Assembly (NCBI GenBank): GCA_016200005.1
Contig: JACQFP010000070.1
Coordinates: forward strand, 1 to 40,668
Reading direction: 5' to 3'
Source of the DNA: Verrucomicrobiota bacterium
GTDB lineage: Bacteria; Verrucomicrobiota; Verrucomicrobiia; Limisphaerales; PALSA-1396
Length of the DNA stretch: 40,668 nt
This document shows, piece after piece, positions 1 to 40,668 of the stretch. The position numbers and the translations under genes were made by a program. Position 1 is the first letter of the stretch; each line of letters begins with the position of its first letter. The notes under the pieces were generated by a model. That model saw only the letters and a list, made by a program, of their open reading frames with translations, had not been told where the DNA came from and did not search any database.

Positions 1-135
1 CCGTCGGGGTTGGTTGAGCAACGGGTAGGGTTTGGGCCGCCGTTTGACGGCGCGCGGTTCGGTGCGCTGGGGCCGTTTGCGGACCAAATCCTGCACCAGG
101 TTCGACAACAAGTCCTCCCAGAGTTGGCGGCGCAT
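1..135 (-). pseudogene. IS4-type transposase, C-terminal remnant (runs off left edge)
   Basis: The minus strand from an ATG at 135 reads 45 codons without a stop to the window edge. The peptide includes EPRAVKRRPKPYPLLNQPR. As I recall, this basic RRPKPYPLL tail is typical of the C-terminus of IS4-family DDE transposases. An in-frame TAA lies upstream at 184-186 and there is no other usual start between, so the N-terminal and catalytic parts are missing. The left repeat of the neighbouring tyrosine-transposase unit begins only 5 bases away, so that unit may have inserted into or next to an older IS copy. The stop codon lies outside the window. A short independent gene is possible but unlikely. 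Confidence 0.55.
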
Positions 136-140
136 TTTCC

Positions 141-171
141 GAAAAGGTGTCAGTCCCGGCCATTGTAGAAA
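141..171. repeat. Left REP-like repeat of the tyrosine transposase unit
   Basis: This 31-base sequence contains AAAAGGTGTCAGTCCCGGCC followed by ATTGTAGAAA. It is the near-exact reverse complement of the copies at 1135-1164 and 1171-1201, with one difference (GGCC against AGCC in the other sense). The inverted placement on both sides of the transposase gene is what is expected of REP elements recognised by TnpA-REP (RAYT) proteins. Confidence 0.8.
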
Positions 172-209
172 TGGCTTGACGCTTTAGACCCGACGGAGAG
201 ACTTGGCGC

Positions 210-1127
210 ATGGCGCGCAAGCTGAGAGTGCAATATCCGGGAGCGATCTATCATGTGATGAACCGGGGCGACCGGCGGGAGCCGATTTTTAAGGACGATG
301 CGGATCGGCAGCGTTTTTTGGAAACCTTGGGGGAGGCGTGTGGGAAGACCGGCTGGCAAGTACATGCCTATTGTTTGATGTGGAACCATTTTCATCTGGT
401 GGTGGAAACCCCGCAGGCGAACCTGGTGGCCGGGATGAAATGGTTTTTGGGCGTCTATACTTCCCGGTTCAACCGGCGGCACAAGCTCTTTGGTCATCTG
501 TTCAGCGGTCGCTACAAATCCCTGATCGTGGATGGAAGTAGCGACGGATATTTGCGAACCGTTTGTGATTACGTTCACCTGAATCCGGTACGAGCCAGTT
601 TGCTCCCGCCCGCAGCGCCGCTGGAACAGTATCGGTGGAGCAGTTATCCTGAGTATTTGAAGCGCCCGGGCCAACGCTTGGGTTGGCTGCGGGTGGAGCG
701 AGTGTTAGGTGAACTGGGAATCCAGCGCGATGACGCGGCCGGCCGCAAACGGTTTGCCGCGGCGATGGAAGAACGGCGTGGGAAAGACCAGCCGGGGGAA
801 TGGAAGGCGGTGCGGCGCGGCTGGTTTTTAGGCAGCGGGCCGGTGAAGGAACAACTCCTGGAGCGGATGGGTGGCGTCATGGGAACCCATCATGGCGGGG
901 AGGAAAGGCACGCAACGAATGAGCAAAAGGCGGAACGTTTGGTGTTGGCGGAGTTGCGCAAACGGCGGTGGACGGAACAGGATTTGGCCGGGCGCCGCAA
1001 AACGGACCCGGTCAAGGTCAAGCTGGCGGCGCGCTTGCGAACGGAGAGCGTGATGACGATGGATTGGATTGCCCAACGCTTGCAAATGGGTTGTCGGCAT
1101 ACGGTGGCCAATTGTTTGAAAAGGTGA
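210..1127 (+). CDS. REP-associated tyrosine transposase (RAYT, IS200-like Y1 family)
   Basis: This 305-residue protein is a single-strand DNA transposase-like nuclease. The HUH motif is visible as H60-F61-H62 in the context LMWNHFHLVVETP. The likely nucleophile is Tyr83 in GVYTSRFNRRHKLFGHLFSGR, the usual Y...N...G..F.GR block. The start MARKLRVQYPGAIYHVMNRG is the standard family beginning, which fixes the ATG. After about residue 160 there is an extra C-terminal region ending in a helix-turn-helix-like segment (MTMDWIAQRLQMGCRHTVANCLK), as in many larger RAYTs. The gene appears intact. It is flanked by inverted copies of a 30-base repeat, its probable substrate. By family knowledge such enzymes are usually domesticated and move REP sequences, not themselves. 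Confidence 0.9.
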   Translation: MARKLRVQYPGAIYHVMNRGDRREPIFKDDADRQRFLETLGEACGKTGWQVHAYCLMWNHFHLVVETPQANLVAGMKWFLGVYTSRFNRRHKLFGHLFSGRYKSLIVDGSSDGYLRTVCDYVHLNPVRASLLPPAAPLEQYRWSSYPEYLKRPGQRLGWLRVERVLGELGIQRDDAAGRKRFAAAMEERRGKDQPGEWKAVRRGWFLGSGPVKEQLLERMGGVMGTHHGGEERHATNEQKAERLVLAELRKRRWTEQDLAGRRKTDPVKVKLAARLRTESVMTMDWIAQRLQMGCRHTVANCLKR

Positions 1128-1134
1128 GCGCAAA

Positions 1135-1217
1135 TTCTACAATAGCCGGGACTGACACCTTTTTGACACCTTTTCTACAATAGCCGGGACTGACACCTTT
1201 TGGGACTGACACCTTTT
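1135..1217. repeat. Right REP-like repeats: two full copies and one partial
   Basis: Full copies lie at 1135-1164 and 1171-1201, both built on TTCTACAATAGCCGGGACTG followed by ACACCTTTT. A truncated third copy (GGGACTGACACCTTTT) lies at 1202-1217. All three are in the same orientation and are inverted relative to the copy at 141-171. They fill the space between the transposase stop and the serpin gene, so the serpin promoter must lie in or beyond them. Confidence 0.85.
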
Positions 1218-1257
1218 CCTTTTTGTTGGGTTGTCTATCAACACGTGGATTCGAACT

Positions 1258-2493
1258 ATGAAAAAGCAATTTGAATATGCGGGCGTGGTATTGTCTGGGG
1301 GCTTGGCGACCGTTGCGCTTATAACCGGCTGTGGCAGGTCGTCTCCACCACCCGCTGAACTGCGGGTGGCCGGGCCAATTGTTGCCAGTGACACCGCGGT
1401 GGCGCTTGACCTCTATCGAGCGCTCGGCCGCACCAATGCCAACCTCATCTTTTCGCCATACGGCATTTCCTCGGCGCTGGGGATGCTTTACGCGGGAGCT
1501 GGCGGGCAAACCCGCGCGGAGATAGCCCAGGCTCTACGCTACCCTGTGCCGCGAGAGGATGTCCACCGGGCTTACGCTGTTCTGGCGTCGCGCTTGGCGG
1601 GCTGCCAGTCCGCGAACCGGGTGAGGCTTACCGCAGTCAACTCATTGTGGTGTCAGAAAGACTACGCGTTTGCGGATGGTTTTCTAAACACCGTCCGCGA
1701 TGGCTACCGGGCCGACGCGCGCCTAGTTGACTTCAAGAACCAGCCCGAGGCCGCATTTGCCCAAGTCAATGCTTGGCTTGCGCAGAAATCGGGCAAGCGC
1801 AGCACGCCCATTTCCGTGCCGCAGGAATCAGACACCCGCCTTATGATATGCAGCGTGGTGGATTTCAAGGCAACTTGGGCAACACGCTTTGATGCCAAGG
1901 CCACTCACTCCGAGCCTTTCTATGTCACACCGGACCGGACGGTGCCGGTTCCGATGATGTACCAACAAGCTTCCCACTGGAAATGCGTTTACACGGATGG
2001 CTTGAGTTTGCTGGAACTGCCTTATGCAGGCAACCAGCTATCCATGGTCATATTGTTGCCTGACATCCTCAAGGTGATCGCGGACTTCGAGAGCGAGTTG
2101 AGCGCGACCAACCTGCACCGCTGGTTGGCGGCGCTTGACGCTGTTGCGCCGGAAGAATACGCGGTATTCTTGCCACGCTTTAAGGCCAGGCAATGCTTTG
2201 ATCTGAAAGAGGCGCTGACGGCGCTAGGAGTGCGTTCGCTCTTTAGTGTCGCCGAAGCTGACCTGTCAGGCATGACCGGCAGGCGTGATCTCTATGTTTC
2301 CGATGCCATTCAGGAAGCGTTTATCGAAGTTGACGAGTCGGGAACGAAGGCGGGCGCCACGACCCATGTGCGCGCAGAAGGCAAGGCAAAGGGGGACGTC
2401 TTCAGAGCAAACCATCCTTTCCTGTTCTTGATTCGGGAGAATCAAACGGGCTGCATCTTGTTCCTTGGCAGAGTTGTTGACCCGTCTGCGTGA
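1258..2493 (+). CDS. Serpin (serine protease inhibitor), predicted lipoprotein
   Basis: I prefer the ATG at 1258 (MKKQFEYAGVV...) over a TTG at 1231, because it gives a clean signal peptide ending in a lipobox (LITGC). The mature protein should be lipid-anchored. The serpin core is clear: NLIFSPYGISSALGMLYAGA near the N-terminus, the hinge DESGTKAGATTHV, and the closing FRANHPFLFLIRENQTGCIL. The hinge keeps Gly, Thr and small residues, as in inhibitory serpins. The span from hinge to the HPF motif equals that of alpha-1-antitrypsin, and matching by length puts Lys376 at P1 (GK|AK). This suggests inhibition of a trypsin-like protease; that specificity is inference. The next gene starts 17 bases downstream on the same strand. 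Confidence 0.92.
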   Translation: MKKQFEYAGVVLSGGLATVALITGCGRSSPPPAELRVAGPIVASDTAVALDLYRALGRTNANLIFSPYGISSALGMLYAGAGGQTRAEIAQALRYPVPREDVHRAYAVLASRLAGCQSANRVRLTAVNSLWCQKDYAFADGFLNTVRDGYRADARLVDFKNQPEAAFAQVNAWLAQKSGKRSTPISVPQESDTRLMICSVVDFKATWATRFDAKATHSEPFYVTPDRTVPVPMMYQQASHWKCVYTDGLSLLELPYAGNQLSMVILLPDILKVIADFESELSATNLHRWLAALDAVAPEEYAVFLPRFKARQCFDLKEALTALGVRSLFSVAEADLSGMTGRRDLYVSDAIQEAFIEVDESGTKAGATTHVRAEGKAKGDVFRANHPFLFLIRENQTGCILFLGRVVDPSA

Positions 2494-2510
2494 CTAACTA
2501 ACCCGTACAA

Positions 2511-3269
2511 ATGAAACGAGGCATTCTTGTATTCGTCAGTATTCTTGCCGTGGCTGCGATCTCAGTTCTGGGACTTGAGCGGACAAATGTCCAAGCGACC
2601 AATGAGCAGAAGTTGAGCATCACGGAGAAATTCCAAACTTTGATGGCCACGCCCCCTGCGTATCGGGTGGAAGCCTTGTCTTTGGTGGTTGCGGAGGCAA
2701 ATCGCGTTGCAGAGCAACTCCATCTGCCAGAGAAACTGCCAATCACGCGGGAGAATTTGTTGGCTGCCTATGTTTCGCCGCCTAGCATGTCTCAATACAT
2801 CGGCGCCATTGGGAACATAACCACGAGCAATTACGTTTACTACGTGTCAGTTGGGAGGAAGTTCTCTTTTCTGACTCGCACGCACCTGGCTGAGGAATAT
2901 GCGCAATTGAAGTCGCAGTATCTTTGGCCCGTGGGCCGAATGGACACGAACGCTGCTTACGCAGTGGCGACACAACTTCTCGCTGCGGTCTCCATGGATG
3001 TCAAAGCGCTAAACCGTGATTGTGGCGTTCGCATCGCTGCGTTTACTCCGGAAGGCAAAACGGGGGCGCACTTTGTCCCCGTCTATTGGGTCGATTGGGT
3101 CAAGGGAAATGGGGGCGAAGGCAGCGTAGCATCCATCGAATTGCTTCTGCCCACCAAGACGGTTCGGCAGTTGCATGTCACGGAGTCGGAGTACATCCTC
3201 AGAAGGCCTTTGGAAATTTTGGATCTTGATAAACTGCTGTCACAAACGAACACCCCCGCTACAAGATAG
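2511..3269 (+). CDS. Secreted protein of unknown function
   Basis: This 252-residue protein begins MKRGILVFVSILAVAAISVLG, a signal peptide or N-terminal anchor, so it is probably exported. I do not recognise a catalytic domain. The segment DTNAAYAVATQLLAAVSMDV and the later HFVPVYWVDWV and PTKTVRQLHV resemble, from memory, a group of uncharacterised verrucomicrobial proteins that occur in many copies per genome. It follows the serpin by 17 bases on the same strand and may be co-transcribed with it. No cysteine pattern, metal site or repeat is evident. Confidence 0.7.
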   Translation: MKRGILVFVSILAVAAISVLGLERTNVQATNEQKLSITEKFQTLMATPPAYRVEALSLVVAEANRVAEQLHLPEKLPITRENLLAAYVSPPSMSQYIGAIGNITTSNYVYYVSVGRKFSFLTRTHLAEEYAQLKSQYLWPVGRMDTNAAYAVATQLLAAVSMDVKALNRDCGVRIAAFTPEGKTGAHFVPVYWVDWVKGNGGEGSVASIELLLPTKTVRQLHVTESEYILRRPLEILDLDKLLSQTNTPATR

Positions 3270-3456
3270 ATATGCTTGTCTCCCTCGTGCCGACCGAGCA
3301 GCGCAAGCCCAGGCGTGCAAAGTAAGTTGTGCAATGTAGCGCCCAATCCCTTGCTGTTTCGACAGTGCAGCTTTCACCATCGTGTTGCTGGATGGTGCCA
3401 CCGCCTTCTCGCAATCACAGACTGGTCTTTCGCCCTTTCGCCTGTCAAGATGAGGC

Positions 3457-4350
3457 GTGACTTCGGCAACTCGCAAGCGGTGGTTCAAGATTTTGATCCG
3501 GCTGCTGGTGTGGCCATTGTTGATTTGTTTTGTGTTGCGCTGGTTCGAACATCATCAAGTGTATCAGCCCTTCGCCACGCTGGAGGCGAACGCGGACGAG
3601 TTGGGGCGCCCCTTTGAAGACGTGCATTTTACGGCGAGCGACGGCGTCAAGCTTCACGCCTGGTTTTTTCCCGCGAACACAAACTCGCGCTGGGCGGGGC
3701 TGGCCATGCTGATTTGCCATGGCAACGCGGGCAACATCAGTCATCGCCTGGGCCTTTGCGAAGCCTTGTTGGAAACCGGCGTCAACGTTTTCGTCTTTGA
3801 TTATCGTGGTTACGGACGAAGCGAAGGCACGCCAGGCGAGGAAGGAACTTACCGCGATGCCCAGGCGGCGTATCAATGGCTGCGAAAAAAAGGGTTCGCG
3901 GGCGCGAACATCGTTGCCTTTGGCGAATCGCTGGGCGGCGGAGTGATCAGCGAACTGGCGTTACGCGAGAAGTTGGGTGGCTTGGTGTTGCACAGCACGT
4001 ACACGAGCATTCCAGATATTGGGGCGGATTTGTTTCCGTGGCTGCCGGTGCGCTGGATCAACACCATCAAATACGACACGCGCAGCAAACTCCCGAGCTT
4101 GAAGCTGCCTGTGATGGTCATGCACAGCCGCGCTGACACGCTGATTCCGTACCGCCACGCGGAAAGGAATTTTGCCGCCGCGAATGAGCCGAAGACGTTC
4201 TGGGAACTCAAGGGCGACCATAACGACTATCTCGAAGCCGGCCGTGAGCATTTCCTTGAAGGGATGGAAAAATTCCTGTCATCCCTCGACCGTGCGGCGG
4301 CGCACAATTCGCCGTCTCCGGGAAATGGGCCGCGGGAGTTGAAGAATTGA
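3457..4350 (+). CDS. Alpha/beta hydrolase, BEM46/YqkD-like, membrane-anchored
   Basis: The GTG start at 3457 is needed for the N-terminal membrane helix (ILIRLLVWPLLICFVLRWF). The hydrolase fold follows, with oxyanion-side motif HGNAGN, nucleophile Ser158 in GESLGG, acid Asp227 in SRADTLIPY and His255 in GDHND, a complete Ser-Asp-His triad in the right order. The FDYRGYGRSEG block is typical of the BEM46/YqkD group (family knowledge). The substrate cannot be read from sequence; esterase or peptidase activity on the periplasmic face of the membrane is plausible. The stop is 6 bases before the next gene on the same strand, suggesting an operon. Confidence 0.88.
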   Translation: MTSATRKRWFKILIRLLVWPLLICFVLRWFEHHQVYQPFATLEANADELGRPFEDVHFTASDGVKLHAWFFPANTNSRWAGLAMLICHGNAGNISHRLGLCEALLETGVNVFVFDYRGYGRSEGTPGEEGTYRDAQAAYQWLRKKGFAGANIVAFGESLGGGVISELALREKLGGLVLHSTYTSIPDIGADLFPWLPVRWINTIKYDTRSKLPSLKLPVMVMHSRADTLIPYRHAERNFAAANEPKTFWELKGDHNDYLEAGREHFLEGMEKFLSSLDRAAAHNSPSPGNGPRELKN

Positions 4351-4356
4351 AGTCTT

Positions 4357-5124
4357 ATGCGCTACGCCGTCATGCAAAAAAGTCTGGAGCCGCCCACCGC
4401 CGAGCAACTTCAACGGGCGTTTAGCAGAGTGAACGGACTCACTGCGGCGGATGCACATATTCTCGGCAAGGATGCCTTTGGCATTTTGGTCAAAAACTTT
4501 TCCGACGAAAGTGCCGCTGCGTTGCAATCCGCGCTGGCCGCTGAATGTGTTGAAACCGAGATCGCGCCGGAAACCGCTTTGCCCACGCTGCCGCCGGCCA
4601 AATTTGTGATGCGCGCGGAGTGTGGGCCGGACGCCTTGATGATTTACGATCCGGCAGGTCACACATTCCCGGTCGAGTGGCCCTACGTGATGTTGGTCGC
4701 GGCGGGATGTGTCCGATTGGATGAATTCAAGCAGGTCAGAAAGGAGCGCATGGTTCCGCGGCAAGGAGTCTGGAGTGAATATGGCGAGCAATACGAAAAA
4801 GTTGTCGAGTATGAATCCAAGGAGCAGCTGAATGATCACCTGCTTGTAGAGATCGTCCTCAGCCGCGCCGTGCTGCGCTACAGCATCACGGCCGATAGAT
4901 TTAATTTCGATTATCTGGGTGAGCGCCGGAGCACGAACCTGCCGGAGAATTTTGCCTTGCTGGTTCAAGATTTGGTGAAGGGCGCGCCGCATGCGGCGGT
5001 GAATCGCGGCGCTTATTACCTGCGGGAGAAATCCGACCAAATCTTTTCTTATCCGAGCCGGAACGCATTCGTTGAGGAAATCACCTGGCTGCTGTGGCAA
5101 CTGGCAAAAACCCGCCCGGCATAA
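4357..5124 (+). CDS. Conserved hypothetical protein
   Basis: This 255-residue soluble protein has no signal peptide or membrane helix. A second in-frame ATG five codons on (MQKSLEPP) is an alternative start. The N-terminal part (residues 1-75) resembles a small alpha/beta domain that may tolerate variation; the rest has aromatic-rich stretches (RYSITADRFNFDYLGERR, EEITWLLWQL). I do not recognise the family. It starts 6 bases after the alpha/beta hydrolase and ends facing the HIT gene, with a shared hairpin between them. Confidence 0.6.
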   Translation: MRYAVMQKSLEPPTAEQLQRAFSRVNGLTAADAHILGKDAFGILVKNFSDESAAALQSALAAECVETEIAPETALPTLPPAKFVMRAECGPDALMIYDPAGHTFPVEWPYVMLVAAGCVRLDEFKQVRKERMVPRQGVWSEYGEQYEKVVEYESKEQLNDHLLVEIVLSRAVLRYSITADRFNFDYLGERRSTNLPENFALLVQDLVKGAPHAAVNRGAYYLREKSDQIFSYPSRNAFVEEITWLLWQLAKTRPA

Positions 5125-5142
5125 TTCAGCCACGGCTGAATT
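5123..5142. terminator. Hairpin between convergent genes
   Basis: AATTCAGC-CACG-GCTGAATT is a perfect 8-bp stem with a 4-base loop. It sits exactly where the plus-strand gene ending at 5124 meets the minus-strand HIT gene ending at 5142. There is no strong T-run, so it is only a candidate bidirectional terminator. Confidence 0.4.
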
Positions 5143-5486
5143 CAACCCGGCGGCCAGCTCATTGGCCGCCCACCCAAAATGTGCAAGTGAAGGTGCGGCA
5201 CCGCTTCGCCGGCGTGGGGGCCGTTGTTGAACACGAGCCGATACCCGGATTCCTTCAGTCCCAGTTGGGCGGCGACCTCGGCAGCTTTGAGCAGCAAATG
5301 GCCAAGCACCTGATGATCTTCCGGCTTGGCCTCGGCGATTCGCGCGATCGGTTTCTTCGGGACAATCAGGACGTGCGTGGGCGCTTGCGGTTTGATGTCG
5401 CGAAAGGCGAGCACGAGGTCATCTTCATAGACAATCGTGGCCGGGATTTCGCGGGCGACGATTTTTTCAAACAGGGTTTTGCTCAT
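5142..5486 (-). CDS. HIT-family nucleotide hydrolase (HINT-like)
   Basis: This 114-residue protein is full length for the HINT branch. The histidine triad is visible as H98-x-H100-x-H102 in VPHLHLHILGG, followed by RPMSWPPG, the usual HINT C-terminus. The N-terminal FEKIVAREIPATIVYEDD is the other family signature. HINT proteins hydrolyse purine nucleoside phosphoramidates and adenylated compounds in the cytosol (family knowledge). It starts 16 bases after the 185-residue unknown gene and is the last gene of the nrdR operon. Confidence 0.93.
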   Translation of the reverse strand: MSKTLFEKIVAREIPATIVYEDDLVLAFRDIKPQAPTHVLIVPKKPIARIAEAKPEDHQVLGHLLLKAAEVAAQLGLKESGYRLVFNNGPHAGEAVPHLHLHILGGRPMSWPPG

Positions 5487-5502
5487 GGCCGAAAGGTGCG
5501 AT

Positions 5503-6060
5503 TCACTTTACGATGAGGGCACATTTCGTGCCGAGATAGTCAGTGCGTAAGCACGTGCGCAAAAAATCCACGATCTGTTCCTCCAGAATTTGGCAGCGAC
5601 TGCTCCAGCGCCGCGCGCCGACGAGTTGCTTCACACAACTCCGCAGCCCGTGAAAGTTCAGCAACTGGGGCGATTGCCGGAGTTGGTTGTGAAGTTCCTC
5701 GCGCAGGCGCGGAAAGAAAATCAATTCGAAGCCTTTTCCCGAATCACTCGCGAGCTGCCGCAAATCGGCTGCGGCGACGCGCGCCACCGGGTTTGCCGAT
5801 TCCGACGGGATGACAGAAAGACCGAAGCCGCGCAGCACCCGTTCCAACGCCAGGGAAAACTCACCGACGGTGACAGAGTCGCGCCCCAATTCCTGCTTGA
5901 AGTAATGCAGAACGGCGGTGGCCGCGTGTTCAACAAATTCCCGGTCCAACAATGCGGCACTCTCACCCATCAACTCGATGGAAACGAGTTTGGCCGAACA
6001 GGGAATACTTTCGCCGTTGTTCAATTCGAACATCAGATAATCGTGAGCGAGTTGAATCAT
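5503..6060 (-). CDS. Conserved hypothetical protein, translationally coupled to nrdR
   Basis: This 185-residue protein has its ATG overlapping the nrdR stop (ATGA, 6057-6060), which implies translational coupling. It has no signal peptide. The first part (IQLAHDYLMFELNNGESIPCSAKLVSIEL) and a middle block (VGEFSLALERVLRGFGLSVI) do not match a domain I know. Two cysteines near the C-terminus (CQILEE, RTCLRTDYLGTKCALIV) form no recognisable metal site. Position suggests a role linked to nucleotide or ribonucleotide-reductase control, but this is guilt by association only. Confidence 0.65.
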   Translation of the reverse strand: MIQLAHDYLMFELNNGESIPCSAKLVSIELMGESAALLDREFVEHAATAVLHYFKQELGRDSVTVGEFSLALERVLRGFGLSVIPSESANPVARVAAADLRQLASDSGKGFELIFFPRLREELHNQLRQSPQLLNFHGLRSCVKQLVGARRWSSRCQILEEQIVDFLRTCLRTDYLGTKCALIVK

Positions 6061-6512
6061 GATTCTTTCTCCAGTTTTTTGACTTCCTGCACGAAGTCGG
6101 TGGCTTCCTGAAAGCGCCGATACACGCTGGCGAACCGGACATAGGCCACGTCATCGATCTCGCGCAAACCTTCCATCACCAGCTTGCCGATTTCCTCGCC
6201 GGGAACCTCGCGCTCATGCTTGTCGGTGATGCGATCGACGATGGATTCGACGAGGTCTTCGATGACCTTGGGGCTGATGGGCCGTTTCTGGCAGGCCTTT
6301 TTCAAACCCGCGAGCAACTTTTCCTTCGAGAACTCCTCACGCCGGCCATCGCGTTTGACGACCATGAGGCCTTGGTGCTCAATTTCTTCATAGGTGGTGA
6401 ACCGATGCCCGCACTTGATGCACTCCCGGCGGCGGCGAATGGTTGCGCCCTCGCGCGAGCCGCGCGAATCAATCACTTTGTCGTCCTGACATCCGCATTT
6501 GGGGCAACGCAT
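6057..6512 (-). CDS. nrdR: NrdR, ATP/dATP-sensing repressor of ribonucleotide reductase genes
   Basis: I take the ATG at 6512 because the family always begins MRCPKCG; a longer frame upstream is not supported. The 151-residue protein has the zinc ribbon C3-x2-C6 and C31-x2-C34 (CPKC...CIKC), then RFTTYEEIE, then an ATP-cone from about residue 49 to 139 (VVKRDGRREEFSKEKLLAGL). NrdR oligomerises with ATP/dATP and binds paired NrdR boxes upstream of nrd genes. Here the likely box lies in its own promoter, so self-regulation is probable. It heads a three-gene operon with the 185-residue unknown and the HIT gene. Confidence 0.96.
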   Translation of the reverse strand: MRCPKCGCQDDKVIDSRGSREGATIRRRRECIKCGHRFTTYEEIEHQGLMVVKRDGRREEFSKEKLLAGLKKACQKRPISPKVIEDLVESIVDRITDKHEREVPGEEIGKLVMEGLREIDDVAYVRFASVYRRFQEATDFVQEVKKLEKES

Positions 6513-6525
6513 AATAAGCAATTTG

Positions 6526-6541
6526 CTACTGCGCAATGTGG
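6526..6541. promoter_or_regulatory. nrdR: Possible second, degenerate NrdR box
   Basis: CTACTGCGCAATGTGG starts exactly 31 bases from the better box at 6557, the usual spacing of tandem NrdR boxes. Its right half (AATGTGG) resembles that of the good box (ATTGTGG), but only about half of the consensus positions match. Confidence 0.25.
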
Positions 6542-6548
6542 CATGCAT

Positions 6549-6578
6549 TTGTTAGCACACCAAATATTGTGGCGTCAA
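6549..6578 (-). promoter_or_regulatory. nrdR: Candidate nrdR promoter
   Basis: On the minus strand TTGACG (6573-6578) is followed after 18 bases by TAACAA (6549-6554), which is preceded by TG in the extended -10 position. The -10 lies about 37 bases upstream of the chosen nrdR ATG. The NrdR box fills the spacer, as expected for a repressor site. Confidence 0.45.
6557..6572. promoter_or_regulatory. nrdR: NrdR box
   Basis: ACACCAAATATTGTGG matches the NrdR-box consensus acaCwATATaTwGtgt at about 13 of 16 positions, including the ACAC and GTG ends and the AT-rich centre. It lies between the candidate -35 and -10 of nrdR. The consensus is quoted from memory of comparative-genomics work. Confidence 0.55.
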
Positions 6579-6715
6579 GCGAAGTATTAAAAGAACACGG
6601 ATTCCGCCAGGTGGTGCTGGATGGGGCATTGAGGATCGGCGGATTGATCTTGAGGGGAGGAGTTCCGCGGTTGCGTTGCGCGAGCGACTCCAGCCCTGAC
6701 CCCCAAGGACACCTC

Positions 6716-7176
6716 CACCGTAATGCCGGCCACAACTCGGACGCAAACCAGTCACACCGACAGAATCGCACGTCGAGACAATCGCATCCCAAGTTTCCGA
6801 ACCGATGCCGAAAGCAACCAGCCGCGCTGCGTTTGCCGCCGCCGAGCCAGCGGATGGACTGCTTGAACCTTGCTTGAGAATTACATGGATTGCGCTCATT
6901 CCGCCAAACCAGATGTCGTCTCACGCCAGTTCGTCCGGGTTTGCCGGCAACCAGACCCTGCCCCGTGAACTCAATCTGAGATTTTTCCGCGCCGACTCAA
7001 ACTTCAGCCCCACGGGAATCGGATTGAACAAAATCGCGGACCGGAGGTGGTTCGGGAGCGGGACTTTGCGAATGCGTTCGGATTGATCCAACTGCTCCTT
7101 CAAATCCGGCCGACTCAAATCGATCCTGGCTTCCGAAAAGCTCAGGCCGATGAGTATCTCAACATTGAGGACCGCT
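6716..7176 (-). pseudogene. Amidase (amidase-signature family), decayed and internally deleted
   Basis: Two pieces of one amidase can be read on the minus strand. The first (about 7176-6921) gives EILIGLSFSEARIDL, KEQLDQSERIRKVPLP, then AILFNPIPVGLKFE, LPANPDELA and a TGA stop. This matches, from memory, the N-terminal region of exported amidases (ILFNPIPVGMKFE, LPANRDDLA). The second (about 6880-6716) gives GSSSPSAGSAAANAARLVAFG then IGSETWDAIVSTCDSVGVTG, the amidase-signature nucleophile region, now with Pro where the GSSSG glycine should be. Roughly 150 residues between the pieces and all of the C-terminal half are missing. No start codon is clear. The sequence from 7177 to 7392 shows nothing I recognise. 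Confidence 0.75.
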
Positions 7177-7392
7177 GCGCGTGATGGGATTGCTGTTGGT
7201 CTGGCCTTGGGCGATCAGTTCGAACGATAAACAACTCGCGAGGTGAAACAATTTGAGGTGACGCTTGAATCGAACATTGGCCCACAACATAAACCGAGTG
7301 CAAACGGGATTCTGGATTGGGACAATCTGGAGCTTGAACTGACTTATTCAGTTTTCAATCGATGGTCTTCATGCTGAAATACGACCACGTGT

Positions 7393-7956
7393 ATGAAGCA
7401 ACGCTGTCATTGGGCCACCACCGAACTGGCCATCCGCTATCACGATGAGGATTGGGGCGTGCCTGTCCACGATGACCGGCTGACCTTCGAGTTTCTCGTG
7501 CTCGAAGGCGCGCAGGCCGGGCTGAGTTGGAACACCATCCTCCTGAAACGCGCGCGTTACCGCGAAGTATTCGACAACTTCGATCCGGCAGTTGTGGCGC
7601 GCTATGATCAACGCAAGGTGAAACAACTCCTGGCCGACCCCGGCATCATCCGCAACCGCCTCAAAATCGCTTCGGCGATTCACAACGCCAAGCGCTTCCT
7701 CGCCGTGCAGGAGGAGTTCGGCAGTTTCGACGCCTACATCTGGCGGTTCGTTGATGGCCGCCCGAAAGTCAACCACTGGCGAACCTCGAAACAGATTCCT
7801 GCTCGCACGCCGGAGTCCGACGCGCTGAGCAAGGATTTGATCCAGCGCGGTTTCAAGTTTGTCGGCTCGACGATTTGTTATGCGCACATGCAGGCGACCG
7901 GCATGGTGAACGATCATCTCGTGAGTTGCTTTCGCCATCGGGAAGTCGGCCGCTGA
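7393..7956 (+). CDS. tag: DNA-3-methyladenine glycosylase I
   Basis: This 187-residue protein is exactly the length of E. coli Tag. It removes 3-methyladenine from alkylated DNA in base-excision repair. Every residue I can check sits at the E. coli number: zinc ligands Cys5, His17, His175 and Cys179, and active-site Glu38 and Trp46 in LEGAQAGLSW. The motif YHDEDWGVPVHDD is also the family signature. It is followed after 12 bases by an O-methyltransferase gene with a good ribosome-binding site (AAGGAG), so the two are probably co-transcribed. Confidence 0.97.
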   Translation: MKQRCHWATTELAIRYHDEDWGVPVHDDRLTFEFLVLEGAQAGLSWNTILLKRARYREVFDNFDPAVVARYDQRKVKQLLADPGIIRNRLKIASAIHNAKRFLAVQEEFGSFDAYIWRFVDGRPKVNHWRTSKQIPARTPESDALSKDLIQRGFKFVGSTICYAHMQATGMVNDHLVSCFRHREVGR

Positions 7957-7968
7957 CCTCAAGGAGAC

Positions 7969-8628
7969 ATGAGACTCAAATATCTCTCGCTAAACGACCC
8001 GCTCTATCGCTACGTCTGCCGATCCCGCAGTCACGCCGACGATCCGGTTCTGGACGCCTTGCGCGCGCAGACCGAGGCGTTGGGCGACGTTGCCAAAATG
8101 CAAATCAGCCGCGAGCAAGGCAGTTTCATGACCCTGCTGGTCGCCGCCATCGGCGCCAAGTCTGCCATCGAGGTTGGCACCTTCACCGGTTACAGTTCCA
8201 TCTGCATCGCGCGCGGGTTGCCGAAGACGGGTCGGTTGCTGTGTCTGGACGCCAACTCAGAATGGACGGCCATCGCGCGAAAGTTTTGGAAGCTGGCAGG
8301 AGTGGAAAAGAAAATCGAACTTCGGCTGGGCGACGCCATATCAACTTTAAGGAAGCTCAAGCCGCGCGTGAAGTTTGACTTCGCCTTCATCGACGCGGAC
8401 AAGACTGCATACGACACCTATTACGAATTGATTCTGCCGCGCGTCAAACCAAACGGTCTGATCCTGTTCGACAACATGCTCTGGGGTGGACACCTGGGCC
8501 GTGGCCGCGTGAAAAACGCTTCCGGTCGCACCATCGACGAGTTGAACCACAAACTGGCGAACGATCCGCGCGTTGAGTCAGTGCTGCTGCCGGTGGCCGA
8601 CGGTATTCAACTGTCTCGAAAGCGGTGA
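7969..8628 (+). CDS. SAM-dependent O-methyltransferase, family 3 (COMT-like)
   Basis: This 219-residue class I methyltransferase has motif I EVGTFTGYSS, the acidic ribose-binding region CLDANSE, the metal-binding FIDADKTAYDTYYE and DNMLWGG, all as in family 3 catechol O-methyltransferase-like enzymes, which use a divalent metal. The N-terminal MQISREQGSFM is the usual substrate-pocket segment of the group. The substrate cannot be told. An AAGGAG ribosome-binding site lies just before the ATG, and the gene follows tag by 12 bases. It ends 2 bases from the convergent Smr gene. Confidence 0.93.
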   Translation: MRLKYLSLNDPLYRYVCRSRSHADDPVLDALRAQTEALGDVAKMQISREQGSFMTLLVAAIGAKSAIEVGTFTGYSSICIARGLPKTGRLLCLDANSEWTAIARKFWKLAGVEKKIELRLGDAISTLRKLKPRVKFDFAFIDADKTAYDTYYELILPRVKPNGLILFDNMLWGGHLGRGRVKNASGRTIDELNHKLANDPRVESVLLPVADGIQLSRKR

Positions 8629-8630
8629 CG

Positions 8631-8909
8631 TCATCGCAGATTCGGTTTCAGGTGCACAATCGTTGCGCCCCAACCGCCAAAATGTTCACTCGCGAGCGCG
8701 TAAGAAATCACTGCCGGATGTTTCGAAAGAACGGAGTGAACCGTTCGTCGCAAATTGCCGATCCCTTTGCCATGAATGATTCGCACCCGCAGGATGCCGC
8801 GCGCCTGACACGCTGCCAGATAATCCAGCACCAGGTCCTTCACCTCGCGCGGTTTGAACGTGTGCAAATCGAGCACACCATCGATGGGCAGTTCAATCGG
8901 CTCGTCCAT
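8631..8909 (-). CDS. Stand-alone Smr-domain protein
   Basis: This 92-residue protein is almost entirely a Smr domain. It has the N-terminal LDLHTFKPREVKDLVLDYL (the LDLH motif), then RVRIIHGKGIGNLRRTV, the HGxGxG loop, and a C-terminal GGWGATIVHLK strand. Smr domains from MutS2 and small MutS-related proteins are endonucleases acting on branched DNA or on ribosome-bound mRNA (family knowledge). With no ATPase part it may work alone or with a partner. It is transcribed away from the GNAT gene and converges on the methyltransferase. Confidence 0.92.
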   Translation of the reverse strand: MDEPIELPIDGVLDLHTFKPREVKDLVLDYLAACQARGILRVRIIHGKGIGNLRRTVHSVLSKHPAVISYALASEHFGGWGATIVHLKPNLR

Positions 8910-8967
8910 GCGGGCGCCATGATCGGTTGGCTTTGAGGAAAGGGAAGAATTGATTTAGGTAGAAAGC

Positions 8968-9447
8968 ATTTTATACTCAGCCATCAACCTAAACATCCGA
9001 CAAGCCAGACCATCCGATGTTGCCGTCATTGCCGATTTCAATGCGCGGCTGGCGCAGGAGACGGAACATCGCCAGCTCGATGTCGCACGACTTGCGCAAG
9101 GCGTCGGTGCGCTGTTGAGCGATCCGGTGAAAGGCACGTATTTCGTGGCCGAGATGGACGGCGAGGTTGTCGGCCAGTTGCTCATCACTTACGAATGGAG
9201 CGACTGGCGGAACGGACATTTCTGGTGGATTCAAAGCGTGTATGTGAAGGAAGCATTGCGCAGTCGTGGAATTTTCCGCGCGCTGTTCGCGCACGTGCAG
9301 AAGCTGGCGAAAGCGCGCAAGGACGTTTGCGGGCTTCGCCTTTACATGGACGCCCACAATGCAACCGCCCGGAAAACATACGAGCGGTTGGGCCTCAAAC
9401 AGACGAACTACGAACTGTTCGAGCTGGAATTTGTGCTCACCAAGTGA
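8968..9447 (+). CDS. GNAT-family N-acetyltransferase, probable ATT start
   Basis: The frame from 8983 reads INLNIRQARPSDVAVIADFN, a standard GNAT beta1-alpha1, then TYFVAEMDGEVVGQLLI, the central VYVKEALRSRGIFRALF (acetyl-CoA binding RxxGI), and the closing NATARKTYERLGL. The conserved N-terminus proves that translation starts well before the first usual start codon, a TTG at 9115. An in-frame TAG sits at 8956-8958, and between it and the homology there is no ATG, GTG or TTG. The best candidate is ATT at 8968, about 8 bases after an AGG. Either ATT is used, or a start codon was lost by mutation. The M20 peptidase follows after 10 bases. Substrate unknown. Confidence 0.85.
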   Translation: MLYSAINLNIRQARPSDVAVIADFNARLAQETEHRQLDVARLAQGVGALLSDPVKGTYFVAEMDGEVVGQLLITYEWSDWRNGHFWWIQSVYVKEALRSRGIFRALFAHVQKLAKARKDVCGLRLYMDAHNATARKTYERLGLKQTNYELFELEFVLTK

Positions 9448-9457
9448 AAGGAAGAAT

Positions 9458-10801
9458 ATGAAACGATCATTCCCAATGTCGCTTTGTCTGCTTTCGGCGT
9501 CGCTCGTGCCCTTGGCCGCGAACGCGCAAGCCGTTACCGCATTGCGCGATTTGGTCCAGACGCGTGTCAAGCAGGAGTACCCCAGCCTCTTCGACCTCTA
9601 CAAACATCTGCACGCGCATCCGGAACTTTCTTTTCACGAAGAAAAGACTTCCGAGCGGATCGCGCAAGAACTCAAGCAGGCCGGCTTTGAAGTCACCACA
9701 CACGTCGGCGGCTATGGCGTGGTTGGCGTGCTGCGTAATGGTGACGGCCCGACCATTCTGGTGCGCACGGACATGGACGCGTTGCCCGTCAAGGAGCAGA
9801 CCGCCCTGCCCTACGCAAGCGCCGTCACCGCCAAGAACGAACAAGGCAATGACGTCCCGGTCATGCACGCCTGCGGTCACGACGCGAACATGACGTGCTT
9901 CATCGGCACGGTGCGCACCTTGGCGCAAATCAAGGAGCATTGGCGCGGCACGCTGGTGATGATCGGCCAACCGGCCGAGGAACGCGGCGGCGGCGCGCGC
10001 AAGCTGTTGGCCGATGGTCTGTTCAAGCGGTTTCCGCGACCGGATTTCTGTCTCGCACTGCATGACGAAGCGGAACTGCCAGCCGGCAGCATCGGCTTCA
10101 CGCCGGGTTACGCCATGGCCAACGTCGATTCAGTGGACGTGACCATCCGCGGCGTCGGCGGTCACGGTGCCTACCCGCACACCACGAAAGACCCGGTCGT
10201 GCTCGCAGCGGAAACCGTGCTCGCGCTCCAAACCATCGTGAGCCGTGAAATCCAACCCGGTGAACCGGCGGTGGTCACGGTGGGTTCGATTCATGGCGGC
10301 ACCAAACACAACATTATTCCTGACGAAGTGCGGCTCCAATTGACCGTGCGTTCCTACACCGACGAAGTCCGCAAGCAGACCCTTGACGCCATCAAGCGCA
10401 TCACGCGCGGTCTGGCCATCGCTGCCGGAATGCCGGAAGACCGGCTGCCAGTGGTTCAACTCGGCGACGATTTCACGCCCGCCACTTACAATGATCCAGC
10501 GTTGACGGGGCGGGTGGTCGGTGTGTTTCGGTCCTGGCTTGGGAAGGAGCACGTCATTCAACGGAAACCGGTGATGGGTGGCGAGGACTTCGGCGAATAC
10601 GGTCGCACTGAACACAAAATTCCCATCTGCATGTTTTTCGTGGGTGGGGTGAATCCCGACGCGGTCAAAGAACACGAACAAGCCGGCAAGCCGCTCCCTT
10701 CCCTTCACTCGCCGCTGTGGGCGCCGTTTCCCGAACCGACGATCAAAACCGGCATCACGGCCATGACGGTGGCGGTTTTGGAATTGGCCGCCAAGCGATG
10801 A
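9458..10801 (+). CDS. Exported M20-family amidohydrolase/peptidase
   Basis: The ATG at 9458 is preceded by AAAGGAAG and opens a signal peptide (MKRSFPMSLCLLSASLVPLAANAQA); longer frames are not supported. The mature enzyme has the M20D pattern: HLHAHPELSFHEEKT, RTDMDALPVKEQT, the metal and cysteine site HACGHD, QPAEE, and the dimerisation-domain motif GGHGAYPHTTKDP. The last ligand is His in LHSPLWAPFPE. This group (hippurate hydrolase, IAA-amino acid hydrolase, carboxypeptidase Ss1-like) hydrolyses N-acyl amino acids. The usual HN/HV after the catalytic Glu region is HDE here, so the substrate is uncertain. It lies downstream of GNAT on the same strand. Confidence 0.94.
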   Translation: MKRSFPMSLCLLSASLVPLAANAQAVTALRDLVQTRVKQEYPSLFDLYKHLHAHPELSFHEEKTSERIAQELKQAGFEVTTHVGGYGVVGVLRNGDGPTILVRTDMDALPVKEQTALPYASAVTAKNEQGNDVPVMHACGHDANMTCFIGTVRTLAQIKEHWRGTLVMIGQPAEERGGGARKLLADGLFKRFPRPDFCLALHDEAELPAGSIGFTPGYAMANVDSVDVTIRGVGGHGAYPHTTKDPVVLAAETVLALQTIVSREIQPGEPAVVTVGSIHGGTKHNIIPDEVRLQLTVRSYTDEVRKQTLDAIKRITRGLAIAAGMPEDRLPVVQLGDDFTPATYNDPALTGRVVGVFRSWLGKEHVIQRKPVMGGEDFGEYGRTEHKIPICMFFVGGVNPDAVKEHEQAGKPLPSLHSPLWAPFPEPTIKTGITAMTVAVLELAAKR

Positions 10802-10853
10802 GTCGAAGAAGTTTCAGCGGTGTTGGGAAATCGAAACCAACCAAAATGAGAAG

Positions 10854-11564
10854 TCACTGAACTCCAGCCGTCGCCTCACCGGCCGCCTGCGTGGTTTGAG
10901 CGGCTTGCGCGGCTTCCACTGACGCGTAGTAAAGACCGAGATTGTGTTGGGCGGTTTTATCGCCTTGCTGCGCGGCCTTGCAAAACCACTTGAGCGCCTC
11001 GGAGAGACTCTGCGGCACACCGCGCCCGGTTTCGTAACAAAGTCCCAGGTTGCATTGCGCGGGCGCGCAGCCCTGTTCCGCCGCCGCGTGATACCATTTA
11101 GCGGCCTCGGCAAAATCCTGCGGCACGACCTGGCCCGTTTCGTAATAGACGCCCACGTTGAATTGGGCCTGTGGTTCGCCCTGCTCGGCGGCGGCGAGAT
11201 ACCATTTGAATGCCTCCGCGTAATTCTGCGAAACGCCCTGCCCGGTCTCGTAACAGACTCCCAAATTAAACTGCGCCGCCGCATCGCCCTGCTCCGCCGC
11301 TTCCCGAAACCATTTGGCCGCCAGTCCGTGTTCCTGTGGGACGCCGTGTCCGATCTGATAACAAACTCCCAGGTGACATTGCGCCAGTTCGTTCCCCTGG
11401 TCGGCGGCCCGGCGAAACCACAGCACCGCAGTTTCGTAATCCTGCGGAACGTGCTGCCCGTTTTCATAACAGATGGCCAGATAACACTGGGCATCGGCGT
11501 CGCCTTCTTCAGCAGCCTGTTTGATTTCCTCAAACGTTTGCGGTATTTGATGCTTCTTTCGCAT
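10854..11564 (-). CDS. Sel1-like repeat protein
   Basis: This 236-residue protein is built almost wholly of 36-residue Sel1-like (SLR) repeats with consensus AQxNLGVCYETGxGVPQ followed by AExKWYxxAAEQG. Five full units and a sixth partial one can be counted. The C-terminus is a short Ala/Gln-rich tail (QAAQTTQAAGEATAG). I chose the ATG at 11564 (MRKKHQ); a GTG at 11615 is also possible. No signal peptide is seen with the ATG. SLR proteins are alpha-solenoid scaffolds for protein-protein contacts; the partner is unknown. The repeats give 108-base periodicity at DNA level, which can favour copy-number change. Confidence 0.92.
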   Translation of the reverse strand: MRKKHQIPQTFEEIKQAAEEGDADAQCYLAICYENGQHVPQDYETAVLWFRRAADQGNELAQCHLGVCYQIGHGVPQEHGLAAKWFREAAEQGDAAAQFNLGVCYETGQGVSQNYAEAFKWYLAAAEQGEPQAQFNVGVYYETGQVVPQDFAEAAKWYHAAAEQGCAPAQCNLGLCYETGRGVPQSLSEALKWFCKAAQQGDKTAQHNLGLYYASVEAAQAAQTTQAAGEATAGVQ

Positions 11565-11828
11565 TTGAACGCGCAGCCGGCCGATCAGTCCTGAATAATT
11601 AAAATCAACAAGCACACAACCTGTAACGCAGCGGCGCTCGTTGGGTTACGCCAACAGCATAAGGATGGCGGCCTTAAAATCAAGTTGCGTTTTGCTTCAC
11701 CCTCAGCCCCGGTTTGCCAGCAGCCACCTCTGCAATTGAAAGCTTGGCCGCCCCGCCAATCTTGGATATATCCAATCCAGTTGATTTTAAGCCCGGAACA
11801 AACATGTCCCTGTCTGCAACCCTGCCCC

Positions 11829-14219
11829 ATGAAACGTGCTGAACTCGCAGCCGTCACCCTCCTGCTGATGGCAATGATCGCGAAGCCGACCGCCGGCGGA
11901 GTGCAATCAGTTGAAGCGCCAACGGACGCGGGAGGCGCGCCCAGCCAGGAAATCTTCGCCCTCACCTTGAATGATTCACGCACCACTCCCAGTTGGATTC
12001 TGAACCGCGCCCAGTGCCGCGTCGTGACCGTCGAAAAGCAACGCTGCCTGCAGATCGAGTCGGACACGGACGCCTACTCCAAAGTCGAATGGCACATTCA
12101 ATTCTGTGAATTGACTCCGCTGGCCGGTCAGAGCGTGGTGCTGGAGATTGAATTCCTCGACCAGGGGGCGGGTGTAATCGAGCCGAGATTACTGATCGCG
12201 CCCGGCGTTTCCGAGCCCGCGCTTCAGCCCGCCCGAAAAAGTTCCTACACCCGTCTGAACACACTCCAGTTGCGCCGGGGCTGGTTCGAATTTCAAATTC
12301 CGACGCAGAGCAACCTCGCTCCTGGCAAATCTGAACTCCGCATCACTGGCCTCCAACACTTGAAAGGCATCCGCCTGTTGCCGCAGCAATCCGAAGCCGC
12401 GTGGAACGCCATGAGGTCCTCCGTGCCGAAGGATGTTCGGCCCATGGTCAAGCTAAAGAAACCGATGGAACTTGTCACCACCGCCGGCGTGGACGTGCTG
12501 GGCGACATGTCCGCCTTGTCGGCTTCACTCGACGCCCTCAACGATCTCGCACCACTGGCCCGCGTGCTCGGTTTCACTTCCATCGAAAGTTACGTGACGT
12601 GGAAACGTCTGGAGCCGCGTCGCGAAGGCGAATTTGATTTCAGTTTTTACGACGCGATCGTGAAGCGGCTCGCGGAATACAAATTGAAATGGTTTCCACT
12701 GCTCATCGTCGGCTCCGGCTACGCGTTGCCGGATTGGTTTTTGGAGAGCAAGGAGTACGTCGGCTTCGTTTGCCTGGAGCACGGCCTGACGAATTCCATC
12801 CAAAGCATCTGGAGTCCGTATCAACGCCGTCACGTCACACGATTTCTCCAGGCCTTCGGCCAACACTACGAGCCGATGGGCGTGTTGGAAGGCGTGCGGC
12901 TAGGCCCGAGCGGCAATTACGGCGAGTCCCAATATCCCGCCAGTGGAAGCTGGGGCGCGAAGAATGAAAAGATGCACATTCACGTCGGCTGGTGGGCGGG
13001 CGACACTTACGGGCGCGAGGATTTTCGGCGTTCAATGCAGAAACAATACAAAACGGTGGACGCGCTGAACCAGGCTTGGGAATCAAACTTCCATTCATTC
13101 GATGAAATCAACCCGGTGCTGCCCATCACAATCATTTCCCGCCGGCAGCGGGTGGACTTTGCCGCGTGGTACACGGACTCCATGTCCGCGTGGTGCGAAT
13201 GGTGGGCGCGCGAAGCACGGCGCGCCATGCCCAAGACGCGCATCTACCAATCCGCCGGCGGCTGGGGTTTTCGTGAGGCAGGCACGGATTACTCGGCGCA
13301 GACCAAAGCCATGAAAGACATCAACGGCGGTGTCCGGCTCACGAATGAAACGGACAGTTACGAGCAAAACTTTTACGCCACGCATCTTGCGGCCACGGCG
13401 GCGCGACTCTACGGCGCGAGTCTAGGCTATGAACCGGCTGGTTCGCACACGGCGCGGGGCACGGTCGCTCGCATTTTCAACACCACCGCCACCAAGGGCG
13501 ATCACCTCTTCACCTATCACGGCAACGTGTTCAACCACCAACTGGCCATCGCCAAGTGGTTGAAATACCTGCCCGTGCTGGACAGCCGCCAGAACACGAT
13601 CATCGATGTGGCGGTGTATTATCCCGAAACAGAAAACCAGTTGAGCGACGCGCCGTTTCGTTATCTCTACGCGTGGGGCTTCAATCCGATCGCGCGCGAA
13701 ATCCGCCGGGTCGTGGACGTGGATTATCTGGACGAGCGGCTGATCCGTGACGGTTTCTTGGACCGCTACAAAGTCCTCGTGTTCACCTGGGGCAATCGCA
13801 TCGAAGCCGACGTGCAGAAGATCATTGATGCGTGGCTACGGAAAGGTGGCACCGTCATCTATCCTTCTTATCCCCGCCAACCTCAGGAAACGATTGAAGG
13901 CGACACGACGATCTTTCAGCGCTGGATGAAAGGTGACACGGGCCGGGGCACGTTCTACAAATTCGAAGGCGACGTCGAGCCGCTCAGTTGTTACGGAGAC
14001 TTTGCGGAATCCGTGCTGCGCAAAACTACCGTGCTGCATCCGCTGACCCGCAAAGCTCTCGCGGTGACGCATCCCGACCGCGTTTTCTTCAGCGTGCAAC
14101 AGGACGGGCATTTGCTGGCGCTGAACTACGACGACAAACCCGCTCGTGTTAAGCTGGCCGGTCAATTCGATGAGACGATTGAGTCTTACGGCATCGCGCG
14201 GATTCGCCTCCGCCAATAG
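11829..14219 (+). CDS. Secreted glycoside hydrolase, GH42/GH14-like (clan GH-A type)
   Basis: The ATG at 11829 opens a signal peptide (MKRAELAAVTLLLMAMIAKP). Residues about 30-190 look like a beta-sandwich accessory domain. From about 215 to 560 there is a TIM-barrel with GFTSIESYVTWKRLEP (barrel start typical of beta-galactosidases), RLGPSGNYGESQYP with likely acid/base Glu366, and LTNETDSYEQ with possible nucleophile Glu507. The C-terminal part (about 580-720) resembles a Rossmann-like beta-galactosidase trimerisation domain (YKVLVFTWGNRIEADVQKII), ending in a short beta domain. The exact GH family and sugar cannot be fixed; GPSGxxGExxYP also recalls GH14. It is followed 78 bases on by a possible diiron protein. 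Confidence 0.8.
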   Translation: MKRAELAAVTLLLMAMIAKPTAGGVQSVEAPTDAGGAPSQEIFALTLNDSRTTPSWILNRAQCRVVTVEKQRCLQIESDTDAYSKVEWHIQFCELTPLAGQSVVLEIEFLDQGAGVIEPRLLIAPGVSEPALQPARKSSYTRLNTLQLRRGWFEFQIPTQSNLAPGKSELRITGLQHLKGIRLLPQQSEAAWNAMRSSVPKDVRPMVKLKKPMELVTTAGVDVLGDMSALSASLDALNDLAPLARVLGFTSIESYVTWKRLEPRREGEFDFSFYDAIVKRLAEYKLKWFPLLIVGSGYALPDWFLESKEYVGFVCLEHGLTNSIQSIWSPYQRRHVTRFLQAFGQHYEPMGVLEGVRLGPSGNYGESQYPASGSWGAKNEKMHIHVGWWAGDTYGREDFRRSMQKQYKTVDALNQAWESNFHSFDEINPVLPITIISRRQRVDFAAWYTDSMSAWCEWWAREARRAMPKTRIYQSAGGWGFREAGTDYSAQTKAMKDINGGVRLTNETDSYEQNFYATHLAATAARLYGASLGYEPAGSHTARGTVARIFNTTATKGDHLFTYHGNVFNHQLAIAKWLKYLPVLDSRQNTIIDVAVYYPETENQLSDAPFRYLYAWGFNPIAREIRRVVDVDYLDERLIRDGFLDRYKVLVFTWGNRIEADVQKIIDAWLRKGGTVIYPSYPRQPQETIEGDTTIFQRWMKGDTGRGTFYKFEGDVEPLSCYGDFAESVLRKTTVLHPLTRKALAVTHPDRVFFSVQQDGHLLALNYDDKPARVKLAGQFDETIESYGIARIRLRQ

Positions 14220-14297
14220 CAACGACCGTGCGCGACCACAAAATTCCCTTCGAGTTTTTCGATGGTAATGATAAGTTGCTGCTGAAACACGCTGACC

Positions 14298-15782
14298 ATG
14301 AACACCACCTATAAATCCTATCGCAACGTCCCGACGCTGGCCGGCCTGTGCTCGCTGACCGACGCAATGAAGCCCGGGTTGTCGGTCGAACAATGCGTCG
14401 CCCGCCTCAAACGATATCATTACGCGTTCAAACGGCTGCACCAGATTTTTACCGCGCGCATCACTGCCGAGCCGATCTACGAACTCAAGATGGGTTTCAG
14501 TTTGCACGCTCATCTTTGCGCCGAGCACGTCACCGCGCTGCGCAAACGCGTCGGTGAAATGCGCGAACCGCCCTTGGGTCTCGAAGTTGTTCCCGACGCC
14601 AACCTGGAGGTTTTATTTGACGAGATTCTAGCCTCACCAACAACTGAAGAGCTTCTTCTGGGCCTGTACGAAAAAGCTTTGCCTGCCCTCAGATCGGCGC
14701 TGGAACGTCATCGAGCGGACGCCAACCCCCTTGTCGACCAACCGTCGCTGCGCCTCTGCCGCTTTGCCTTGTTGGAGGTGGACGACATGCTGACATTTGG
14801 GAGGCAAGCAGTCGCTTCGCTCGTTGATGATCGTGGCAGCCGAGGTAACGAGGATCAAACTTCACAGTCGGAAGACAGTCAGAGCCTCCTCACGTCGGCT
14901 GCTACAAATAAGTGGCTGACGCTCCTCGACGATTGTCTGGCTGCCGCCGGCGGTCTTGACAGCACCGCGCAACCAGTCGCCAAGAAAATCAATCGACTCC
15001 ATTCCGCCAAGCCTTACAAATACGATTCCGTCCCGAAGCGCGACGAACGTTTTCCTGATCCTTACAACATGGGCGTCAACGCCGAAGTTTTCCTTTACGA
15101 CGAAAAATTCCCGCCCGAGCCAAAGACGCTGATGATGTTTTACAAACGCCTTCGCGAAATCGACGTGCCGGAGATGATGGCCAGCATCATCGCCGAGACG
15201 CCGGACAAACCGTGGGATTATTACCGCGACATGACCCGCCAGCTCTGGGACGAAGCCCGCCACGCGATGATGGGCGAAGTCGGGTTCGCCAACCTCGGCA
15301 TCGACTGGCCGAGCAAGGTGATGATCAACTTCACCTGGTCGCTTGCGCTCAACACACAGCTCACACCGATTGAACGCCACGCCGTCCTTTACTTCATCGA
15401 GCAGGGGTTGATGCCGAAGACGGGCAAACGGTTTGAATGGGAAGTGGGCCGCGCCTCGCACAATCCGCTCTCCGCGCTGTTTCAGGATTACGATTGGGCG
15501 GATGAAGTTCTCCACGCGCGCATCGGCCGCGACTGGTATCTCAAGGATTTCAAGAACGCGCAGGAGGCCGTCCGTTACGGCGACGAATGCTGGTCGCGCG
15601 TGCTGATGAACTGGGAAGCCTGGCGGCAGAAGGGACTGACCCAACATCGCAACTGGTGGCCGGAACTTTATCGCGATGCCTGCAAACATTGGAACGTCGA
15701 ACCCGAGCCATCCGTGTTGGCCTATTCAACGACTTACCAGACCGTCCGAGCGGATTTGAAGAATCTGGTCGGGTCGGCGTAG
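14298..15782 (+). CDS. Ferritin-like (possible diiron) protein, family not certain
   Basis: This 494-residue cytosolic protein has two ExxH motifs, E319-A-R-H322 in LWDEARHAMMGEVG and E403-V-L-H406 in ADEVLHARIGRD. Each is preceded by helices rich in acidic residues (REIDVPEMMASIIAE). This is how ferritin-like diiron proteins bind metal, and DUF455-type proteins are the closest match I recall. The N-terminal 200 residues are helical with no known motif, and residues about 180-200 (SRGNEDQTSQSEDSQS) look like a disordered linker. Function unknown. It lies between two secreted glycosidase genes on the same strand, possibly in one operon. Confidence 0.6.
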   Translation: MNTTYKSYRNVPTLAGLCSLTDAMKPGLSVEQCVARLKRYHYAFKRLHQIFTARITAEPIYELKMGFSLHAHLCAEHVTALRKRVGEMREPPLGLEVVPDANLEVLFDEILASPTTEELLLGLYEKALPALRSALERHRADANPLVDQPSLRLCRFALLEVDDMLTFGRQAVASLVDDRGSRGNEDQTSQSEDSQSLLTSAATNKWLTLLDDCLAAAGGLDSTAQPVAKKINRLHSAKPYKYDSVPKRDERFPDPYNMGVNAEVFLYDEKFPPEPKTLMMFYKRLREIDVPEMMASIIAETPDKPWDYYRDMTRQLWDEARHAMMGEVGFANLGIDWPSKVMINFTWSLALNTQLTPIERHAVLYFIEQGLMPKTGKRFEWEVGRASHNPLSALFQDYDWADEVLHARIGRDWYLKDFKNAQEAVRYGDECWSRVLMNWEAWRQKGLTQHRNWWPELYRDACKHWNVEPEPSVLAYSTTYQTVRADLKNLVGSA

Positions 15783-15812
15783 ACGCGGCATTTAGCCGTG
15801 CAGTGATATTCT

Positions 15813-16397
15813 GTGAAGTTTATCGACTACATCATCATCGCAGCCGTTGTTGCAGCCACCGTTGTCGGTTTCGCCGGATATTCGCTCGAGGCAGCTCTGC
15901 TCACGTTCGCCATCATCACGGTTGCTTCGTGGCATTTCTACGACTCGTCTGCGTGGTTTGCAGGACCTGTGAAAAATCCTCGAAGCCATCAAGCGACAAA
16001 TTCCTGCGCTGCGGAAAGTGCTGTGAGGACGGATGGACATTCGTTGGCTCAACTTCCGCGGGAGGAACTTTTTGCGAAAGCCGAGAGGACGGTCCAAAGC
16101 ACGATCGAACGTTTCCCTGATGAGCTCAAGGGAGAGGCCAAAAAGCTCCCGTGCTTATTGAAGAACTGGGCCGAGGCAAAGACCTCCGGCAGCACTTTGG
16201 GCCACTACATCGGATTTGAGATTGGTCGGCTTTCGGAGTGTAATGGGCCTATAATCCTTTATCTCGGTGCGATACAGGAGTACTGCACGGAAAACGGTTT
16301 GGACTTTGAAGAGGAAGTTCGGAAGACGTACTTGCACGAGTTTGGCCATCATCTTGGCTGGGACGAAGGCGAGCTTGAAAAGCGAGGACTGGCCTAG
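15813..16397 (+). CDS. Membrane-anchored minimal zincin (DUF1025-like metallopeptidase)
   Basis: The GTG at 15813 begins a 194-residue protein. The first 45 residues form one or two membrane helices (YIIIAAVVAATVVGFAGYSL and LLTFAIITVASWHFY). A linker follows, then a domain from about residue 85 that ends in HEFGHHLGWDEGELEKRGL, with His175, Glu176, His179 and a downstream Glu187. This HExxHHxGxxE end, with LY near IILYLGAIQEYC, is the minimal zincin pattern of the DUF1025 family, normally a soluble protein of about 130 residues. The membrane extension is the odd part. Substrate unknown. Confidence 0.8.
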   Translation: MKFIDYIIIAAVVAATVVGFAGYSLEAALLTFAIITVASWHFYDSSAWFAGPVKNPRSHQATNSCAAESAVRTDGHSLAQLPREELFAKAERTVQSTIERFPDELKGEAKKLPCLLKNWAEAKTSGSTLGHYIGFEIGRLSECNGPIILYLGAIQEYCTENGLDFEEEVRKTYLHEFGHHLGWDEGELEKRGLA

Positions 16398-16558
16398 ATT
16401 TACGCGGACCTGTGTGAAAAATATCTTGTGGGTTCGAGGTTGATTGTTCGCCTTGGAAAATGTCCCCGCGTCAGAAGTTTGTCTCCGTCACTTCCCCTTT
16501 CCTCTCCACCGTTCCAATAGAGCTTGGTTGCAGGCCCAGATGCAGCTATGCTGCGACC

Positions 16559-17737
16559 ATGCGACTTGTTTTGCTTGATCTGTTGTCGTTCGTCACAATC
16601 GGTCTTTCTGCCGAAACCAACTTCTTCCCCATCATGGCGTGGAATGGCGCGCCGAGCGATCCCGCTGTGTTGAAAAAGTTGCGCGACTGCGGCCTCACCG
16701 TGGCCGGGTTCGTCGCGCCGCGCGATCTCGACGCCGTTCACGCCGCCGGTCTCAAGGCGATTGTCTCCGATGCGCGTGTGTCGGATTACGACTGGGCGAA
16801 CGTGGATGAAGCTGCCGTACGAAAAAGAGTCACGAGCCTCGTCGCGGAAGTCGGAAAACATCCGGCTGTGTTCGGCTACTACCTGCGCGATGAACCGTCC
16901 GCCAGTCATTTTCCAGGCTTGGGAAAGATCTCTTCTCTGATTCACGAACTCGATCCGGGCAAATGGGCTTACATCAACCTGTTTCCAAATTACGCAAACT
17001 CGGAACAACTTGGCACGGCCAGTTACACGGAGCATCTCGACAAATTCATCGCCACGTGTCACCCAACCATTCTGAGCTACGATCATTACGCGCTGATGGA
17101 GGACGGCGGCTTTCGCCAGGCGTATTGGCTGAACCTGGAACAGATGCGGGCCGCGGCGCAGAAGAACAGGATTCCGTTCTGGAACATCGTCCTTTCGGTG
17201 GGTTGTTTGAGTTATAGAGAAGTCAGCGCGGCGGATTTTCGTTTCCAGGCTTACACGACGCTGGCGTATGGCGGGCGCGGCATCAGTTACTTCACCTATT
17301 TCACGCCGGTAGTCGGCAACTTCCGCATGGCGCCCATCGACCAGTTCGGCAACGAAACGGCGACGTGGCAGTCCATGCGCACCGAGAATCTGCAAGTCCT
17401 CCAACTCGCACCCACGTTGCTGCGGCTGAATTCAGACGACGTCTATCATTTCGGCACAGTGCCGGAGGGAAGTCACGGCCCGACTGAAAAGAGTTTGGTC
17501 AAAGCAGTTGGCACCGCGGAATTTGTTTGTGGCGACTTTACGCACGAAGACGGTTCGCGCTATGTGATGGTCGTCAACAAGGATTTCAAAAAGTCGCGCC
17601 ATTGCAGTTTGCAATACCAGACGCCGCCCAAACGCGTGTTGATGGTGTCGCCATACTCCGGACAGTTGACAAGCTTCGAAGGTGAGCAGGCGTGGCTTGC
17701 GCCCGGTCAGGGAGTTTTGTTGAAGATTGAAAAATGA
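16559..17737 (+). CDS. Secreted TIM-barrel glycosidase-like protein
   Basis: I choose the ATG at 16559 (MRLVLLDLLSFVTIGLSAET) because it gives a signal peptide. The 392-residue protein reads as a clan GH-A-like barrel: FFPIMAWNGAP at strand 1, LRDCGLTVAGFVAP, then FGYYLRDEPSASHF with likely acid/base Glu112, WAYINLFPNYAN, and SYFTYFTP. The last 110 residues form a beta-rich domain (YVMVVNKDFKKSRH) like those closing many GH proteins. The second carboxylate is not obvious, so catalysis is not proven. Family and substrate are not identified. With the gene at 11829 it suggests plant or algal polysaccharide use. Confidence 0.65.
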   Translation: MRLVLLDLLSFVTIGLSAETNFFPIMAWNGAPSDPAVLKKLRDCGLTVAGFVAPRDLDAVHAAGLKAIVSDARVSDYDWANVDEAAVRKRVTSLVAEVGKHPAVFGYYLRDEPSASHFPGLGKISSLIHELDPGKWAYINLFPNYANSEQLGTASYTEHLDKFIATCHPTILSYDHYALMEDGGFRQAYWLNLEQMRAAAQKNRIPFWNIVLSVGCLSYREVSAADFRFQAYTTLAYGGRGISYFTYFTPVVGNFRMAPIDQFGNETATWQSMRTENLQVLQLAPTLLRLNSDDVYHFGTVPEGSHGPTEKSLVKAVGTAEFVCGDFTHEDGSRYVMVVNKDFKKSRHCSLQYQTPPKRVLMVSPYSGQLTSFEGEQAWLAPGQGVLLKIEK

Positions 17738-17833
17738 AGAGCGGTTTATATTTTGGCGCGATTCAGAAATGTCAGTTCGAATCCTGTGCGGAAAGGACGC
17801 ACCGAAGAACGTCCCTTTTCCACGAACCGGCCC

Positions 17834-17889
17834 AACCACGCGAGACAACTTTCTGTTGCATATGCAACATGAAGTTGTCTTGCGTGGTT
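17834..17889. repeat. 56-bp loopless palindrome
   Basis: The sequence is symmetrical about 17861/17862. The core GTTGCATATGCAAC is a perfect 14-base palindrome, flanked by AGACAACTT/AAGTTGTCT and then AACCACGC/GCGTGGTT. Mismatches occur only at one single position and one three-base step per arm. It lies 96 bases after the glycosidase stop and before the convergent hybrid-kinase gene. It could be extruded as a cruciform, act as a bidirectional terminator, or be a two-fold operator. Confidence 0.75.
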
Positions 17890-17949
17890 CATGGCTCCGA
17901 TGCGCGATTAGGAGACTGTGGAGACCATCCATGAAATATGTCGGAATCG

Positions 17950-18144
17950 CCTCCGAGGAGGGGAACAATCCACGGGAGGCCGCTCCCCTCCGCAGAGGGG
18001 CTGGGGGTGGGTTCAGGGGACCAAGGCGCGATATTCTTTTTCGGAAAATTCTCACGCGGCCCTCTCCACTTCAAAAGAGGGTGGCCGAAAGCCGGCTGAG
18101 TGGCTATCCACTTTTCTTTCCGAAAATCTCTTATGGCAAACAAT
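17950..18144. repeat. Interspersed G/C-rich hairpin repeat in intergenic DNA
   Basis: This non-coding stretch between two convergent genes has a hairpin CCCCTC-CGCA-GAGGGG (17985-18000) followed by CTGGGGGTGGG, and a second pair CCCTCT/AGAGGG (18060-18081). TTTTTCGGAAAATTCTC and CTTTCCGAAAATCTC are near direct repeats. The style matches short repeats I recall from other Verrucomicrobia. No gene is evident from 17738 to 18144. Confidence 0.5.
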
Positions 18145-20826
18145 CTACCCGGCCAGGGCGTCGCGCAAGGTGACCAATAATCTTTCCGTATTATACGGCT
18201 TGTCCATGAACGTGGTGACGCCAAGCGCTTTGAGTTCCGCCACTTTGTCATCCTGGCCCTGGCCGGTGGAAACAATCACTTTGACCTTTGGGTCCTGCTG
18301 TTTCAAGGCGCGGGTAAGGGCCACGCCGCCCATCAACGGCATCGAAATGTCCGTCAATACCAAATGGATCTGGCCCATTCTTTGCGCGAAGATCGCCATG
18401 GCTTCCGTGCCGTTGGCCGCGGTTTCCACACGGTAGCCATAACGTTCCAGAGTTTTTTGTGTGACCTTGCGAATGGGCGCCTCGTCATCGACCACGAGCA
18501 CCAGTTCACCGCGTCCACCCGGCAAGGCGATGGCCGCGGTGTCGCCGGTCCTGGCCGTGGCGTTGGGTTTGGCTGGCAGGAGTGCTTTGAAAGTGGTGCC
18601 GCGTCCGACCTCGCTCTGGACCGTCACGAAGCCCCCGTGACTCTTCACGATTCCCAAAACGGTGGAAAGTCCGAGACCGGTACCTTTGCCGACTTCTTTG
18701 GTCGTGAAAAAGGGATCGAAGATTTGATCGATGATGGCAGGCGGGATTCCTACGCCGGTATCGCTGACCTCCAGTCCAACGTACGGGCCGGGTTTTGCGT
18801 TTGGATTCATGTCGGCATACTGCTGGTCCAACACTGCGTTTTCCGCGGCCACGCGCAAGGTGCCGCCATCGGGCATGGCATCGCGCGCGTTGACGCACAG
18901 ATTGAGCAGCACCTGATGCAATTGGGTGGCATCCCCAGTAACCGTCCACAGGTCGCTGGAGATCTGGGTTTTGAGCGTGATGGTTTTGGGAAAGGTGGCC
19001 CGGACCATTTTGACCAATTCCTTGATCAGGTGCCGTAGCTGGAGCAACACGCGTTCGCCCTCGATGCCGCGGGCAAAGGTCAGGAGTTGTTTGACGATGT
19101 CCGCGCCGCGTTGGGTGCTCGATTCAATGCTCGCCAGTAATTTCCGGGTGTCATTGTCGGTGGCAGACTCGCGCAGGATGGTGACGGACATGAGGATGGG
19201 CGCCAGAATGTTGTTCAAATCATGGGCGATGCCGCTGGCGAGGGTGCCGATGCTGTCCAGCCGTTGGGCGCGGAGGAATTGCGCCTCCAGTTTTTTTCTT
19301 TCCGTGACATCGCTGTTGATGATCAGGATGGATTTGGGAGTTTGCTCCGCATCGCGAACGAGCGTCCACCGGCTTTCCACAATGACTTCACCGCCGGACT
19401 TGTTGACCTGATGGAGTTCACCTTGCCAGTCGCGGTTCCGAATCAAGCTCTTGAGCGCCTCGCCTGGGCGCGCCGAATCGCTCTTGAAGAGCAGTTCGTT
19501 GGCGTTGCGGCCCAGGGCTTCCGCCGCCGACCAGCCGTAGAGCCGCTCCGCGCTTTTGTTCCAATAAATGACTTCTTGATCCATGTTGGTGACACAAATC
19601 GCGTCGTGCGCCAGATCGAGCAACGCGGCCTGTTCACGAAGTTTCAGATCCGCCAGCCGGCGCTCCGTGATATCGCGGCCCACGCCCGTCAAACCGATGA
19701 CCCGACCGCTTTCATCCTTCAACGGCGCGGCCGTCAAGTGATAGGGAGTCTGGCCGCCGTGCTTGCTCAGGAGACAGGTTTCAACTTGATTGAAACCGTT
19801 GGCGTAGGCCACCCGGAAGGCTTCGCTGACGGTGGAGCGCCCGGGCGGCGGGAAGAGTTCCAGCGCGGGTTTGTTCAGGATTTCCTCGGCGGAGTAACCC
19901 GTGACGGCTTCCAGTTTGCGATTCCAACTGACCAGTCGGTCATTCAAATCCAAAGTGTAAATGACTTCGGGGATGGTCTCCATGATGTTTTTGTGGTCGC
20001 GCAACGCCCTCGCCAATTCCTCCTCCACCCGTTTACGCTCCGTGATGTCCAGGAGAATGCCGATGGAGCCGATCAGTTTTCCCTGCTCATCGAGAATCGG
20101 AACGGAAGTGTCGGAAATCCAACGCAACTCCCCTGCCCGCGTGACGATGAGGTTGTCGCGCTGCCACTGGCGGATTTCACCTGACAGCGTTCGTTGACGA
20201 GCCTCCGCCTCGCTCCAACCGGCGGCCTCACCATGCGGCACGGAGTCCTTGATAAGCTGACGCCAGAGTCCGGGCTTGATTTCCTGCGAGGAGTAACCCG
20301 TCAACTGCCGGATGCCTTCCCCCACGAAACTGTAGGCATCGGTTTTGTAATCGCACAGATACGGCACCGCGCCGACGGCACCGATGGCCCGGCGATAGAG
20401 TTCTTCGGTTTGGCGCAAATTCTCCGCCGCCCGGCGGTTTTCATCGCGCAGTTTTCTCTGCTCCAGCGCCCGTTCGACGGCAGCACCAAGTCGTCCCAGC
20501 CGGTCTTTGAGCATGTAGTCGGTGGCGCCCTGGCTCAGGCTGTTCACGGCCACCTCTTCGCCAATCGTACCGGAGACCACGATGAACGGGAGATCAATCC
20601 CCTTTTGATGCAGCAACTCCAACGCGGCCGGCGCATTAAACTGTGGCATGGAATAATCCGAGATGATGATGTCCCACGCTTCGCGTTCGAGCGCGGCGGC
20701 CATCGCCGGGGCGGTTTCGACGCGCAGCAGCGTTGGCTCGTAACCGCTCCGCTGCAGTTCGCGCTGCACCAGCGCCGCGTCGTCCTCCGAATCTTCGAGC
20801 AGCAAAATCCGCAGCGGTTTACTCAT
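18145..20826 (-). CDS. Hybrid sensor kinase REC-PAS-PAS-PAS-HisKA-HATPase-REC
   Basis: This 893-residue cytosolic protein has no membrane helix. Domains in order are an N-terminal receiver (about 5-125, Asp57 in IIISDYSMPQ), three PAS/PAC units (about 140-265, 275-390 and 400-515, each ending in DITERK or DVTERK), HisKA with His535 in SGIAHDLNNILAPI, an HATPase with DTGVGIPP and GKGTGLGLS, and a C-terminal receiver (about 775-890, Asp826 in LVLTDISMPLMGG). The NNILAPI H-box is typical of NtrB-like hybrid kinases. Its ATG overlaps the stop of the upstream receiver gene by four bases (ATGA), so the two are coupled and the receiver probably works with it. The signal is unknown. Confidence 0.95.
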   Translation of the reverse strand: MSKPLRILLLEDSEDDAALVQRELQRSGYEPTLLRVETAPAMAAALEREAWDIIISDYSMPQFNAPAALELLHQKGIDLPFIVVSGTIGEEVAVNSLSQGATDYMLKDRLGRLGAAVERALEQRKLRDENRRAAENLRQTEELYRRAIGAVGAVPYLCDYKTDAYSFVGEGIRQLTGYSSQEIKPGLWRQLIKDSVPHGEAAGWSEAEARQRTLSGEIRQWQRDNLIVTRAGELRWISDTSVPILDEQGKLIGSIGILLDITERKRVEEELARALRDHKNIMETIPEVIYTLDLNDRLVSWNRKLEAVTGYSAEEILNKPALELFPPPGRSTVSEAFRVAYANGFNQVETCLLSKHGGQTPYHLTAAPLKDESGRVIGLTGVGRDITERRLADLKLREQAALLDLAHDAICVTNMDQEVIYWNKSAERLYGWSAAEALGRNANELLFKSDSARPGEALKSLIRNRDWQGELHQVNKSGGEVIVESRWTLVRDAEQTPKSILIINSDVTERKKLEAQFLRAQRLDSIGTLASGIAHDLNNILAPILMSVTILRESATDNDTRKLLASIESSTQRGADIVKQLLTFARGIEGERVLLQLRHLIKELVKMVRATFPKTITLKTQISSDLWTVTGDATQLHQVLLNLCVNARDAMPDGGTLRVAAENAVLDQQYADMNPNAKPGPYVGLEVSDTGVGIPPAIIDQIFDPFFTTKEVGKGTGLGLSTVLGIVKSHGGFVTVQSEVGRGTTFKALLPAKPNATARTGDTAAIALPGGRGELVLVVDDEAPIRKVTQKTLERYGYRVETAANGTEAMAIFAQRMGQIHLVLTDISMPLMGGVALTRALKQQDPKVKVIVSTGQGQDDKVAELKALGVTTFMDKPYNTERLLVTLRDALAG

Positions 20827-21275
20827 TTGGATTCGATCAGTTGAGGCGGCGCATCGTTAAGCCGCAGCCAGTAAAGTCCAAAGTTGCTCACCGCTTCGCG
20901 GAAATGATCCATGTCCACCGGCTTGGAAATGAAGCTATTGGCGCCCAAACGGTAGCCCTCCATCACGTCCTGCTCTTCCAAGGAAGACGAAAAGATAACC
21001 ACCGGCAAGAGTTGTGTTCGGGCATTGGCGCGCATCCGGCGCAACACTTCCAGCCCGTCGATCTTGGGCAGCTTCAAATCCAGCAGGACCACGGCCGGCT
21101 GCTGGCTTGGATCGCGCTGGGCGTGCTTGCCGCTGGCAAAGAGGAACTCCAACGCCTCCACCCCGTCGCGGGCCACCACCACGTCATTCAGGACGCCACC
21201 TTTCCTAAGCGCCCGCAGCGTCAGTTCCTCATCATCAGGGTTGTCTTCGATGAGCAGAATGCTTTTGGTTTTCAT
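20823..21275 (-). CDS. Single-domain response regulator, Rcp1-like
   Basis: This 150-residue protein is a lone receiver with the Rcp1/CheY features: acidic pair in LLIEDNPDDEELT, phospho-acceptor Asp66 in VVLLDLKLPKIDG, FSSSLEEQDV and Lys in FISKPVDMDHF. The insertion GKHAQRDPSQQP before the phosphorylation strand and the C-terminal FGLYWLRLNDAPP are typical of Rcp1-type regulators that serve phytochrome and ETR-like kinases (family knowledge). It sits between the ETR1-like kinase (12 bases upstream) and the hybrid kinase (4-base overlap), so it probably receives phosphate from the former. Confidence 0.94.
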   Translation of the reverse strand: MKTKSILLIEDNPDDEELTLRALRKGGVLNDVVVARDGVEALEFLFASGKHAQRDPSQQPAVVLLDLKLPKIDGLEVLRRMRANARTQLLPVVIFSSSLEEQDVMEGYRLGANSFISKPVDMDHFREAVSNFGLYWLRLNDAPPQLIESK

Positions 21276-21287
21276 AAGGTTTATTCT

Positions 21288-22571
21288 TCATGCCGGTAAA
21301 GTGAAATAAAAACTGGCGCCTTGATCCACACTCCCCTCCGCCCAAACGCGACCGCCGTGCCGGTGAATGATTCGTTGCACAGTCGCCAGTCCGATCCCCG
21401 TCCCTTCATACTCGGCCATCGGATGCAGCCGCTGAAACGCCCCAAACAATTTATTCACGTAGGCCATCTCGAAGCCGGCGCCATTGTCGCGCACAAAATA
21501 AACTTTTTGTCCTTCCTGTTCCTTCGTGCCCAACTCCACGCGGGCATCCGTCTTGTTCCGGGTGAACTTCCAGGCATTGCCCAGCAGATTCTCCAACACC
21601 ACACGCAGCAACCGCGGATCCCCATGGACCGGCAAACGCGCGGCCGAGACGAGCTCCACCCGCCGCCCCGGCGCCCCCTGCGCCAGCTCCCCCGCGACCG
21701 CTTGCGCCAGCACCGCCAAGTCCACCTGCTCCCGGCGCAATTCCGCCCGTGTCACCCGCGAAAGATTCAACAGATCGTCAATCAACTGCCCCATCCGCCG
21801 GCTCGCCGTCTGCACCCGCTGCACATGTTGACGACCCACCTCGCCCAGTCCCGCCCCGCAATCCTCCAGCAACGCCTGGCTGAACCCGTCCACACTCCGC
21901 AACGGCGCGCGCAAGTCGTGCGACACCGAATACGCAAACGCCTCCAACTCCTGATTGGCCACCAGCAATTCCGCGGTGCGCTGCGCCACCCGCTGCTCCA
22001 ACTCCGCATTCAACTGGTGAACCGCCCCCTCGGCCCGCTGGCGCTCCTCGATCTCGCTTTGCAACCGGGCGTTCGCGGCAGCCAGTTCCGCCGTGCGCTG
22101 CGCCACCCGCCGCTCCAAATCCGCGTTGAACCGCCGAATCGTCTCCTCCCCCGCCTGACGCACCGCAATCTCCTTCTGCAAGGACGCATTGGCCCGCTCC
22201 AACTCAGCCGGACTGGGCAACGCCAGCGCCGCCGGCAGCAACTTCACCAGCAGCACCGCCGTCGGCACCGACGCCAGCGCCGTCAACGCCTTGACACCCC
22301 CCGACAGCCAGTAACCCGGATGCCATAACGTCCAGACCTCCAGCAGATGCGTCGTGCCGCACGCCACGATGAACACCGCAAAACACACAAACATCCAGTC
22401 GAACGCCAGATCCTTGCGTTTGCGAACGAAGTAAACCAACGTGAACGGTATGGAATAATACGCCAGCGTTATCAGCCCGTCCGATACCACATGCAGCCAG
22501 ATCAACCCCCAATCCCACATGTAACATTGCCCATGCGGCATGAAACCGTCAGGCGAAAAAAGTTGTTTCAT
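21288..22571 (-). CDS. Histidine kinase with ethylene-receptor (ETR1)-like membrane domain
   Basis: I start at the ATG at 22571 (MKQLFSPDG); a TTG three codons earlier is also open. Three helices fill residues about 22-118. They carry the residues that bind copper and ethylene in plant ETR1: Asp31 and Tyr38 in VSDGLITLAYYSIPF, and Cys71 and His75 in ACGTTHLLEVWTL. Next come two coiled-coil units that are near copies 39 residues apart (both contain QRTAEL), then HisKA with His218 in YSVSHDLRAPLRS, and an HATPase with ENLLGNAWKFT, DNGAGF and GTGIGLA. It lacks the GAF domain of plant receptors. It forms a unit with the Rcp1-like regulator 12 bases downstream. Confidence 0.93.
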   Translation of the reverse strand: MKQLFSPDGFMPHGQCYMWDWGLIWLHVVSDGLITLAYYSIPFTLVYFVRKRKDLAFDWMFVCFAVFIVACGTTHLLEVWTLWHPGYWLSGGVKALTALASVPTAVLLVKLLPAALALPSPAELERANASLQKEIAVRQAGEETIRRFNADLERRVAQRTAELAAANARLQSEIEERQRAEGAVHQLNAELEQRVAQRTAELLVANQELEAFAYSVSHDLRAPLRSVDGFSQALLEDCGAGLGEVGRQHVQRVQTASRRMGQLIDDLLNLSRVTRAELRREQVDLAVLAQAVAGELAQGAPGRRVELVSAARLPVHGDPRLLRVVLENLLGNAWKFTRNKTDARVELGTKEQEGQKVYFVRDNGAGFEMAYVNKLFGAFQRLHPMAEYEGTGIGLATVQRIIHRHGGRVWAEGSVDQGASFYFTLPA

Positions 22572-22878
22572 AAAATTCAAGTTCTAATGCCGGTTGCGAG
22601 GATGATGTCGTTTTGGATTCAAGAAGCGATTCGCGCAGTCTGCCCGCGCGAAGCCCTTGGGAACGGAAAGAGCGGGGACGCGGAAACGATTGGGATCGCG
22701 TGACTGCCGGGCGCGTTTGGCGGCACCGCCGCGAACCCGACGCCGGTCCGAACGCGCGGCGATTTGCACAGCGAATGGTTTCCCAAGCCGGAACGTCACC
22801 TTGAGCCGCCAAGCCGAAGCCTGACTTGGGCAAAGGGAGCGGGGGAGACGGCCGAACTGCGTGATCATCCGCAGACAT
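22572..22878. other. Intergenic region, no gene seen
   Basis: About 300 bases between the ETR1-like kinase and the lone receiver gene. A minus-strand open frame covers most of it, but the peptide is Arg/Pro-rich and matches nothing. It may hold a promoter for the kinase operon or another interspersed repeat. No clear -35/-10 pair was found. Confidence 0.4.
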
Positions 22879-23280
22879 TTATGCAACCTCATCGACCACC
22901 TCCTCTCTAGCTGGAGTCAAAAGTTGATAAATCAGCGGCAACACCACTTCGACAAATTCCTGCTTCGAAACAAACCCCTCCGCTCCCGCCTCCAGCGCCG
23001 CCCTCCGGTAGGCTACATTGTCGTGCAGGGTGACCATGATCACCCGCGGCGGAAATGGCAGCGCCTTGATCCGTTGCGTTGCTTCCAAGCCGCTCATGTC
23101 TGGCATCGATAAATCCATCAGCACGAAGTCCAGCGGCAGTTGCTTCACCAGCCGGATCGCCTCCGAACCCGAACAGGCGCGTCCGACAATTTCCATCAGC
23201 GGTTGGCGCGACAAGAAGCCATCGGCCGCCTCCAGAAAACCAGGACTGTCATCCACCAAAAGAATTTTCAATTTGTCCAT
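22879..23280 (-). CDS. Single-domain response regulator (CheY/NarL-type receiver)
   Basis: This 133-residue protein is a lone receiver with Asp10-Asp11, Asp56 in FVLMDLSMPDMSG, a Thr in MVTLHD and Lys in GFVSKQEFVEVV. The sequence is closer to NarL-type receivers than to Rcp1. No DNA-binding domain follows: the chain stops about 15 residues after the fold. It lies alone between two repeat-like intergenic stretches, downstream of the NarL-type regulator, so its kinase partner is not clear. Confidence 0.92.
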   Translation of the reverse strand: MDKLKILLVDDSPGFLEAADGFLSRQPLMEIVGRACSGSEAIRLVKQLPLDFVLMDLSMPDMSGLEATQRIKALPFPPRVIMVTLHDNVAYRRAALEAGAEGFVSKQEFVEVVLPLIYQLLTPAREEVVDEVA

Positions 23281-23704
23281 CGTCGGGTTCGCATTGTGGC
23301 GACAAGCTGCTGCTCAAACGGAAGCACGGTTTGCCGCGCCGGATTGACTTTTCACCCGTGGCTTCACGTCCGCCCGGTTGTCATTCCAAGGCTCCGCTAC
23401 CGGGAGTTTGCCAAAGCGTGCGAAGATCAGCCATAAGGCATTTCCTGAGTTGAGAGGGGAAAAAACCTGATGCAGTTGCAAAAATCGGCGCAAGATGGGC
23501 CTTGGGATGAAAACCCAGTCGAGGGGCGCTCAACCTGAATCCGCATTGCCAAAACCCGAACGCAGGCTGAAATCCGAAGGCCAAAATGAACTGGTGATCA
23601 AGAGCGGAAACTTTGCTCCGGGGCCAACCGCTGGAATGGGAGGTTTCGGGCCGCAGGCGTCGGATTTCCTTTCGATCCCGGACTTCGACCTTCGGGTTTC
23701 CGAT
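23281..23704. other. Intergenic region with repeat-like sequence, no gene seen
   Basis: Over 420 bases without a convincing gene. The right part has repeated motifs such as GAAATCCGAAGGCC and GACTTCGACCTTCGGGTTTC, in the style of degenerate interspersed repeats. It separates the large kinase and its NarL regulator from the rest of the cluster, so the downstream genes likely have their own promoter. Confidence 0.4.
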
Positions 23705-24370
23705 TCAAGCCTCTGGACTCACCAGCCCGATCCGCATCGCATAACGCACCAGGCCCGGCACATCATAAATGTTCAGGCGACGCATCAATTGCGCCCGATG
23801 CGTCTCCACCGTTTTGGCGCTTAACTTCAACAGGGACGCAATCTCCTTGGTGCTCCTGCCTTCGGAAATCAACTGCAAGGTTTCCCGCTGACGGGGCGTC
23901 AATAATTCCGAGGGAATCCGGGCGCTGTTGACCCGGCCCAGGTAATCATCAATGACCCGTTTGGAGATGACGGGGCTGAGGTAGGTGGCACCACGGGCCA
24001 CGGCTTGAATCGCCAGTTCCAGTTCGGCGGTGGCGGCGTCCTTGAGCAGATAGCCGGAAGCGCCTGCTCGCAACGCCTGGACCACGTATTCCTCATTGGC
24101 ATGCATCGACAGAATGATCACGCGCACGCCCGGAAAGTTTTTGACGAGCCGCGCGGTCGCGTCCAGACCATTCAAGCCCTTCATGGCAATATCCATCAAA
24201 ACGACATTGGGCCGATGCGATTTGGTCAGGTTCAGGGCCGAGCGGCCATCCTCCGCCTCCGCCACCACTTGCACCTCCGGGATTTTTTCCAGCAGGGAGC
24301 GAATTCCCGCGCGCAGGAGCGTGTGATCGTCAGCCAGTAAAACCCGGATCGCTTTCATTGAACTGGTCAT
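23705..24370 (-). CDS. NarL/FixJ-type response regulator
   Basis: This 221-residue protein has a receiver with Asp14-Asp15 and Asp60 in VVLMDIAMKGLNG, Ser in ILSMHANEEYV and Lys in GYLLKDAATAE, followed by a LuxR-type helix-turn-helix (LTPRQRETLQLISEGRSTKEI, then KTVETHRAQLMRRL). The ATG at 24370 has GGAGG eleven bases upstream; a second ATG lies four codons on. It starts 6 bases after the stop of the 1350-residue HisKA_3-type kinase, which is the usual partner class for NarL regulators, so the two form a cognate pair. Confidence 0.96.
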   Translation of the reverse strand: MTSSMKAIRVLLADDHTLLRAGIRSLLEKIPEVQVVAEAEDGRSALNLTKSHRPNVVLMDIAMKGLNGLDATARLVKNFPGVRVIILSMHANEEYVVQALRAGASGYLLKDAATAELELAIQAVARGATYLSPVISKRVIDDYLGRVNSARIPSELLTPRQRETLQLISEGRSTKEIASLLKLSAKTVETHRAQLMRRLNIYDVPGLVRYAMRIGLVSPEA

Positions 24371-24376
24371 GCCGCG

Positions 24377-27300
24377 TCACCCCTCCTGTGGGCGATGGGT
24401 TTCTTCCCTTAAAGGAAACCAGGCACAGACTTCAGTGCCTTTTTTGGGCGTGGATTTGAATTCGATCCGGCCGCCGATCAGGGAAACGCGTTCCTCCATT
24501 CCCAACAACCCCAGACTCGACGCTCCACGCACGGCGCGTTTGCGCGCGGCCACCACATCAAACCCGACCCCGTCGTCGCAGACGGCCAGCTTCAATTCCT
24601 CACCTTGTTGCCGCAACTCGAGCCGCACCTGTTTTGCTTTGGCGTGTCGCACCACATTGGTCAACGCTTCCTGGGCAATGCGGAAGCACGCTGTCACCAA
24701 CTCAGGGGACAAAGGACTGTTGAATCGCACGGCCTCAAATTGCGCGATGAATCCCGCCAATTGTGATTGACGATCCAAGTACCAGCGGAGCGCGGCGACC
24801 AGGCCCAGATCGTCGAGGATCGAAGGGTGCAGGTCCACCGACAGATTGCGCACCTGCTGCAACACTTGATCAACAATCCCGATGCCCTCTTCCAGGGCCG
24901 TCACCGCGCCGGCCGCTTCGCACTGGCGTTGGGCGGCCTGCAAATTGATTTTCAGGGCGGTCAAGGATTGGCCGATTTCATCATGCAGTTCCCGGGCGAT
25001 GTGACGGCGCTCGCTTTCCTGCGCCTCCAGCAAGCGGCGGGAAAGCGTTTGCAGCCGTTCGGAATAATCCTGCAGTTTGCTCTCGGCTTCTTTGCGTTCG
25101 GTGACATCCAATACTGTGCCGAGAAATCTAACCGGCTTGCCAGCCTCATCAAAAACCACCTCGCCCTGTTCACTCACGATACGCACCGCGCCGTCCGGCC
25201 GAATGATCCGGTGATCCACGTTGTAGGGTCGGCCTCGTTTCAACGCATCCTGCACCGCTTCATTGACGATTGACCGGTCGTCCGGATGAACGCTGTTCAG
25301 AAAGGCCTCATAGGTCGCGCCGAATTGCTCGGGTGTCAAACCGAAGATGCGATAAATCTCATCTGACCATCGCACTTTATTGGTGACCAGATCCCAATCC
25401 CAATTTCCCAGATGTGCTATCTTTTGCGCGCGCGCGAGCCCCAGTTCACTTTTGCGCAACGCCTCCTCGGCGCGGTGGCGTTCGATGACGATGCCGGCCA
25501 GGTGCGTGGCCACCTCAATCAGTTCCCGGTCGCGCGCACTGGGGGTATGCGGTTGGTGGTATAACATGGCCAGTGTGCCCAATATTTTTCCTTGGGTGGT
25601 TTTGATGGGCGTTGACCAGCACGCGCGCAACCCATGACAGTCAGCCAGCTCCCGGTAATCCGACCAAAGCGGGTCCCGCGTGATGTCGGCCACGATCACG
25701 GTTTCACGCCGATAGACCGCCGTGCCGCACGATCCGGCCTGGGGACCAATGGGCAGACCATCGACAGCCTGGTTGTAGGCTTCGGAGAGGCTTGGCGCCG
25801 CGCCATGCCGCAAACGTTTTCCATCTTCATCCAGCAGCAAAACGGAACAGGTCATCCCCGGAGATTCGGCCTCGACCGCTCGCAGCAGCGTCTCCAGCAC
25901 TTCGGCAAGAGTCGCACCTGTCGTGATCATTTCGAGCACCTGCTTCTGTCCCGCGACCCAGGCCTCGGCCCGCTTGCGCTCCGTGATGTCCCGCAGGCAG
26001 GCCATAAACACCGTGTTTCCTTTCAAACGGACGGGTGTAATGCACAGTTCCACGGGAAAAATGGAACCGTCTGCACGCATCGCGGTGATTTCGATCCGCT
26101 TGCCCAGCATTGTCGTTTCCCCGGTCGCCAGATAGCGCGCCAGACCTTGGCGATGCCGCTCACGCCAGGCGGGCGGGATGAGTTTCGCCGCCAGTTCTTC
26201 GCCCACGACTTCGTAATGCTTGTAACCAAACGTTCTTTCGGCCGCGGGATTGAAATCAATGATCCGTCCCTCCCGGTCCGCGGTGATGACGCAATCCAAG
26301 GCGGCTTCCAGAATGGCGCTCTTGCGCGATTCATTTTCGCGCAGCGCCTCCTCCGCCTGCTTGCGCTCGGTGATGTCCTGGGCCGTTCCGAGCATGCGCA
26401 ATCGACGGCCGCTTGCATCTGCCACCACTCGGCCCAACCCGTGAAGCCAGCGGAGATTGTTGTCGGGAAGCAGGACGCGATACTCGAGTTCGAACGGTCG
26501 CTGGTCCTGGTAGGCCTGTTCAATCGTCCGCTGAACGGCGCTGTAATCGCTTGGATACACGCGACGCAAAAAGTCATCGAGGTCGGTTGGCAACACTTGC
26601 CACTCGATTCCGTAGAGCCGACACAGTTCAGCCGACCAGATTACCTTGTTCGTCGCGATGTGCCATTCCCAGCTTCCCAGGCGCGCGAGCCGCTGGGCCT
26701 CCACCAGTTGAAATTCGCGCTTCTTGATTTCCTCCTCCGTCTGTTTGTCTTGGGTGATGTCCAGGCACACGCCCAGCATCTTGGCCGCCCGGCCCGCCGC
26801 ATCCAATGCGACGTGTCCCCGGGTGTGCAGGGTTCTGACGCCGCGATCGGGACGCACGATACGCTGCTCAAACACGAACGGCTCGTGATCTACAAGCGCC
26901 TTTTCCACGTTCTCTTTCACCCGCGCCCGATCCTCGGGATGGACCAGGCCCAGAAACGCCTCAAACGTCATCTGAACCCCGACCACCGCTGTCGGGGTGA
27001 ATTGGTTGTGCGAGAGGCCCAACACCCGGTAAAGCTCATCCGAACACCAGAGTTTGTTGGTCGTCACCTCCCACTCCCAACTGCCCACATGCGTCAGCCT
27101 TTGCGCCTCTCTAAGTTGCGTTTCGCGTCTCTTCATTTCCGCTTCCGCCTCCTGACGCTGGCTGATTTCAATCTGCATGGCTCGGTTGGCCCGCAGCAAC
27201 TCAGCCCTCCGCTCCTGCAAAGCCTGCTCCAGTTCCGTGCGCGCCCGCCGCAACTCCGTCTCCGCCCGCTTCCGCTCGATCGCCTGCGCCAGCACATTGG

Positions 27301-28429
27301 CAAAGGCTTGGAGGAAGTTGACGTCATCCGTTGTGAACTGGCGCGGGCGCGCGGTGTGGACTCCTAAAACACCCAACGGCCGGTTACGGCCGGGAATAAT
27401 GACCGTCATCCCGCTGATCACTCCGTGTTCCAGCAATAACGCCGGCGCGCCAAACCGCGTCTCCGTCCGCAAATCCGCCACCACCACCGGCTCATTGACT
27501 TGCAAGGTGTAGCCCGCCTGTGAGTTGTTTCCGGCAGCCACTCTGGCCTGACCTACGACTTCGCTTTTCCAACCGGCGCCGGCCCGTAAAATAAATTCAT
27601 CGCCCGCCGGCAGCAGTTCCAGAAATTTGCAGAACTCCACCCCAAGCGTTTGCACCAGAAGCGCAATTGCCTCCTGCAACAAGGCGGACAGGTTGGTGCC
27701 GGCCAGCGCGAGCTGCCCCAGTTCGGCCACCGCCGCGTGTTGGCGCGCGCGGGCTTTCAGCCCTTCTTCCCTCGCCCCGACACCGGCTGTCGGGCTGATG
27801 TTCCAGGTGAAGCAACGCGCGCGCACGAACCGGTCGTCCTCCCAGTGCGCGTCGGCCGTGATGCAGACCTGCTTCAGGGCGCCATCCGGGCAGCGCAGTT
27901 GCGTTTCATAATCGCGCAACGGTTCCCGGCACCGCAATCGTTGGAACATATCCGCCCCGCCCCCGACATCGGCTGTCGGGGTCGGGGCATACAGTTCGGA
28001 AATGTGGTGGCCGACGAATTGCGCCCGCATGCCTCCGAAGAGTTCCAACGCCGCCTGATTCGCCGACAGGATGACTCCGTCCGGCCCGACCCAATGCACA
28101 CTAACGGGGGCGTCGGCCAAGGCATCGGCCGGTTCGCACGCCGGCGGCTCGACGGTTTCCTCGGCCCGTGGAGTCTCCAGCCCTACTCCACAGGGCGGGT
28201 CAGACTGGTGGCGCGTCCCGCCGGGCCGGAGGCTGCTTTGCGCCGGTGGCTCCTCGCCGTTGCCGGGAGCGGCGAGCCGCGGTGGGCGTGGACGGGCGGT
28301 GGCGGATGGGGACGGCGGGGCGTTGAGGGACCACTGGCTTTTTCTTGCGCGCAAATGGGTTGGGCCGCGTGGGGTGCGGTTGGCGACCGTCGCGGCAACG
28401 TTTTTCGGCACCGATTTCTTCTTACGCAT
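24377..28429 (-). CDS. Large NarL-type sensor kinase with five PAS and two GAF domains
   Basis: I take the ATG at 28429 (MRKKKSVPKN). Residues 1-100 are Pro/Arg/Ala-rich and look disordered. Then follow PAS (about 105-215), GAF (230-385), PAS (435-555), PAS (565-685), PAS (690-805), GAF (820-965), PAS (980-1100), HisKA_3 with His1149 in ARELHDEIGQS, and HATPase (ACFRIAQEALTNVVRHAKA, DDGVGFD). There is no membrane helix, so it should sense a cytosolic signal. Three short palindromes inside the gene code for PTAxVG at residues about 150-157, 212-218 and 478-485 and look inserted. It lies 45 bases downstream of tRNA-Val and pairs with the NarL regulator. Confidence 0.95.
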   Translation of the reverse strand: MRKKKSVPKNVAATVANRTPRGPTHLRARKSQWSLNAPPSPSATARPRPPRLAAPGNGEEPPAQSSLRPGGTRHQSDPPCGVGLETPRAEETVEPPACEPADALADAPVSVHWVGPDGVILSANQAALELFGGMRAQFVGHHISELYAPTPTADVGGGADMFQRLRCREPLRDYETQLRCPDGALKQVCITADAHWEDDRFVRARCFTWNISPTAGVGAREEGLKARARQHAAVAELGQLALAGTNLSALLQEAIALLVQTLGVEFCKFLELLPAGDEFILRAGAGWKSEVVGQARVAAGNNSQAGYTLQVNEPVVVADLRTETRFGAPALLLEHGVISGMTVIIPGRNRPLGVLGVHTARPRQFTTDDVNFLQAFANVLAQAIERKRAETELRRARTELEQALQERRAELLRANRAMQIEISQRQEAEAEMKRRETQLREAQRLTHVGSWEWEVTTNKLWCSDELYRVLGLSHNQFTPTAVVGVQMTFEAFLGLVHPEDRARVKENVEKALVDHEPFVFEQRIVRPDRGVRTLHTRGHVALDAAGRAAKMLGVCLDITQDKQTEEEIKKREFQLVEAQRLARLGSWEWHIATNKVIWSAELCRLYGIEWQVLPTDLDDFLRRVYPSDYSAVQRTIEQAYQDQRPFELEYRVLLPDNNLRWLHGLGRVVADASGRRLRMLGTAQDITERKQAEEALRENESRKSAILEAALDCVITADREGRIIDFNPAAERTFGYKHYEVVGEELAAKLIPPAWRERHRQGLARYLATGETTMLGKRIEITAMRADGSIFPVELCITPVRLKGNTVFMACLRDITERKRAEAWVAGQKQVLEMITTGATLAEVLETLLRAVEAESPGMTCSVLLLDEDGKRLRHGAAPSLSEAYNQAVDGLPIGPQAGSCGTAVYRRETVIVADITRDPLWSDYRELADCHGLRACWSTPIKTTQGKILGTLAMLYHQPHTPSARDRELIEVATHLAGIVIERHRAEEALRKSELGLARAQKIAHLGNWDWDLVTNKVRWSDEIYRIFGLTPEQFGATYEAFLNSVHPDDRSIVNEAVQDALKRGRPYNVDHRIIRPDGAVRIVSEQGEVVFDEAGKPVRFLGTVLDVTERKEAESKLQDYSERLQTLSRRLLEAQESERRHIARELHDEIGQSLTALKINLQAAQRQCEAAGAVTALEEGIGIVDQVLQQVRNLSVDLHPSILDDLGLVAALRWYLDRQSQLAGFIAQFEAVRFNSPLSPELVTACFRIAQEALTNVVRHAKAKQVRLELRQQGEELKLAVCDDGVGFDVVAARKRAVRGASSLGLLGMEERVSLIGGRIEFKSTPKKGTEVCAWFPLREETHRPQEG
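26976..26998. repeat. In-frame palindrome, copy 1
   Basis: Arms ACCCCGAC and GTCGGGGT enclose a 7-base loop; seen as CCCCGACC-N5-TGTCGGGG it has the same shape as the other copies. On the coding (minus) strand it reads TPTAVVGV inside a PAS domain. The last PAS domain of the same protein lacks these eight residues at the same place (HNQF...TFEAFL against PEQFGATYEAFL). Confidence 0.75.
27776..27794. repeat. In-frame palindrome, copy 2
   Basis: CCCGACA-CCGGC-TGTCGGG, seven-base arms and a five-base loop. On the coding strand it reads SPTAGVG at the end of the first PAS domain, where most PAS domains have a TERKxxEE sequence. Confidence 0.75.
27954..27988. repeat. In-frame palindrome, copy 3 (longest)
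   Basis: Core CCCCGACA-TCGGC-TGTCGGGG, extended to 15-base arms with one mismatch. On the coding strand it reads APTPTADVGGGA inside the first PAS domain. Confidence 0.8.
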
Positions 28430-28474
28430 GGCTCGCTGCAATTTGTGGCCGGACTGCTTCCACCGCCGGAAATC

Positions 28475-28550
28475 TGGTGGGCGATGAGGGACTCGAACCC
28501 CCGACCTACTGCGTGTAAAGCAGATGCGCTAGCCACTGCGCCAATCGCCC
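28475..28550 (-). tRNA. tRNA-Val(TAC)
   Basis: The minus strand folds as a full cloverleaf. The acceptor GGGCGAT pairs with ATCGCCC; the anticodon stem-loop is CTGC-TTTACAC-GCAG, giving anticodon TAC (reads GUA, Val). The T-loop is GGTTCGAGTCC. A CCA end is encoded (28475-28477); the body is 28478-28550. The sensor kinase gene begins 45 bases downstream on the same strand with no clear terminator between. Confidence 0.97.
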
Positions 28551-28563
28551 AACCCTGCGCGGC

Positions 28564-28592
28564 AGGTTATGATTTTCATCTGCGCTTGGCAA
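28564..28592 (-). promoter_or_regulatory. Candidate tRNA-Val promoter
   Basis: On the minus strand TTGCCA (28587-28592), a 17-base spacer and TAACCT (28564-28569) lie 13 bases before the tRNA 5' end. The short GC-rich stretch after the -10 is typical of stable-RNA promoters. Confidence 0.45.
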
Positions 28593-28643
28593 CGGCGAAC
28601 ATTTTTCTTCACCTCGCCTGTCCGCGGTTTACCATGCGCGTGC

Positions 28644-29135
28644 ATGAGCAGCAACCATCCGGGCCGTATCGCTTTAAGTGAATTGCTTTCGCTTTCGGCC
28701 ATCCAACTCAACCTGACCGGCACGCAGCGGGACGAGGTGCTCGGCGAACTGGTCGCGCAAATCCCGGAAATCGCCCGCCAGCCGAAGGCGCGCGAGACTT
28801 TGTTGCGGGCCTTGCAGGAGCGCGAACAACTTCACAGCACCGGCATCGGCGAGGGCATCGCCCTGCCCCATGCGCGCAACGCGCTCGTCGGGTTGGTGGA
28901 CCACCCGGTGATTGTCTTTGGCCGCCATCCTCATGGCATTCCGTATGACGCGCTCGACGGCATTCCCGCTCGGCTGTTTTTTCTGCTGGTCGCCCCAACC
29001 GTTACCCAGCACCTGGCCATTCTCGCCCGCCTCAGCCGCCTGCTGCGCGACCCCAAACTCCGCCAGCATCTTCTCACCGCCGACCGTCCGGAAAAAATCC
29101 TCTCCCTGATTCGTGAAGCGGAGGCCAAAATGTGA
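28644..29135 (+). CDS. PTS EIIA-like (PtsN/EIIA-Ntr type) domain protein
   Basis: From the ATG at 28644 (MSSNHPGRIALSELLS) this is a 163-residue single-domain protein; a longer frame from 28569 has no support. The motif TGIGEGIALPHARN contains the phosphorylated His76, and the flanking RETLLRALQEREQLHSTGIG and LFFLLVAPTVTQHLAILARLSRLL are typical of the fructose/EIIA-Ntr fold. Such stand-alone proteins are regulatory, not sugar transporters (family knowledge). It is divergent from tRNA-Val. No ribosome-binding site is clear. Confidence 0.93.
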   Translation: MSSNHPGRIALSELLSLSAIQLNLTGTQRDEVLGELVAQIPEIARQPKARETLLRALQEREQLHSTGIGEGIALPHARNALVGLVDHPVIVFGRHPHGIPYDALDGIPARLFFLLVAPTVTQHLAILARLSRLLRDPKLRQHLLTADRPEKILSLIREAEAKM

Positions 29136-29179
29136 CACGAGCAGCGGTTTGGGTTGAGTTACGCAACACGCGACACACA

Positions 29180-29644
29180 TCACGTTTCACCCCTGAATCC
29201 CTGTTGCCGCAAGGCTTCAAACAAAACCAGCGCCACGCAGTTGGAGAGATTCAGCGAGCGCGACTTCGAATTAAACATCGGAATCCGCAGCCAATGATCT
29301 TGGTTTGCTGTGAGCAGGTTCGTCGGCAGTCCCGCCGTCTCGCGTCCGAACACAAGGAAATCATCCGGCGCAAATCGCGCGTCCGTGTAAAGTCTCGGCC
29401 CGCCCGATTCAACGAACCAAAGCCGCGCAGTCGCCGGAAGCTTTTCCATGAACACCTTCCAGTTCGCCCAGCGATGCCACACGACGTGTTGCCAGTAATC
29501 CATCCCGGCCCGTTTGAGCTGCGCGTCGTCCAGCTTGAAGCCGAACGGTTCGATGAGATGCAGCGTGGTCGTATTGGCGGCGCAGAGCCGCGCCACGTTG
29601 CCCGCGTTCGGCGGAATTTCCGGTTCGACGAGGACGATGTGCAT
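29180..29644 (-). CDS. trmL: tRNA (cytidine(34)-2'-O)-methyltransferase (SPOUT)
   Basis: Start at the ATG at 29644 (MHIVLVEPEIPPNAGNVARL), the usual TrmL beginning; an earlier codon at 29659 lies in repeat sequence. The 154-residue SPOUT knot is complete: LCAANTTTLHLIEPFGF, LVFGRETAGLP (motif 2), LRIPMF and SLNLSNCVALVLFEALRQ (motif 3). TrmL methylates the wobble base of tRNA-Leu. It is the last gene of a ruvX-truA-trmL order on the minus strand, separated from truA by a repeat. Confidence 0.94.
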   Translation of the reverse strand: MHIVLVEPEIPPNAGNVARLCAANTTTLHLIEPFGFKLDDAQLKRAGMDYWQHVVWHRWANWKVFMEKLPATARLWFVESGGPRLYTDARFAPDDFLVFGRETAGLPTNLLTANQDHWLRIPMFNSKSRSLNLSNCVALVLFEALRQQGFRGET

Positions 29645-29800
29645 GAATTCAAATTCCAAGCTCCAAACTTCAAGCTCCAGAGAACAACCAGGCTCCCAGT
29701 TGCCAATTCAGAACGGATGATTGTCGTCGGCTCATTTGAGTGTTGATGTTTGGAATTTCTCTGGTGCTTGGTGCTTGGATTTTGGAGCTTCCCCATAGAA
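29645..29800. repeat. Interspersed repeat with AAGCTCCAAACTTC/AGCACCAAGCACC motifs
   Basis: The stretch between trmL and truA is built from short motifs, TTCCAAGCTCCAAACTTCAA and GGTGCTTGGTGCTTGGATTT. I recall the same style (peptides like KFGAWNL and KHQAPEKFQ in shadow frames) from intergenic repeats of many Verrucomicrobia and Planctomycetes. It overlaps the last part of truA, which therefore ends in repeat-coded residues. Confidence 0.55.
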
Positions 29801-30538
29801 AACTTTCCATAACACCAATCCCTTCGCCGGTGCGGTCATGCCTGCCGCGCGACGATCTTTGCTGGCCAGGATTTTTTTTATGTCATCCACCGCAATCTTT
29901 CCTTGCCCCACCTGCACAAGCGTTCCCACGATGCCGCGGCACATCTTGTAGAGAAACCCGTCGCCCTCGATGAAAAACGTGAGCAGCGGGCCGCTCTTCC
30001 TGATCTCGCAACGCGTCAACGTCCGCACGGTGGATTCCATCGTGTAGTTGCGAGTGCCGGCGAAGGATTTGAAATCGTGCCGCCCGACAAACAGCGGCGC
30101 CGCCGCGCGCATCGCCGCCAGATTCAACGGGCGCGGCAAGTGCCACGCCGTGTGACGCAGCAGCGGGTTCATCGCGGGATGGTTCCAGACGAAGTAGCGG
30201 TATTGCTTGCCGGCGGCGTCGAAGCGCGCGTGGAATTCTGCGGGCGTGCGGCGGGCGGAGATCACCCGGATGTCCGCCGGCAGCCAGGCGTTGAGCGCGA
30301 GCGCGAGCTTGGCGTTGCTCATCTGGAACTCGGCGCGCGGCGCTTCAAAATGCGCCACCATGCCCAGCGCGTGAACGCCCGTGTCCGTGCGGCTCGAACC
30401 GTGGACGCGCGGCCGGCTGGGGAACAGTTTCGCCAGCGCCGCCTCAATTTTTTCCTGCACGCCCGTGCCGGTTTTCTGCACCTGCCAGCCTTGATAGGCC
30501 GTGCCGTCGTAGCCGATGGTGAGTTTGAATTTGATCAT
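29732..30538 (-). CDS. truA: tRNA pseudouridine(38-40) synthase
   Basis: The ATG at 30538 gives MIKFKLTIGYDGTAYQGWQVQ, the standard TruA start. The catalytic Asp52 is in GSSRTDTGVHALG; LNAWLPADIRV, KQYRYFVWN and FLYKMCRGIVGTLV also match. The normal fold ends near LVLWKVFYGE; the last 20 or so residues (APKSKHQAPEKFQTSTLK) are coded by the interspersed repeat and are probably a harmless tail. It follows ruvX after 37 bases with a strong hairpin in between. Confidence 0.95.
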   Translation of the reverse strand: MIKFKLTIGYDGTAYQGWQVQKTGTGVQEKIEAALAKLFPSRPRVHGSSRTDTGVHALGMVAHFEAPRAEFQMSNAKLALALNAWLPADIRVISARRTPAEFHARFDAAGKQYRYFVWNHPAMNPLLRHTAWHLPRPLNLAAMRAAAPLFVGRHDFKSFAGTRNYTMESTVRTLTRCEIRKSGPLLTFFIEGDGFLYKMCRGIVGTLVQVGQGKIAVDDIKKILASKDRRAAGMTAPAKGLVLWKVFYGEAPKSKHQAPEKFQTSTLK

Positions 30539-30549
30539 CGTGGTGCGTG

Positions 30550-30590
30550 AAACGTGAAACGTGAAGAGGGTCCGGTCACGTTTCACGTTT
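30550..30590. repeat. Perfect 15-bp inverted repeat between ruvX and truA
   Basis: AAACGTGAAACGTGA (30550-30564) and its exact reverse complement (30576-30590) are 11 bases apart. The right arm covers the ruvX stop region. It may be an attenuator between the two genes; it lacks a T-run. Confidence 0.7.
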
Positions 30591-31001
30591 TACGCCTAAA
30601 CTGTCCAGATAACTCTGCAACAAGATCGCCGCGGCGGTCTTGTCCACCTTTTCCTTGCGTTTGTCACGGCGGACGTTGCCTTGAATCAAAAAGCGTTGCG
30701 CCTGCACGGTGGTCAGCCGTTCGTCGAGCGTCTTGAGGGGGATGGCCACCGCATCCTTCAGCACGGCCACGAATTCCTGCACCTTGAGCGCCGCCGGTCC
30801 GTAACTGCCGTCCATGTTGCGCGGCAAACCGACCAGGATCAACTCGACCTCCTTTTCCCGCATGAGTTCCTTCAAGCGCGCGAGAAACTTGGTGAACGGT
30901 TCCGCAGGAATGAACTCCAACGGCTGGGCAATCATCTTCAACTCGTCGCTGATGGCGATGCCGATCCGTTTCGTTCCATGGTCTATGGCGAGAATGCGCA
31001 T
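30576..31001 (-). CDS. ruvX: RuvX/YqgF Holliday junction resolvase-like protein
   Basis: Start at the ATG at 31001 (MRILAIDHGTKRIGIAISDE). The RNase H-like fold has Asp7 in AIDHGTKRIG, the LILVGLPRNMDGSYG block, and the closing TLDERLTTVQAQRFL with the acidic pair DE, followed by KVDKTAAAILLQSYLDS. YqgF proteins are essential in many bacteria and act in 16S rRNA 5'-end maturation or as Holliday junction resolvases (family knowledge). It is the first gene of the ruvX-truA-trmL group and is separated from the divergent dehydrogenase gene by a 30-base-arm inverted repeat. Confidence 0.94.
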   Translation of the reverse strand: MRILAIDHGTKRIGIAISDELKMIAQPLEFIPAEPFTKFLARLKELMREKEVELILVGLPRNMDGSYGPAALKVQEFVAVLKDAVAIPLKTLDERLTTVQAQRFLIQGNVRRDKRKEKVDKTAAAILLQSYLDSLGVKRET

Positions 31002-31076
31002 ACTGGTTACCTTGTCCAAACGCAAACGCCTTACTGTGTCGCAGTAAATCACTGGAAACAAGCTCGCAATCACCAC

Positions 31077-31160
31077 TGGACCGTGGCAGCCGACGTGAGT
31101 CGGCTCTGACTTTCCTCGAATTCTGATGGAGCGGACTCACGTCTGCTGCTGCAAGGTCCA
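31077..31160. repeat. Long inverted repeat between divergent genes
   Basis: The 21-base segments at 31086-31106 and 31129-31149 are reverse complements at 19 of 21 positions, with central ACGTGAGTC. Outer TGGACC and GGTCCA extend the arms to about 30 bases. It lies 5' of both ruvX and the dehydrogenase gene. It resembles an intergenic repeat I recall from Pedosphaera-type genomes. Confidence 0.7.
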
Positions 31161-31248
31161 CCGGGAGGGACCGGGTGAGAGGCCATCCGGAGATTATTTT
31201 CGAGAACTACTTTATTCGCCGAACCCTTCCTGATACAAATCAACCCGT

Positions 31249-32017
31249 ATGTTCAACCTCCAAAATAAAATCGCCCTCGTCACGGGCGCTGGATCGGGAA
31301 ATCGGCGCCGCCATCGCCGAAGCCTTTGCCCAAGCCAACGCTCATGTGTTTGTCACCGACCGCGACGATAAAAGCGGGCGGGAAACCGCAGCGAGAATCA
31401 AGGCCAGCAACGGTCAAGCTGAGTTTCTCCCGCTTGATGTGTCGAAGGAAAGTGATTGCGCCAAGGTTGCCAAACAGGTCGAACAGAGCCAAGGCCGCCT
31501 CGATGTGCTCGTCAACAATGCCGGCATCGGCCACGTCGGCACGATGTTGACCACAACCGGCGGCGATCTGGACCGTTTGTACGCCGTCAATGTGCGCGGC
31601 GTTTTCAACATGACCAAGATTTTTCTGCCGGGAATGGTCGGACGCAAATCCGGCGTGATCCTCAGTCTCGCCTCCATCGGTGGCGTGGTTGGCCTGCGAG
31701 ATCGGCTCGCTTATTGCGCGACCAAGTTCGCGGTCGTCGGTATGACAAAAAGCATGGCGCTCGATCACGCGCGTGACGGCATTCGCGTCAACTGCCTTTG
31801 TCCGGGCCGGGTGGAAACTCCGTTTGTCACCGCGCGGCTCAAGGAATATCCCGACCCGCAAAAGGCGTATCGAGAAATGGCGGACTCCCAGGCCCTCGGC
31901 CGCATGGGCAAGCCGGAGGAAATCGCCGCCGCCGCCGTTTATCTAGCGAGTGACGAAGCCGCGTTCATTACTGGCACTGCGTTCATTATCGACGGCGGCT
32001 TGAGTGCGGGAAAGTAA
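31249..32017 (+). pseudogene. Short-chain dehydrogenase/reductase with a +1 frameshift
   Basis: The ATG at 31249 begins MFNLQNKIALVTGAGSG in one frame. One extra A in GGGAAATCGG (31297-31306) then shifts the reading, and the next frame continues IGAAIAEAFAQANAHVFVTD to the stop at 32017. Removing one A restores TGAGSGIG, the NAD(P)-binding motif. The rest is intact: NNAGIG, Ser in LSLASIGG, YCATK with catalytic Tyr and Lys, and NCLCPGRVETPFV. It is an oxidoreductase of the 3-oxoacyl-ACP reductase/glucose dehydrogenase type; substrate unknown. It may be a recent mutation, an assembly error, or less likely programmed shifting. Confidence 0.85.
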
Positions 32018-32164
32018 GCACATTGGCGAACGGGCGCTTGAAATTTTATTCGAACGGCTGGGTAAGTTGTAGGGAAATTACGGCAACCCGGTCGCGCAGA
32101 TTACTGTGGGAATAAGTATGTCAATACCATTGGCTGACATGTTTTAGTTTTCCAGCTACGCAAA

Positions 32165-32719
32165 ATGAAAACGCTACGTTTCGTTCCTTTTATTGCCGTT
32201 TGCCTCGCCGGCTGCACTACTGCTTTTTGGACCGACATGATTCCCTCCGAGCGAAAGAAGACTTACCACACCATGTTTGCCATTTCGGTCAAACAGGACA
32301 TTAAAGCAGAATTGAAATCTGAACAACCTTGGAATAGTCCAACATGGCGAGCATTCTGGATCAGGCGTTGTGAACAAGTTTATCACAGTCAGGGAATGGG
32401 AGATCCATACGTTCAGTACATTGTTGATCAGCGTCGTGAGGCGGGGTTGCCTGACATTCCAGAAATCATAAATCGCGATTTTCGGACGGCATGGGAGTGT
32501 TTTAGAAGTGCCACAGATCCAGCAATTGAACGCGAAGCACAAGGTCTTCCGCCCCCCGCTCTCGAAGGGAAGACTTGGCCTGACTATTGGCGAATAAGAT
32601 TTGAACTTACCCGCTTTGACACAAAGATTGGCGAGAAGGGTGTAACTTACATAAAGCAAAAGAGGGAAGAATTACATCTGCCACCAGTTGCCGAGCCTCG
32701 AAAAGGGCTTATCCACTAA
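32165..32719 (+). CDS. Predicted lipoprotein of unknown function
   Basis: This 184-residue protein starts MKTLRFVPFIAVCLAGCTTA, a signal peptide with lipobox LAGC. The mature part is Trp/Tyr/Arg-rich (NSPTWRAFWIRRCEQVYHSQG, WPDYWRIRFELTRF) and matches nothing I know. Its base composition is more AT-rich than its neighbours, which may point to transfer. Its last bases overlap the end of the convergent Gfo/Idh/MocA gene by 4 bases. Confidence 0.65.
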   Translation: MKTLRFVPFIAVCLAGCTTAFWTDMIPSERKKTYHTMFAISVKQDIKAELKSEQPWNSPTWRAFWIRRCEQVYHSQGMGDPYVQYIVDQRREAGLPDIPEIINRDFRTAWECFRSATDPAIEREAQGLPPPALEGKTWPDYWRIRFELTRFDTKIGEKGVTYIKQKREELHLPPVAEPRKGLIH

Positions 32720-33792
32720 CACTTAACCCAACGCTTCTCTATCACGGACAACACCGCCGCATCCATGACTGCTTGCGCTTGCGCACCTTCGAGAAAGGAC
32801 GGGACGCATGGACGTTGGTTCAGAATGGCGTCGATGAATTCCACGTCTTGATCGTAACGGAAAGTGACGAGCGGATCGCCTTCGCGCGGGTCGCGCGGTG
32901 AACCGGGCCATTTCAAATAGTCTTCTGGCAATGGGACCGTTTGCAAACTCTTGCCGCCGCGCTTGGCGATTTGTAATTCGAGCGGGCGCTTGAGTTGGAA
33001 GACAATCGTGCCTTCGCTGCCATTGACTTCACAATAGTCCTGACTGCGTCCGCCTTCGCCCCGACCGGTCGCCACTTTGCTGCTTTCCAAAACTCCGGTG
33101 GCGTTGTTGGCGAACTCAGCGAGGATCGTCACCCAATCCTCCAAATCCGAAACCTGCCCATCGCGAACGTCGTGAAATCGGCGGTTGTCGGCGACGAGGC
33201 GATTGATCTGGCCGACCAACAGGTGCGCGTAATCAATCCGGTGCGACAGCATATCGCCAAGTTCGCCGGTGCCCGCGAGCTTTGCAACCTGCCGCCAGCC
33301 GAGGGCGCGCGTTCCCCAGTCCTGCAACCGGCACGAGCGAAAATGATACGGCTGGCCGATGTTGCCGTGCTTCACCAGATGTGCCATGTAACGCATCGCC
33401 GGAACAAAGCGATAGGTGAACGCCGTCATGTGTCGGACGCCGGCCTCTTCCGCTGACCGCAACATCGCCAGACTCTCGGCGTGGTTCATGGCGATTGGCT
33501 TTTCGCACAGCACATGTTTGCCGGCAGCGATGGCGGCCAGCGCAATCGGCGCGTGAACAGAATTCGGCGTGGCAATGATGACGGCATGAACATCATCGCG
33601 CGTCACGATCTCTTTGTACTTGGTGGAAGTAGTGGCGATGCCAGTTTGTTGACTGGCGCGTTGCAAAACCGCCGGGTCGTTATCGCACAGCGCGACAACT
33701 TTTGCATTTGGACAAAGCGCCAGGCCTGGAAGATGGTTTGCCAAAGCGATTCCACCACAGCCGATCATGGCCACGCCGATTTCGTTCTTCAT
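32716..33792 (-). CDS. Gfo/Idh/MocA-family oxidoreductase
   Basis: This 358-residue protein has the N-terminal Rossmann fold with MIGCGGIALANHLPGLA, VVALCDNDP, AVIIATPNSVHAP and the signature HVLCEKPIAMN, whose Lys is catalytic. The C-terminal alpha/beta domain has DMLSHRIDYAHLLVG, with the usual HxxD/H pair. Family members oxidise or epimerise sugars and inositols with NAD(P). The substrate is not known; two secreted glycosidases in the window suggest sugar use. It ends against the convergent lipoprotein gene. Confidence 0.94.
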   Translation of the reverse strand: MKNEIGVAMIGCGGIALANHLPGLALCPNAKVVALCDNDPAVLQRASQQTGIATTSTKYKEIVTRDDVHAVIIATPNSVHAPIALAAIAAGKHVLCEKPIAMNHAESLAMLRSAEEAGVRHMTAFTYRFVPAMRYMAHLVKHGNIGQPYHFRSCRLQDWGTRALGWRQVAKLAGTGELGDMLSHRIDYAHLLVGQINRLVADNRRFHDVRDGQVSDLEDWVTILAEFANNATGVLESSKVATGRGEGGRSQDYCEVNGSEGTIVFQLKRPLELQIAKRGGKSLQTVPLPEDYLKWPGSPRDPREGDPLVTFRYDQDVEFIDAILNQRPCVPSFLEGAQAQAVMDAAVLSVIEKRWVKC

Positions 33793-33875
33793 GGGTTCGT
33801 TTTCGTTGACGTCATTGTGCGTGCCGTAGAATTTGCGGGCTATTCATTTCACGGCTGGATTGGCCGCGAAAGCAC

Positions 33876-34034
33876 AAAATGCAATTGGGGCATCCTATTG
33901 ATTCCCCTTGGCCCATCGAACACGCTAAAGCGTGAACTCCAACACCGCGCGACGCCGGCTCCGTTGGAGTTCAACCTTTAGGTTGGCCCAGCATGCATAA
34001 AAGGGAATCAAGTGCATCGCCATAAAATGCAATT
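33876..34034. repeat. Three-hairpin element with terminal inverted and flanking direct repeats
   Basis: An outer pair (33898-33909 TTGATTCCCCTT and 34000-34011, one mismatch) encloses three hairpins: CACGCTAAAGCGTG (33921-33934), GAACTCCAAC/GTTGGAGTTC (33934-33943 with 33963-33972) and CAACCTTTAGGTTG (33972-33985). The whole is bracketed by direct repeats AAAATGCAATT at 33876-33886 and 34024-34034, like a target-site duplication. It has no coding capacity and looks like a small non-autonomous element. Confidence 0.7.
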
Positions 34035-34098
34035 CCAGCTTTTGTTTTCCGTCACCTTTGGCTTTAATCCGAATCATCAACAGGCAAAACCATCAAAC

Positions 34099-35151
34099 AT
34101 GACAGCGGTCATCCAAAACAAACGCCAGTTCGCCAGCGACAACTACGCGGGTATCTGCCCGGAGGCGTTCGCGGCGATGGTCGAGGCGAATCAAGGTCAC
34201 GCGGTCAGTTACGGCGACGATCCGTGGACTGAGAAGGCGGCTGATCTAATCCGCAAGGTGTTTGAAACGCCCTGCGAGGTGTTCTTCGTCTTCAACGGCA
34301 CCGCGGCCAATTCCCTTTCGCTCGCTTCGCTCTGCCAGTCTTACCACAGCATTCTCTGCCACGAGACGGCGCACGTCGAGGTGGCCGAGTGCGGGGCGCC
34401 GGAGTTTTTTGCCAACGGCACTAAAGTCCTTTTGATGCCGGGAGCAAATGGGAAGATTGATCCCACGGCCATCGACCGGATGGTCAACAAACGCACCGAT
34501 ATTCACTACCCAAAACCCCGCGCCATCAGCCTGACGCAGGCGACCGAAGTTGGAACTGTTTATTCCGTTGATGAATTGAAGACCCTGACCGACACTGCGC
34601 GGCAGTTTGGTCTGCGCGTCCAGATGGATGGAGCGCGGTTCGCCAATGCTGTCGTTGCGCTCGGTGTGAAACCCAAGGAAATCACCTGGCAGGCGGGCGT
34701 GGATGTGCTTTGCTTCGGCGGCACGAAAAATGGAATCGCCGTTGGCGAGGCGGTGGTGTTTTTCAATCTCGAACTGGCGCGGGAGTTCGACTACCGCTGC
34801 AAACAAGCAGGGCAACTGGCTTCCAAGATGCGGTTTCTGGCGGCGCCGTGGGTGGGCATGTTGCAGGACGGCGCGTGGCTGCGACACGCCCGGCACGCGA
34901 ACGATATGGCACGTCGTCTCGAGGCGGCCATTCGCGGGCTGCCCGGCGCGAAGATTCAATTCCCGTGTCAGACCAACTCGGTGTTCGTGCGTTTGCCTGA
35001 ACCGGTCATCACTGCGATGCACCAGCGCGGTTGGAAGTTCTACACGCACGTCAGCCAGGATGACTGCCGCCTGATGTGCAGTTGGGACACGACGACGGAG
35101 GATGTGGATCAGTTCGCAGCGGATTTGAAGTCGTTGCTCTCTCCTGCCTGA
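34099..35151 (+). CDS. Threonine aldolase-like PLP enzyme (beta-eliminating lyase family)
   Basis: The ATG at 34099 gives MTAVIQNKRQFASDNYAGIC, matching the usual start of low-specificity threonine aldolases; longer frames run into the repeat. The 350-residue fold-type I enzyme has YGDDPWTEKA, the FVFNGTAANSLSL loop, HVEVAECGAPEFFANGTKVL, the PLP-binding Asp in QMDGARFANAV and the Schiff-base Lys210 in CFGGTKNG. It splits L-threonine or allo-threonine to glycine and acetaldehyde, or a related beta-hydroxy amino acid. It stands alone; the next gene converges on it. Confidence 0.93.
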   Translation: MTAVIQNKRQFASDNYAGICPEAFAAMVEANQGHAVSYGDDPWTEKAADLIRKVFETPCEVFFVFNGTAANSLSLASLCQSYHSILCHETAHVEVAECGAPEFFANGTKVLLMPGANGKIDPTAIDRMVNKRTDIHYPKPRAISLTQATEVGTVYSVDELKTLTDTARQFGLRVQMDGARFANAVVALGVKPKEITWQAGVDVLCFGGTKNGIAVGEAVVFFNLELAREFDYRCKQAGQLASKMRFLAAPWVGMLQDGAWLRHARHANDMARRLEAAIRGLPGAKIQFPCQTNSVFVRLPEPVITAMHQRGWKFYTHVSQDDCRLMCSWDTTTEDVDQFAADLKSLLSPA

Positions 35152-35196
35152 TCCATCCTGGTGACGTTTGATCCCGGACATTATGCAACGACAGGA

Positions 35197-38100
35197 TCAC
35201 AACCATTCCTTTATTTTTTCCTGATACTTGTTGTAGATGAAGCCCAGCACCAGCAGCACGATGCCCAGCGCCATGAAGCTCAGAATCCGGTAAAGCGTTT
35301 CCAGTTTCCACACGTCGAACACCACCACGCGGCCCAGCGCACCGGCCAGCACCACGAGGCCGAGCCAGCGATACATCCGCTCGCGCAGCGCCATTCCACC
35401 GGCGAAAAGGATCAAGGCCAAACCCGACCAGCTTGCAGTGAGATAAAATCCACTGGCGCTCTGCAGGACCCACCGCGATACGAAAAGCCATGAGCTCAAT
35501 CCGCCCGATGCAATCACGATGGCGTGCGCCCGCTGATCCAGAGCATAGCGCGCGGGGAGGCGCTGGGCGATTTGCTGCTGGCCAAGGAGCGCCAGAATGG
35601 CCAGCGCATCGGGCAAATAAACGTAGCCCCGCTGGTAAGCACGCGTCCAAAGCAACACCAGCGCGAGTCCCGTGAACACCGCGCCGAACATCAACGCTTC
35701 GCGGTTCCTACGCCAGCCCGCAAACACAAACACCGCCAGGCCAATCGACATCAGCGTCCAGATTTGTTCGCGGTTCGGGATGTATTCCATCACCCACCAA
35801 AGCGACATCGCCAGCGCAACCCAGCGATACGCCATGGCCAGCTTGAGCAGCGGGTCCTGCACAAGTTCGTCCGGCTTTCGTTTGAACCACTGCACAGTGG
35901 CGAACGAAAGCACTGCCAGCGCAGCGACGGGCGCGAGCGCCGCGAAACGTGGTTCGCCGTCATGAAGGAGTTGTTGCGCGAACAACCAAGCGCCGGGCAG
36001 CAGAAAAAGTTGCGCGCAGGCCGCCAGCAACCACGCGCGCGTGACCACCGCGTAAGCCGTGACTGCCGCAGCCAGCAAACACGAAAGCGCGAGCCAGGTT
36101 GCGTCCGAACATTCCCTTCCGAGCCAGCGGCAAACCAGCAGAACGAACAGCACCGACAACATCAATTGAAAGACCAGTGGCAAGCGTTTCTCCACCGTCA
36201 CAATTCTTTGTTTCTGCCACCAGTGCCCGAGGCCAAGCGTCATCGCGACCAACAACACCGGATTCCACCACGGCGGTGTGCCGCGTTCGAGCAGGTTGAA
36301 TTGCCAGAGGCAATGCGCCGCGAGCAGCAGCGTCTGGCCCACAAGTGCGACTTCGCGCACACGAAGGAAATAAACCAAGGCGGTCAACACGATGGCTTCG
36401 GCCGCAAAAAGGAGCGGGCAATTGTCCTGCGCAGTATTGAACCACGTCGTTGCCCCAGCAAGGACCACGACCAGCGCGCTGAAATAGGTTGGCTCCGGTC
36501 GTAACGTGGATTTGTTGGCCTGGTCCGTCTTTCGGTGAGTGAGAAACGCGCTAAGCAACATGCTTGCAGTGAGCGCCACACCGGTGAGCAGACCGCTTGT
36601 CTGATTTCTTTCCAGGCCTTCGATCCCCCACGCGACGGCGAGCGCAGCCGCTACGTAACCGCAGATTCGCCACGCCTGATTGTTTCGCTGCCAGCCCACG
36701 CGCAACAACGCGAGGCACTCAACGGCCAGCACGAGCGCGGTCAATTGCGCGGTGGATTTCGGGACATCGAATTGCCACGCCACTTGGGCCACGACAATGT
36801 AAGCCTGTCCCATCAGCGCGAGTTCCGGAAAACGGAGCAGATAAATCGAAAGTGCAATCACCAGCGCTTCAAGGGTCAGCACCAGTCCAAAGTTGGCGTG
36901 AGTGGTGTTCTGCCAGGTGGTAAAACACCAGACCAGCAAAGCCAGCGCGGTGAAATAGACAGGGACGGACCGAACCGGTGCGGCTTCTGTTGCCGGCTCC
37001 TGACGATGCGCCCAAAATGAGTTGACGACCATCATGCCGCCGAGCGCCGCGCCCAACCAAAGCCCGTGAGTGTCGAAGCGCTCCACGCCGTCGAAGCCAC
37101 AGACGATTGATATTGCGCCCGCGAGATAAGCGCCGATTTGCAGGATGAGACTGCGGCGCGCCGTGCCGAGAACGAACAGCACGACACTTTCTGCCGCGAG
37201 CACCAGCGCGAGTTGCAGGCCGGAATATTTCGTGATGAAACCAAGCGTGATCAGCAGCAGGCCTTGCGTGAGATAGGAATGTTTCGTAAGTGGTTCATTG
37301 GGGAAAATTCTCCGCGAAACTTCCACCAACGCGAGCAGCACAGCGCCGTAGATCAGCGAGAACTGCCAGAATTTTCCCGAGTGGACCTGCAGCATGGTCG
37401 GCAGAAACAGCGTGAAGAACGCACCGTTGTTGAACGTGAGAAACGCGGCACGGTTTTGACCCGCAAGCTTTTCGTGTTTCGACAAAAACACCGCCGCCGT
37501 GAACACCGCCCAGTAGCTCATCAGAAAATACGCGCCGTGCCACAGCCCCTCTTCGGGCGTCGCCCAGCGCCATTCCCCGCCGTGGAAAAACCGCCAGAAC
37601 GCATACGCGGCATAAGTGGCCACGAGACTGGCGAAGGAGAGCCACGCCCAGCGATTGCGGACGAGGAAGAACACCGCGGCAAGCGTCAGCACGAGGTTCG
37701 AGTAAAGCGTGAAGTCGCCGACCTGTGTGATGACGGAGGTGTAATACGCAAGTCCGACCGCGAACAACGCCAGCACTTCGGATTTCCGGCGGTCGGCAAT
37801 CCACACCATGAAGCCCGCCCACGCCAGCAGCAGCATACCGTCAAGCGCCGCACTTTCAATGATCCGGAGTCGGTCAATGTGATGCGCCGCGTAAGTGGTG
37901 AAATAAACGAACGCCAGGCCGCCGGCGAAAAGCACCTGCCCGTAATTGCGCAGCGATTCTTTCGACGCCTTGCGCTGCCACCACGCGCCGCCACCAAGCA
38001 ACAACGCGCTCGCCAAATAGAGCAGCGAAACTTTTCCCGCCGCTCCAATTCTGCCGATGAAATTGTGGTAAGCGTAATTGCCGAAGAAGACCAGACCCGT

Positions 38101-38664
38101 CAGCAACATCACGATGCCCACGCGCACCAGCCAGTAAGTGCCCAGCCGCATTTCGAACGAACCTTTTGCCGGTGCGCGCTGTGGAGTGGGTGACGCGGGT
38201 TCGGTTGTCTCGGGTTTGGGTCCGGTCGTTGAGGCTGCAAATGGCGCGGTGAACGATATCACCGGTGGCGTCTCACCGACGGGAGGTATGTCAACGCGCT
38301 CGATCACGGCTCGTTTGACTTCCTGCAGAATTGGCGGCGCGACGGGGATCGTTTCGGGCGAGGGCAACGGTGGCGCGACGGCTTGCTGGACCGGGACATT
38401 CGGCGCGGAGGCAAGCAGGGTTGCGGCTTCAGCTTCGGCCTGTTTACTTGAGAGTTGCTCACCGGACTCCGGCGTTGGCGATTCGGCAGCAGCCGGCGGG
38501 GCACCAGTTTGAAGTTCGTCGAGACGTTCCTTTAAACGTCGAGCCTCCAGTTGCACATAATTCAACATCCGGCTCAGGGTATCCACCTGGTCAGAGAGGC
38601 GGCTGACTTTTTGCAATAGCCAGACGAACCCAACAATGACCAGAACCGCAATCAAGAAGGGCAT
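35197..38664 (-). CDS. DUF2339 multi-spanning membrane protein
   Basis: This 1155-residue protein has an N-terminal helix (MPFLIAVLVIVGFVWLLQKV), then a coiled coil (about residues 18-52, SRLSDQVDTLSRMLNYVQLE), and a Pro/Ala-rich linker (about 53-165). From MRLGTYWLVRVGIVMLLTGL on it is a run of roughly thirty membrane helices with short loops. This is the pattern of DUF2339 proteins, whose MRLGxxWLxRxG motif marks the start of the membrane part. Function is unknown; size and topology suggest a cell-envelope role. It is monocistronic. Confidence 0.92.
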   Translation of the reverse strand: MPFLIAVLVIVGFVWLLQKVSRLSDQVDTLSRMLNYVQLEARRLKERLDELQTGAPPAAAESPTPESGEQLSSKQAEAEAATLLASAPNVPVQQAVAPPLPSPETIPVAPPILQEVKRAVIERVDIPPVGETPPVISFTAPFAASTTGPKPETTEPASPTPQRAPAKGSFEMRLGTYWLVRVGIVMLLTGLVFFGNYAYHNFIGRIGAAGKVSLLYLASALLLGGGAWWQRKASKESLRNYGQVLFAGGLAFVYFTTYAAHHIDRLRIIESAALDGMLLLAWAGFMVWIADRRKSEVLALFAVGLAYYTSVITQVGDFTLYSNLVLTLAAVFFLVRNRWAWLSFASLVATYAAYAFWRFFHGGEWRWATPEEGLWHGAYFLMSYWAVFTAAVFLSKHEKLAGQNRAAFLTFNNGAFFTLFLPTMLQVHSGKFWQFSLIYGAVLLALVEVSRRIFPNEPLTKHSYLTQGLLLITLGFITKYSGLQLALVLAAESVVLFVLGTARRSLILQIGAYLAGAISIVCGFDGVERFDTHGLWLGAALGGMMVVNSFWAHRQEPATEAAPVRSVPVYFTALALLVWCFTTWQNTTHANFGLVLTLEALVIALSIYLLRFPELALMGQAYIVVAQVAWQFDVPKSTAQLTALVLAVECLALLRVGWQRNNQAWRICGYVAAALAVAWGIEGLERNQTSGLLTGVALTASMLLSAFLTHRKTDQANKSTLRPEPTYFSALVVVLAGATTWFNTAQDNCPLLFAAEAIVLTALVYFLRVREVALVGQTLLLAAHCLWQFNLLERGTPPWWNPVLLVAMTLGLGHWWQKQRIVTVEKRLPLVFQLMLSVLFVLLVCRWLGRECSDATWLALSCLLAAAVTAYAVVTRAWLLAACAQLFLLPGAWLFAQQLLHDGEPRFAALAPVAALAVLSFATVQWFKRKPDELVQDPLLKLAMAYRWVALAMSLWWVMEYIPNREQIWTLMSIGLAVFVFAGWRRNREALMFGAVFTGLALVLLWTRAYQRGYVYLPDALAILALLGQQQIAQRLPARYALDQRAHAIVIASGGLSSWLFVSRWVLQSASGFYLTASWSGLALILFAGGMALRERMYRWLGLVVLAGALGRVVVFDVWKLETLYRILSFMALGIVLLVLGFIYNKYQEKIKEWL

Positions 38665-38800
38665 AAAGTGCTGTCAGGTTTTGGATTGTCCGGGCCGATT
38701 CCGAGGTGACTAGCCTTTTCAGCGGCAAAACGCAAGCCGTCCCTTGACTTGGATGGCCGGATGGCCGGGTAGTCGCATCCTAACACTGCCCCCATGGCGA

Positions 38801-38926
38801 CGACTTCCAAGTCGGCGGTGTGGCGGATTTCTAAATCCGCGAAGCGTGGAAGACTAAACGGGCGCTCAGGTTTCAGTGCGCTGCCGATTAGGAAATTGGC
38901 GATACAGCCGGTTTGGAAACCTACGC
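38801..38926. repeat. Array of degenerate mini-palindromes
   Basis: Short palindromes follow one another at irregular 20-40-base spacing: CGACTT-CC-AAGTCG (38801-38814), GCGGATTT-CT-AAATCCGC (38823-38840), then a weaker pair, GCCGATTAGG with AAATTGGC near 38882-38899, and GGTTT-GG-AAACC near 38908. Each has a two-base centre around a TTT/AAA step. The region has no credible gene. Confidence 0.6.
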
Positions 38927-38991
38927 TACGAAGTCACTGGTCGGATACGCACTGGCCGGGTTCGGCATTGATGATTATCGTCGCGTCGCCT

Positions 38992-39024
38992 TAAAACAAA
39001 AAAGGCATCCTTGCGGATGCCTTT
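38992..39024 (-). terminator. Rho-independent terminator of the prepilin gene
   Basis: On the minus strand AAAGGCATCC-GCAA-GGATGCCTTT forms a perfect 10-bp stem, followed by TTTGTTTT. It lies 22 bases past the stop codon at 39047. Confidence 0.88.
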
Positions 39025-39046
39025 GTGACTTCATTGGAAAATGAGC

Positions 39047-39832
39047 TTACGGGAAAAGGAGGATGTTGCCGACCGTTGGAGAAGTAGCGGCAGCGTCGCC
39101 TGAATTTTTTACCGCCTCCCGAAATCTGGGCGTCGTCAACTGGTCAACGTGACCATCCGCGATCGCCAAGTTGCCCTGCCGCTGGTGCATTTTATCCGTC
39201 CAACCGGGCCAAGGCTGGGTGATCGTGGGGTTGTTGCCAAGCTGTTTATACGCTCCGGCCTTGTTCGGACTCGCTGGGGAATAACCGTAAGGACTTCCGG
39301 TGGCCACCGGAACGCCGTTTACGGCCGTATAATCACCAATATTGCGGTCCCCCGAAAGCAGCATCTGAGGGTTGCTCTCATCCGCATCTTTGCCCACGAA
39401 AAATGAGATGGCGAGGTTGTCCTTGAAATCCGCCTTTTGCGTTCCGACATCCGCAGAAAAGAAATTGGTTCTTTCCGTACGCTCGTCGCTCGGACAGATG
39501 GCAATCTTGGGCGTGCTCAACTCATTGGACATGACTTGAAACGTCACCCAGTTTGAGACCACAGTAGCTGTTGTCCAACCTGCGCCTGGCAAAGACCCTC
39601 CGTTGGCAATATCCACGCTTTGGGGATAGCGATCGCCGTTGTCCCCTCCCCAAAGGCGGAAGGAAAGACCGACTTGCTTGAGGTTACTGACGCACTTGAT
39701 GCGTTGCGCTTTCGCTTTGGCCTTGGCCAGCGCCGGCAACAGTAACCCCGCCAAAATGGCGATAATGGCAATGACGACTAACAACTCGATAAGAGTGAAA
39801 GCCCCGGATTTGTTCTTACGATTTTTATTCAT
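39047..39832 (-). CDS. Type II secretion/prepilin-like protein (Verrucomicrobia type)
   Basis: The ATG at 39832 ([20 protein letters not shown]) gives the type IV prepilin leader: a short basic stretch, then G-AFTLIE with the conserved Glu at +5 and a 20-residue hydrophobic helix. The 261-residue protein then has [20 protein letters not shown], a motif shared by the many H-X9-DG pseudopilins of Verrucomicrobia, Planctomycetes and Lentisphaerae, and ends with [12 protein letters not shown]. These proteins occur in large numbers per genome and are probably cell-surface or secretion pseudopilins; their exact job is unknown. It has its own promoter and terminator. Confidence 0.93.
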
Positions 39833-39875
39833 AAACGCGATGGTTGTTTGTTTTTTTTTGGTCAGCAGTCCGCGA

Positions 39876-39903
39876 ACTGTATTGAACCAGCCCGCTCTGT
39901 CAA
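39876..39903 (-). promoter_or_regulatory. Candidate promoter of the prepilin gene
   Basis: On the minus strand TTGACA (39898-39903), a 16-base spacer and TACAGT (39876-39881) lie about 44 bases upstream of the ATG at 39832. The -35 matches the consensus fully; the -10 matches four of six. Confidence 0.5.
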
Positions 39904-40131
39904 CCTGATTTGAGAAAAAATTAGCAGCCGCAATGCCATGACGTTTTTCGGCCTGAAATCGCAGCTCGACGTGTCCGGCAACGCCATCTGCGTGTAAATT
40001 TCCACGCAACTTGCGTGAATCTCACGCAAACCTGGCTTCAACCTCTCGTCTCGATCGCTCGACCCAAACACCAATCTGCCACAAGGTCAGCTTGAGCTTG
40101 GACATCAAATTTATTTTGTTAATCTGCCCGC

Positions 40132-40668
40132 ATGGCATTCGATTCCTTCCGTGACTTCGTTCAGCAACTCGACCGCGCGGGCGAACTCAAACGCATATCC
40201 CAACCTGTCGCCACCGAACTCGAAATCACCGAACTGGCCGACCGCGAAATGAAGACGCCCGGCGGCGGGAAGGCGCTGTTGATTGAGCAGCCCACGGTGA
40301 ACGGCGTCCTGTCCCCGTTTCCCGTTGCGATCAACACGATGGGTTCGCACAAGCGAATGGCGATGAGCCTCGGTACTAATTCTATGGATGAAGCTGCCGC
40401 TGAGCTTGGCTCACTAATGAAAGCCAAGCCGCCTACTTCGCTACGCGAAACGATGAAGCTGCTTGGTCAGGCAATGGATCTGCGCCACGCCAAACCAAAG
40501 CTCGTGAAAGATGGCCCGTGCAAGGAAGTGATTCACAAGTTCGACGCCCCGCCCACCCGCACCAAGCCGTGGCCCAAAGCGCCAAATATCAACGCTTCGA
40601 ACTCGCCCGCAACGGCGAACGTTTCTCCCTCCGAGCGTGGGCGAGCCCCGACATCCGATGTTAGGGTC
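40132..40668 (+). CDS. UbiD-family decarboxylase, N-terminal part (runs off right edge)
   Basis: The ATG at 40132 gives MAFDSFRDFVQQLDRAGELK, RISQPVATELEITELADRE and GGGKALLIEQPT, then FPVAINTMGSHKRMAMSLG. This is the start of a UbiD prenylated-FMN-dependent decarboxylase, of the kind used for ubiquinone/menaquinone precursors. Up to about PCKEVIHKFDAPPTRTKPWPK the sequence is as expected. The last 30 residues (SPATANVSPSERGRAPTSDV) do not look like UbiD and contain a copy of the palindrome found in the large kinase gene, so the frame may be interrupted by repeat DNA here. Confidence 0.85.
   Translation, partial: MAFDSFRDFVQQLDRAGELKRISQPVATELEITELADREMKTPGGGKALLIEQPTVNGVLSPFPVAINTMGSHKRMAMSLGTNSMDEAAAELGSLMKAKPPTSLRETMKLLGQAMDLRHAKPKLVKDGPCKEVIHKFDAPPTRTKPWPKAPNINASNSPATANVSPSERGRAPTSDVRV
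40645..40668. repeat. Palindrome related to the kinase-gene copies
   Basis: GCCCCGACA-TCCGA-TGTTAGGG at the window edge has the same arms (two differences in the right arm) and the same five-base loop size as the copies at 27776 and 27961. On the coding strand it reads APTSDVRV, the same frame as PTADVG in the kinase. Confidence 0.55.

Follow-up and report, generated by a model that had tools for sequence, protein, structure and literature searches.

The window, a stretch of 40,668 nucleotides from contig JACQFP010000070.1 of a Verrucomicrobiota bacterium, carries a gene for a multi-PAS/GAF sensor histidine kinase on the minus strand (24377–28429), with PAS_3, GAF, HisKA_3 and HATPase_c domains. 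The kinase ATG lies at 28429, and the listed open frame begins with TTG at 28441. Three short palindromes, all on the minus strand, are located within the gene. Copy 1 (CCCCGACCACCGCTGTCGGGG; 26977–26997) sits in a PAS domain and is read TPTAVVG. Copy 2 (27775–27795), read SPTAGVG, has one mismatch and ends in GGGC. Copy 3 (27961–27981), read TPTADVG, is perfect, and its flanks GCCCCG and CGGGGC lengthen the inverted repeat. These three copies had been proposed from the letters of the window; our pattern scan located each within one base of its predicted start, and all of them indeed read PTA[V/G/D]VG in a single open frame. The design that they were thought to share, CCCCGACM-N5-TGTCGGGG, was exact in copies 1 and 3 and off by one mismatch in copy 2. 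A fourth, degenerate copy with two mismatches (CCCCGACATCCGATGTTAGGG) was located on the plus strand at the contig end (40646–40666). In shuffled windows, with up to two mismatches allowed, the mean was 0.02 palindrome matches. A tRNA-Val(TAC) gene (28475–28550, minus strand) lies immediately upstream of the kinase gene, as a neighbour only, and the scan gave no palindrome match within it.

The original prediction offered an internal control for copy 1, and it was borne out: in the same protein, the PAS domain whose alignment starts at residue 981 has eight residues fewer at that spot. Moreover, the PAS domain from residue 556 is also eight residues short there (1 + 7), and five other aligned homologous stretches are shorter by eight to nine residues in four cases and by ten in one. 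Copy 1 thus looks like a net insertion of 24 bases, the only one in the window to do so. Copy 2 occupies the place of an I-T-E-R-K type motif, which follows the PAS domain in homologues; with our own anchoring on I and RARQ, its net gain was about three residues relative to homologues of 33–41% identity. The length change at copy 3 was inconsistent against homologues of the same identity range. In the same-genus genome the kinase had only a partial match (50% identity, query residues 224–399, E 1.8e-46), and the empty-site comparison was therefore moved to the CheR and transaldolase genes, the latter with sequences from other families.

The same-genus genome (n = 1, 82% complete) contained no palindrome copies in a pattern search. 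One CheR copy, 21 bases in the present genome, is matched there by 12 bases, a net gain of nine with about 12 replaced. For the other copies at the CheR locus, the corresponding same-genus stretches were missing or could not be aligned. The palindromes look recent, because the same-genus genome has none and the copies are missing from its CheR locus. The same-genus transaldolase contig stops 13 bases before the palindrome position, so this comparison involved other families only. The palindrome segment was absent from all 29 orthologues fetched, each of which was included in the alignment; the net gain was three residues against 25 of them and four against the remaining 4. Here, too, the net gain is nine bases, with about 12 replaced.

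Throughout the 6.54 Mb genome, the pattern CCCCGAC-N7-GTCGGGG occurred 14 times, compared to about 0.1 expected and to none for the reversed control. The picture of a repeated family, far above chance, that entered coding genes recently with in-frame outcomes stood. Clean insertion as the general rule did not, since 12 bases were replaced at the one copy measured against same-genus sequence. Special targeting of genes was likewise not upheld, as seven of the 15 genome copies lie outside any recognised gene body, two of these seven in tRNA-like slots. Nor is PTAxVG a constant reading: among the eight copies in recognised genes, we found PTxxVG in five, PDxxCRG in two and PRQPLSG in one. The core of the element is CCCCGA-N-TCGGGG, 17–21 bp in the cases used and coding for about seven residues, and its outer bases prefer YCAR / YTGR. 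At lone copies, the flanking base is a purine on 80 of 86 sides, followed by A on 39 and by C in third place on 42, a preference that resembles the GCAG/TTGG of the tRNA slot. As a check for target-site duplications of the kind seen with MITEs, direct repeats were counted: those of four bases were present at five of 43 sites (1.3 expected; equalled in 2 of 300 permutations), those of three bases at six (4.7 expected; 99 of 300 as high) and those of five bases at none.

A likeness to the Rickettsia palindromic elements had also been suggested. It holds in that palindromic repeats lie in frame within protein genes, with 24 bases net added at copy 1, and fails in length. The Rickettsia elements are about 100–150 bp long, code for tens of residues and are known from Rickettsiales, whereas the palindromes described here measure 17–21 bp, occur in Verrucomicrobiota and are tied to tRNA and GIY-YIG genes.

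This tie emerged from palindromes that take the place of the anticodon arm in broken tRNA copies and that often have a small gene for a GIY-YIG nuclease as a neighbour. One such slot lies on contig C20 of the present genome (G000), and the same tRNA slot, holding palindromes whose centres are identical or different, was found in G087, G074, G175, G186, G146 and G176. The tRNA finder calls the C20 site ‘tRNA-Pro’, and the slot structure accounts for this tRNA-like fragment. The full cassette consists of an intact tRNA followed by the small GIY-YIG gene, flanked on one side or on both by a broken tRNA copy that bears a palindrome. Among 30 GIY-YIG loci fetched from the phylum, 21 were preceded by a tRNA of the same orientation, 2–646 bases upstream. 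A script working by coordinates found a direct join between a palindrome and a partial copy of the locus’s own tRNA in 16 of the 30 and no such join in the other 14; the controls gave 32 of 322 for a tRNA of another type and 12 of 189 where the GIY-YIG locus had no tRNA. In a Pfam search of eight genomes, the join was seen in seven of 20 fetched loci, 12 of which had no upstream tRNA.

The catalytic domain of the nuclease scored over the cut-off for PF01541. In the nuclease tree, the sequences cluster by tRNA type across families: eight tRNA labels required seven changes, the minimum possible, compared to a shuffled mean of 16.9, and none of 200 shuffles was as low. Among solved structures, the sequence profile of the cassette nuclease comes closest to UPF0213 proteins and to SLX1, a structure-specific endonuclease, an activity that would suit a hairpin substrate. 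To our knowledge, neither UPF0213 nor SLX1 is mobile or linked to tRNAs or palindromes. The GIY-YIG frame of the present genome carries an in-frame stop, and its nuclease may now be dead. Carriage by phages or plasmids was considered as well: a tblastn search with one cassette nuclease found nothing at E 1e-5 among 50,697 phage records and nothing in plasmids, and two tRNA-slot patterns matched no viral contigs, so this candidate was set aside. One viral contig (L278) contains a related GIY-YIG gene, closely followed by TCCCGACGGGTCGGGA, and no tRNA called.

We consider it probable that the palindromes form, as hairpins, the ends of a GIY-YIG cassette that targets tRNAs, and that some of these hairpins have spread alone. 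The nuclease would cut a tRNA gene of its own kind at or near the anticodon arm, and recombination would then import the cassette with its intact replacement tRNA. The broken tRNA copy would carry a hairpin instead of its anticodon arm and thereby escape recutting. The same hairpin might occasionally land by itself at a break elsewhere, with 0 to about 15 bases lost in exchange; within genes, only outcomes that keep the frame would survive, as in the kinase, CheR and transaldolase copies. We infer that the nuclease, and not another process, spreads these lone hairpins. The observations suggest a selfish element, hitherto undescribed, that disrupts tRNA genes and deposits hairpins at other places, proteins among them; our literature searches turned up no description of a palindrome/tRNA/GIY-YIG element.

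It is also conceivable, if rather doubtful, that the palindromes spread independently, copied by replication errors, hairpin-mediated template switching or an unknown transposase; anticodon arms would then be one kind of hairpin that gets replaced, and the GIY-YIG gene would ride along. Four palindrome-bearing tRNA slots (G087:C18, G074:C450, G175:C14, G176:C6) have no adjacent GIY-YIG gene, which favours this reading and weighs against the cassette. The GIY-YIG matches of these genomes lie away from the slots, and a genome search gave no tRNA-linked GIY-YIG match in G087 or G074, where the CCCGACAYC type is confined to tRNA slots. In G186, the commonest lone palindrome (CCCCGAAAGCTTTCGGGG, four copies) is not among the cassette palindromes. 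Longer inverted repeats carry some of the palindromes at their apex (L118, L048, L129 and copy 3 of the window), and the same-genus CheR site can be drawn as the hairpin CGCG-GACAGA-CGCG. Nevertheless, 27 of 200 shuffles of that site fold equally well. A further point against the cassette is that the flank complementarity predicted by hairpin-for-hairpin exchange was only modest (9 of 400 permutations as high); a hairpin apex as the general insertion rule was dropped and stays as a modest trend only. The excess of own-tRNA joins over the other-type control and the grouping of nucleases by tRNA indicate that GIY-YIG does not behave as a bystander gene.

Segmental amplification, in which SegB-like cutting and unequal recombination multiply a tRNA together with its nuclease, with no mobility between sites and palindromes left as repair scars, seems unlikely to us. 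According to the sections of PMC13096335 considered here, SegB, a free-standing GIY-YIG homing endonuclease found beside tRNA genes in T-even phages, makes breaks inside tRNA genes in phage T6 and amplifies tRNA segments, the tRNA and nuclease in tandem. Tandem arrays of nucleases or of partial tRNAs occur in L198, L205, L210, L222 and G186:C100 and favour this reading. SegB differs in being phage-borne; the main text of PMC13096335 has no instance of ‘palindrom’, and those sections describe no broken tRNA with a hairpin replacing the anticodon arm. Furthermore, lone palindromes within genes sit on contigs other than that of the cassette. The two tRNAs of G186:C142, the interrupted outer and the intact inner one, are not identical in sequence, so the inner tRNA is no plain duplicate. 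The outer halves pair 7/7 in the acceptor stem; since the inner 5′ end would also pair with the outer 3′ end, 7/7 with G-T allowed, complementarity by itself is no proof of how the halves were once combined. It is very unlikely that the palindromes are ordinary terminators, leader hairpins, protein-binding sites or similar functional hairpins with GC-rich ends shared by chance: the kinase, CheR and transaldolase genes all contain nearly the same 21-base sequence, which is missing from the same-genus CheR locus and the 29 transaldolase orthologues. Some matches to the loose core do resemble such hairpins, namely those of bin-744, which have long flanking arms, and one upstream of a purA-like start in G001 and G074. 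Repeats of the REP/RAYT type are highly improbable. The portion of PMC3733652 considered reports GTAG/CGTC REP elements as short palindromic repeats, some in genes, including 20–40 bp palindromes within genes of the Verrucomicrobium Opitutus terrae. Those described here lack the tags (GTAG within eight bases of an end in one of 43 lone sites, CGTC in two), are associated with GIY-YIG and number only 15 in this genome; REP tags were accordingly rejected.

Returning to the cassette, we tentatively propose a new selfish class: a minimal GIY-YIG nuclease, with one subfamily per tRNA type, that would invade tRNA genes at the anticodon arm, carry an intact replacement tRNA and install a palindromic hairpin as both its end and an immunity mark. 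Free hairpins shed by it would insert into or replace short stretches, adding modules of seven to eight residues to proteins. The proposal joins two puzzling observations, the palindromes within protein-coding genes and the very small GIY-YIG genes that neighbour tRNAs. We know of no established mover for such palindromes, and the cassette, if confirmed, would be a concrete and testable one. It would also be a selfish element that attacks tRNA genes, which are essential, while making up for the loss with a tRNA of its own, and it would provide a route by which proteins acquire short in-frame segments.

The original prediction of three palindromes within one sensor-kinase gene was confirmed at 26977, 27775 (with one mismatch) and 27961 of the window. 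The gene, on the minus strand, encodes a multi-PAS/GAF histidine kinase, and all three copies read PTAxVG, as foreseen. The palindrome also proved commoner than base composition would predict: CCCCGAC-N7-GTCGGGG occurred 14 times in the genome (G000; 6.54 Mb, 87 contigs), against ~0.1 matches expected (base composition, 160 kb of G000), and the reversed control gave none. With arms one base shorter, 15 exact copies were found, compared with ~1.2 expected from base composition. Two contigs end close to a palindrome site, one directly at it (window 40646-40666) and one 13 bases away (base 1 of contig C332 in the same-genus genome G001); assembly may thus fail at such sites, and the true copy number may be higher than counted. 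The perfect core occurred in 17 stretches of the genome collection, ten with Verrucomicrobial names and seven without, and three of the seven (bin-744) resemble ordinary long hairpins. In the bin-744 stretches L045, L051 and L055, which bear no Verrucomicrobial name, the identical perfect 21-base core sits within longer inverted repeats.

Eight of the 15 copies in G000 lie inside recognisable genes (kinase, three; CheR-type methyltransferase, four; transaldolase, one) and two in tRNA-like slots on contig C20. The other five fall in N-terminal extensions or upstream regions (of polyprenyl synthetase, CheW and alpha-L-rhamnosidase genes), in an open frame without a Pfam match, or where there is no long frame. 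The frame varied among the eight in-gene copies, with PTxxVG read in five, PDxxCRG in two and PRQPLSG in one. G001, 82% complete and the sole other genome of the family examined, had no copies. Its contig C332 is syntenic with contig C29 of G000 (70-82% identity per block), and there one CheR copy, 21 bases long, replaces 12 bases of G001 (net +9); for the remaining three CheR copies, and for the copy between the CheR and CheW genes, G001 lacks the surrounding stretch or does not align with it. None of the 29 transaldolase orthologues fetched, which come from other families within the order, has the segment; the gene with the palindrome is three residues longer than 25 of them and four longer than the remaining 4. 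At kinase copy 1, the predicted eight-residue excess was borne out by comparison with two further PAS domains in the kinase, and relative to five other homologous stretches the excess was 8-10 residues. Copy 2 adds about three residues, as read from the alignment by eye with neighbouring motifs as anchors, and copy 3 showed no consistent change in length. The net insertions and the 12-base replacement indicate an element capable of both inserting and replacing; all in-gene length changes, where measurable, were multiples of three. A second palindrome, CCCCGACTCAGAGTGCGGGG, occurs three times in the CheR gene on C29 (7146, 7458 and 8215 of the fetched stretch L031), within GTTGAGAGT-type repeats that G001 either lacks or cannot be aligned with.

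On C20, two broken tRNA copies, each with the palindrome between GAGCAG and TTGGTC at the anticodon-arm position of a tRNA, flank an intact tRNA-Met and a GIY-YIG frame that contains an in-frame stop. A search for such slots in 320 genomes of the order returned mostly ordinary tRNA-Lys genes and some unrelated matches; palindrome-filled slots were found in G000 (two), G186, G175, G146 and G087. In these loci, as in G074 and G176, the module runs from a broken 5' half with palindrome through an intact tRNA and the GIY-YIG gene to a palindrome with the 3' half, not all parts being present at every locus. The GIY-YIG gene adjoins the slot at G000:C20, G186:C142, G186:C61, G146:C583 and G175:C264; none was found beside the slot at G087:C18, G074:C450, G175:C14 or G176:C6. 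The two outer tRNA halves at G186:C142 pair over seven positions of the acceptor stem, and their sequence is not that of the intact tRNA between them; insertion of a tRNA-bearing cassette into a resident tRNA gene would give this arrangement. With G-T allowed, pairing is also possible between the inner 5' end and the outer 3' end.

Within the phylum, a profile built from five cassette nucleases (threshold E 1e-12) had matches in 53 of 288 genomes. Among the 30 loci fetched as its best matches, one of them C20, 21 had a same-strand upstream tRNA, and in 16 the script found a partial copy of this tRNA with a palindrome joined to it. Such joins were found in 32/322 controls with a tRNA of another type from another locus and in 12/189 GIY-YIG loci without a tRNA, which places the link between palindrome, tRNA and GIY-YIG gene well above chance. 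Three further loci (L200-L202) have longer palindromes, seen by eye. A plain Pfam GIY-YIG search of eight genomes gave 23 matches, of which 20 were examined: seven had the join by script and L145 by eye, and 12 had no upstream tRNA. At loci L198, L205, L210 and L222, GIY-YIG genes, tRNA fragments or both are arrayed in tandem, and the fragments carry the palindrome. On the IMG/VR contig L278, a relative of the cassette nuclease lies at the contig end with TCCCGACGGGTCGGGA shortly downstream, and no tRNA was called.

The palindrome end varies with tRNA type: CCCCGA/TCGGGG for Met and Lys; TCCCGA/TCGGGA for Asn, Ala and two Pro loci; ATCCCGC/GCGGGAT (in one case ATCCGGC) for Met with the anticodon at position 35, which we take to be the initiator; GCCCCGAC for Arg; and TTCCGG or CTCCGG for Thr. 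On a nuclease tree of 26 sequences (19 of the 30 phylum loci and seven of the 20 Pfam-search loci), the eight tRNA labels required seven changes, the minimum possible; shuffled labels required 16.9 on average, and none of 200 shuffles was as low as seven. The tree omits tRNA-less loci, L195 (which coincides with L152), L162 (next to L146 in tandem) and L220 (tRNA-Gln without a partial copy), and retains L200-L202, L221 (tRNA-Asn, no partial copy) and L145, labelled Lys by eye. Of its 23 inner branches, only six have good support and ten are open. Genome G186 has nucleases in both the Met/Lys part and the Asn group.

Palindromes outside tRNA slots bear the signature of the slot in their flanks. 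In 43 such copies (50 matches in hand-picked loci minus four tRNA slots and three near-duplicates), purines occupied the first flanking position on 80 of 86 sides, with A second on 39 and C third on 42; the slot itself is flanked by GCAG/TTGG. Flank complementarity modestly exceeded within-group permutations (9/400 as high), and direct repeats were over-represented at four bases (5/43 vs 1.3) and not at three. A CCCCGAA...TTCGGGG hairpin, with different centres in two genera, lies just upstream of the start of a presumably purA-like gene (L272 454 and L274 79 in G001, two contigs that probably show a single site; L277 1023 in G074) and may be a leader or terminator. The two copies of CCCCGATGCGCTGCGTCGGGG in G001 (L275 1056, L273 1020) share downstream sequence and may belong to a longer repeat.

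Among solved structures, the cassette nuclease comes closest to UPF0213 proteins and SLX1 structure-specific endonucleases. According to PMC13096335, the SegB nuclease of phage T6 leaves sharply defined break ends inside tRNA genes and drives amplification of the tRNA plus nuclease. On this likeness and precedent, we therefore propose that the cassette nuclease may cut tRNA genes. The scheme we infer, in its cutting, order of events and by-product step alike, is that the nuclease would cut its cognate tRNA gene, repair from the cassette would restore an intact tRNA, the palindrome would stay as the end piece in the broken copy, and free palindromes would arise as by-products at other breaks. 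Several observations count against reading the palindromes as hairpin ends of a tRNA-targeting GIY-YIG cassette, some of which spread alone: the in-frame stop in the nuclease frame of G000, the 14 of 30 phylum loci without a join by script, the commonest lone palindrome of G186, which differs from its cassette palindromes, and the restriction of the CCCGACAYC type to tRNA slots in G087 and G074. The four slots in other genomes that lack an adjoining GIY-YIG gene also count against it and lower our confidence slightly; we consider this reading somewhat the likelier one.

The available parts of PMC3733652 and PMC13096335 contain no description of a palindrome/tRNA/GIY-YIG module. Nor did one turn up in searches of the open-licence literature on GIY-YIG nucleases with tRNAs and palindromes, short palindromes of Verrucomicrobia and Rickettsia-type elements, a scope largely outside subscription papers and bioRxiv. 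Part by part, the system resembles known kinds, namely coding palindromes and tRNA-linked GIY-YIG homing nucleases. The combination of the two is, to our knowledge, new, and it is possible, though somewhat less likely than not, that palindrome, tRNA and GIY-YIG gene together constitute a categorically new kind of element.
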